Assembly (NCBI RefSeq): GCF_032854445.1
Contig: NC_088296.1
Coordinates: 12,128,706 to 12,192,705 of the forward strand
Reading direction: 5' to 3'
Source: Liolophura sinensis
Taxonomy: Eukaryota > Mollusca > Polyplacophora > Chitonida > Chitonidae
DNA length: 64,000 nucleotides
Within the stretch, counting starts at the first letter, position 1. Each line of letters starts with the position of its first letter. This document shows positions 1-64,000 of this stretch, piece by piece. The position numbers and the translations under genes are program-made. The notes under the pieces are model-generated. The model saw nothing but the letters and a program-made list of their open reading frames with translations. It was not told the origin of the DNA and searched no databases.

Positions 1-17
1 GTGACTGAAAATTTAAA

Positions 18-635
18 CCCCGTCCAAACTATCCAACATCACTCAACAAGAGTCAACTTAAAGTTGAGGGAACAAGTTGAGACGTGTTGAATAGTCTGGA
101 CGGGTTCCTCAACTTCGTTCAACAACACTCAACACTATCCAACACGGTTGAATCGAAATGTGCATGTGAATTTTTTGTCAACAAGATGAGCGAAGTTGCG
201 TGAAAGTAGACAATCAGCGGGCGTGTAGAAATAACATGACCGTCTTAATACACGTGACCTGGGCAAAATGGCGGCACCATAGGCGAAAGAGAGAAACTGA
301 TCTCACAATGAGACAGTTTCGTTGATACAGGAGTATGAAAAATATACTTGCCCGTACAACACTGTCTCTAAAGATTACAAAGACAGGGACAAAAGAAAAT
401 CTTTGTGTCCCATGCACTGGAGAGAAAGATGGAAATTTCCCGCCAATTTATCGAAAGTTTGTTGAAAAAAAAAAAACACAGCTCAATACACGAAAACAGT
501 GTTGGACAATGTTGAACTATTTGATTTGTAGTGAGGACGGACACTCATCTTACCTCAACAGCATTCAACTTGCTGTTGAGTCAACAAAAGTTGGACAATG
601 TTGGATAGTCTGGACGGTTGGATAGTTGGATTGTC
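18..635. mobile_element. MITE-like inverted-repeat element with TCAAC-rich ends
   Basis: The left end near 20-75 (CGTCCAAACTATCCAACAT, later GTCAACTT) recurs inverted near 555-620 (ATGTTGGATAGTCTGGACG, and GTTGAGTCAAC). Between the arms is ordinary AT-rich sequence with no recognisable gene; the open frame at 335-625 runs into the right arm and is not credible. The true ends and target duplication were not identified. Confidence 0.55.
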
Positions 636-788
636 ATGAATTAGAATGGATAAGCTATGGTATTACGTAACATTTTGCAACTGTAGCGAAAACATGCGTG
701 AATTCTGGTTGAAAGCCCATGTGGTCCTCTAGCTAGGGTTTACATGTTATGCATAACAAAAATATAGGGCTGAAAATTACATTTGTTT

Positions 789-789
<1 letters not shown>

Positions 790-883
<94 letters not shown>

Positions 884-906
884 GTATATATATATATATA
901 TATATA
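790..906. repeat. TA dinucleotide microsatellite
   Basis: About 117 bases of nearly pure TA with a short TATG interruption (872-885). It forms the outer edge of the left arm of the large inverted-repeat element. Confidence 0.95.
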
Positions 907-3900
907 ATTGATTGGTGCATAACTGCGTGCTTAACAATTTTTCAGAAAGCCACCTGGATGGTGCAATGATTTTCACAACTCCACTGTGTCTAATGTAAAA
1001 ACAAAAAGATTTTGAATGTCATTGGAGCAGGCTACAATTTTTCGATTTTATGACCTATACATCGCTTTAGTGTATGCTTGGAGCTTTATAAGTCGTATGC
1101 TTGCCATATAACAGGGAAAAAAAGAGTAAAACAGAACTAAAAACGAAATAGCCTTACGAAATAGCTCACAGCTATTGTCTGTTTTGCTAATTGAGGTGCA
1201 GACGTTTGCACTGAGGCCGATTCCCTGCCTTACCATACCAGGTCCTTCCGAAATGCCCACAACCAAGCAAATTCACGTGACTGCATGCGGGTCATACGAA
1301 AACCTGCATGGTACTGGTGTGTTTCACGATTATTAAGACACGGCGTGGGCAGCCTACCAAACTTTATTCCTTATTCATCATTCACATTTACACCATCGTA
1401 ATTTTTGAGAAATATGAACGGGAATATCCGTAACTGCTTAGTGACTGGAATATAGGGAATTATGGAAGTTTTGGTTCATATTCTTTTACAGTTGTTCACG
1501 GCTTGCGACTGTGATTACAGATTACCGATTGTCGAAAGGTTGACTGTGTTAGTTGTATTACAGAAAACATAGGCTATAAATCAAGGGAGACCCAGTTCCA
1601 CAACGTCATTGTGGGCTAAGATGATTGCATCTGAAAAGTCAAAAATTTGCCATTGTGTAGCTTTAGCAGGCGGACATTTCACCATAGTGTAGATTAACTT
1701 AAGTAATGACGAATACGACCATGACATCACCCTTGCTTTATAGATGACATAAAACATAAGATATTTGAGCTTGGAAAGTGAATCCAAGTGATCATACGTA
1801 TAACCGTTGATGTACGACCTCTTGTCAATTAAGGTTCACGTAAATTATTCAATACTAACAGCCTGCACAACAGCTTCCGCACAGTCAGGTAGAAAAAAAG
1901 GCAGTGAACAAACGGGAAAACAATAAAATGAACTAGGCGACGGGAGAGTCCATTTTTATTAAACAGGTTGTATGTTCGGACCAGGCCAAGTATTCATTTG
2001 AGGATAACGCGATTAGCTACGTTACTATTCATTGCAAGCAAGAGAGAATTCCCTCGAGTTAAATGCATAGATATGCCCTTATCGAATAATTTGTAGTTTT
2101 CGTTCCCTCTAGTCACGAAATGAACGATCGTTATGTATTTATGTACACAAACGCCTTGGTATTATGTGGATAGTCCAGAGCAACGGAGAACAATCTAACG
2201 CTGATACCATTGCGCATGTTAATATTATTCGTTAACATACTCCCCCCGTTTCCTCCCACCATAATGCTGACCAGAGTCACATATGTGAAATATTGAGTAC
2301 GGCGTAAAACTCCAATCAAATAAGTAAATAAATCCAAGCATAAGCTGATAGCCTTCAGTTTTGCATAACTGGAAAGCCACGAGTGGCACCTAACCAACCT
2401 GATCCCATTTTAATGAAGTGCACTTAACTATGGGAGTACTGTGCCAACGTATGCTGTAAAAATATGTCAAGGGCTATTCAGCAGTAAGCATGTTTCATGA
2501 AACCGCGGCCAGAGCTACAGGCCTATCCTGTGTTGGATGCCGCAGTACCAGTTACCTGTATTATTAGCCTTCCATGACTGGAGAATGCGCTGTACAACCG
2601 ACTAATGTACTAATCTTCTTCCCGTAATGTCACATTTGAAGGAGGAGGGAGTCATGAGCAACCCTTATCATGTCACATTCTCATGCAGACCACACACATC
2701 CTGTCGCAAATTGGTGGTTTGCGACATTGAGTGTATAACATTTCTAGAGTGGAAAATACACTCTCCTCTCCCCGGCCAATTTCGTAAGGTAATACGTGCC
2801 TTGTAATATGGCAGTTACGACGTTATAGGAATTGCTCAGAAATCTTAGTCGTGGTTACTATCAAACTACGACGTTAGACCCCAAGCACTCACTCAATCAC
2901 TCAGCCTTAAAGGTTAAACAGACACCTGGCAACGTACTCCGCACGGTCCTTAGTGAAGATGGATGCATAATTTAGCGTCGGCACAGAAAAGCCGGTGTGA
3001 AAATGAGGTGTTTCTATGCAGTGGAATACCACACACATACACATTCGTCATTGTTTGCAAATGGCTTTGTTTGTCGCTTGTTCTGACCCAGTCATTTGTG
3101 TGTTGTATTGAGAAACGGAAGTATATCCCAGTCAGTCGCTAGCCTGACAGGTAGCTAGGTGCTAAAACAATGGTCTACAGCGACTCCATTGACATTTGAA
3201 TCAATGCATGTGTTGCTAGGGCTAAATGCAGTAGACTAGTACATTGCTGACCGCTAGGCCTGTATACAGGTGTATGAAAGAGACACACGTTATCAAGCAA
3301 GCCTATTGTACATGTGGATATAACCACACCTGCTTTTGCTACTAATTGTGGCTTAGTTGTTGGAGAATCTCAACGAATATCGGGTAAGTTGAACATATTA
3401 TCATTGTGCATTGTGTGTACTATTACGCATGTACGCCTGTTATTAACTGGATCATTGTCTTCGCAGCAATCAGTAAAACGCCCCGTAAAATTCTTAAACC
3501 AACATGCCTTCTGACTGCTTTCCACCCAACACAGCCCCAACCTATGACCACCCTTTAAGCGATCTCCAAAAATTAGGGATTTAGGCTGCAAAACTATTAG
3601 TTATTACCGCTGTGGTAATTTCTTGACTTTTTTAATTTTCGCGTAAAACCTATTACTTAAGTATGATTTGTCTACATTGCAATAGTTGTAAGTTGTTCAG
3701 CCTGCTGCCATGTTTAGTGTCACCAGTCCTCTACAGAGCGTGAAAAGGTGAAATTCGCTGTAACTACACCTTGACAAATTTTTGACTTTTCAGATGCAAT
3801 CATCTTAGCCCACAATGACGTTGTGGAACTGGGTCTCCCTTGATTTATAGCCTATGTTTTCTGTAATACAACTAACACAGTCAACCTTTCAACAATCGGT

Positions 3901-4448
3901 AATCTGTAATCACAGTCGCAAGCCGTGAACAACTGTAAAAGAATATGAACCAAAACTTCCATAATTCCCTATATTCCAGCCACTAAGCAGTTACGGATAT
4001 TCCCGTTCATATTTCTCAAAAATTACGATGGTGTAATGTGAATGAATGAATAAGGAATAAAATTTGGTAGGCTGCCAACGGCGTGTCTTAATAATCGTCA
4101 AAAACACCAGTACCATGCAGGTTTTCGTATGACACGCATGCACAGTGCATGAAACTGTATCTTCCGGAAACGAGTGGGTGACAGCTACTGACACAATCGT
4201 AAGACTACTTCTTTTTTCAGTTCTGTTTTACTCTTCTTTTCCTGATATCTGGCAAGCATGGAACTTACAAAATCGCAAACATACACTGAAGCTATGTATA
4301 GGTTATAAAAGCGAAAAACGGTAGTCTGCTCCAGTTACTCTGAAATATTTTTTTTTTTTGCATAAGACACAGTAGAGTGGGGAAAATCATTGCACGCTAA
4401 ATGTAACATTTTGAAAAGTCTTGAGCACGCAGTTATGCACTAATCAGT

Positions 4449-4452
<4 letters not shown>
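907..4452. mobile_element. Large inverted-repeat element with ~0.8-kb arms, flanked by TA microsatellites
   Basis: Sequence from about 907 to 1700 recurs in reverse complement from about 4452 down to 3730. For example, GACCCAGTTCCACAACGTCA at 1590 pairs with the region at 3814-3833, and the segments around 1400-1440 and 3985-4030 also pair. Identity is high in the inner half and patchy in the outer half. The central 2 kb has no credible coding frame but contains a SINE-A tail (2240-2335). The arms begin at TA microsatellites on both sides. The likely identity is a non-autonomous foldback or long-TIR DNA transposon; the family is not recognised. Confidence 0.7.
2240..2335 (+). mobile_element. 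SINE-A fragment (3' tail)
   Basis: TCCTCCCACCATAATGCTGA, then AAATATTGAGTACGGCGTAA and an ATAAGTAAATAA tail; the 5' part is missing. Confidence 0.75.

Positions 4453-4540
<88 letters not shown>
4452..4540. repeat. TA dinucleotide microsatellite
   Basis: About 89 bases of pure TA at the outer edge of the right arm of the large inverted-repeat element. Confidence 0.95.
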
Positions 4541-4544
<4 letters not shown>

Positions 4545-6064
4545 CATCCACTACGCATAATATGTTAATGATAACTAGAGCACCGAATGTGCTCTCAGCC
4601 AGGATTCACGTATGATTCCGGTTTAGTTGCGACGAGTTACTTAAGACCATAGCTTAACAATTATACACCGCTTAACTCACACAATAATAAGTTTCCAAAG
4701 AATTAAAAAACCGTAAAGATTCTAACTCTTCCCAACCTATTCTCCACAATGACTTTGTTAGTTGACTGTACTATTCAGGATACCAGAGACACTATGGCAG
4801 AAATGCTGATTTTAAACTTGCCAAAATATGACAAAACTGATCACATTATAAAGTTTATATAATATCATTATATATGAAGACAAACGTTTTGCCTCAACAT
4901 ATATCTCACTGATGCTGGTAAACTGTTTAAAGATTTTAATAACTGTGGCTCCTTGTGTATCGAGTATCCCTACTTTTTGGAATATTTTACCCCAATTTTT
5001 CAGTTGCACGTGGCGTACGTTTTGCGATGAACTTTCGTTGACAGTTGCACATGTGACGGTTTCCTTTGAACCTTTGAATCTTGATCACACAACACGCAAC
5101 TTAAGCGTCCCTTAAACAGTCAAGCGCAAGCTGCCGTGCTTTCATGCGTTCAGCAAATTAGTTCTGTGCACACCATTTGCTTAACCCATTAACCCGTGAG
5201 ACGCAAATTTGCCCCCGATCAATAGTTCACTTGTTGTTGCTGACCAGTTTTCCACCTCCAATGTTGAAAGGTTTATTTTGAAAATTTGAAATTTGAACAA
5301 CGCTTCTAGCTGATAAATGTTTTACCCAGTTTTTATGAATTTTTCTGTGGCACGATCGAGGAAAAAAACATCATACGAAAGTGCTTTGTGTAGTTATCCC
5401 TCGGAAGGCTGAAATTGTTTTTTAAAAAATAATGCAACTCCGTATTTCTTTAACGTTTTGTTGAGCTAGGTTGAGAATCAGGAGGATTTTGGAGAACACT
5501 GGGCCAGCTGAATGTACGGGTCACAGAAGGATTGTCAAGGCGAAACTTTGGATCACAGCCTTACAAACATCTACGTTAGACTATATACGTAAGTCTGCAC
5601 ATTTTGTTTAAAATATCAAAACCAAGGAATGGAGTTCGAGTGATATAATTATGTCGGATTTTCTGAGCTCTAGATCCATGTTCAGCACTCGGGCTACGAA
5701 CCGTTAGTTCGGTTAAATAACTTCTTCACATTTCCATAGTTCTCCAAAATTTCCAGTATGATTACTACATAATCTAAAATATGATCTATAAATATATTAT
5801 TGGATAGTTGATTCATTGTTGTGCATGTCTGACCGAAGCGACAAAAATAAGTGAGCATTAACTTCTCCCATACCCCTTATTATTTTTTTATATGCGGTGA
5901 ATGGCCTAAAATTTTCAAGTTTCTAGCTGCAAAGGTAAATTTAATCTCAATTATTTGCCTCTCAAATTTGTTTTGCGAAATTGTAGGTCATTTGCCGCAT
6001 TTCTTTAATTGTCAGAAAAAGGTTGTAGAAAAGGTGTGCCTCTGGTATTCTATATACGCTTTGA
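4541..6064. other. Non-coding upstream DNA
   Basis: AT-rich sequence with no recognisable gene or repeat family. Short open frames such as 4912-5115 and 5851-6171 show no domain and the latter runs into a SINE. Confidence 0.5.
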
Positions 6065-6180
6065 TTTATTTATTTGATTGGTGTTTTACGCCGTACTCAA
6101 GAATATTTCACTTACATGACGGAGGTCAGCATCATTGTGGCCGGGCAGAGCCTGAGGGAAACCCACGCTAACAGACCCCC
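6065..6180 (-). mobile_element. SINE-A fragment, reverse orientation
   Basis: Reads TTTGATTGGTGTTTTACGCC, AAGAATATTTCACTTA and GGGCAGAGCC: the reverse complement of the SINE-A 3' half. Confidence 0.8.
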
Positions 6181-6329
6181 CCCCACAAACGACCGGAGAT
6201 GAAGCCAGCATGAGCTGGATATGCACTTTGTCGGAGAGATAGGTGGGACTCTCTTTACTAAAAAATACTTTAGTTTGCAATGGAAGGCATAGAATTAAGG
6301 ATTTAAATCTCATGTTCCCTGGGTAAACG

Positions 6330-6665
6330 AGATGTGGGTCGGGGCTCAGTGGTAAGATATGACGCGCGACTCAATCGACGAGTCACGGCTCAATCGACGA
6401 GTTATGACTCAATCGACGAACCACTGGAGGCACTGGGTGTCGATAAAGCTCTGCCTGTTTGTGCAGTCTTCGTGGAATGTATATGTTTCCAGCAAGGTAG
6501 CGTGCAACCCTGTGCCTTACGCGTGGGAAAGTCCGTCTGTAATTTGCTTAAAGTTGGAGGTTTTCTCATGGCAATCTGGTTTCTTCCACCCATAAAATCG
6601 ACCGCCGTCGTATAAGTGAAATGTTTTTGACTTCATATGGCGTTAAACAACAATTAAATAAATAT
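6330..6665 (+). mobile_element. SINE-like element with GGTTTTCTC..CACCCATAAAA body and ATAAATAA tail
   Basis: It ends in CCGCCGTCGTATAAGTGAAA, TGGCGTTAAACAACAATTAA and ATAAATA, as do other elements here (24060-24185, 41640-41805). Near its start an 18-bp unit (ACTCAATCGACGAGT) is repeated about three times (6367-6420). The open frames across it are not genes. Confidence 0.5.
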
Positions 6666-8596
6666 AGTTTGTTTTTTTTTATTATGTAAATAAGCTACAT
6701 CCACTTCTATCCTGTATTTTTCTTCTTTATGTGAACGTTTTTAAATATGTATTTTTTATGATTGAAAAGAACTTTTTAACTGTGTACATGGCGGACTATT
6801 TTTTGCTTATTGCTTTTTGATCTTTTTCATTTGACCAGAACAAAGCCGCTGAGAAGTCTGTCTTTTGTTTTCGGATCAATTTTGGATTTCACTTCTCACC
6901 GGTCTCAAGGACATGCCTCCAACCGATGATCCCATAATCCCAAGGCCTCAAAGAAAACAGTTACAGAACTTCCTGCGTTAACGGTTTGGCAAAGGACCGG
7001 GCTTATACTCGATAAGATGAAGCCGGAAATGAGATTGTTTCGTTTGTCTCTTAACGGATCGATTCTCATCCCAGGCTATTCTGTTCCGGGTAACTAAAGC
7101 AACAATCGTTCTCTGGCGAAAGCGAACTGCAAGGGGCGGTCAAAAACGAGTTCTCATCTATAGGAGCTTCACCGGTATTCATACGCACGAGTTGTCATCT
7201 ACAGGATCTTCACCGGTCTTCATACGCGCGAGTTCTCATCTACAGGAGCTTCACCGGTGTTCATACGCACGAGTTGTCATCTACAGGAGCTTTACCGATG
7301 TTCATATGCACGAGTTGTCACCTACAGGAGCTTCACCAGTGTTCATACGCACGAGTTGACAGTCTGACTTTAACTGGATACCTTTTCTTGACAGCATCCA
7401 GTATCAGGCAGCGTGCGGGGCTCTTTCGTCGCACATTGTGTTAGACGTATTCAACTGCTCCGTGGCGTTCGACGTGAGGACGTTTTCACTCGGGCACTGT
7501 ACTGACGGCAAATCCGATGAACCATTCCCAGTTTTCACTAATGAGTAAATCGTGTCTTGTATTGTGAAAGGGAACATTCAGAAAAGCCTTTTTGATTGAC
7601 ACTTTGACGTATGAAGTAAGTAAACCTAGATCCTGAATGACGTAGCACTTTACTTCTCATGCAGTTCATTTTAATTGTGGCAGTTAACTTCACGTAAAGG
7701 TTGTCATTATAGTGCCCACATAGTGCCATGTTTCTGGACAAATAAACCACTGGCACTGTTATAGATTGTTTCACTACTGTGGGTCTTGTTAAACTGAAGT
7801 GGTGGCCTTGGTTTGAAATTTTCGTTTTTTGAGGATTTCTTTTACAGAGTGAAAAAGCAACAATTGAGGCTTGGAGCGGAGCTGTATTCATGGCTTTGTC
7901 ATTGAATCGAGAGTTGTGCTTTAAAGAAGTGTGAGCTAAATATTGTATTATAGAGTTTGAATTTCTGCCAAGTCATCCCCAGATATTGTGCCATGCTTAA
8001 AAAAGAATCTCCCTACGGCTTTGCATTTTTCAGGCCATGGTTCTTTATAAAAAGCCGTTGCTAAGGGCGTTTTTGCTGGAATCTTCAATGCATACTTTAC
8101 TCTGGAGGAGCGCCATGAATTGTAGACGATATTTTTCCAACGTGTTATTCGAGGAATCATTGGTAAACATGAGTGTCGAGAATGGAACTCAGCCAAGGAT
8201 AAGAGCGATAAATGTATATCCACTGAGGATTTTCCATGTAATGCTTGAGTGACAGTCAGCATTTCTACACGGGATTATACACCTGTAGATTAACAATCCC
8301 ATGTTTTCTATGATATTTTTTGTTGAATAGGATGTTGATTATCTTCGCCTAGGAAGGCCTTACTTATATTTTGTTACCCAAGGACTACTAACGTGCTTTA
8401 AGTCAGAAATGTTCGTCTAATTTGGCTTCGCAGTCGAATGAAAAACAGTTCATATATATAAAACTACGTTGTGTCGCTGAAGTGGTGCAATTTGGAATTT
8501 CGTTTTACGAATAAGATATCTGCAAGACATGCTTCACAAGAAATGCTGTTCATCTTCGTGCTGACTTGAAACAGATGGAAATACAACTGCAGTAAC
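6666..8596. other. Non-coding DNA upstream of the ADAM10-like start codon
   Basis: It holds the ~42-bp tandem array at 7140-7365 and otherwise no recognised feature. A promoter and 5' untranslated exon for the ADAM10-like gene are expected here or further upstream, but no convincing signal was found. Confidence 0.4.
7140..7365. repeat. Minisatellite, ~42-bp unit, about 5 copies
   Basis: The unit contains GAGTTGTCATCTACAGGAGC, CTTCACCGGTGTTCATACGC and AC. Copies differ by single bases. Confidence 0.9.
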
Positions 8597-8835
8597 ATGA
8601 CAGGGCATAAGAGGAATTCTAGGCTGATGTGTAAATGGATATTTGAGTGTTTTTGGCTGGTGACATTTACATTTGCATCCCGATGTATTTTTGCCGCTGG
8701 TGACCCTCTGAACAGCATTATAAGGCATTACGAACCTTTGAACTTTGATCTGAACTCAGTGCTGTCCAATCATCATCGGGCAAAGAGGTCAAACAAAGAC
8801 GGAACTTTGCGTCTAGATTTCATTGCGCATGGCAG
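8597..8835 (+). CDS. ADAM10: ADAM10-like exon 1 (signal peptide, start of prodomain)
   Basis: Opens with ATG at 8597; a second in-frame ATG at 8627 directly precedes the hydrophobic core [17 protein letters not shown]. It then encodes [14 protein letters not shown] and a basic HHRAKRS segment typical of the ADAM10 prodomain start. The donor is GTAAGT at 8836; the exon ends in phase 2 and its last codon (Arg of HGR) is completed in exon 2. No upstream non-coding exon or promoter could be assigned. Confidence 0.92.
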
Positions 8836-11800
8836 GTAAGTTTACTTTTTACTTCACCTCCTTTACTCCATTCATCGTCTATATTAGGCAACTTCTAAAG
8901 CGGTCTTTTGTATTGTACTACATGTGTGTTTATTTTCTGAGTATTTTTCCTGCAGAAATCTTTTATTATTGCTCTCTCTTTTGAGACGAAAAGGGCACAT
9001 CTCCAACCCCACAGACATTTAATTTATTTACTTATTTGATTGCTGTTTTACGCTGTTCTCAAGAATGTTTCACTTATACGACGGCGACCAGCGTTATGGT
9101 GGGTGGAAACCGGGCGGAGCCCGGGGGATACCCACGACCATCCGCAGGTTGCTAGCAGACTTTCCCACGTACAGCCGGAGAGAAAGCCAGCATGAGCTGG
9201 AGTTAAACTCAGAGCGACCGCATTGGTGAGAGGCTCCTGGGGGATTGGCGCTGCGCTTGCGCGCTAACCAACTGAGCCACGGAGGATCTCACAGACATTT
9301 TAGGGTTACACTTCATTTCTGTAGCGTAAATACATAATGTGTGAGAATACAAATACTAAGTACATTTATTGAAGACATATCCAAGTTTTTCTGAAAATAA
9401 AACTGTCACATGCAATACTACACCTTTCGAAGTCATAACGTTATCACGTAGCAGTAGTGCCTCTTTGCGATTTTTAATATCCCCTCTGTTTGTTTGTTTG
9501 TTTGGCGCCTCCATCTACATGTGTATGTGAAGTTACACGCATACTTGTTGGTATTCTCCCCCCCCCCCCTCTCCCCTTTCGAGTCTTCTTTGTTAAAAAT
9601 GACAACACAACACTTTTAGTAATTCTTATCTATAACGAAGAAACCAGGCACAAGGCTGTATCAGCTACAGTATAATGACAGAGCCATTCAAGCTTTTGAA
9701 CCACGGCAAGGTGTACACATTTTCTTAAGGTTACCCGAGAGACGGGTATCAATGATGCCATTCCCACTTTTTTTGAGTGGTCGCTCAAAACTTGGATTTT
9801 TAAACAAGTTCTAATTGCGAGGTCTTAACGAAGTTTTAAAGTTCGTTCATACGCTAAATCACTCACGTTGAAATAAAAAATATTCATTGAGTATGTAGCT
9901 TGTACGAGCCCTGAATTCAACACAAAGAGGGCAGGACATTTTGCCTCATTAATATATCTATCCGGATGCGCGCAAAGCATATGCGCAGAATTCGTAAAGT
10001 TCCCCATGATACCGACTTTTGATCAATCGACCTACACATAGATACATGCAGAGTACAGCAGCTTAAACAGCATTGAGAAAAGGTTACGAAAAATCTTCTC
10101 ATTAAACTAAGAATCAGGAACGTGTGTCTGTTCGGAGTTTAACACTCCCTGCCCCCAGTAACATTTGCACCCACCTATCAAGCAGTGAGCACCACTTTCA
10201 ACTCTAGATTTGCTTGTCAACCTGTCGAGCTCTTGTTTACGCTTCTTTTTGTCCGATCCTGTCACTAGCGAGCTGTAAGTCCTTCTTTTAAACGTGTGAT
10301 CAGCTATGTTCGTTTACATATGAAGTTTACTGAGCGCTGTGCGCATGCTCCATTTCCACTGAATTGACAGCGCCTCATTTAAATATTCTGGCCGAATTTT
10401 TATGTTTTTGTTATTTTTAAACATTGACTTAACGTACAATGCTGGGGGTGGGATTAACAAAAAGCTTGTGACTTTTACTTCTTGAGAAAAATGCCCGATA
10501 CCCGTGTCATTCTGTAATAAAGTAAAAATACCTAATATCTGGGTGACCTTGTCACTTTAAACCTTCAACAGATGTTGATTCGCCAGACTCGTATTTCGCT
10601 GTTGTTTCTTTGAGTCATATATACTAGACACACTTTCCACACTGACGGAGAGGACATTGTTATTGGTGACCGTGTTTCCAGATTTAGATTATCGGTTTCG
10701 TTTTCAGCGCTGAGTGTTTGGAAACCCCTTGTCCCTCGTTCCCATATTGTTTCTTTGAGTCATATATACTTGAAACATTTCTTTCTGACCGACACCACTT
10801 TAGCACCTTGACATTGTCCGAAAATAAGATCGATTGCGAATATCAACAATTTGTTGTATACGTTCCTTTTTATATACATCCACGCCGTTTTAGCAGCGCA
10901 AATATGCCTACCTCACGTGGTTAAATACAACGAGAGCACAATATATTGGCAAAGTTATGTAATATTAACACCCAATAGTCAGCTTTCTCTGGTGAATTCC
11001 GCCAGTTTGTGAATTGCTGTTACATTCAACTTCTTTGTGCACATAATGCGTTCTCTCAGCCAGTGTACGCATGTGTAAAATATGTGCAGGCTGTTGAAGC
11101 ATCCGGAGATGACGTGTTTATTTAATGTGCCTAAACGTCGCATGCAAACCCAGCCCTCTGCGGCATACCGTTGTGTGAATAATTGAAATTGCTGCTCCAA
11201 AGACAACAAAGGGCCTCTGCAATGACTGAGTTGGCGACATTGACTTGGCAATAACAACGTGAGACGATATTACATTAGACGTGGTATTTCGAAACAATAT
11301 CATTTGGATTTCGAGCTCGGAATGCCTGATGTTATTTTTTTCCTTGTTTGCCAAAGGGGGATTATAATGACAGTTGTTTGTGTTTTTTTATGTCTTTTTC
11401 TCTTCTTGGAGTCGATGTTCTTCTGGCCACAGTGCAGAGATAGGTGTATTTTTAACTGCATCAATTTTACAGGCTGCTACAGTTGTGGGTTCCAGTCACG
11501 GGGTTACCTGGCGAAGGAGGTTGGTCTTCTCCAAGTATATCGGTTTCCTCTTAAACATTCTTCATTACAACGTTAAACGTCAATCAAATAAATATTAAAA
11601 TCGACTTTTACCTAATAAAAGCCCGGGATAATCTTTAATCCTAATACGTAAGTACTGATTATACCTCTTTCAAGGAGATATATATGACGTGGCTGCGGCT
11701 CCAACATTTTGGCATAGTGGAGGAGGGAACGCATTTATAATGTTAGGTTCACACTTTAGAAAATGCTTGAAAATGCTATAATATATAACTTTATTTTTGG

Positions 11801-14800
11801 TCAGATTAATACTTTCAGGCGTTGTGTTCCATTTTAATTCTCATTATGTTAAAACTGAGGTTGTAAAATACCGACAATGTAACATTTGCGTCTTAACTTC
11901 ATGAATACGGCTGTAAATAGATAGCGATCTGATGCGACCACGTTAGTGTCAATTTATTCCATAGTATATACTTAGATATAAGTTACCTGAGGACGGTCGT
12001 GGGTTTCCCATTGCCCGGTTGTTCAAAACTGGATTCTAAATCTGGTTTTAAATACCGGATTTAAGATTAAGCCAAGTCTTCAATTTTGTACCTAGCCTAA
12101 TAAAACTGTGTAAGATAATATTAAATATGAACTAAAACTGCTGCAGTTGTACTTTGACTTTGGAGAACTGCATTGGCTAGAAATTTCAATCTGCTGATGG
12201 TCGTGGGTTTTCCTCGGGCTCTGCCCGGTTTCCTCCCACCATAACGCTGGTTGCTGTCGTAGAAGTGAAATGTTTTTGAGTACGGCTTAAAACACCAATC
12301 AAATAAATAAATAAATGTTTAGGCATAAATACTTTTTAATGGTTATTAATGGCCTTAGTAAACAACTAACCTAGACACCGTTGTTATCACTATATTATTT
12401 TCACTCACAAACTTTCTTCTTTGTTGCAGTCTTTTATATTGTATTATGTGCTTGATACAAAACACGTGGGGCTTATTGTCCAAGATCCCACCCATAGACA
12501 GATAGTCAATATTTAATATGTTATATGATATACCAGATCAATGTGACAAGTAGTCATGCCGCCGTCGTCGTGGGCCGGGTCGATATTGGACAATACAAGT
12601 GCCCAGGCTTACATACTGAAGTGGAATTCGTAAACAGAAAATTATGAAATGGAAGACATGTGCGGAGCAGGGGTGACGAAGAAAGAAAATTGACTGCGTG
12701 GCCATGGATGCCTTTGTTCGCGTTAAAAAATTTATAACGACGTTGTGTCCTTGTAGTCGGTCAGGCAGTGCAAGTGCCTACATGTTGATAGTGCTGCATA
12801 ACTGATGCATCAGTCCGAAGACACCCATCATTCACATAACTCGCTGGCACGGGGTTTCATGAAGTGTGTTTTATTCTGTTAGGTAGCTCTTAGCTAACTA
12901 TACCTATTACTCCACAATATACATTGTCATGTAATTTATGACTTACTAGTACTGACAGCTAAGTGCGCTTCATGAAACCGCGGCCTGATCAGTTCTTGGC
13001 CTATTTGTTATAATATACTCAGTGCATCAAAACGTTAACTTTGTCAAGATTGACATGGTTAACAATTAATAAGCTAATTCAGGGGAATGATATTAGTTCA
13101 CACGCTAAATTATTTGCAAAACTTCAGCATGGTACTAACTGGTTTTCAAACTTGATTTGAAGTTACACAAAAGAACCTATACACAAACTTTTATCAAAAG
13201 TAGACAATGTTTGGAGCAGTTATTGCACGGAAGCTAGCTAACAATGAGAGAAGAGAAATTCATTAACTATTGAAACCTTATGTACGGATCGAGCTGGTTT
13301 TCAAACATGATCTGAGGCTTAGTGATGGGATCTCGTGTACAAAACTTTATCACGATCGGGCAATTTTTTGAGCAGTTATTTGCTCTGAAACTAAAACGTC
13401 ACCAATGAACGGACTGTTCAAAGTAATATCCCTGCCTTTCTCGATCGATAAAGCGTGGGGAAAACAGCCTTAAGACGTTTCATTTTATTTCATTTTAAGC
13501 TATGATCAAATACTTCATTCTCCCTTGCATTTTTTTTCAGGGATTTCAAATTACGTCTGAAGCGTGACACGCTTGTATTCAGCCCGGAATTGGATGTCGT
13601 AACGTCACGTGGCTCTGAGGGTTATGACGTCAGCAGGGCTTACGTAGGTCACGTGAAAGGTATGCAGAATGACTCATCAGTGAATGACTCATCAGTAAAT
13701 GATCCATTTTTAACTAGCAGCACGCAAGTGCTACGTTGAGGTCTAATTTCATTTTCTTTTCTCTTTTTTTAACAGCATCAGGAAAAAATGCATGACGAAA
13801 AATTTATGATAATTTGTTTATGTTTTTTTGGCGCACAGGAGTCTTAAGAATATCTAAGTGATGTGCAAGGCTCTGGCCTCCAACGGAAGGCAATAAAAGT
13901 GACTCTTCAAAAAGCTAAGGAACTAGCTCCATGCAGGCGTTTGGCCTCGAGAATAAAGACTGTAGATGAAAAGATATCGCCATCCGCTATAAGAGTAGAA
14001 CATTAATTACAAAAAAAACTAGAACAAATATTAAATATTCCAATTAATTATTATGCATATTTCATTTGTTGTCTGACCTCATGTTCAACTGTTAGGTTTA
14101 CAGGCAATTGCGTAGTTAAAGCTGGCTTCAGTTAGATTTTTAGTGCAATCAAAATAGTTGAATTTAAAAAAAAAACAATAATGTTGCAAGTGTGACGCTT
14201 ATCTTCTACCTCATCAATAAATATTTCTCTGTTAGATTTTATGAATAACATCTTGGCTGGCAGAAACTGCTGAGTTAAGCGAAATTTTGAAATATAAAAC
14301 AGCATGAACTGAGTAAAGTAGGTCGGTGTTACGTCATTCAATGTCAGTTTCAAGGCCAGGCTGAGGTGTTTTAATATAGCAGTCAATATTTAGCTGGCTG
14401 CTACTGAGATTTGTTAAATACGTCTTGCATTTGTTCCTCAGGTGCTCGTGTGGCTCAAGATTGTACATAGGTTGACGACTGACAAATAGTTTTGTTAATT
14501 TTTTTTAAATCAAGACTAGTAGTTAATTAATTCCATCTTCGTTGTTCTCACGTATAAACGCAGTTTGTCCAAACATGGCCGTTCATAGCTTCTCATTTAA
14601 CTTAAAAGGCACATTTAAAGTGACTGTGTACGTGCCGTAAGGTGGATATCAAAACGGGAATGCCAGTTAATACACACGTGACAAGTTCATGAATATTAAG
14701 GAAGGCATTCATTCCTCAGTTGTATAAATGTACAGACTGAGGTGGGAGGGGGTGAAATGTTCAATAAGTGAATGACACGTTCCGTGGAACTGAGAGTATT

Positions 14801-15781
14801 ATACCATCAGAGCAGATTGCAGAAAGGTCTGTCACTTTAGATGGATTTCTTACCTTGATGCGAATGTACCGAGAGCTATGACCTGGCATTTGAAAATTAA
14901 TCATAAATATTCTATCCCTCATGTGTGCATAAAATTACAACCTGGAATTTAAAGTAAGAATGCACTAACACATAAATAAAGGTTGAAATGAATAATAATG
15001 CGTAGCGGGAACCGAATATCACATATTCCTATCTGATTTAAAGATTTCCTCAATTCTTTACATTTTTTCTAGGCGCTCCGAGTTCACACGTACATGGGGT
15101 GGTGACGTCACTGGGTCATTTTGAAGGGAAGATCATCCTGGGAGACGACGACGTTTTCGTCATTGAGAAAGTCTCGCGTTACTTCCCAGAATCAGATTCA
15201 CTCAGTTTTAATTCAGTGATTTACAAAGCATCCGATGTTGAGTTTGACATTAGTAGGACTCTGTGTCACTCAGATAATCTACATAAAGACTTACATCGCT
15301 ATCAGAGGAACCTGACATCGCCTATACGGCAAACCGGAAGTCATAATGGGACCGAAGACAATACTTTGGGCCTTAGTGATAGGGCAAATAGCGACAGAAA
15401 ATCTCAAGTAGACACTGCGATATTACTAGACAAAGACTTATCTCTGATTTCATTTACACAGCCGAAAAATGAGATTCTTGAGCCAATTTTCAATGATGGG
15501 AAATCGTCCGACCACAACGCTAAAACTGAGATAAGTGCTGATTCTTTTGTGTCCGAAACTGTAGGTTCTGTAAATCACAACATATACTTTCGTAAGAAAC
15601 GAGCAGTGTCTATGAATGACAAGACGATCTGCGAGTTATATCTACAAGCAGACCATTTGTTTTATCAACATTTTTCCAGCAATACGGAAACAGTTATTGA
15701 GCAACTTACGCAGCACGTGCAAGCCGTCAATGCCATCTACAAAAATATCGGTGAGTTTAATATTGTCGTAATGTTACAGTT

Positions 15782-15824
<43 letters not shown>

Positions 15825-18800
15825 TGCTGGCTTCCTCTCCGGCCGTACGTGGGAAGGTCTGGCAGCAACCTGCGGATGGTCGTGGCTTTTCCCCGGGCTC
15901 TGCCCGGTTTCATCCCACCACAATGCTGGCCGCCGTCGTATTAGTGAAATATTCTTAAGAAAGCCGTAAAACACCAATGAAATAAAATAAATTTATTTAT
16001 TTATTTGTTTATTTATTTATATATTTGTTTATTTATTAGTTGAAAAATTTTGGAGTTTAATTTTGGAATTTTTTGGAACTCAGCGACTTTTTTACTTATA
16101 CGATGATTCAGGTTTATAGAAGGAAGAAACCAGTTTCGCGGCCGAAGTAGCCAAAAGTTGGTGTGACGTCATTGGTGAAAAACATTGTTAATAAGGCTCA
16201 TAACGTCCGCTGAACAACCCAGACTTCTATTGCTTGTGTAATTCAGTGCAAAAAAAAACTCTAAGAAATAATTGAAGATATTTTTTTCAAATGTATTTTT
16301 TGATGATCTTTTCACTGATACTTACCTTATTTTTAATGTTTCTTTTCCATTAAATGTTTCAACTTCACAGATTTTGATCAAGACGGGAAACCCGATGAGA
16401 TCGGTTTTATCATAAAGAAAATCAAGATCCACACTGACCCGGATGTAGAGGGATACCGGTACAAGGGAAATTACGGAGTTGAAAAATTCCTGGAGTTAGT
16501 GTCAGAGGAGAATTATGACTTCGTCTGTCTGTCTTATATGTTCACGCACAGGGACTTTGAAGGCGGAACCCTGGGTCTAGCATGGACAGCGGACCTCCAT
16601 AATGCTGGGGGCATATGTGATAAATATAATGTAAGTATTTTGGAGCCGAGAAATACTTACCAAGGGGGCGGTGTGAAAACAGAGCAAATCAAAACTGATC
16701 AAAAAATAACCATGTCTAGTTCTGTAAATCTTTTCGAAAGGAAAATATGGTCTCGTAAGGAATACATCTGCAGGGTCGGGCACAAGAACTGTGCTACCGC
16801 AACCTATACACATCTCATAAACACAAAAACGAGCTAGGTATTCAACTTTGATAATTGTCGATAATCAAAATTATTATTATATTTTTTCCATTGTTCTTGG
16901 AAATTATCTCGTCCAGTTTTTATTATGGTGATAAAAAAGAGTGCGGTCGCTGTGAGTTCAAGCCCAGCTCCTTCTCCATATTCAATCATTTTTAAAAATT
17001 GAAATGGAAAACATCTTACACTCGTTTTCATGTTACAGTAAATCAGATAGCGTGGTTTTGTCCAACATTCACTGACGCTGATGTACGTTACTTAGGCCAG
17101 TATTCGAACAACCGGCGTTGAGGAGAATTAGTAGCGAGTGCCGAGTCATTAATGTCCTTATAAGGTCACACGAGATCTGGGTTTCATCCCATTCTCAACT
17201 CGTACTGTTCTTGTTGTCTTAGTGGCATTAATCGATCAACAGCGTTTTTTTTTCGTGTGGTCTTGCACAAAGTTCATTGGAGACCACTCGCCTTCCACCA
17301 ATATGACTCACGTCACATGGGAGAGTTCGCCAGTAACTTGCCAAAGGTCAGTGGTTTGCTCCAGGCACACCTGTTTTCTTGATTGTGTGCCATCGTAGAA
17401 GGAAAAAGTCGTTTTATGGTTTTCAAAAACAGTCAAATAAATTTTAAAAAAATAAAATTATAAAATGTTTACATGTTTACCAACGGCAAAATGCCGTTTC
17501 GACATCGGTCCAACGCTGGTAATCCATGATTGTCCATGATTGTCCACGATTGTCCATGATTGTCCACGATTGTCCATGATTGTCCACGATTGTCCATGAT
17601 TGTCCATGATTGTCCACGATTGTCCATGATTGTCCACGATTGTCCATGATTGTCCACGATTGTCCATGATTGTCCATGATTGTCCACGATTGTCCACGAT
17701 TGTCCATGATTGTCCACGATTCTCCATGATTGTCCACGATTGTCCATGATTGTCCACGATTGTCCACGATTGTCCACGATTGTCCATGATTGTCCATGAT
17801 TGTCCACGATTGTCCATGATTGTCCACGATTGTCCACGATTGTCCATGATTGTCCACGATTGTCCATGATTGTCCATGATTGTCCACGATTGTCCATGAT
17901 TGTCCACGATTGTCCACGATTGTCCATGATTGTAAACGATTGTCCACGATTGTCCATGATTGTCCACGATTGTCCATGATTGTCCACGATTGTCCACGAT
18001 TGTCTATGATTGTCCACGATTGCTGTCTGACTGCCACCTGGATAGTCTTAACTCCTCGCTGTTTCTTTTTCTATAGGCATATCAGGGCACAATGAAGAGT
18101 CTGAACACAGGAATCGTCACGGTGCTGAACTTCGGACAGTTTGTTCCGCCTACCGTGTCTCACGTGACCTTAGCACACGAGCTGGGGCATAATATGGGGT
18201 CACCGGTAAGGGGTCACGTTTAGTTGGCTATATTGCAACTAGCAAGATAAGTTGAATATGGACTGAATGATGCAGAAGTAGTTGTGTCTTTCCCATTAGC
18301 GGAGTTTTAGAGGATTTCCTTAATTTCCTTGGTATCGCCGCGGTCTCTATGGTTACATAGTTAGAGTGAGGCACAATGTCTAAGACACCACACCGCGCTG
18401 AGGAGATCTGCACTTGACTTGTTCATTTTGTATACGCTGAGTTCCAAGTGAGGAAGTCAAACGATTTTCAATCGTTTTAGGCCTGATGCGAATTAAAATT
18501 AAACGTAGAATTGATGTAATTGTGTGTTTGCTTGGGATTTATCGTCGCTGTTTTTGAGCAAGTCTAGGCCATGACCGACATTTATATTGCACCCTTACTG
18601 GGTTGAACCCAATCAAGAAAACAGGTGTGCCTGGAGCGTTAATGGTGAAGATAGAAAATAAAATCGTAGGCTGAAGACTTGCCGGCACCTCGTGACCGGG
18701 GGGATAAACATACAAGGGAATAAATGGGTAAATAATTTCAAAGCTATTACTTTGAAACTCGAGTCTGCAACTCGAGTAATCAAGAAATCTGCAGAGGGTA

Positions 18801-21800
18801 TTAAGTATAGTACTTTATGACTTGTATGTTTACTGCGTCACGACACTGTACCCGACTTCCTACAGCCTAACGTTCTTAGGCCTTCGTTGTCTAGTGGTCG
18901 GCGTTGCAGCCCGCTAATCCAGCCGCCTCTACTCTGCGATAGCTGTGGGTTCAAATCCGGTTTCATGCTGGATATATCTCCAGTTTTACTTGGGAAGGTC
19001 TGACAGCAACCTGCACATGGTCGTAGGCTCCCCCCAGGGCTCTGTCCCACCATAATGCTGACCCTCGTCGTACAAGTGGGAAATTCTTATGAAAAACTCC
19101 TATGAAATAAATAAACAAATAAATAATTTTGTTTATACCATACCGTATATCCTTGCCAAGAAAATACTCCAAGGGGCTTTTGTTATAAGTATTTAGAAAA
19201 TATGCTGAAAACCGTTTAAATCGCTTAACAGACAAACAGTTACCACATATTAAACTCTATCTCGTTTTTTTTTTTTTTTGGTCTCATCAGCATGACCCTT
19301 CCACACAGGCTTGTACCCCTGGTGGTGACATCGGAAACTACATCATGTATGCCAGAGCGACATCTGGCGACAGACCGAATAACGAGAGGTTCAGCAGCTG
19401 TAGCATAGAGAGCATGGGGCCTGTGATCGATGCGAGAGGACGAAACAGTAATGGGTGCTTCACTGGTAGGATTGATTTAAGCGTTTATTTTGGGGCTTTT
19501 GTATGTCTCGTAGAATTACTTGTTTGTCAGGTAGAGAAAAATCTCTTTCGCTTTCATTTTAACGCCCCATTTTAAGTTAAAACAGTTAGTATGTCTAGTG
19601 CTAAATGTTTTAGGATTCTAAGCGTACATCCATATTATATCTAATAGTCCTCACATTCTGCGGGTTTACCTTAACTTGTCATTACTTTATCCAGCTTATA
19701 GTTCTTACCCCCGGGCTCAGTCGTGTTTTCTCCCACCATAATGCTGGCCGCAGTCATATAAATCAAATATTTTCGAGCAAGGCGTAGAACACCAATCAAA
19801 TAAATAAATAAATAAATAAATAAACAAATACTTAGGTATAAATATCTTTTAATGGTTATTATTGGCCCTAATAAACAAATAATCTTGGCACTGTTTTTAT
19901 CACCATTTAATTTTCACTCACAAACATTCTGCTTTGATGCAATCCTTCATCCATAAAGTTTATGCTTGATACAAAACACGTGAGGGTTAAATAAATAAAC
20001 AGGTGTTCTCAGGTGATCTGTATTGAACATGGTTTTGGAAAGTGGTTTTGATGTTACCTGACCTGGAAAATCAATTATGGTTGACGATTGGTATGTGAAT
20101 GTCTGTGTCCTAGTTCACCTACATTTCTTGACACAACTTACACTTTCGATCTGATGGCTCAACTTTCGGTTTCTCATTTGGACTTGCGGTGTACCACTTT
20201 CACTTTTGATGGATCGCGTTCACTTTCGGTTTCAGCTTACACTGACTCCATGTGTGGTAACAAAGTGGTTGAGGAAGGGGAGGAATGTGACTGTGGTTGG
20301 GATGACGAGTGCACAGAACAGTGCTGTAATCCTCAATCCTCAGACAGCTCCGGGCCAAAAGGATGCACTCTCAAACCAAGCGCCGCCTGCAGGTATATAA
20401 AACCGAAACAACGACAACAGCACAACTTAAGGCACAAAATGAAAACATCAGCGTGTTCTTTTCTTCTGAGTGAACAGGCTTAGCCAAAGATCTGTGAAAT
20501 TTTTTTCCCTACCAAAATGCTATTACGTAAACACAATAAGGTACTAGAAGTACAATTCGCATACACGGCTGAATTCCAAGATTCTGTTGGTACAGAGATA
20601 GGGGGTAATAATTAAAATAAACCGTGATGAGAGCGATGATGCGGGACGATCCCAACCATGACTCGGTTACGGCCTTATGTCAGGAGATTTATCAGATATT
20701 TGGTGAAGAGCGATAGTTTCCTCACGGGTTATTACCTCCCTTGTGTAAAAGTGTAATGTTCTCGAGAGCAGTGTAAAATACGAATCAGCAAAATAACTAA
20801 AAAAATAAATACGAATCAGCAAAAAAAAATTGAAGAAGATTGCAAATTATGAAAAAAATGTATTTGTGGGAGATAAATTTTAAAGGGCGTTTAGTTGATA
20901 AGGCGTTTTATTGGGTTTTTTTTTCATATATATATATATGATCTCTATGAATCTATTTACTTTCTCTCCTAGGAATTGTTATAATGACACTCATGTTTAC
21001 CCATTTCTTTCTTGCTCAGCCCCAGCGTGGGATTATGTTGTACTGAACAGTGCTCCATTGTCCCCGCCAGTGAGCAGAAACTCTGTCGCGCAGCCTCGTC
21101 ATGTCAGGAGTCGGCTTACTGCGAATATCCTTTTCTTTATTTGAGTAAAGAAACACATTTCCCAGTTTGTTTTTTGCAATCATGGTAAGGAAATATCTTA
21201 ATATAGATATCTTTCCCGACAATCATCTCGAGACCAGTACCCTATTTAGTAGGGTACGCATTTTTATTTTTTGAAAGAAGAATTTTTTTTTCAAAGGACA
21301 AAGCAGTTATTCAGCTTTGTCCTAGATTGTTCGGTAACAGTTCAAAAGAGTTTTTTAGCCTTGGCCTAATCAGTGGGTATTTATACACGTAAATTTTCTG
21401 CACAATGCCCGTTGGTTCGCACAACGTGGCCCTTTCAAACGACTGCTGATTAACCCACTGTGCCGTAAGAGTTGTGGCCCTTTGCTAAATAATATAAAGA
21501 GGGAAGACTTTCTGACTTGCGGATAGCGGAGACGGTCAGTCGGCAGTTCATTGGTTCAATATGTTCATGCGCAGCCGGGAAATCTGATACGTCACTACAC
21601 TAAAAATAGAAAAAGCACATGGCCAGTCTCTACTGGATGTCCAGGCAAGCTGATGACCGTAACAACAATTGACAATTACTGATAACGGGCGGGATGACTG
21701 GGTTGGCAGCGTTACATATATCTCGTAAGGTTTATCGCTTGTTTTTCATTGTTTCTTTGGCAAGCAGAGAATATATATCAAGTTAGTAAGAATGTATACC

Positions 21801-24800
21801 TTGTTATAGGCTGCATGTTAATGAAAAAATGTACAAAAATCGATTTAATTTTAACCCAGGAGTAAGAATTGTGACGCAGATTCCCGTAGGAACTTATTAT
21901 CTACAAACAATACGGGTGCAATACATTATCATTACATCCAAATAGTGTATTTTTTCATAAGCATAGATGTTTGTCGAAGCAAGAGATGAATAAACGAAGA
22001 ATCAAATTTTCAGGTGACATCCAAAAATAATTTTTGTAGTATTACAATTGAATAGTAAATGCAGTGTTATATAAATGTTTTCCAAATTTGCACAAATGGT
22101 ATGTGTTTTATTTTTTAATTTTTTGTGTTATCTGGGTTAATATTAAGGTAAACTACATCCATGATGTATACTCTCTGCTTCCCAAATAAACAACAAAAAT
22201 AAGCGATGAAACTTACGAGATTCCTGTGACGCTGCCAACCCAGTCATCCGGGTCGTTATCAGTAGTTGTCAATTGTTGTTACGGTCATCAGCTTGCCTGG
22301 ACAACCAGTGGAGACTGGCCATGTGCTTTTTCTATTTTTAGTGTAGTGACGTATCAGATTATCCGGCTGTGCAAGAATATGTTGAACCAATGAACTGCCG
22401 ACTAACCTTTCTCCCATATCTGCAAGTAGAATTTCTCCTAGTAGCAACCTTGTTCCTGTGGCCCATTATCCAGTGGTAATTGAATGCCTCTGAAACGACT
22501 GGTGGAAAATATTGTGCCGGTAACATCGCTTTAAAGGCATTTCGTGATAGATGGCCATTGGATTCATTTGTGTGAAAGTAGTCTTTATTCTAACGTTTTC
22601 TTTGAGACGCTCGAAATGGATACGGTTCCACTTTATAAGTTGTTGGTATTTGTTTTGATTTTGAAATATTTAAAGAGAAAATCCCCTTTGCCTGTCCCAA
22701 GCCTGTATTTAAATGGTCGTGTCGGAATTCACTAGCGGTATTGCCTTATGGATACAAGAGAATAAGTAATCATCTGGATATCGGATTTTCATATGAATGA
22801 AATTGTTTTTTAAAAGTTTTTAGTAATACTTGTGAATTCCTTGACACTTGATTACTGGGGACAACTACAACGCTATCTGTCCACAGTCTGTCGCGAAGCC
22901 CAACAAGACGGAGTGTGGACCCAGTTCGGTGTGCTATAAGGGGGTAAGAACATTGTTAACATGTATGCAGTGTGCACTTCTGGCCGAGGGGCTTTCCTTT
23001 CTGTCGCTAGGACAGACGGTGTGCAGGTTCAATCCCGACCTTGAACTGGGAAATTTTGTACTCCTCCGATCTCAGTGTCCTTGGGGTATTTTGTGCTCCT
23101 CCGATCTCAGTGTCCTTGGGGTATTTTGTACTCCTCCGATCTCATTGTCCTTGGGGTATTTTGTACTCCTCCGATCTCATTGTCCTTGGGGTATTTTGTA
23201 CTCCTCCTATCTCAGTGTCCTTGGAGTATCTTGTACTCCTCCTATCTCAGTGTCCTTGGGGTATTTTGTACTCCTCCGATCTCAGTGTCCTTGGGGTATT
23301 TTGTACTCCTCCGATCTCAGTGTCCTTGGGGTATCTTGTACTCCTCCTATCTCAGTGCCCTTGGGGTATTTTGTACTCCTCCTATCTCAGTGTCCTTGGG
23401 GTATTTTGTACTCCTCCGATCTCAGTGTCCTTGGGATATTTTGTACTCCTCCGATCTCAGTGTCCTTGGGGTATTTTGTACTCCTCCGATCTTATTGTCC
23501 TTGGGGTATTTTGTACTCCTCCGATCTCAGTGTCTTTGGGGTATCTTGTACTCCTCCGATCTCAGTGTCCTTGGGATATTTTGTACTCCTCCGATCTCAG
23601 TGTCCTTGGGGTATTTTGTACTCCTCCTATCTCAGTGCCCTTGGGGTATTTTGTACTCCTCCGATCTCAGTGTCCTTGGGGTATTTTGTACTCCTCCGAT
23701 CTCAGTGTCCTTGGGGTATTTTGTACTCCTCCAATCTCAGTGTTCTAGTGATATTTTGTACTCCTCCAATCTCAGTGTTCTAGTGATATTTTGTGCTCCT
23801 CCTATCTCAGTGTCCTTGGGATATTTTGTACTCCTCTGATCTCAGTGTCCTTGGGGTATTTTGTACTCCTCCAATCTCAGTGTTCTAGTGATATTTTGTA
23901 CTCTTCCCATCTCAGTGTCCTTGGGGTATTTTGTACTCCTCCAATGTCATTGTTCTTGGGATAAATGTGACAATAAGCGGATGACGATGCTCCTGTGGAC
24001 GTTTGACCAGTCAGATGTTGAAGACCACTTGTCTTCAACCAATTAAATGTACATACCAACACGTCACATGCGGGAAAGTTTGACAGCAATCTGTCAAAGG
24101 TCCGTAGTTTACGCTGGGTACACTGGTTTCCTCCACCCATAAAACTGATCGCAATCGTATATTTGAAAAAATTCAAATGAAACAAATGTCTGTCCCTACA
24201 GCCACCCATAAAATTGTCAGTCAGAGAGACTATCAACCCATGCATCAATGAATCTTTCAATCAGTCAATCTATTCTTCCCCCTATCAACCAATTAACACA
24301 TTCAATAATCAGTCAACCAATCAGTCAACCAGACGAATCATGGTCTATGAATGGATCAATCTCATATTACCCCAGGAGTGCACTGGCTCGCTCTGTGTGG
24401 TGTACGGTCTGGAATCCTGCCAATGCGCACCGGAAGTTGCCGGGGATTGGAGAGATCCCCGACTGTGTCACCTCTGCTGCAAGACCCATGACCCGGACTC
24501 CGTCTGCCGGTTAGTGTGTGCAATACTTTCTTCATGATCCTTATATACTGCATCTGGTTCCACTATAAGTAAAGTGAGAGCAGCGACGGCAGAGTGATCA
24601 CTGGAGTCAAATACAACCAGTGAAATCCGTTCTCTTGTTTGTTAGGGTAGTATTCCACATGTTTATGTAAATGCCTAGATAACAGCAAATTGTTCACCCT
24701 GTAGCTTCGGATTTTGGTAAAGAAATGTAGTGATATAACAGGCCGTTTCTGGGGTTACGTCAACCGGGTCCCTCGCTCTGTTCTCCACTCAGTTTTTCCT

Positions 24801-26713
24801 GGATTCTTTATGATTTAAAGTGAGAGCGTTAGTCATTTACCTGTCAAAGCGCGATTGATTGCGCCTGGAACACCAGTTTTCTCTCTCAATATACCTGACT
24901 ACGGTCAAAGTAGTGGGATTTTTACAGAAGGTGGTTTTCGAATTGTTCAAATATTTTCAAAACAACGTGTCTATACGGCATAGTGCCGCACAGAAATTGT
25001 TGGAAAAAAGTTCGCGCAATTTGTAATGAGCGTCATTTTCATAAACCTATAATTGAACATATTATATGGCACCATTTAAACATATACTGCTAAATGTTAA
25101 CGCTATTACACATGAATGAATACTGGTATTCGTAAATGTGATTGGTTGCTGTTTTCAGATCCAGTTATGAATTCAACGATGCTCACAACGCCCTTCCCAA
25201 TACGTCTGCCCAGCCCGGAAGTCCGTGTAACAACTACCAAGGTTTCTGTGATGTTTTCCATAAATGTCGAGAGGTAAAGCAACGGGATATTTAGAGCTAT
25301 CTTCCATGAAAAAGCCTTTTTGAATGAACTCGAATTGCTGTCTGGTAGTTCTACATTTCATGTTGCAAAGTCTCTGTGATTTGCAAATACAGTGTTTCTT
25401 TTATTTGCAGGTTGATCCATCTGGCCCTCTACAGAACATCCGAAAGTTGCTGTTTTCAGGGGAGACAATCGAGACGCTGAAGCAATGGTTACAGGCGTAC
25501 TGGTATGCCGCTGTGGCTGTTGTGGTGGGATTTATCATCTTAATGGTATGTCAAACTTTTGGGCACCAACCTGTCTTAAAACTGATGTGTCTGTCTACAA
25601 GTCCGAAATCTCGGAAACTATTGATGTTGTACTCAGTATACAAGGGCTGTGTCTTGTAGTCAACAAGTCCGAAATATTAAAAACCAATCGACGTATCTAA
25701 TTGGTATTATTTTTCGTACAGTGGGGACTAAAGTGCCAATAGCATTGTACTGGGCCTAGACTGGTATTAAGATTTAAGACTGGCTTAAATTTAAATATAC
25801 TTTTGCACAGCCGGCCTCTGGGCTACAAGCCCTAAACCTAGAAAGCCAACTGACTTAGCCATCCGATTGATCCAGTCAGCATTCTAAATACTTCGGTAAC
25901 TGAAAATGGCTGACTTCATAAGGACAACGTCGTAAAATGTGAAATAATTTTGAAATAAGAAAATAAAATCATGACTGACAAGGCCTGAGAAACCGTTGTT
26001 GGGTTAAGGGATTGTAAAAGCGCAGTATAAGATACGTCGCAGATTACAGCTGTGGCCATTGTTGCAGCGAAATGAGTAGAGCGACAGGAACTTAGAACGT
26101 TTGAGTGGCGTGAAAATTTGAATTGTCATTTAAATGCTTATTTTTGGACAATTTGAGTTACAATTGGGACTTCTTAACATGTGGTATGCAAAGACAGTCA
26201 TATCAAAGTAAATTTGAGATTGCAGAACGATAACTTTTTCCAAGTTTGACCGGACTAAACAAGAAGACAACAGTCTGTTCCTTATCTCAATGAAGTCGCT
26301 GTGAGTTCAAGTTCAGTTCATGCTGGCTTCCTCTCAGGTCGTAAGTGGGAAAGTCCTCCAGCAACCTGCGGATGGTCGTGGGTTTCCAGCGGGCTCTGCC
26401 CGGTTTCCTCCCACCATACTGCTGACCGCCGTCGTATAAGTGAAATATTCTTGAGTACGGCGTAAAACACCAATCAAATAAATAAAATAAATAAATATTT
26501 CAATAAATAATTAAAAAGAGAGTTAGTAACCCTTCTCTATCCATGTGTTAACAGGCCTTATTCATCCGAATCTGTAGCAAAACCACTCTGCCACAGAAGG
26601 TGATGAAGACAGTGAAGAGGAAAGTGCATCCAACGCGGACAAGGCGGAAGCCGGAGAAGCGTCGCCATGATACGCCTAGGTCTGGCGTCAGCACTGTCGA
26701 ATTGGCTGTGTAG
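8597..26713 (+). CDS. ADAM10: ADAM10/Kuzbanian-type transmembrane metalloprotease, complete, 13 coding exons
   Basis: The joined exons (8597-8835, 13541-13659, 15073-15750, 16371-16630, 18077-18205, 19291-19465, 20236-20392, 21020-21124, 22856-22943, 24376-24509, 25159-25273, 25411-25545, 26555-26713) give 830 codons plus stop, with phases matching at every junction. Seen in order: a hydrophobic signal segment near residues 14-33; a prodomain with a candidate switch Cys at 184; a furin site RKKR at 293-296; the zinc site [11 protein letters not shown] at 466-476; a Met-turn [12 protein letters not shown] around Met494; a disintegrin-like and cysteine-rich region about 534-730; a transmembrane helix about 763-785; and a basic tail ending VELAV. 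ADAM10 proteins are plasma-membrane sheddases that cut Notch and other surface proteins. The match to ADAM10 rather than ADAM17 or other ADAMs rests on motifs such as [17 protein letters not shown] and the GLCCTEQC region. Vertebrate ADAM10 is about 750 residues; the excess here is mostly in the prodomain. The alternative start Met11 (8627) would give a more ordinary signal peptide. Expected partner: a Notch-type substrate, not visible here. Confidence 0.95.
9019..9287 (-). mobile_element. SINE-A, full length, reverse orientation
   Basis: Runs from an AATTTATTTACTTATTT tail to the tRNA-like head (GCGCGCTAACCAACTGAGCC then ACGGAGG), which is the reversed A-box; the reversed B-box is near GAGTTAAACTC. 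Confidence 0.9.
12198..12315 (+). mobile_element. SINE-A fragment (3' half)
   Basis: GATGGTCGTGGGTTTTCCTC to ACACCAATCAAATAAATAAA; 5' truncated. Confidence 0.85.
12849..12989. mobile_element. Short palindromic MITE-like element
   Basis: The left end GGGGTTTCATGAAGTGTG is matched inverted by GTGCGCTTCATGAAACCGCG at the right end; the interior is about 90 bases. A related single end is at about 2497-2515 (TTTCATGAAACCGCGGCC). Terminal GGCCGCGGTTTCATGAA ends suggest a dispersed family. Confidence 0.6.
13541..13659 (+). CDS. ADAM10: ADAM10-like exon 2 (prodomain)
   Basis: Preceded by a pyrimidine tract and TTTCAG; encodes [18 protein letters not shown] and VGHVKG. These line up with the ADAM10 prodomain, where HGR is followed by a hydrophobic/basic strand and KRD. 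Donor GTATGC at 13660, phase 1. Confidence 0.93.
13660..15072 (+). other. ADAM10-like intron 2
   Basis: GT-AG intron, AT-rich. Its first bases contain a short direct repeat (GAATGACTCATCAGT, 13667-13697). Nothing else recognised. Confidence 0.85.
15073..15750 (+). CDS. ADAM10: ADAM10-like exon 3 (prodomain, furin site, start of protease domain)
   Basis: The largest exon, 226 codons. The first part ([42 protein letters not shown], then RTLCHSD with Cys184) matches the ADAM10 prodomain. A low-complexity polar stretch of roughly 90 residues follows that has no obvious vertebrate counterpart. RKKR at 293-296 then marks the furin cut before [15 protein letters not shown], the start of the protease domain. 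Donor GTGAGT at 15751, phase 1. The frame stays open through the donor into a TTTA microsatellite and a SINE up to 15944, so a retained intron would give a prodomain-only protein. Confidence 0.94.
15751..16370 (+). other. ADAM10-like intron 3
   Basis: GT-AG intron holding a TTTA microsatellite (15781-15823), a 5'-truncated SINE-A and a second TTTA run (15985-16037). Confidence 0.85.
15823..15995 (+). mobile_element. SINE-A, 5'-truncated
   Basis: ATGCTGGCTTCCTCTCCGGC through CCACAATGCTGGCCGCCGTC to ACACCAATGAAATAAAATAA; it sits between two TTTA microsatellites. Confidence 0.88.
16371..16630 (+). CDS. ADAM10: ADAM10-like exon 4 (protease domain)
   Basis: Acceptor AACTTCACAG; encodes [36 protein letters not shown] and [20 protein letters not shown]. 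The last two blocks are diagnostic of ADAM10 (DRDFDDGVLGLAWVG in vertebrates). Donor GTAAGT at 16631, phase 0. Confidence 0.95.
17266..17440 (+). mobile_element. SINE-D-like element
   Basis: GAGACCACTCGCCTTCCACC, GTCACATGGGAGAGTTCGCC, then GGTTTGCTCCAGGCACACCT. The same order of motifs recurs at 24005-24185 and 45285-45390. Confidence 0.5.
17521..18020. repeat. 10-bp minisatellite, 50 units, no length variation
   Basis: Unit TGTCCAYGAT, with Y alternating C/T irregularly. Fifty consecutive units occur without a single insertion or deletion; only four units deviate elsewhere (first unit AATCCATGAT, TCTCCATGAT, TGTAAACGAT, TGTCTATGAT). Because 10 is not a multiple of 3, all reverse frames read the same ten-residue peptide ([10 protein letters not shown]-like); these frames are not genes. 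Confidence 0.97.
18077..18205 (+). CDS. ADAM10: ADAM10-like exon 5 (zinc-binding site)
   Basis: Acceptor TTTTTCTATAG, with a good branch-site candidate CTTAACT about 30 nt upstream. Encodes [34 protein letters not shown]. His466, Glu467 and His470 are the first zinc ligand, the catalytic base and the second ligand; the third ligand His476 is the first codon of exon 6. The 10-bp minisatellite ends only 56 nt upstream of this exon. Confidence 0.96.
18206..19290 (+). other. ADAM10-like intron 5
   Basis: GT-AG intron containing a SINE with a different tRNA-like head (18876-19115). The acceptor follows a poly-T tract. Confidence 0.85.
18876..19115 (+). mobile_element. SINE with variant tRNA-like head and SINE-A body
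   Basis: The head reads GGCCTTCGTTGTCTAGTGGT with B-box GGGTTCAAATCC, unlike the GGCTCAGTTGGTTAGCGCGC head of SINE-A. From ATGCTGG onward the body and tail are SINE-A-like (GGGAAGGTCTGACAGCAACC to AAATAAATAAAC). Confidence 0.7.
19291..19465 (+). CDS. ADAM10: ADAM10-like exon 6 (third zinc ligand, Met-turn)
   Basis: Starts with the third zinc-binding His476 and continues [37 protein letters not shown]. The [12 protein letters not shown] Met-turn is essentially identical to ADAM10 of other animals. It ends at GCFT, the end of the catalytic domain. Donor GTAGGA at 19466, phase 1. Confidence 0.96.
19466..20235 (+). other. ADAM10-like intron 6
   Basis: GT-AG intron with a SINE-A tail at 19705-19825; nothing else recognised. 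Confidence 0.85.
19705..19825 (+). mobile_element. SINE-A fragment (3' tail)
   Basis: CTCCCACCATAATGCTGGCC to ACACCAATCAAATAAATAAA; 5' truncated. Confidence 0.85.
20236..20392 (+). CDS. ADAM10: ADAM10-like exon 7 (disintegrin-like region)
   Basis: Acceptor TCGGTTTCAG; encodes [20 protein letters not shown] followed by [10 protein letters not shown] and [10 protein letters not shown]. The [13 protein letters not shown] block opens the disintegrin-like domain of every ADAM. Donor GTATAT at 20393, phase 2. Confidence 0.95.
20393..21019 (+). other. ADAM10-like intron 7
   Basis: GT-AG intron, AT-rich, with a duplicated AATACGAATCAGCAAAA segment (20778 and 20808). No gene or SINE seen. Confidence 0.85.
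21020..21124 (+). CDS. ADAM10: ADAM10-like exon 8 (disintegrin/cysteine-rich)
   Basis: Acceptor TTCTTTCTTGCTCAG. In the frame set by exon 7 it encodes [35 protein letters not shown], matching the ADAM10 pattern PCCTAQC...C...C. It ends with GA of a split Asp codon immediately before ATATCCTTTT, a U12-type AT-AC donor. The nearest GT downstream (21145) would add a non-conserved hydrophobic stretch and cannot be joined in frame to exon 9. Confidence 0.9.
21125..22855 (+). other. U12-type AT-AC intron (ADAM10-like intron 8)
   Basis: The 5' end reads ATATCCTTTT, the U12 AT-AC donor consensus. The 3' end carries TTCCTTGAC at 22837-22845, an exact U12 branch-site consensus, with the branch A (22844) 11 nt before the terminal AC at 22854-22855. 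All other introns of this gene are GT-AG. The intron also holds a long foldback element (about 21500-22440). Confidence 0.88.
21500..22440. mobile_element. Foldback element with ~0.3-kb inverted arms
   Basis: The arm at about 21500-21790 (GCAGTTCATTGGTTCAA, AGCACATGGCCAGTCTCTAC, GACTGGGTTGGCAGCGT) recurs inverted at about 22157-22440 (TTGAACCAATGAACTGC, GTGGAGACTGGCCATGTGCT, ACGCTGCCAACCCAGTC). The spacer of ~370 bp is AT-rich and non-coding. The whole element lies inside the U12-type intron. The family is not recognised; short open frames across the arms are not genes. Confidence 0.8.
22856..22943 (+). CDS. ADAM10: ADAM10-like exon 9 (cysteine-rich), entered through an AC acceptor
   Basis: Encodes (D)[20 protein letters not shown] and GPSSVCYKG, matching the ADAM10 CP...KPNFTDC...VCINGQC segment. 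A TGA at 22842-22844 lies in this frame and no AG occurs between it and the conserved residues, so the exon must start after the AC at 22854-22855. Joined to exon 8 this gives [12 protein letters not shown]. Donor GTAAGA at 22944, phase 0. Confidence 0.9.
23046..23960. repeat. 35-bp minisatellite, about 26 units
   Basis: The unit combines CTCCTCCGATCTCAGTGTCC and TTGGGGTATTTTGTA. Variants at a few positions (CCGAT/CCTAT/CCAAT; TTGGGG/TTGGGA/CTAGTG). All three + frames stay open through most of the array because the unit has no stop and is not a multiple of 3; these frames are not separate genes. Confidence 0.96.
24005..24185 (+). mobile_element. SINE-D-like element
   Basis: GAAGACCACTTGTCTTCAAC, CGTCACATGCGGGAAAGTTT, then CTGGTTTCCTCCACCCATAA; poorly conserved tail. 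Confidence 0.5.
24376..24509 (+). CDS. ADAM10: ADAM10-like exon 10 (cysteine-rich)
   Basis: Acceptor ATTACCCCAG; encodes [18 protein letters not shown] and [15 protein letters not shown], the counterpart of SICEKYGLEECTCA...LCHVCCMKKMDPSTC in vertebrate ADAM10. Donor GTTAGT at 24510, phase 2. Confidence 0.95.
24510..25158 (+). other. ADAM10-like intron 10
   Basis: GT-AG intron; no repeat or gene recognised. Confidence 0.85.
25159..25273 (+). CDS. ADAM10: ADAM10-like exon 11 (juxtamembrane cysteine-rich)
   Basis: Acceptor CTGTTTTCAG; encodes [20 protein letters not shown], matching [21 protein letters not shown] of ADAM10 almost residue for residue. Donor GTAAAG at 25274, phase 0. Confidence 0.96.
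25411..25545 (+). CDS. ADAM10: ADAM10-like exon 12 (stalk and transmembrane helix)
   Basis: Acceptor TTATTTGCAG; encodes [17 protein letters not shown], then [20 protein letters not shown]. The hydrophobic run is the single transmembrane helix, completed by ALFIRIC of exon 13. Donor GTATGT at 25546, phase 0. Confidence 0.95.
25546..26554 (+). other. ADAM10-like intron 11-12 interval before the last exon
   Basis: GT-AG intron between exons 12 and 13, with a SINE-A copy at 26290-26500. No gene seen. Confidence 0.85.
26290..26500 (+). mobile_element. SINE-A, lacking the A-box end
   Basis: Starts near the B-box (CGCTGTGAGTTCAAGTTC) and runs to TACGGCGTAAAACACCAATC and an ATAAATAAAATAAATAAA tail. 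Confidence 0.9.
26555..26713 (+). CDS. ADAM10: ADAM10-like exon 13 (cytoplasmic tail, stop)
   Basis: Acceptor GTGTTAACAG; 52 residues and TAG at 26711-26713. After ALFIRICSK the tail is rich in Lys/Arg ([19 protein letters not shown]) and ends STVELAV. It lacks the proline-rich SH3-binding segments of vertebrate ADAM10. The last residues (Leu-Ala-Val) fit a class II PDZ ligand, but binding is inferred only. Confidence 0.93.
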   Translation, partial: ALFIRICSKTTLPQKVMKTVKRKVHPTRTRRKPEKRRHDTPRSGVSTVELAV

Positions 26714-27930
26714 GGACGGAGTTCAAAACTGGCTAGAATGAGAAACCATTTCCCACCTAAAGTAACTTGAGCCTGGAGCGATGCAGTCAGCTGTTCATTC
26801 CTGCCTTTTTCCATGACGTTTTACGCGAGAGGACAGCCAGTCCAGCTTGGACCCGAGTCGCCATTGCGCCATAAAGAAAACGTGCCCCATTCACATGAAA
26901 CCTTTCTATCCGTCCTTTTTGATACACGTGTGGCTGTTGCCTCTGGATTCTGATGCTTGCCCTGTGGGTTGGTTTAACAAAGCTCACATTTAACATTCAG
27001 TTGATGTAATTCCCATACCAACCAGCACTTGCACTTTGACAAGAATTAGTAAACATAATTTCTCATAAAATGTATTGTTTTCAAATTCCAGGACTGGTAT
27101 TTCATCACCATGGTATTCAAATGCATTAACGCTAACATTAAACCAAGATGTCAGAGTGGTTTTCAACCAAGTTTTTAATTCTTATCGCAAATGAAATGTT
27201 TTTCATATTGGTTGTCAGTCATAAAAGACCATAAAAACTTTTTTGAATGTAACACATTCATTTTTTTTTTCAAAATAAATTTCGTACTAATTTTTAATTC
27301 TTTAAACTTGTTAACTTTTTCATGTTCTTAAATTTTTGGAACATGTTCACAAGTCACAATTCACCAACAAGCTGTTAAGCAAAGAAACTGTGTCCAATGG
27401 ACAAAGATTTGCCTACAAAGCAGAGAGTTTACTTGTAACAACTGGCAAAGTGAAAATATTATTTGGGTTTCTTACGACATGCACAAGCTTAGATTTGTGA
27501 GAGGTTAAGGAGTTCATAACACGAGGATTACCACACTTATGTACATTTACTCGCTATGTTAACACTTTATTTTCCAATTATTTTCTATTCTAATGCTCAC
27601 GTGTCTAAACACGAATCAAATATGATCTGCGTAAGTTTTACTTAAATAGCACTTGTGCAATACGTCATTGAAAGTTGCTTACCAATCTTGTCACAGTGTG
27701 ATGGTCACTGGAATATTCTTGCCATGTGATAACCACGTGATACCACGCGACATCACTTTCACTTGCCTGACATAATGTTTGCTACTTTGATATTATATTT
27801 GATATGATGATGTGAGACATCGCTCTGTTATTGTAGAGAAGGTCCAAACACTCTGTGTATGATATCAAATGTTGTTTGAATAGTAAGGCATCTTACGTTA
27901 ATAAAATTGGAATTTACCGTTATTTGTTTC
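26714..27930 (+). other. Probable 3' untranslated region of the ADAM10-like gene
   Basis: AT-rich non-coding sequence following the stop. Polyadenylation-type AATAAA hexamers lie at about 27274-27279 and 27900-27905. Either could define the transcript end; no transcript evidence is available here. Confidence 0.4.
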
Positions 27931-30604
27931 TTGATAAATTTGCTGTGCCTTTACAGTGCTATTTTTGTGAAATGTTTTCTTTTTTTAATAAGTAATTTAA
28001 ACGCGCAGATATGTATATATATCTTGTATATCTTTGGATCCATATACCTATCAATTTGAGGCAATATTATTTGCTTTTAGCTGTCTGTTTGAAACCTTTC
28101 TGGCTTAGTATAATCGATCATTGATTGCAGTAAATGTTGTTGGCTGATAACTATGGTTAGCGAATATGGGTATTAGAAATGCTGCGTTATGTTATCATCG
28201 GTGAGAAACATTGTTCATTGGTAACAAGACCATTTTAAACGAAGTAGAATGTTTTCTGTAATACTTGCCAATTGATAAAAAAGGACGAAACGATTTTACA
28301 AATAAATGGACGTGTTCTAAACCAAATGAGGTCTGGGTCCCTGTTTATCTATTTATTTATTTATTTATTTATTTATTTGATTGGTGTTTTACGCCGTACT
28401 CAAGAATATTTCACTGATACGACGGCGGCCACATTATGGTGGGAGAAAACCGGGCACAGCCCGGAGGAAACCCACGACCATCAACAGGTTGCCGGAGAGG
28501 AAGCCAGCCTGAGCTGGACTTGAACTCACAGCGACCGCACTGGTGAGAGGCTCCTGAGTCATTACGTTGCGCTAGCGTGCTAACCAACTGAGGTCTGGGT
28601 CCCTGAATTACGAGCTAACTATGGTTGCTTGATTACTTTACAAGTTTTTACAAGTGCCTATAGTGAAATGTGTCTAAACATACATTATATGTTCATATAT
28701 TTCATTTGGGTTTGTCACCGCCGACAAAAAATTTTCACTTACACGACGGCGCTTAGTTTTATTGATGGGGGAGTACTAATACGAACTCCAGTCTTTCTCA
28801 GATAAATGGTAAACTTTTTCTCATGAAATACAGTCTGATATGTTATCCGGTGTTTTACACAGCTGTTCCTAATTTTAAAAATGATTTGCTCCTGGAATGT
28901 ATAAAGGATCCATCCAGGATTTAAAAGAATAAAAGATGTATAGCTATACACCACATCATTTGCATAAGCTGTGAATGTCTTATTTGTCTTTGGGGACATT
29001 ATTCCTTCAAGTAAATATTCCCTGGCCACAAAGGTAGGCACAGCTTCCTTAAGCCTCTCTCTGTACGCTCAAGGTTTAATGGTTCTTGAGTAAGCAGAAG
29101 GTCCGGCTTGGGGAGTGATCTTGTAAGACATGTTTTAGAAGGTTGGAAAACACATTAAGTTGAAATCAGGGCGACCTTCCGTGAAAAGGTCAAGAGCCAT
29201 TAAACTGTTAGAATGGTCAGTTCCAGTGTAACGAGGAAATGCTATTATTTCACTGGAAGAGAGAAATGAACAGTTACATAATTTTTTTACGAAAAAAAGT
29301 TAAGTAAGCTTATTTTTTTTTGTTAGATAAATTTTATAATGAATCTGTGAATGACAACCTAGCTGTACCTTTCCCTGAAATGCCCAGAAAATATCTGAAT
29401 GTGGAATGCAGAAAAAACTGAATTCAATATTTCATATTTAGCCTGCTCCAGGGAATATTCCTAGTGCTATGTTGACAGAAGATTCTAGAAGATGTTGCAT
29501 CTGGAAGATGGGGGGTGGGGTCGATTGGTGGGGGTGCGGGGTGGGAGGGTTCCTAGTAGTGTATCACATTTCTGCCAAAACTTTTGGAGATTTGATCGTT
29601 ATTTTCACATTTTCAAGCCTTCGAGAAAGTATCTAAATGTATTCAACGGCCTAAAATTTTGTAGAACATTCTATTGTAATATATACCGGCAAATGCTTTA
29701 GGTATCTAGCAATTAGCTCAGTAATACCTCAAATATTGTAAAAAAGATTGAAAAAAAAAAGACATAGACTTAAAGGAAAACATGGTGTCTACTAAAGCAT
29801 ATTGGATGGATTTTTTTCAAATTTTACTTATATAGGTTCATTCTGTATACTGCGATAAAAGTACTTGAACTAGCATGAGGCGTATAGCTGAAATAAGCAG
29901 TTGATGTTTCGTCTCCATGGTAACTCAATGAACAACTTATACGGCTCGCCGGTTATTCAGTAGGCATGCGTACTAAACTGGATCCGCCATTGTTCTATAT
30001 CGAATAAAACTCAAAAGACATCTCAGGCATTCTCCTGTTTTCCGTTCCCATGTAGGTCCATGAACACAGCCAGTTCTGAAAAGCGAAAATTGCCGTAACC
30101 TTGTACGTCACAATATTATATGCTGAATGTTAACTATATAAGTTGGTCATAGTCGGTGGTTTTCTCCGGACATTGCTCGGTTTTCTCTTTTTTCTTCTCC
30201 CGTTTTTCTCTTTTTCTTATTTTTTTTTTTCCCGGCTCTTCCAATTTTCTCCTAAATTTGTTTGGTTTTGTCTCACCATAAACCAGATCACATGTGTATA
30301 AGTAAAACATGCTAGAAATCTCTATCAATAAATGTATTGCCAGGTATAATACATTATATGATTCGGCTCAGTGTGCTTACCATGTTACTGAGTTAATTTA
30401 ACTTTTCGCTACGTTAAAGAATGTGTTCGTATTTTAAATAAACATGGCCATTTTTTACATGGTTATGTTCAGCTGTCGATAAACAGTGAACTAGAAAATA
30501 GAAAAAGTATATTGGAATTCCGTCGCTTAGTTGAGGCGTAACTCCTCACCTTGATCACAATAACTGTCGTCGCCTTCGTCATTGCAATAACATTCATCTT
30601 AATT
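27931..30604. other. Intergenic DNA
   Basis: AT-rich sequence with one full reverse SINE-A (28345-28595) and a G-rich patch (29508-29550). A pyrimidine-rich stretch lies at 30180-30240. No gene recognised; short open frames lack family features. Confidence 0.5.
28345..28595 (-). mobile_element. SINE-A, reverse orientation
   Basis: TTTA-repeat tail, TTGGTGTTTTACGCCGTACT, reversed B-box CTTGAACTCACAGCG, reversed A-box end GCTAACCAACTGAG. The flanking GAGGTCTGGGTCCCTG at 28328-28343 recurs at 28590-28605, a clear target-site duplication of about 16 bp. Confidence 0.93.
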
Positions 30605-30825
30605 AATATTATTAGGGTCCTCCGTGGCTCAGTTGGTTAGCGCGCTAGCGCAGCGTTATGACCCAGGAGTCTCTTACCAATGCGGTCGCTGTGAGTTCAA
30701 GTCCAACTCATGCTGGCTTCCTCTTCGGCTGTACGTGGGAAGGTCTGCCAGCAACCTGCGGATGGTCATTGGTTTCCCCCTGGGCTGTGCCCGGTTTCCA
30801 CCCACCATAATGGAAACCGGTCGTA
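30605..30825 (+). mobile_element. SINE-A, nearly full length
   Basis: Head TCCGTGGCTCAGTTGGTTAG (A-box), GAGTTCAAGTCC (B-box), body to CCACCCACCATAATGG; the tail is disrupted. Confidence 0.92.
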
Positions 30826-30844
30826 TCATCATTACTGTTTTTTA

Positions 30845-30975
30845 TTTGATTTGTTTGATTGGTGTTTGACGCCGTACTCAAGAATATTTCACTTATACGA
30901 CGGCGGCCAGCATTATGGTGGGAGGAAACCGGGGAGAGGCCGGGGGAAACCCGCGACCATCCGCAGGCTTCTGGA
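30845..30975 (-). mobile_element. SINE-A fragment, reverse orientation
   Basis: TTTGATTGGTGTTTGACGCC to CGCGACCATCCGCAGG; faces the preceding copy. Confidence 0.88.
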
Positions 30976-31266
30976 TACTGTTTTTATAGTCTTTATGTCA
31001 TAGATTATGATATACCCCGGGGTCGGCGCATAATGAAGAATTATTAAACAGCATGCGAAGGGGGGGGGGGGGGGTGTATCTTAAACAGTACTGCATCTAT
31101 CCAGTTCACGTTTTCCAAACATGCAGAGCACATTAAGAGAGGTGGATGTTCCATGGTTGGTACGATGTGCGCATGGTAAGTACCGTAAATCAAAAAAAAT
31201 TCACTTATTGAATGAGTGAGTGAGTGAGTGCTTGAGTTTTAATGAACACGACTTGTTGTATTGTGT

Positions 31267-31485
31267 ATTATTTATTTATTTGATCGGTGTTTTACGCCCT
31301 ACTCAAGTATATTTCACTTATACGACGGCGGCCAGGATTATGGTGTTGCTGGCAAACCTTCCCACTTACAGCAGGAGAGGAAGCCAGCAAGAGCTGGACT
31401 TGAACTCACAGAGATCGCATTGGTCAAAGGCTTCCGGGTCATTACGCTGCTCTAGCGCGCTAACCAACTGAGCCACGGAGGCCCT
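31267..31485 (-). mobile_element. SINE-A with internal deletion, reverse orientation
   Basis: TTTATTTGATCGGTGTTTTA through GGATTATGGTGTTGCTGGCA (deletion of the GGGAGGAAACC...CATCCGCAGG segment) to GCGCTAACCAACTGAGCCAC. Confidence 0.9.
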
Positions 31486-31489
31486 CTAT

Positions 31490-32940
31490 TGTGTATTAGA
31501 ATCAATGTTAAGGCAAATTTTAGGGGTGGTGTCTTAAAAAGAACTATATGTATTGAGGTCAGCTTTGCCACACATGTAGACCATAATAACACGAGACGCA
31601 TGATCCATTATTTGCTTTGGTGATATTAAATACCGTAAATTACAAAATTCACGATTTCAGTACTTTATTTATTAAGCTGAAGGTTTGTCTTCTAATGACG
31701 AGCTCTTTGATAGTCTTTATACCAGATCTAATTTGACTAAAGCCAGAATGTACCTGAACACTAGAGACGTGGGTTATTGACTGAAAAAAGTAGCCTTAAC
31801 CCAACCTTTCAACCCTCATTCTAAATTTAACGGCGGTTAAAACAAATATAATTATAGGGTTTTGTTTTTTAACTCGCAACGGCCCATGCCAGGGTGAATT
31901 GAGGACTGCCTGCGTACATCGCCTACATGCATCGACAGTCTAAGTAGGTCAAATCAGCCAAGCGTACCCGGTTTAGTGATTGGTTTAAAAGATTGCCAAG
32001 CGGAACATACCTATTTTCACTCAGCTGTGAGGTGAACAGGGTTAAGAGATAGCGAGTTTAACCGATGTCCCCTACCGTTAGTCCTCACAGAGAGAGAATT
32101 TACCTGACCCCATCCAGTGGCATGTGTGTTGAGGAAAACTAAGCTACCCCTGGACGCATATTTGGTGAGTGAAGTGCACCAAATACACGGCGTTTGAATT
32201 GCCCTTTAGCTTACCTGTGTACTCGCCAGGTGTAAATTGGATTTACGTACCCTAGAAAATACTTGTGACCGTAAAGTGGATTACCCTGAGTTTGGATTAA
32301 GTTGTACATACAGGTAGGTCTTACAAATTAACAGACAATGGAATAGAATAGTAATGTTTAACAAGTGTTTATATGTTTTACTTGGGAGTGCAAGGTGTAG
32401 TTATATATACATACACACGTATACAGCGGGGGAAAAATAGTTCGTACATCAAAAACATGACCTGAAGAAAATTTACCGCGTCTAGACGCTGACGTTAAAA
32501 CACATGTCTAGTGTATTTATTATGGTAAGGCAGACATGGTCGTGACACATTAACATACAGGAGCTCTGATATGTTTACGCTTATATGTAAAGCGATTATA
32601 CAAGTAAAGTGCGTAGTTTAGTCTACAGGTATGATATGATTATAGTTCGTTGTAATTAGCGCAAAGCATTTGCGCGCATATAGACATGTTTGATATGTGT
32701 AAACGGCAGCATGATAATTTAGCAGTGCGCTACGAGTGAACCAATTAAAAGATGTTAGAACTGTGGCTTAGTAAACTAGAGTTCCAGCGTTTAATCCCAA
32801 ATTCTGACAACTTAAGACTCAAAAATCCTCCAGCCTTTGAACTTCTTTCACGTAAGGCATAGAGCAGACTGTAAGCGAATGATACAAACCACAGTTCTGT
32901 AAAACACTGATCCGTAGTCATATTCCCACAGTTGATTTGT
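31490..32940. other. Intergenic DNA
   Basis: No gene, SINE or tandem array recognised. Confidence 0.45.
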
Positions 32941-32944
32941 AGTT

Positions 32945-33190
32945 GATTAGTACGCTAGTGCAGCGTAGTGACCCAGGAGTCTCTCACCAATGCGGTCGCT
33001 GTGAGTTCAAGTCCAGCTCATGCTGGCTTCCTCTCCGGCCGTACGTGGGAAGGTCTTGCAGCAGCCTGCGGATGGTCGTGGGTTGCCCCCGGGCTCTGTC
33101 CGGTTTCCTCCCACCATACTGCTGGCTGCCGTCGTATAAGTGAAATATTCTTGAGTACGGCGTAAAACACCAATCAAATAAATAAATATT
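32945..33190 (+). mobile_element. SINE-A, nearly full length
   Basis: From TTAGTACGCTAGTGCAGCGT through B-box GAGTTCAAGTCC to ACACCAATCAAATAAATAAA. Confidence 0.92.
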
Positions 33191-33949
33191 CCTACAGATC
33201 AGTTTTATCACTAAAAATTGTCATCATAGTCTCTTAACAAAACATGTGTTTATGCAGGTATCGTTCTAACAAAAGACAGATACCTGAAAGAAGATGTAGA
33301 ATAAACAATTTCCAAAGATGTCTCAAAGACATACGAGTGTAATATCCGATGCATCAAAAACACTCTATCGTTAAACATCGAAAGGTCCGTAGTATACACT
33401 GTATAGTGCTATGAAGGAAGAGAAGATATAAAACCATACCAGTTACTCTTTCATTACAACTCTTCACGTAACTACAGCTGTGAGATCAAACTGCCCAATG
33501 TCCATACGCTCCACAGCCTCGGGTAAACCAGAATAAGACACATCCATACAAAACAAAGCGCCCATAAATCCTCCATCCTATAATTGTAAGTTGTAATTAA
33601 TGGCTGGTATGTTAGATAAAATTTAAAAAAAACATTGATTGGAAGCGCTTGATGGTAAAGCCTTGACTTAGATGTTTCGGCGGCTTTTTTACAGCGTAGG
33701 TAAAAATCACAGCTAGTACACGCTCTATAGCATATCCAACTCTGCGAGATATATACATTACTTCGTTAATTTCAACACAAAGTGAGTTGTCTGATGCTGG
33801 AATGTATTCTGCCATTGCAGCAGACTGTTGTGTTAAAAATAACACATATATTCTATTAATTCGACATAGATATTCTATTAGACTAACAGGATATCATTTC
33901 TAATATGACAGAATATAATGACAGAATACATTCTAATTTTTTGGAGTGT

Positions 33950-34110
33950 ACCTGGGTGAGGTGTCGTATCTCGTGTCCTCGGCATGGCGTTTCAGTGAGG
34001 CAGCATTATAAATGTTGGTGCTCTGAACCATTTGCTAAGGGAAGACACCGTCGTGAATGATCGAAGTAATATTACAAGTATTCGTGCATAGTAGCACCCA
34101 AGGATGTACA
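33950..34110 (+). mobile_element. SINE-B-like fragment
   Basis: TCGTGTCCTCGGCATGGCGT and TTCAGTGAGGCAGCATTATA resemble GTGTCTTCAGCATGGTAC in the element at 54990-55350. Confidence 0.4.
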
Positions 34111-34139
34111 GGATACTACGGAAATTCCTCTGATTTTCT

Positions 34140-34232
34140 TATTTTATTATAAGAGAAATTTAAGGATTTATTATAAGAGAATTTTAAGGATTTATTATAA
34201 GAGAATTTTAAGGATTTATTATAAGAGAATAT
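34140..34232. repeat. 24-bp tandem repeat, about 4 copies
   Basis: Unit AAGGATTTATTATAAGAGAA plus TTTT. Confidence 0.9.
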
Positions 34233-34379
34233 CACACGAGACAGGAATAAAAATGTTTTGTGGACCAGTAGCTATCATTGGCATAGGACATCTGTGCATT
34301 GAATCCGTGATTGAATATGTATTTACTCGATTATTCTTACTTTGAATAATCGCGTCCTTTCTTATATTAGCAATCAGTG

Positions 34380-34640
34380 TATCCATTTTTTTATATGAGA
34401 ATATATTAAGTATATCTGCTGTAGTATGAAAGTATATTAACTGTATCTGCTCTTATTTGTTAGTATATTAAGTGTATTTCCTCTTATATGAGAGTGTACT
34501 GAGTGCATCTACTTTAATGTGAGAATATATTGAGTATATCTGCTCTAGTATAAGAGTATATTAAATGTATCTGCTCTAGTATGAGAACATATTAAGTGTA
34601 TCTACTCTCATATGTATGTATATTACACGTTTCTGTTCTT
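34380..34640. repeat. Degenerate ~32-bp tandem repeat, about 7-8 copies
   Basis: Copies share AGTATATTAAGTGTATCTGC and TCTAGTATGAG; divergence between copies is high. Confidence 0.75.
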
Positions 34641-34859
34641 GAGGGTATTAAGATTATCTGTTCTTAGCTGAAAGTTACAATATCACAAATACATGTGTAT
34701 GGTAGTCCATATATAGACCAGAAAAAAGAACACATTCATTTCCTCCACTTTATCACCCTTTTTTTTAATTCTCATTTTGTTATTGGGGCGTATGCATCTT
34801 TGTGTAATTTTCTCATCGCGGAGCCTCGTACAATTGAAAAGATCGCAGGTGATATCCCC

Positions 34860-34995
34860 GTATAGAACCCTGTGGGCATTCTCTGTAGGCTATTTACGGT
34901 GGTTTGCCCGTGCAGAACCCTGTGGGCATTCTCTGTAGGCTATTTACTGTGGTGTGCCCATATAGAACCCTGTGGGCATTCTCTGTAGGCTATAC
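34860..34995. repeat. 50-bp tandem repeat, about 3 copies
   Basis: Copies share AGAACCCTGTGGGCATTCTC and TGTAGGCTATTTAC. Confidence 0.9.
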
Positions 34996-35759
34996 ACGTG
35001 CACTGTAAACTATTTAGTGTCGTGTGCCGACGTTAGGGTCTTGTACGTTCCTACTGTTTCAAGACTTAGTGTTTGATTTGTGTCGACTATATATTCATAA
35101 ACTTGTGCATGGACTTTGAGAGGTCTGTCACAAAACATGGTTTAGTTGAAAATAACTTTAACTCCAAAATGAGAGTAAGAGGGCGTTAGTTCGAATCCAC
35201 CTTTCACCGGTTATTTCAAAACCAGACGATGTATGTATAAAACTAAAAGATGTCCTCAGAAGGCCATACCGCATACGAGTTAAAAAAAAACCTTTAATTT
35301 GAAAGGCTTTGAATGTAAAATGTGTATATTATTTTCCAAGCAGTTGTCTAAACATATACGCTTGGTTTTTGCAATGACACAAAATCATGACTTCATCAGT
35401 TACAGAGTTACACGTAAAATAACATTACAGACATAGTATGCTGACACTTTGCCTTAAACATGCGATATGGAGACCAAAAAAAAAACAAAGACAGAAAAAA
35501 AAATGCGCGCGCACTGTATAGTTAAGACTGCGTGATAACACCTCCTGCCTTACAATAGTTTCACATTCCTTAGCTTATTTTCACAGGTGAGAGTGTGAGA
35601 TGTACTTAACTCACGGCGGATACATATATTTCTTAGGACTTGGGTGGCATAATGGACGCATTCTTCCTACGTTTAATTAATTTCACACGAAATTCTTATG
35701 AATGATCAATTGTTAGCACAACGCCGGAAAATTCATACACATTTATTAATTTATTGTTT

Positions 35760-35990
35760 TATTTTTTACATTTTTTTAATTGATGTTTGGCAACGTAAGC
35801 AAGAGTATTCCGCGTATATATGACTTCACCGTTGGATTTATGAACAAGAGAAGCCAGAAAGAGACAGGAAACTCAATAGGTAACCAACAAATACTAAAGG
35901 GCGTCGGGAGCTGGATTCGAACCCGTGAATTTATCGGTTAAGGTCTTTGGTTAGTGGAGTCTGAACTGCTCTGTCTACGGGGGCGTCCTC
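35760..35990 (-). mobile_element. tRNA-headed SINE of another family, reverse orientation
   Basis: Reversed B-box GGATTCGAACCCG with a reversed head ending CTACGGGGGCG. The body (TTGATGTTTGGCAACGTAAG) differs from SINE-A. Confidence 0.5.
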
Positions 35991-35999
35991 ATATAAGAC

Positions 36000-37075
36000 G
36001 AAAGTAGCTCATATAAGTTTTAGATATTTATTTATTTGTATGATCGTTATTCATATTTCACCTGTACTATGAAGGATCAGTTTTGGTGGAATGTTAGACT
36101 GAGCAAACAGCAAGAGGAATGTCGGTCAATCGCTTTTCGTCTCCAAGTCCCCATAGACAGTGAGAACCGTGAGAACAGTGAGAACAGTGAGGATTCACAA
36201 TTACTGCCCAAGGCCGAGATTTATAAGACACACTCGGTATTTTAACATAGGAAGAACTCACTGTTGACTACTAGTAAAGGCGAACTCATCTCTACAAACT
36301 ACTGCGTATATGTAGGCCTATTAGTGCTATTCGACACTATGATAAACGTGCACACCCTCACAATTTTTGTGCACCAACTTTGTAATTTGTGTAAGATATC
36401 CACAATTACATGTGTAATAGTGTATCACGTGAGTATCAGTCTGTACACAGTCGTGTTTAGAGCGTATAGCTATCATTTACCGTAGGTGTCACATAGAACT
36501 TGTTGATATTCCAGTCACATAACCTAAACTGCATGTAGTTTTCAGGCGCTAGGTTCACGACGCTGTCTTGGGCATAGATCCGACTTTGTCTAAACTTCAA
36601 AACTTTGTGACTCATATGCCTTTTTAAAAGTTTTAATTTAATATTTATAGTTTGTTTAAGGCGTTCATGACGAAATGAAAACTTGCGTTTAAGCTCAAAT
36701 GTAAGTTCTGCTATAAAACCGTTTAAGTTAAGTGTGATTTATGAATGTAAGACAGCTCTTACACGTGGTTCCAGATGTACACTTCACAGCATGTTAATGA
36801 CGTGCTGTGAGTCATCCACGGTAAAGGCCGTGAAGGAGTAGATTTCTTGAGGTCACAGAAAGTAGGTGACTCCCTGATGAAGAATATGTAGGCCTTCTCC
36901 TCACCCTACACAAAACTCACGTGGAAAAGGATTTTTTTTAACCATTTCATACTTTAAATAAGACATTCTAAACGTCGCCCACTGGTGAATTTTCACTCGT
37001 AAGTAATTTGTGGACTTAAACCACGTAGTTAGAAAGATTGTAAGTCAATGTTATTTAAGCATTTGTAACATATGG
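36000..37075. other. Intergenic DNA
   Basis: No gene recognised. A 10-bp GTGAGAACAG repeat occurs about three times at 36160-36190. Confidence 0.45.
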
Positions 37076-37076
37076 G

Positions 37077-39500
37077 GCATTTGAACAGTTAGAAAACGCT
37101 GTTGTACTCATACAACACCTGGTTTATGTATACTGTAACTAGACACTCGACTGTACATTTGAACAGTTAGAAGACGCTGTTGTACTCATACAACACCTGG
37201 TCTATGTACACTGTAACTAGGCACTCGACTGTACATTTGAACAGTTAGAAGAAGCTGTTGTACCCATACAACACCTGGTTTATGTATACTGTAACTAGGC
37301 ACTCGACTGTACATTTGAACAGTTAAAAGACGCTGTTGTACTCATACAGCACCTGGTCTATGTATACTGTAATTAACATTTAGCTGTACATTTGAACATT
37401 TAGAAGACGCTGTTATACTCATACAACACCTGGTCTATATATACTGTAACTGGGCACTTGGCTGTACATTTGAACAGTTAGAAGACGCTGTTGTACTCAT
37501 ACAACACCTGGTCTATGTACACTGTAACTAAGCACTTGGTTGTACATTTAAACAGTTAGAGGACGCTGTTGTACTCATACAACACCTGGTCTATGTATAC
37601 TGTAACTAAACACTTAGCTGTACATTTGAACAGTTAGAAGACGCTGTTGTACTAATACAACACCTGGTCCATGTATACTGTAACTAAGCACTTGGCTGTA
37701 CATTTGAACAGTTAGAAGACGCTGTTGTACTCATACAACGCTTGGTCTATGTATACTGTAACTAAACACTTGGCTGTACATTTGAAAAGTTAGTAAACAC
37801 TGTTATACTTACACAACATCTGGTCTATGTATACTGTAACTAGGTACTTGGCTGTACATTTGAACAGTTAAAAGACGCTGTTGTACTCATACAACACCTG
37901 GTCTATGTATACTGTAACTAGGCACTCGACTGTACATTTGAACAGTTAGAAGACACTGTTGTACTCATACAACGCTTGGTCTATGTATACTGTAACTAGG
38001 CACTTGGCTGTACATTTGAACAGTTAGAAGACGCTGTTGTGCTCATACAACACCTGGTCTATGTATACTGTAACTAAACACTTGGCTGTACATTTGAACA
38101 GTTAGAAGACGCTGTTGTACTCATACAACGCTTGGTCTATGTATACTGTAACTAAACACTTGGCTGTACATTTGAAAAGTTAGTAAACACTGTTATACTC
38201 ACACAACATCTGGTCTATGTATACTGTAACTAGGTACTTGGCTGTACATTTGAACAGTTAGAAGACACTGTTGTACTCATACAACACCTGGTCTATGTAT
38301 ACTGTAATTAACATTTAGCTGTACATTTGAACATTTAGAAGACGCTGTTATACTCATACAACACCTGGTCTATATATACTGTAACTGGGCACTTGGCTGT
38401 ACATTTGAACAGTTAGAAGACGCTGTTGTACTCATACAACACGTGGTCTATGTATACTGTAACTAAGCACTTGGTTGTACATTTAAACAGTTAGAGGACG
38501 CTGTTGTACTCATACAACACCTGGTCTATGTATACTGTAACTAAACACTTAGCTGTACATTTGAACAGTTAGAAGACGCTGTTGTACTAATACAACACCT
38601 GGTCCATGTATACTGTAACTAAGCACTTGGCTGTACATTTGAACAGTTAGAAGACGCTGTTGTGCTCATACAACACCTGGTCTATGTATACTGTAACTAG
38701 GCACTTGGCTGTACATTTGAACAGTTAGAAGACGCTGTTGTACTCATACAACGCTTGGTCTATGTATACTGTAACTAAACACTTGGCTGTACATTTGAAA
38801 AGTTAGTAAACACTGTTATACTCACACAACATCTGGTCTATGTATACTGTAACTAGGTACTTGGGCTGTACATTTGAACTGTTAAAAGACGCTGTTGTAC
38901 TCATACAACACCTGGTCTATGTATACTGTAACTAGGCACTCGACTGTACATTTGAACAGTTAGAAGACACTGTTGTACTCATACAACGCTTGGTCTATGT
39001 ATACTGTAACTAAACACTTGGCTGTACATTTGAACAGTTAGAAGACACTGTTGTACTCATACAACACCTGGTCTGTGTATACTGTAACTAAACACTTGGC
39101 TGTACATTTGAACAATTAGAAGACACTGTTGTACTCATACAACGCCTGGTCTATGTATACTGTAACTAAACACTTGGTTGTACATTTGAAACAGTTAGAA
39201 GACGCTGTTGTACTCACACAATATCTGGTCTATGTATACTGTAGCTAGGTACTTGGCTGATCATTTGAACAGTTAGAAGACACTGTTGTACTCACACAAC
39301 ACCTGGTCTATGTATACTGTAACTAGGCACTTGGCTGTACATTTGAACAGTTAGAAGACGCTGTTGTACTCATACAACACGTGGTCTATGTATACTGTAA
39401 CTAAGCACTTGGCTGTACATTTGAACAGTTAGAAGACGCTGTTGTACTCATACAACACATGGTGTATGTATACTGTAACTAAGCACTTGGCTCTACATTT
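37077..39500. repeat. 78-bp satellite, about 31 units, with higher-order structure
   Basis: Each unit contains ACATTTGAACAGTTAGAAGA, CGCTGTTGTACTCATACAAC and CTGGTCTATGTATACTGTAA. The GTTGTACTCATACAAC core is a perfect 6-bp inverted repeat around four bases. Diagnostic variants (TTAACATTTAGCTG at 37373 and 38307; AACAGTTAGAGGACG at 37551 and 38486) recur about 935 bp apart, equal to 12 units. No open frame persists through it. Confidence 0.96.
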
Positions 39501-39939
39501 GTCAAAAGACACTGTCTTGCGTATGTACAGAAAAGTGGACTGTAACCGAACCTGCCCGAAAATACAAATTTGGTATTACATTGAAAAGCTTCAGAATATC
39601 AGTCGTGATTAACGAAGAAGTTGTCACGTGTAGGGAGTTTGTTAATTTATTCTGCTGAATATGATTCCTCACATGCAGGAAACTACCCAAACAAAAGGCT
39701 TCGCAGAATGAGATATACGCCTAAAAATTTCTGGTCTTCTTTTTTCGCATATCATTGTTTTCTTTTTTCGTGACTATTATTTGTTCCCTTTAAGGTAAAA
39801 ATGTCCTTGTTTACTGGTAGGGTTAATTCCTTCACATTTTTTTTAAATTTAGTATCAGTAATTTAACCAGATTAGGGTATATGTACTACATAACACAATC
39901 CCGGAATGAATTAAAACCAAACACTTAGTAATGACCTAA

Positions 39940-40345
39940 ATCTCTTATTTGCTTCATTTCTGAAACCTTTTCTGGCCCAGTTGTCTATATTACATAACGT
40001 TGGTCCCTTGTTTGCTTCATTTCTGAAACCTTTTCTGGCCCAGTTGTCTATATTACATAACGTTGGTCCCTTATTTGCTTTATTTCTGAAACCTTTTCTG
40101 GCCCAGTTGTCTATATTACATAACGTTGGTCCCTTGTTTGTTTCTTTCTGAAACCTTTTCTGGCCCAGTTGTTTATATTACATAGCGTTGATCCCTTGTT
40201 TGCTTCATTTCTGAAACCTTTTCTGGCTCAGTCGTTTATACACATAGAGTTGATCTCTTGTTTGCTTCATTTCTGGATCTCTTGCTGAATCAGTCGCCTA
40301 TGTACATAACATTGTTCTCTTGTTTGCTTCATTTCTGGAACCATT
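39940..40345. repeat. 63-bp tandem repeat, about 6 copies, decaying
   Basis: Copies share TTGCTTCATTTCTGAAACCT and TTTCTGGCCCAGTTGTCTAT; the last two are diverged. Confidence 0.9.
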
Positions 40346-40399
40346 TACATTTTTATTTCCATAACTTTGTTCTCGTGGCAGACAATAAGTCCCAAGTCA

Positions 40400-40720
40400 T
40401 TGAAGTCGCAGGCTCGTATCCAGTTCTCGCCGTTTCAGCTGCAGCCTTGATTCAGAAGGTTTGTCAGTTACCTGTGAGAGACGATTGTTAACTTTGGACT
40501 CGTTTTCTTCCAGCCATGTACAAACCTAGTCGCCACCGTGTAAAGCAAGTAATCAATCAGTCACACATGCGCACAACCGGCATCCGGTGTATCACATTGT
40601 CACAGCTATTGATCTGTAAGATCAATCTGCCTTTTGTTTGCCTTCCGCCAGACGCCACATATCAATTGTATTTTAAAGTTAATCTATCAGTCAGACAGTC
40701 ATAACACTGAATAGTTTAAT
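40400..40720 (+). mobile_element. Possible diverged SINE-D-like element
   Basis: CGTATCCAGTTCTCGCCGTT, CTCGTTTTCTTCCAGCCATG, ACAAACCTAGTCGCCACCGT in the same order as in the SINE-D family; weak. Confidence 0.35.
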
Positions 40721-41049
40721 TGTTATGCAATAAACCAAACCAATATCATACTTGCGCATCTTTTCGTCTTTCCGAAATAAATTTGCCCGTCCCCAACTTA
40801 GTTTAAATTACCAATGTCATGAATTTCACACAAAATGTTTATTGTTTGTCTTTTTGTAGAGCTGAGATATTAGTATTGACGATTTTCCTCCATTTATAGT
40901 GTTTTGCGCTTCCTCGTTTGCGGTTAAATTGTTAGCACCTTTGACTAAGTAAATATATTCTGTGAAATAACAGGAGATACTTTATTTAGAAAGTACATTG
41001 AGTATTCATTAGATTTTATAAGGTATTAAGTTTATGCCAATAACTGAGA

Positions 41050-41080
41050 ACGTATATATATATATATATATATATATATT
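41050..41080. repeat. TA microsatellite
   Basis: Pure TA tract. Confidence 0.9.
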
Positions 41081-41639
41081 TTTATACGATTTTTGCGTAG
41101 TATTTCCGAGAGGAAATGAGACGTTTATTGAAAGTGTTCAACCCGAAGTAATAAATGAAAAAGGAACATAAATGGGAAACTTGATAAACCCGATGTTGTG
41201 CTGCTTATTTTGTTGTGCGAACAATGTACATGTACTCTTGTCTTGTTCGATGCAAATGTGTACTTGCTCAAAAAACACTTAGTATAGCACACACGCATAT
41301 CAATGTTATACTTTAGAAAGGCCGGATATGTTTTCACGGTGACTTAGACCTCTTGGTGTAGGCAGTCATATTTCCAAGTCAGCGTGTCATCTGTTAGCGG
41401 TATTGTGTACGAGGCTGCTTTGTAAACATTAACTTTCACGTCTATGTGATATTATATGTGACCCACATTCCGGATGAATACGAATGGAGGGTATGACCTT
41501 AGGTTTCCTTTTCAATTAAACCTACATGTACTTGTCCTTTATGATAACAACAACGACAACAGCAACAACAACAACATGGCAGGGGTTTATCAGTGGGCAA
41601 TACAGCTACCCTGACACTTTATTTGTCTGAATTTGTTTT

Positions 41640-41805
41640 TAAGTTTTAAGTGTGAAGGTTTGCCCGATACCTGTCGGAGATCGGCTGTTTAACTCCAGGC
41701 ACTGAGGCTTCCTCCACTCACAAACCTGGCCACTGTCATATACACAAGTGAAAACTTCTAGAATACGGCATTACTAAACACCAATAAATAAATAAATAAA
41801 TAGGT
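41640..41805 (+). mobile_element. SINE-D-like element with ATAAATAAATAA tail
   Basis: GCCCGATACCTGTCGGAGAT, CTCCAGGCACTGAGGCTTCC, CACTGTCATATACACAAGTG, ACACCAATAAATAAATAAAT. Confidence 0.6.
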
Positions 41806-41814
41806 AAATAATTG

Positions 41815-42135
41815 GAATGAATGCTTGGGGTTTTACGTCGTACTTAACGATGTTTTGGCCATATGACGACGAGAAGTTTACATATATACTGTGCCTTCTT
41901 GTAGGCTGGCGAGTCCATGCCGCCAAAGTGCCGGTGACATCGGACAGCGGGAAATAATCTGAGCATATATGTGTGGTATTCTTATGTATGTGTGAGAACA
42001 GTTTGCATGTGCGATAGTATGACTTTCTCTCAGAATCTGAGGTGGATTCCAACACATGGCCCGATTGGTGAAAGGCTGTTGCTCGACAGATAAGTAGCTC
42101 TACATAAATTGCACAACAACTCGGATGTTTCACTG
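41815..42135 (-). mobile_element. SINE-C, reverse orientation
   Basis: GGGGTTTTACGTCGTACTTA, CATATGACGACGAGAAGTTT at one end, and GCCCGATTGGTGAAAGGCTG plus GCTCGACAGATAAGTAGCTC at the other. The latter half recurs at 44450-44620, where a reversed B-box GATTCGAACCC is intact. Confidence 0.65.
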
Positions 42136-42354
42136 AACCACTCTTTCAGTCATTCTTTGTCTTCCCCACTGGTGAAGTGACAGTTCCAAAAGACATATGG
42201 AAAGCTCCCCGTTCTCACCTTTTCTCCTTGGTTAAGCACCTCCCCCCACCCCCACCCACTTCCCAAGTTAAGCCTCAAACAAAATCACATTATATACTGA
42301 GATGGCCAACCGGTCTTGTTTCCTTGCTCTAATCTCTCAGTGCTGAGCGCGAAG

Positions 42355-42980
42355 TGTAAATAAATAAATATATAAATAAATAATATGCAGTTTTATGTAG
42401 TGTAGAAACCGCCCTTAGCAGACCTGTGGGACTCACAGATTATCCTAATCCCTAATGTAATGTGGTTTTTACTTTTCCCTAAACGCCAACGGAAAGAAAA
42501 ATAATAGTACCTATGTACCCAGGGCTTGATATATAATTAAATATGAGTATAAATTACTCTCGTTGATTAAGTTAATCTCACAGTGGTGTACACAGGCGCA
42601 CCCTATGACTGAAGCCTTCGTCATTCAATATCTGTATATGTCTTCACGTATGATTGGTTATCGGGTCATTTCAGCGGCACCCACGATAGGCTGATATTCA
42701 CCACTAGGTGCGTTGGACTGTTTTTACCTTCCATTTCTTACCACATTGCTTTTTCTTCTTATAAAATGGGATTGTACTGAGTCGTAGGCCACAGGTGTTT
42801 TTTCTTTCTAAATAGTAATTTATTTTACTGCGACCGTGCCTTATCAGCATCTGTTAATGACACCACGCGGAAGTACAGCACTTAATCATGCCGGGATAGT
42901 TTAAAGATGATTATCTCGTTGGAATAAAACTAGAACGCTTGAGTCTGAATTTTTATTATTTAATTAATCAATTATTTGTT
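42355..42980. other. Intergenic DNA
   Basis: An ATAAATAAATA run at 42358-42382; no gene recognised. Confidence 0.45.
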
Positions 42981-42983
42981 TAT

Positions 42984-43205
42984 TTAATAATTGGTGTTTT
43001 GGCCGAACTCAAGAATATTTCACTTATACGACATTGGTCAGCATGATAATAGGAGGAAACCGGGCCCTGAGGAAACGCACGCAACGTGAGGATGGTCGTG
43101 GTTTTCGCCCGGTATCTGCCAGGTTTCTTCCCACCACAACACTGGCCGCCGTCGTACAATGAAACATTCTTGAATGATTTGTTAAACATCAGTCAAATAA
43201 ACCAG
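42984..43205. mobile_element. Two SINE-A fragments in head-to-head inversion
   Basis: 42984-43084 reads as a reversed SINE-A 3' half (TTGGTGTTTTGGCCGAACTC). 43088-43205 reads as a forward 3' half (GATGGTCGTGGTTTTCGCCC to CATCAGTCAAATAAA). The two meet in the CCTGAGG/CGCACG region and form an imperfect palindrome. Confidence 0.8.
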
Positions 43206-43999
43206 TCAGTTAATCCATCAATCAATCAGTCCAAAATGCTGTTCTCAGAGCGTACAACAGGTTATTGACCAACGTGCTAGGGTTCAGCTCTCGCTGTTTG
43301 GACTCAGCTAAGGCGGTGACTTATCGAAACCATGAACCTATAGCACGGCTTCAAACTCCAATAAATATACATTATGTTTGGCCTTTTTTTTCATTGCTTT
43401 TTTCGTATTTAGCCGTTCTTTGTGAGTCTGGATAAGCCGTTGTCTTAGTCATTACAGCCCGTCTAAACTATTTTTTATAGAACTACACGTGTAGTGATTA
43501 ACCTTGAAAAAGATTCACATTCTGATGTATTCCTACGCGTCTTGGGATTGGATGGATCAATAGAAAAGGATGTTTTTTTTGTTTTGTTTTTTTTGGAAAA
43601 AAAAAACAATTTTTTATGTGTCATTGAATTGCCCATTGAAATTTGATCAGTGTACCAGATAGGGAAATTTGGATGGGTGAAGAACATGCTTCTATTGTTA
43701 ATAAATTCTCAAGGTGTAATAGTCGACGCCCATACCAGAGTGAGTTGGATGAGCTGTTTACCCAGATCAACATTTGCGGTTCACCAGACACGGTTACGCA
43801 CGGCTAAATGTGCTCGACATAGTCTTAACATAGAGGTATACATAGCTCCATGGTCTGAAAGATACGAGTTCAGAACTTCTTTTGTGAATATCGTATTTCA
43901 CAGTCCTTTTCTTCCGTATTCCCCCTATATGGCTACAGGCGGTGTGTCGCTGATGCAGCAAGGCCGTATCAGTTGACGTCATGGTTGTACCTGCATCAT

Positions 44000-44125
44000 T
44001 CATTATTTCCTCTCCGGTCGTACGTGGGAAGGTCTGGCAACAACATGAAGATGGTCGTGGGTTACCCCCGGGCTCCCCTTCCCACTCCAACCATAATGCT
44101 GACCACAATTGTGTAAGTAAAAGCC
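44000..44125 (+). mobile_element. SINE-A fragment
   Basis: TTCCTCTCCGGTCGTACGTG to AACCATAATGCTGACCACAA; tail missing. Confidence 0.8.
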
Positions 44126-44295
44126 CATTTGAAAAAATTAATATAACGTCACTCTGAAGCCATTAGATGCCCCACCCTGTCCGAATATAAGCCTACCACC
44201 CCATCGCCTAATCATGGGAGTTCAATCCCGATTCGTGCCATGTGTAAGATTTTAATATTAGGCATGATGGCTTTTCTAACAGGGATTGTCTTTAC

Positions 44296-44452
44296 TATGT
44301 GAGATACTCTGACTATGTGAGATAATCTGAGAATGGGAGATAATCTGAGAATAGGAGGTAATCTCACAATGAGAGATAATCTCACAATGAGACATAATCT
44401 TTCTATGTGAGATAATCTTTCTATGTGAGATAATCGGACAACGGGAAATAAT
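44296..44452. repeat. ~18-bp tandem repeat, about 9 copies
   Basis: Unit of the type GAGATAATCTGACAATGT/G with many substitutions. Confidence 0.85.
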
Positions 44453-44620
44453 ATTAACATATATGTGTGGCATTCTTGTGCAAGTGAGAAAATGATTTGC
44501 ATGAGCGATAACATGACCTTTTCCCGATAATCTGAGCTAGATTCGAACCCATGACCTGATTGGTGAAAGACTGTTGCTCTACAAGATAAGTAACATAGAC
44601 TGCTGAACAACTCCGATCTT
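44453..44620 (-). mobile_element. SINE-C fragment, reverse orientation
   Basis: ACATATATGTGTGGCATTCT, reversed B-box AGATTCGAACCCATG, GATTGGTGAAAGACTGTTGC; same order as at 41960-42110. Confidence 0.65.
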
Positions 44621-45029
44621 TCCCATTACCACTCATCATGTAATCACTGTTTGACTCCGTTGGTGAAGTAAGAGCTCCAAAAGAAATATGGAAAGCTCTT
44701 CTCCCCGTCACGTACCTCTCCCCCCCCCCCCCCCCCACTCTTCGAAACTTATACGCACCATATACTAATTATGTGTCTTAGAAAGGCACAGTGGAACTAC
44801 AAATAACATGATGCCCGTTATACATCGGGAGGGGTGGGGGCATGTTTATCCAGCCATGGTAATGTGGGACTATTATATACTCTATATAATAGTCTCAGAT
44901 GTAATGGAGAGAATGTCGCATGAGCTGGGTCATAGACTCAAAGGTGCGATTATAGTATTACGTAATACCTCTGTATACTGAGCTGACCTCTTATTCAACG
45001 GCAAGGTTTTCAGCAAGATGATCATGTAT

Positions 45030-45290
45030 GCAGTTCTTTGTACGCTGGTCGCTGCTTCTGGGACCTTGGTCACCATAAGCGGTCCGCTCATGTGACCGTT
45101 TGTGTAGTCTGACGTTGTTTATTGTACGCTGGTCGCTGCTTCTGGGGCCTTGGTCACCATAAGCGGTCCGCTCATGTGACCGTTTGTGTAGTCTGACGTT
45201 GTTTATTGTACGCTGGTCGCTGCTTCTGGGGCCTTGGTCACCATAAGCGGTCCGCTCATGTGACCGTTCGTGAAGTCTGACGTTCATTGA
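45030..45290. repeat. 84-bp tandem repeat, 3 copies
   Basis: Copies share GTACGCTGGTCGCTGCTTCT, GTCACCATAAGCGGTCCGCT, CATGTGACCGTTTGTGTAGT. As 84 is a multiple of 3, a reverse frame (44991-45287) repeats a 28-residue peptide; no start context or family supports a gene. Confidence 0.93.
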
Positions 45291-45395
45291 AGATCACTTG
45301 TCTTCCACCAATATGATGTGCATATCTTTGTCCCACATGGGAAAGTTCATCAGTAATTTGTCGGATGTCGGTGGTTTTGCCCAGGTATTCTATTT
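45285..45395 (+). mobile_element. SINE-D-like fragment
   Basis: GAAGATCACTTGTCTTCCAC, TCCCACATGGGAAAGTTCAT, GGTGGTTTTGCCCAGG. Confidence 0.5.
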
Positions 45396-45449
45396 ATAAT
45401 TTTGACCGTCACGGTGTTCACTTACTGTAAATCTTCTTTTTTTAGAACA

Positions 45450-45562
45450 GATTTTATTTATTTATTTTTATTGATTGGTGCGTTACAACGTACTAAAGAA
45501 TATTTCATTTATACGACGCCGGCCAGTATTGTAATGGGAGGAAACCGGGCAGAGCCCAGGTT
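45450..45562 (-). mobile_element. SINE-A fragment, reverse orientation
   Basis: TTTATTTATTTTTATTGATTG tail end to GAGGAAACCGGGCAGAGCCC. Confidence 0.8.
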
Positions 45563-45896
45563 TTCTTAGGACAGATATTGATACTGCAGAAAGCAAAAAC
45601 ATTTGGAAAAGTGAAGATATGCATATGTTGTTCATTGTGTACTTCTGTTACAGCTACACGTGTATTGGCTAAAAGTAACTGACTAGATGCCCCCAAAAAT
45701 TATAAGAATTACAGTAAGCGAAAACGTTTAGAGAACGGTGTTAATCAGCAGTCAAGCTCTGGAAGTCATCGTGGAGTCGGGAAAGCGTTAGGACAAATGC
45801 ATTAAACTGTTTGAAGTAGGCATAAGATTTCCGGACAACTACGCTATATCATTTGTCTATGAATTTTGGGCTTACACCAGACACCATCAATCTCTC

Positions 45897-45928
45897 CTCC
45901 CCCCCCCCCCTCCCCCCCCCCCACCCTC
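45897..45928. repeat. C-rich homopolymer tract
   Basis: Runs of C broken by single T or A. Similar tracts occur at 44719-44737 (C) and 31058-31073 (G). Lengths here are prone to sequencing error. Confidence 0.8.
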
Positions 45929-46079
45929 CCCACTTCCTGTATGATGTAGTGGCCATGATGACTTGTATGTATTGGTTATGCATGGGCGGTAAAGAAAGTA
46001 CTCTTCACAAAAGCTTATCAAACAAGCGCATATTCGAAACAAACGCCAAATCCCGCAATAAGTCTAAGTCGTCTTATAC

Positions 46080-46600
46080 ACTCAGACCCGGGATTAAAGT
46101 AAAAGAAAGCTAAAATATGAAGTGAGGTTCATCATACAGGCAACTGAAAACCATGTGCAAAAAGTACTTTCCTTTTTTAATTATTTTTTTTTTGGATTTT
46201 TTAAGACCGTTAAAATGCATTCAAATATTTGAATTCTATTGTGGGTTTTTCTGATGTTCAACCAAGGAGGAGACTTTTGAGAACACTGATTTCAGTAATC
46301 TTTTACTCATGGGTTAAAAGAGTTATTACAACATTCAGTGTCGTGATTAAAGTTCCTGTGACGTCAATGTCGTGAATAAAGTTCCTGTGACGTCATAGTT
46401 CCTAAACTCTGATAGGATGGTTCATAAAGCCCACCGTAGAATTCAAAGGTTTAGACGGCTTTATCTCTCTTCACAAAAATAAAGAAAAAATAAATGAAGG
46501 TATATTTATGCACAGATTTAAGTTATCCGTATGATGAACCTTACTTCATATTTTAGCATTCTTTTATTTTAAGTCAATGACCCTTGTTAAAGGTACGACG
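46080..46600. mobile_element. MITE-like inverted-repeat element, ~520 bp
   Basis: TAAAATATGAAGTGAGGTTC then ATCATAC at 46112-46138 is matched inverted by GTATGATGAACCTTACTTCA at 46531-46556; one mismatch in 27. Weaker pairing extends about 30 bases further out. The interior holds a 2x tandem repeat with two TGACGTCA sites. Confidence 0.65.
46340..46402. promoter_or_regulatory. Two tandem CRE-type palindromes TGACGTCA
   Basis: A 29-bp unit (GTCGTGAATAAAGTTCCTG then TGACGTCA) occurs twice. TGACGTCA is the canonical CREB/ATF binding palindrome. No gene is adjacent, so function is unproven. Confidence 0.35.
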
Positions 46601-46849
46601 TCAAAAATTCTAATGGAAGCAAAAATGTGCGAGAGGTAAGCACAACATCATATTACCTGAATCCCCCTAAACTTGCTATACAAGTTTTTATAGTTATAAA
46701 TTAAATTATATAATTAGCTGTAAATTGTTACTGCTATAGGCCAAATGTTAGGATTTAGCCACTAAAAATAACTGAGCAATGAAATTCATCACTGAATGAA
46801 CTATAGTAACTTTTAATAGGTGTGAAATTCTTTGTGTATAAAACATATT

Positions 46850-46910
46850 CATTTATTTATTTAAACATATTTATTTATTTGACAGGTGCCTTACGCGGTA
46901 CTTTAGAATA
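46850..46910 (-). mobile_element. SINE-A tail remnant, reverse orientation
   Basis: TTTATTTATTTGACAGGTGC, CTTACGCGGTACTTTAGAAT: recognisable but diverged. Confidence 0.5.
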
Positions 46911-47424
46911 TAGTATGTGTCTGTAACATTCCCTCTTGTGCAGCCAAAGTCCTTTACTGACGCTGAATGAAGTGTCCTATATTTTGATATTAACAAATTA
47001 ATTCTGCCACGTTCATCTCTCGTGATCTTCAACGCCCACAAGGCGTACACCATCATCATATAAGGAGCTTGAACAGCAATCACTCATCCTCCCTGACGCC
47101 CATGGGCTTGTATCATTACCATATAAGGTAACAATGCGCAATGCCCATCATTTGTCAGAAAGAGCTGCGAGGCGCTTCCATGGCTATATATGGCTTTTTA
47201 ACAAATGCTGAAGACCTGGTTTCGGATACAGATTTTCAAGATTGTTAATGTGACTTCAACGCATTATAAACTGCGGCATAAATGACACAATGTTGTATAT
47301 ATACAGACATTGCCCCAATTTTTCTCACGCGATTCATATACGTTATTGAAGAGTAGGCCCGTGAAATGCCCTGTCATGCGAAAGTTGACCTACATAGTTG
47401 ATAGTTAAGCATCCGTTTTGAGGC

Positions 47425-47448
47425 TTTTGTGTGTGTGTGTGTGTGTTT
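47425..47448. repeat. GT microsatellite
   Basis: TTTTGTGTGTGTGTGTGTGT tract. Confidence 0.85.
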
Positions 47449-47777
47449 CCTTTTTGGGAGGAGGGTGGGGGGGAAATGCTATATATACATATGATACAGG
47501 TTAAAGGATTCCTCACTGTGCCTTTCTGTTGTCGAGTGTACTAAGCGTCCCGAGGCCCGGTCCTTATTCATTGTTTTATTGTGATTTGTATGTTAAATGT
47601 GATGACAACACAGGACTTTGAGTAGTTCTAGACGAGTGACGTCTAATAAATTAACATCACAGCATTTTTTTACCTAATTCTGCTTCAGCCTGGAGGCGTG
47701 TAAACTGCTACTATTTATGCATTTACATGAACAGTAAGAATAAAACCCCGACTGAGCTAAACTGACAAGAGGCTGTA

Positions 47778-47990
47778 TTTCACCGGTTTCGTGTGACCAT
47801 TTGCCAGCTATCACACTGTCGTCGCTGCTGTGGTTTTACTCTCTATGCTGTAGCCGCATTTCACCGATTACGTGTGACCATTTGCCAGCTATCACACCGT
47901 CGTCGCTACTCTGGTTTTACTCTCTATGCTGTAGCCGTATTTCACCGGTTACGTGTGACCATTTGCCAGCTATCACACTGTCGTCGTTAT
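47778..47990. repeat. 81-bp tandem repeat, about 2.6 copies
   Basis: Copies share CGTGTGACCATTTGCCAGCT, ATCACACTGTCGTCGCTGCT, TTACTCTCTATGCTGTAGCC. A + frame spans it because 81 is divisible by 3; not considered a gene. Confidence 0.92.
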
Positions 47991-48109
47991 TATTACATAT
48001 ATTATTATTATTATTATTTATATATGTTATTATAGATTCCATTGTTGTGTAATACTGCGACACCAGGCAGTGTAATGGGAGGAAGAAATTTCTTCAGCTA
48101 ACGCTGTGG

Positions 48110-48422
48110 AGGTGCTGATAGGTGTAACAGCGTGTAGCTCCCTCTGCATTCGTATCTGTTAAGGCATTGTCTAAACTCCTCGCGACATGTCCGATAGGTG
48201 TAACAGCGTGTAGCTCCCTCTGCATTCGTATCTGTTAACGCATTGTCTAAACTCCTCGCGATATGTCCGATAGGTGTAACAGCGTGTAGCTCCCTCTGCA
48301 TTCGTATCTGTTAACGCATTGTCTAAACTCCTCGCGACATGTCCGATAGGTGTAACAGCGTGTAGCTCCCTCTGCATTCGTATCTGTTAACGCATTGTCT
48401 AAACTCCTCGCGACATGTCCTT
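48110..48422. repeat. 76-bp tandem repeat, about 4 copies
   Basis: Copies share GATAGGTGTAACAGCGTGTA, GCTCCCTCTGCATTCGTATC, CATTGTCTAAACTCCTCGCG. Copies are nearly identical, implying recent amplification. Confidence 0.95.
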
Positions 48423-48620
48423 GCCCTATAATGCATATCTGGTTGATTAAACTCGCTAAATATGCAAACTATTATTTCCTCAACAAAGTATTCACAAGCA
48501 CACACAGAAACTTACGCATTTCCTGTCATTAAAAAACCCTCAGGAAATTAAAGTGATATATTAAATATTGATGGGTCTTGACGATGTGTTTAGCGTCGAA
48601 AAACAGCTCTGTATGTATAT

Positions 48621-48850
48621 CTCATTCTGTCTGTCTGCCGGTCTGTCTGTGGCTCTGCCTGTGGCTCCGTCTGTCAGTCTGTTGGCCGATAGGTTGATCT
48701 GTCTCTCGGTTCGGTGGGCTGTGTGATTGTCGGTCTGTCGATCTGTCTGACTGTCGGTCAGTTAATTCGTCGGCCTGTCGGTTCTTTCTTCTGTTGACCT
48801 GTCGGTTCGTTGGTTTGCCGGTCTGTCTATCTGTCAGTTTGTCGGTCGAT
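48621..48850. repeat. Degenerate CTGT/GGTC simple repeat
   Basis: Interleaved CTGTCTGT, GGTCTGTC and GGTTCGTC motifs. The reverse frame 48622-48879 (TDRQTGKPTNRQ) is a translation of the repeat. Confidence 0.85.
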
Positions 48851-49259
48851 GAAATTTGCAATATCCTACATTTTAACATGGTCTCTTTGACTTAAAATCA
48901 AGTCTGCGGCAAGATAACATTGACGTTGCAAGATGTCGAAGCTCATTGGGTTTTTATTTCCCCAGAAGTGTACAAGATGTTTACGTTAGATGACAGTTGG
49001 AAAACGGGAATAAAAGCATCCCTGTTAAATCTTTATTTAAAATGTTCAAAATTTATTTTAATGGAATTGATTTGCTAATTTTTGTAGTTATGTACTGTAT
49101 CAGAAATACCAGTATTCACTTTTCTCTTAATTGTTGGATTGTCAAAGCAATTTCCTTTTCGCCTTTCTCAAGAGTGTATTTGACACAGGTCGTCGGGTTT
49201 ACGGGTAGAACAAAACTGGAAAAACCCGACGGAAATTATCGTGAGGTAACATTGACGTA

Positions 49260-51507
49260 ACACTGTGACATAGCCAGTCAGAACTGAAAGCAAATACGCA
49301 GCCATCATGACTAAGGGCTAGTGGTTTTCTGGCACAGATCTTTTCTTGCATATTAGCCTGCTCAAATTACGGAAGTAATATTCCTGATTATGATGTGTAA
49401 CACCAGTGAAAGAAATAAATAAATTGATGAAGTCACAAAATAGCTGTTGTTCTCAGATAGTGAGTGATAAGTTGACTGTATCTGGTCATTGTTATTAGCT
49501 ACATCGTAGCGTTCTGCAAAAAATCCCGGCCAGAGTCCGGGGGTATCAGTAATTTGGATTTCACAAACCATTATTTTGTTCTTAATTAAAGACCGAAATG
49601 TGTTGCATATAATTTGAAGAATTTTTTAAAATCATTGTGGTAATTAAGGCGATCCTGAATTTCCGTGACAAAACATTCACTCTATTTAAAACGTCTGATT
49701 CTGAGATTTGGGCAGGATTCTTTCTCTATAACAAGATCGCTTGATCGTGGTGTGGGTTCCTTGATGTGAAATGTTATGCTATGGTTCGGGGATTCCCCTT
49801 ATTGGCAAGCTGTCACGTGACCCCTTTCAAACCAACGGCAGAAGTCGTTGTCTGTAGCTGACACCTCGTGCATTTGGAAATGTACATTATTGACGGTGCA
49901 CTGGTGAGAAGCAGGCCGCGATTTCTCGCCTAACAGGCCAGTCTTTTCACAGATCAGAAATCTTGAGGTACCTTAATTCCATGAGTAAGTAGTGGGCACG
50001 ATTATCATTATTATCAACCTGTTACACTATTAGCTTACTGTAAACATTCACACCGCGGTAGTGTTACATAACCCTTTTCGTTTGCAGATTCTGTGTGGCG
50101 TTCACTGTCAATGCCTACCGACAACATGGGGCTGTACCGCCTCAGTGGTTACCTATGACATAGGCCTACACCTAAGAATCATTCCGAAATTCATAGCATT
50201 CGTAATTCGCCGAGAAGCGCATGCCCAACCTTTTCAGAAAACAAAACATGTCCATACGTGTGAATAATCGGAACCCAGGTATAAATCTTAAGTAGATAAA
50301 TTATTTGTTTCCGAATCTGTTGATGTGGGGTTTTTATGTGGAGTTTGAAATATTGAACGCCGGAGGGTGGAAACCCCAATATTTTTTTTATACACACGTT
50401 TAGAGCTGACTGATGGAGATCATGCATTCATGGAAATCATAGAAATGGAGTCAAAATTTGTTTTGTCATTTTATTCGGGTTGTCTGTCTGGCCATTTATA
50501 TGTTGGTCAAGTGTACTTTTGCAGAAGAGTATTTGATCAGTTTCGCTTGAATCAGAAATCAGGCAGGATATATTTTAAAATAATAATTTATGTTATCCAT
50601 TTCTGCAAACTTAGGTTTTCTATTTCATACACGACTGCATGTTTTAAACACATGTGCGTTATTTGACAAAACCAATTAAATTTATACTTTTCGATAAATA
50701 TCGCAATATCTGTGATATTATTTCGCAGATATTGCCCAAAACTATCAAAATTGCTCCTTTTTTCATATTTTTCCTATGTTTTCCTGACGACGCTTTGCAT
50801 TCTCAGTACAACATGTAAGGTGAATGACTTTGCATCGGTCAGTTTAAATCTCCATTGAAATGATAGAAGGGCCTATATTAATTTTCAGAACATAAACTTC
50901 ATGCAAGACGTAATAACCTCGCCACCATTTTGAGGTCATTTGCTACCAATGTTTTTGATCGTTTATTGGTGAATACAACATGCGTGCAGAATGGGCCGTT
51001 GGCCATGTAAATGGGCCGTTGGCCGATGCTTACACATGTATTAAATCAACGCCGGGCTGTTTTGTACATAATAATTTTGTAAATTGCGGTAAGCAGAAAA
51101 AAGATGATGATCATCACACCTTTTTTTTAATGAAGGGAATAATGTATTGACATGAACGAATGGGAGGTTAGTAGGACACCACTGTGGCAGGAACATAACA
51201 ATGCTGGACCTGGCTTCCGAAATGAATGTAACTGTATGTAACAGTAACAAAAAAAACATAATTGTGATTGCTGCTATCAGACCGCTAATGTGTCAGGGAC
51301 TAGGACTGGTTTCCGAAGATTCTGACACTACACCACAGTATATACATTAATTCCATGCACGGGTAATCGCCTCCAGCGCTGTATTATAGTATATTGGACA
51401 TGAATTTCAGTGCAACGCTGAACAAGAGACGACTCGACATTGAACATGTCTTGGCACATACACACATGCTGACGCAAATCCTGTTCTGTTTCTCCATGAA
51501 AATCAAT
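49260..51507. other. Intergenic DNA
   Basis: No gene recognised. A 10-bp stem hairpin (GCAATATCTG / CAGATATTGC) is at 50703-50735; a short duplication AATGGGCCGTTGGCC at 50990 and 51011. Confidence 0.45.
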
Positions 51508-51549
51508 ACGTGCAGGCTAATTATATATATATATAATTAGCCTGCACGT
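51508..51549. repeat. Perfect 42-bp palindrome
   Basis: ACGTGCAGGCTAATTATATA and its exact reverse complement meet at 51528/51529, checked base by base. A reverse SINE-A fragment follows immediately. Confidence 0.95.
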
Positions 51550-51632
51550 ATCCGCAGGTAACTGTCAGACCTTCCCACGTACGGCCGAAGAGGAAGCCAG
51601 CATGAGCTGGACTTGAACTCACAACAATTGGT
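51550..51632 (-). mobile_element. SINE-A fragment, reverse orientation
   Basis: ATCCGCAGGTAACTGTCAGA to GAGCTGGACTTGAACTCACA; both ends missing. Confidence 0.85.
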
Positions 51633-52089
51633 GAATTCCACCAATCCGTTGTTAAGCGTTTTACAGTTAAAATTAACAGAATATTAACTGGTAGACTAGA
51701 TGAATATTTAATGTAGGTCCTCGGCAGACCTGCTAGTGAATGTAAGTCTTATTAACTTAAGATAAGATTGTTAAATGTCATTATGAGAGGCAAGTTCTGC
51801 CCGCGGCTCTTAGCCGTTGTTGTTGTTGTTGTGTCGCACCGATCACATTGTGGGCCGATAATTTGACTGGATACTGGATTTATTATCATTCATAAGTAGT
51901 ATACCGCTTGCATTACCAGCTAAGGGTTGTATCTTAACGGCGATGGGTTTTTGAACTTGAGCATACTGTGAAGATAGCCAAAACCTGGCTGTGACGTTAT
52001 TTTCGAATAAACCTTCCCCCACGCCATTCGCCATCTCCTCATTCGCAATACACACAGACTAACGTTTTTTTTTGTTTTTTTTTTTTTTT

Positions 52090-52337
52090 TTTTGATTGGT
52101 GTTTTACGCCGTACTCAAGAATATTTCACTTATACGACGGCGGCCAGCATTATGGTGGGTGGAAACCGGGCAGAGCCCGGGGGAAACCCACGACCATCCG
52201 CAGGTTGCTGACAGACCTTCTCACGTACGGCCGCCAGCATGAGCTGGACTTGAACTCACAGCGACCGCATTGGTGAGAGACTCCTGGGTCATTACGCTGC
52301 GCTAGCGCTTTAACCGACTGAGCCACGGAGGCCCCCC
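52090..52337 (-). mobile_element. SINE-A, full length, reverse orientation
   Basis: Poly-T then TTGATTGGTGTTTTACGCCG, through CTTGAACTCACAGCGACCGC, to ACCGACTGAGCCACGGAGGC. The flanking CTAACGTTTTT occurs on both sides (52060, 52337), a likely target duplication. Confidence 0.93.
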
Positions 52338-52694
52338 TAACGTTTTTCCAGTGTGATAGTGTGTTGTTAGAGAGACAACACAAACAATGCCTCGTGATAC
52401 TCAATCTCGACCTGAGAGCACAGTGAAAACAATGGCTATTTTTGTAAACTGTGTGTTACGATTGAGAGATGGGTTTGGATTGAACGAATACATGGCATTG
52501 TATATAATCTGACTGACCTATCATCGTTATCCAACATTCCAGTCACTGGGCTGTCCGTGTATGCTAGATGCTTTTGGGTTGAATCCTGAACAGGGCTATT
52601 CCACAATGCTTTGAATATGCCGGTTAACATGAATTACGTGGTACGCACCTTCTCTGCCATGTTAGCAGGGCCAAAGCAGCTGGTGGGTCTCTGT

Positions 52695-52928
52695 GCCCGA
52701 GGTAGTTAGCGTGCCAGCGCGACGCAATGACCCTGGAGCCTCTCTACAATGCGGTCACTGTGAGTTCAAGTCAAGCTCATGCTGGCTTCCTCTCCGGCCG
52801 TGCGAAGGTCGTGTTGTGGGTTTCCCCGGGGTTCTGCCCGGTTTACTCCCACCATAATGCTGGCCGCCAGTGCATAAGGGAAATATTCTTAAGTACGGCG
52901 TAAAACACCAATCAAATAAATAAATAAA
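52695..52928 (+). mobile_element. SINE-A, nearly full length
   Basis: GCCCGAGGTAGTTAGCGTGC head (diverged A-box), GAGTTCAAGTC B-box, to ACACCAATCAAATAAATAAA. Confidence 0.9.
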
Positions 52929-52987
52929 CCATAAATAACAAACTGCTTTGACAACAATATAGATGTATAGCTTATGAGATAAAACTG

Positions 52988-53037
52988 GGTGAAACCCACG
53001 GCCATCCGCAGGTTGCTGGCAGACCTTCCCACTCTCG
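52988..53037 (-). mobile_element. SINE-A remnant, reverse orientation
   Basis: GGTGAAACCCACGGCCATCC then GCAGGTTGCTGGCAGACCTT. Confidence 0.8.
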
Positions 53038-53599
53038 ATCAAACCAAGTAAGTTATACCGATCCGTATTTACGTGAGCTCAAGATTCTTACGCCCTTGAA
53101 TTCAGCACTCTCTTGCTCGCTCACGTCTCAAAACAATTTTTTAGCGCGGCCTTAATTACAAAATCAAGTAAATAGATTTATAACCATAACACAAAAGTAA
53201 CGGTTGTTGTTTATACTTTGTATGCCTACATCGGAATAATAAAAGAAGTTGTCCATGCATGATGTGAAAATTTCTGCTCATATTACATTTGACAACTAAT
53301 AAATCACAATGAAAGAAATAAAGGAAAGGGATATTAACGTACTATGTCGTACCCCATTTCCCTCTCACAAATACACATATTACCAGTTGCCTGCTGAGAT
53401 GCTAGTCACTTAATGGCTGTAAGGTATACGTATAAATGTTTATTGTGCCTACGTACATACATCGGATAATAATAGCAGCTGTCAAGTATCGTCACGTATT
53501 CCTTAGAGATTAGAGATATATAATGATCCGCTTAAGAGTATAGAATGTTGTTTACCTATGTCAGGCAATCCGATCCTGTGTTATAACAAAATAACCTTA

Positions 53600-54090
53600 T
53601 ATAACTGTAGCGTGCACTAGCTAGTGATATAACCGTAGCATGTACCAGCTGGTGATACAACTGTAGCATGTACTAGCTGGTGATACAACTGTAGCATTTA
53701 CTAGCTGGTGATATAAATGTAGCATGTATTAGCTGGTGATATAAATGTAGCATGTATTAGCTGATGATATAATTGCAGTATGTACTATCTGGTGATATAA
53801 TTGTAGCGTGCATTAGCTGATGATATAACTGTAGCATGTTTTAGCTGGTGATATAACTGTAGCATTTACTAGCTGGTGATATAAATGTAGCATGTATTAG
53901 CTGGTGATGTAAATGTAGCGTGCACTAGCTGGTGATACAACTGTAGCATTTACTAGCTGGTGATATAAATGTAGCATGTATTAGCTGGTGATATAAATGT
54001 AGCATGTATTAGCTGGTGATATAAATGTAGCGTGCAGTAGCTGGTGATATAACTGTAGCATGTATTTGCTAATGATATAACATGTACTAA
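53600..54090. repeat. 28-bp minisatellite, about 17 copies
   Basis: Unit combines TGTAGCATGTACTAGCTGGT and GATATAAC. It is homogeneous in length with point variation. Confidence 0.95.
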
Positions 54091-54099
54091 ATGGTGTGT

Positions 54100-54985
54100 T
54101 ACGCCTGAGGCAAAACTTGAGCAAAAAATCCTTATGTGAAACAGAATTATCTGCAGTGTACTGAATGGCGAGATACTTAATGAAATAATAAGGAAGAAAG
54201 TGATTCCCCGTGTCAGCCCGTAAAATGATGTTGCATATTTTATAGGTTCCCTCTGCCGCAGGCATGTCTGCAGATCACGGTGTATTTATTTTTCGTCGAT
54301 ATCCTTACCTAGCTCGTTACAATGTAGCCCGGTGTGGCTTAAGCATACTCCTCACAGCGCATGTGCTATTCCCTACTCTGGCCTTACCAAATGCCACTGA
54401 TTAGACTTCTTCCGACCCTATGTGACACACCTGGGCTTGTTTAATTTTAGCCAAAGCAAAAACCTATAATCAACATTCATCAATAAGAGTGATGTAGGCG
54501 TCCATTTGAGTTATGTGTATACTTTGGATATAAGGGAATGTATATGTACTGAGTAGTAACAGAGATTGAAACAAGGTCTCTCTTTATCCTGTCATCTCCT
54601 CCTGCCTCTCCACCGTGACCTCAGTGACCTCTGTTCAAGATTTCTGAACAAAATTTTGGTGGCAGTGATGTAAAGCGATCAGAGTGAGCGGTGCAAGCGC
54701 TTTGGAAAGTACGTCACGTGAACTGTCCTGTGCTTGTCGTTTGGAAAGACTGGCATGATGACTTCCCTGAAAATACTTCATCTGCTACAAATAGTGCTGA
54801 ATAAAGCAAACTGTTGTTACTTAAACATACACTAACATGATCATGACTATTTAAATGACTGGTATATAATGACAGTTTAACACATTGTGCTTTGTTTTAT
54901 GTCAGATATTATGTCAGTCCTTGTCTCCAGAATAGTCTATACGACACAGCATGTGACAGCTGATTGAATCCATACTTAATGAAAG
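54100..54985. other. Intergenic DNA upstream of the EMI/EGF receptor gene
   Basis: No gene recognised; the short reverse frame 53981-54265 is partly minisatellite. Confidence 0.45.
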
Positions 54986-54989
54986 CCCA

Positions 54990-55350
54990 ACTGCTTCGGT
55001 GGCCTAATGGTTACAGCGTCCGCCTCGAAGAGTGGAAACCCGGGATCAAACCCGGGTTGGATCATAGGCCCAAAGGCTTTAAAGAAAATATACTTATTAC
55101 TGCCTCGCTTGGCGTTCAACACTGAGAAGATAGAGTGTTGAAACCCGACTGGTTGGCCAAATGTCAGTATTATGTGAATTAGTGGGGTGTCATGTCTGGT
55201 GTCTTCAGCATGGTACAAAATGTACACTAGTGGCGACAGCACTTTGGTGGAGTGGGCTTGACCTGACAAGATGACACGGCTAATCTGTACACATTTAATG
55301 ACTTCTCGTCGTGATATGAAACAATGAAAAACACCAAGCACAATACATAC
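54990..55350 (+). mobile_element. SINE-B with tRNA-like head, ends ~55 bp before the receptor start codon
   Basis: Head GCTTCGGTGGCCTAATGGTT with B-box GGGATCAAACCC. The body has GTGTCTTCAGCATGGTAC, and the 3' part TTTAATGACTTCTCGTCGTG then AAAAACACCAAGCACAATAC. The 3' part recurs at 59680-59755. Acceptor-stem pairing is lost, so it is not a tRNA gene. Confidence 0.65.
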
Positions 55351-55407
55351 ATTCAAGAAAAGCATTTTGCTCTATGTTTCACCTACAGTCCTTAATCTGA
55401 TGCACCA

Positions 55408-63674
<8,267 letters not shown>

Positions 63675-63804
63675 GTAACCAGTGTGGTCAGAACAGGACA
63701 AATCTGATATAAGCAAAATATAAAAATTCCATGCAATCACTGCCCCCAGCATCAGGGAAGAAACACCAGTATATGTTGACACTGAAATAACTGTTTATTT
63801 TGAT

Positions 63805-63876
63805 TGCTAGAAGACCTTCCCACGTACGCCTGGAGAGGAAGCCAGCATGAGCTGGACTTGAACTCACAGCGATGGC
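63805..63876 (-). mobile_element. SINE-A fragment, reverse orientation, after receptor exon 13
   Basis: AGAAGACCTTCCCACGTACG through GCCAGCATGAGCTGGACTTG; both ends missing. Confidence 0.85.
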
Positions 63877-64000
63877 TCTTCAGGTTGTCAAGTAATGACG
63901 ATTGTTTTTCAGTTCTATATTCCCGCCTGGTATATGGGATCGAGAATAGTTTCAAAGTTAGAAAAATACATTTTAAGAGAGTGGATTGGAATTGAATTCT

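Follow-up and report, generated by a model that had tools for sequence, protein, structure and literature searches.

The ADAM10-like gene and its intron 8

The window analysed here is the whole stretch of 64,000 nucleotides from the Liolophura sinensis contig NC_088296.1, and its forward strand carries, at 8597..25545, an ADAM10-like gene that we modelled with 12 exons, the start codon being assumed and the cytoplasmic tail exons lying outside the model. The ADAM10 family is that of the protease that cuts Notch, and ADAM10 and ADAM17 form the two sheddase families that act in Notch and EGF-receptor signalling. Against known structures, the modelled protein matches human ADAM10 (8esv, E 8.5e-136) and ADAM17 (8snl, E 1.4e-46), and over 265 shared columns it is 55.8% identical to human ADAM10 and 37.0% to ADAM17. 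Being nearer to ADAM10 than to ADAM17 and possessing the HExGH zinc site along with the disintegrin and Cys-rich regions, it belongs to the ADAM10 family. Pfam searches with single exons returned only matches below the curated cut-offs, and a PDB search with the 62-aa peptide joined across intron 8 returned no match; it was the full-length model that settled the assignment.

The 12 exons are separated by 11 introns, of which 10 are GT-AG and one, intron 8, is AT-AC. Exon 8 (21020..21124, forward strand, 105 nt) lies between an ordinary U2-type GT-AG intron of phase 2 upstream (intron 7, 20393..21019, forward strand) and a U12-type AT-AC intron, also of phase 2, downstream (intron 8, 21125..22855, forward strand, 1731 nt). 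Exon 9 (22856..22943, forward strand) continues the Cys-rich region (GDNYNAICP...CYKG). Inside intron 8, at 21534..22407 on the forward strand, is a foldback repeat with 213-nt arms that are 91% complementary and additional 38-nt inner arms; its arm has 11 matches in the genome, two of them being the window's own arms, and we judge the repeat to be a passenger in the intron.

Splice signals and junction

The donor of intron 8, ATATCCTTT, carries all nine of the U12-type consensus letters within a 5′ splice site at 21125..21134 (ATATCCTTTT), and its branch site TTCCTTGAC at 22837..22845 likewise agrees with TTCCTTRAY at nine of nine positions. The branch A at 22844 is followed 11 nt later by the terminal AC (22854..22855) that ends the intron, and the last 34 nt are devoid of a polypyrimidine tract. 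At the donor, exon 8 ends in TAC TGC GA immediately before ATATCCTTTT, such that the codon formed by joining is GAT. The earlier note had described these letters and coordinates, the AT start, the AC end, the 11-nt spacing and the Asp codon, and re-reading the sequence found all of them to be correct. Its favoured interpretation, a U12-type AT-AC intron, likewise remains the best reading, given the complete donor and branch motifs, the AT-AC termini and the top-scoring junction (see below).

The 10 other modelled introns, all GT-AG, score between three and five of the nine U12 donor consensus letters. Their best branch-motif scores range from five to eight of nine, and since the eight of nine comes from the ordinary GT-AG intron 2, the branch motif alone is weak evidence. 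One feature detracts from a perfect fit: immediately past the junction (GDNYN), the window protein is two residues longer than the six proteins aligned with it. An acceptor 6 nt downstream that would drop these two residues is absent, the letters there being GA.

Related genes in the same genome

A whole-genome protein search with the joined Cys-rich region recovered eight places: three belong to the window gene, three are relatives (E 2.0e-9, 4.9e-4 and 0.011), as exon matches in consecutive order along longer stretches confirm, and two (L024 and L025) were dropped from the homologue count for E-values above 1. Two of the relatives are ADAM10-family genes with several exons that lie on the same contig; we refer to them as P4 (C2:12.688 Mb) and P17 (C2:17.456 Mb). 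Their matches end precisely at the last residue of exon 8, where P4 continues into ATATCCTTTA and P17 into ATATCCTTTT. The introns that follow are both AT-AC and of phase 2 (773 nt in P4 and 580 nt in P17), the branch A (TTCCTTGAC and CTCCTTGAT, respectively) precedes the AC end by 11 nt in each, and joining restores CNGTAGSCP in P4 and CNGLSASCP in P17. The earlier note had left it open whether other ADAM10 genes share this intron type; within this genome, both of the other multi-exon ADAM10-family genes do so. The third relative (C6:762 kb) is encoded by a single exon: within its open frame of 870 aa, an unbroken match covers window residues 306–777, and LCDGVSASCP spans the closed junction.

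With human ADAM17 as the query, the search led back to the C6 place and, weakly, to three places on C4 (E 0.06–0.25). Because ordered exon matches followed these weak first matches, we recognise C4:11.12 Mb as a multi-exon ADAM17 gene. Its corresponding exon ends at the donor GTATCCTTG, in the same codon and phase as in the window gene, and the intron (2075 nt) is a minor-type GT-AG intron whose AG lies 14 nt after the A of TCCCTTGAT; the acceptor was chosen by peptide match, and joining restores CTGTSFQCP. Its donor and branch site each agree with the consensus at eight of nine positions and are thereby weaker than those of the ADAM10 genes. A minor-type intron is thus present at this codon in all four multi-exon ADAM10/17 genes found (three AT-AC and one GT-AG), its position being conserved in the homologues P4, P17 and ADAM17 of the same genome. 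The arrangement around exon 8, with a U2-type intron upstream and a U12-type intron downstream, is the same in the four genes, and intron 7, GT-AG in each of them, serves as an internal control. A search with the disintegrin family gave two matches, namely the C6 place and, below the Pfam cut-off, a classical ADAM-like locus in which the corresponding position falls inside one exon.

We scanned both strands of 170,001 bases of the genome (339,786 positions), of which 106,001 bases had been chosen for their ADAM relatives. The nine-of-nine donor occurs there at three places only, these being the ADAM10-family junctions of the window gene, P4 and P17; the nine-of-nine branch motif occurs at six, two of them at homologous ADAM10-family junctions. 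The occurrence of donor and branch motifs at these junctions is more than chance. Genome-wide counts of the bare donor 8-mer (13,224 + 13,348 places, as compared to 10,215 + 10,112 for the reversed control) are uninformative because they are inflated by tandem arrays among the places listed.

Origin of the intron

An unrooted tree of seven partial proteins, two of which have long branches, gives 100/100 support to a split between the two ADAM17 proteins (human and that of this genome) and the other five, namely human ADAM10, the single-exon gene, the window gene, P4 and P17; the order of the forks inside the ADAM10 group is tentative. Across the 265 columns filled in five rows, P17 (61.1%) is closer to human ADAM10 by identity than the window gene (55.8%) or P4 (49.1%); hence, the one-to-one orthologue of human ADAM10 may be a gene other than that of the window. 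By blastn (plus strand, E 1e-3), the four introns have no alignable sequence in common, and we therefore reject a recent common copying of them; what persists is the splice signals. Since a minor-type intron sits at the same codon in its sister genes, ADAM17 included, the window intron is probably very old. On the simplest account, a minor intron most likely predates the split of ADAM10 and ADAM17 and underwent one change of subtype, on one side of that split.

Alternatively, ADAM10 and ADAM17 could each have acquired a U12-type intron at this codon in separate events. This might be read from the difference in subtype, AT-AC in the ADAM10-family genes and GT-AG in ADAM17, and from the lack of an intron at this position in the one classical ADAM-like locus seen; moreover, candidate gains of minor introns have been proposed, with 55 such events in PMC6865273. 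However, a difference in subtype needs no second gain, because 36 intron clusters carrying both minor subtypes are on record (PMC2831892). The codon, the phase and the adjacent GT-AG intron 7 are all common to the two families, and a pan-eukaryotic survey reports hardly any evidence of newly arisen minor introns (PMC10639083). We regard independent gain as very improbable and hold it to be highly likely that 21125..22855 is a genuine U12-dependent AT-AC intron of an ADAM10-family gene, passed down from the gene ancestral to both ADAM10 and ADAM17. This reading rests on the sequence signals, the shared codon and phase, the machinery genes and the tree; from these we infer its actual splicing, its age and that the minor spliceosome limits how much protein is made.

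Alternative junctions

In another rival reading, an ordinary GT-AG solution has been overlooked here, be it one with a shifted donor or acceptor or one with a small internal exon, and the major spliceosome would remove the stretch. We enumerated the single-intron solutions leading from exon 8 to exon 9 with GT-AG, GC-AG, AT-AC, AT-AG or GT-AC terminal pairs and scored each by its summed similarity to human ADAM10 and to P17. Among 1735 in-frame solutions, 101 are stop-free and no longer than 160 residues, and the AT-AC pair 21125/22855 ranks at the top of these with a score of 276. A U2-like donor, GTAAGG, does lie 60 nt downstream at 21185 in an open frame, but the best GT-AG or GC-AG solution reaches a score of only 213, and all five of the best such solutions lose the conserved GDNYNAICP stretch. 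Consistent with what the earlier note had observed, a TGA at 22842–22844 stands in the frame of exon 9, and no AG follows it before the one ending at 22886, behind the conserved Cys-Pro. Together with the minor-type signals at the same junction in three homologous genes, the comparison of single-intron solutions makes a hidden GT-AG solution very improbable. Rare U2-type AT-AC introns removed by the major spliceosome are on record, those of the sodium channel genes having G at +5 (PMC2831892), but the window intron carries C at +5 and a complete U12 branch site and lacks a polypyrimidine tract in the final 34 nt, and it is extremely improbable that it is of this kind. Judged from its sequence, 21125..22855 is a real, well-preserved, ordinary conserved minor intron rather than a new kind of thing.

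The minor spliceosome and the predicted mechanism

The earlier note had surmised that this animal possesses a minor spliceosome, and the genome indeed encodes one, with matches to the four minor snRNAs, PDCD7 and CCDC84/CENATAC. The U12 gene has five matches, four above the Rfam gathering score and three of them at 127–132 bits; all matches to U6atac (two), U11 (two) and U4atac (one) are above that score. Genome searches additionally found two matches to PDCD7, a U11/U12 protein (best E 1.5e-6), and four to CCDC84/CENATAC (best E 5.5e-18), both families having matches above the Pfam cut-offs.

When pairing was evaluated at the best offset near the 5′ end of each genome-encoded snRNA, the 5′ end of U11 formed six Watson–Crick pairs and one G-U pair with the seven letters TCCTTTT of the donor, U6atac paired with six of the seven letters of TATCCTT in the donor, and U12 (GTAAGGAA) paired at eight of eight positions with the branch site if the duplex skips the G of GA. 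Accommodating these pairings, the predicted mechanism is that U11 would pair with the donor ATATCCTTTT and U12 with the branch site TTCCTTGAC, that U6atac would then take the place of U11, and that the minor spliceosome would join 21124 to 22856, with the flanking introns being removed by the major spliceosome. The replacement of U11 by U6atac is a general mechanism of the minor spliceosome. The intron so removed would descend from one already present before the two families separated, and its present forms are AT-AC in three ADAM10-family genes and the GT-AG minor subtype in ADAM17.

Relation to known minor introns and implications

In its termini, donor, branch site and spacing, intron 8 resembles the U12-type A-type introns; about one in four human minor introns is AT-AC (PMC10639083, PMC7367187 and PMC8280824). 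The best-known minor introns common to paralogues are those of the voltage-gated sodium and calcium channel families (PMC6865273), and the present case similarly features one minor intron among major ones, in a non-zero phase and shared by paralogues, but differs in that its host family is ADAM10/ADAM17. The presence of AT-AC in the ADAM10 family and GT-AG in ADAM17 at one codon is akin to the subtype switching in the 36 clusters described in PMC2831892; unlike in those clusters, the switch here would be between ancient paralogues in one genome and could have run in either direction. In text searches on ADAM10, ADAM17 and kuzbanian, no paper named this intron, or the family as a host of U12-type or minor introns, in the portions of the literature they covered; supplementary lists (MIDB, IAOD), which may contain the human genes, are outside that scope. 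ADAM gene structures are compared in figures of PMC3055250 and PMC2148059. As far as the literature searched goes, an important protease family is added to the hosts of minor introns.

The earlier note had made ADAM10 expression depend on this intron, which we would word more broadly: the minor spliceosome is probably needed to make three ADAM10-family proteases and ADAM17, and the single-exon relative at C6:762 kb is predicted to escape the dependence on minor-intron removal. In human cells depleted of CENATAC, 92% of the A-type and 24% of the G-type minor introns were affected (PMC8280824). The present case shares the AT-AC class and the CENATAC (CCDC84) matches with that system, and the dependence, measured in human cells, may or may not extend to the mollusc. 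A more speculative reading, which we consider improbable, is that the ancestral minor intron has been split by subtype, such that in this animal changing amounts of CENATAC or of minor snRNAs could adjust the output of ADAM10 independently of that of ADAM17 and leave the single-exon relative free. The gene set could show whether A-type introns also require CENATAC in a mollusc, and, with AT-AC in three copies, GT-AG in one and a further single-exon copy in the one genome, it is well suited to studying how minor introns persist and change subtype. As a separate observation on this genome, the molluscan haemocyanin domain (PF14830), a family that marks molluscs, has eight tandem matches, which identifies the animal as a mollusc.

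Repeats in and around the minor intron

The U12-type AT-AC intron (21125-22855) of the ADAM10-like gene contains a foldback repeat at 21534-22407, whose 213-nt arms are 91% complementary and separated by 448 nt. A search of the Liolophura sinensis genome with one arm gives 11 matches, of which two are the window's own arms; further matches form neighbouring pairs in opposite orientation on contigs C1 (56.71 Mb) and C4 (22.316 Mb). This recurrent pairing of nearby, oppositely oriented arms suggests that the foldback repeat is a mobile element. The same gene also carries two minisatellites, namely a 20-bp unit in 25 copies in intron 4 (17523-18022) and a 35-bp unit in 25.9 copies in intron 9 (23053-23960), with several frames open across the latter.

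Potential bypasses of minor splicing and additional loci

A strong-looking U2-type donor (ATG/GTAAGG) lies at 21185, 60 nt into the minor intron, with the frame open; it is a candidate cryptic site that might be used upon failure of minor splicing. Elsewhere, a single-exon ADAM10-like gene on contig C6 at 762 kb (L033) has an 870-aa open frame, unbroken across the part aligning to residues 306-777 of the window protein, and may be a retrocopy escaping minor splicing.

Matches to the U12 snRNA are clustered at 65.318-65.336 Mb on C1; two of these copies are strong, and another two, scoring 54 and 52.2 bits, are divergent. Within the window, a run of plus-strand open frames at 56898-63712 displays, by eye, abundant EGF-like cysteine patterns, and these frames are probably exons of a multiple-EGF gene.
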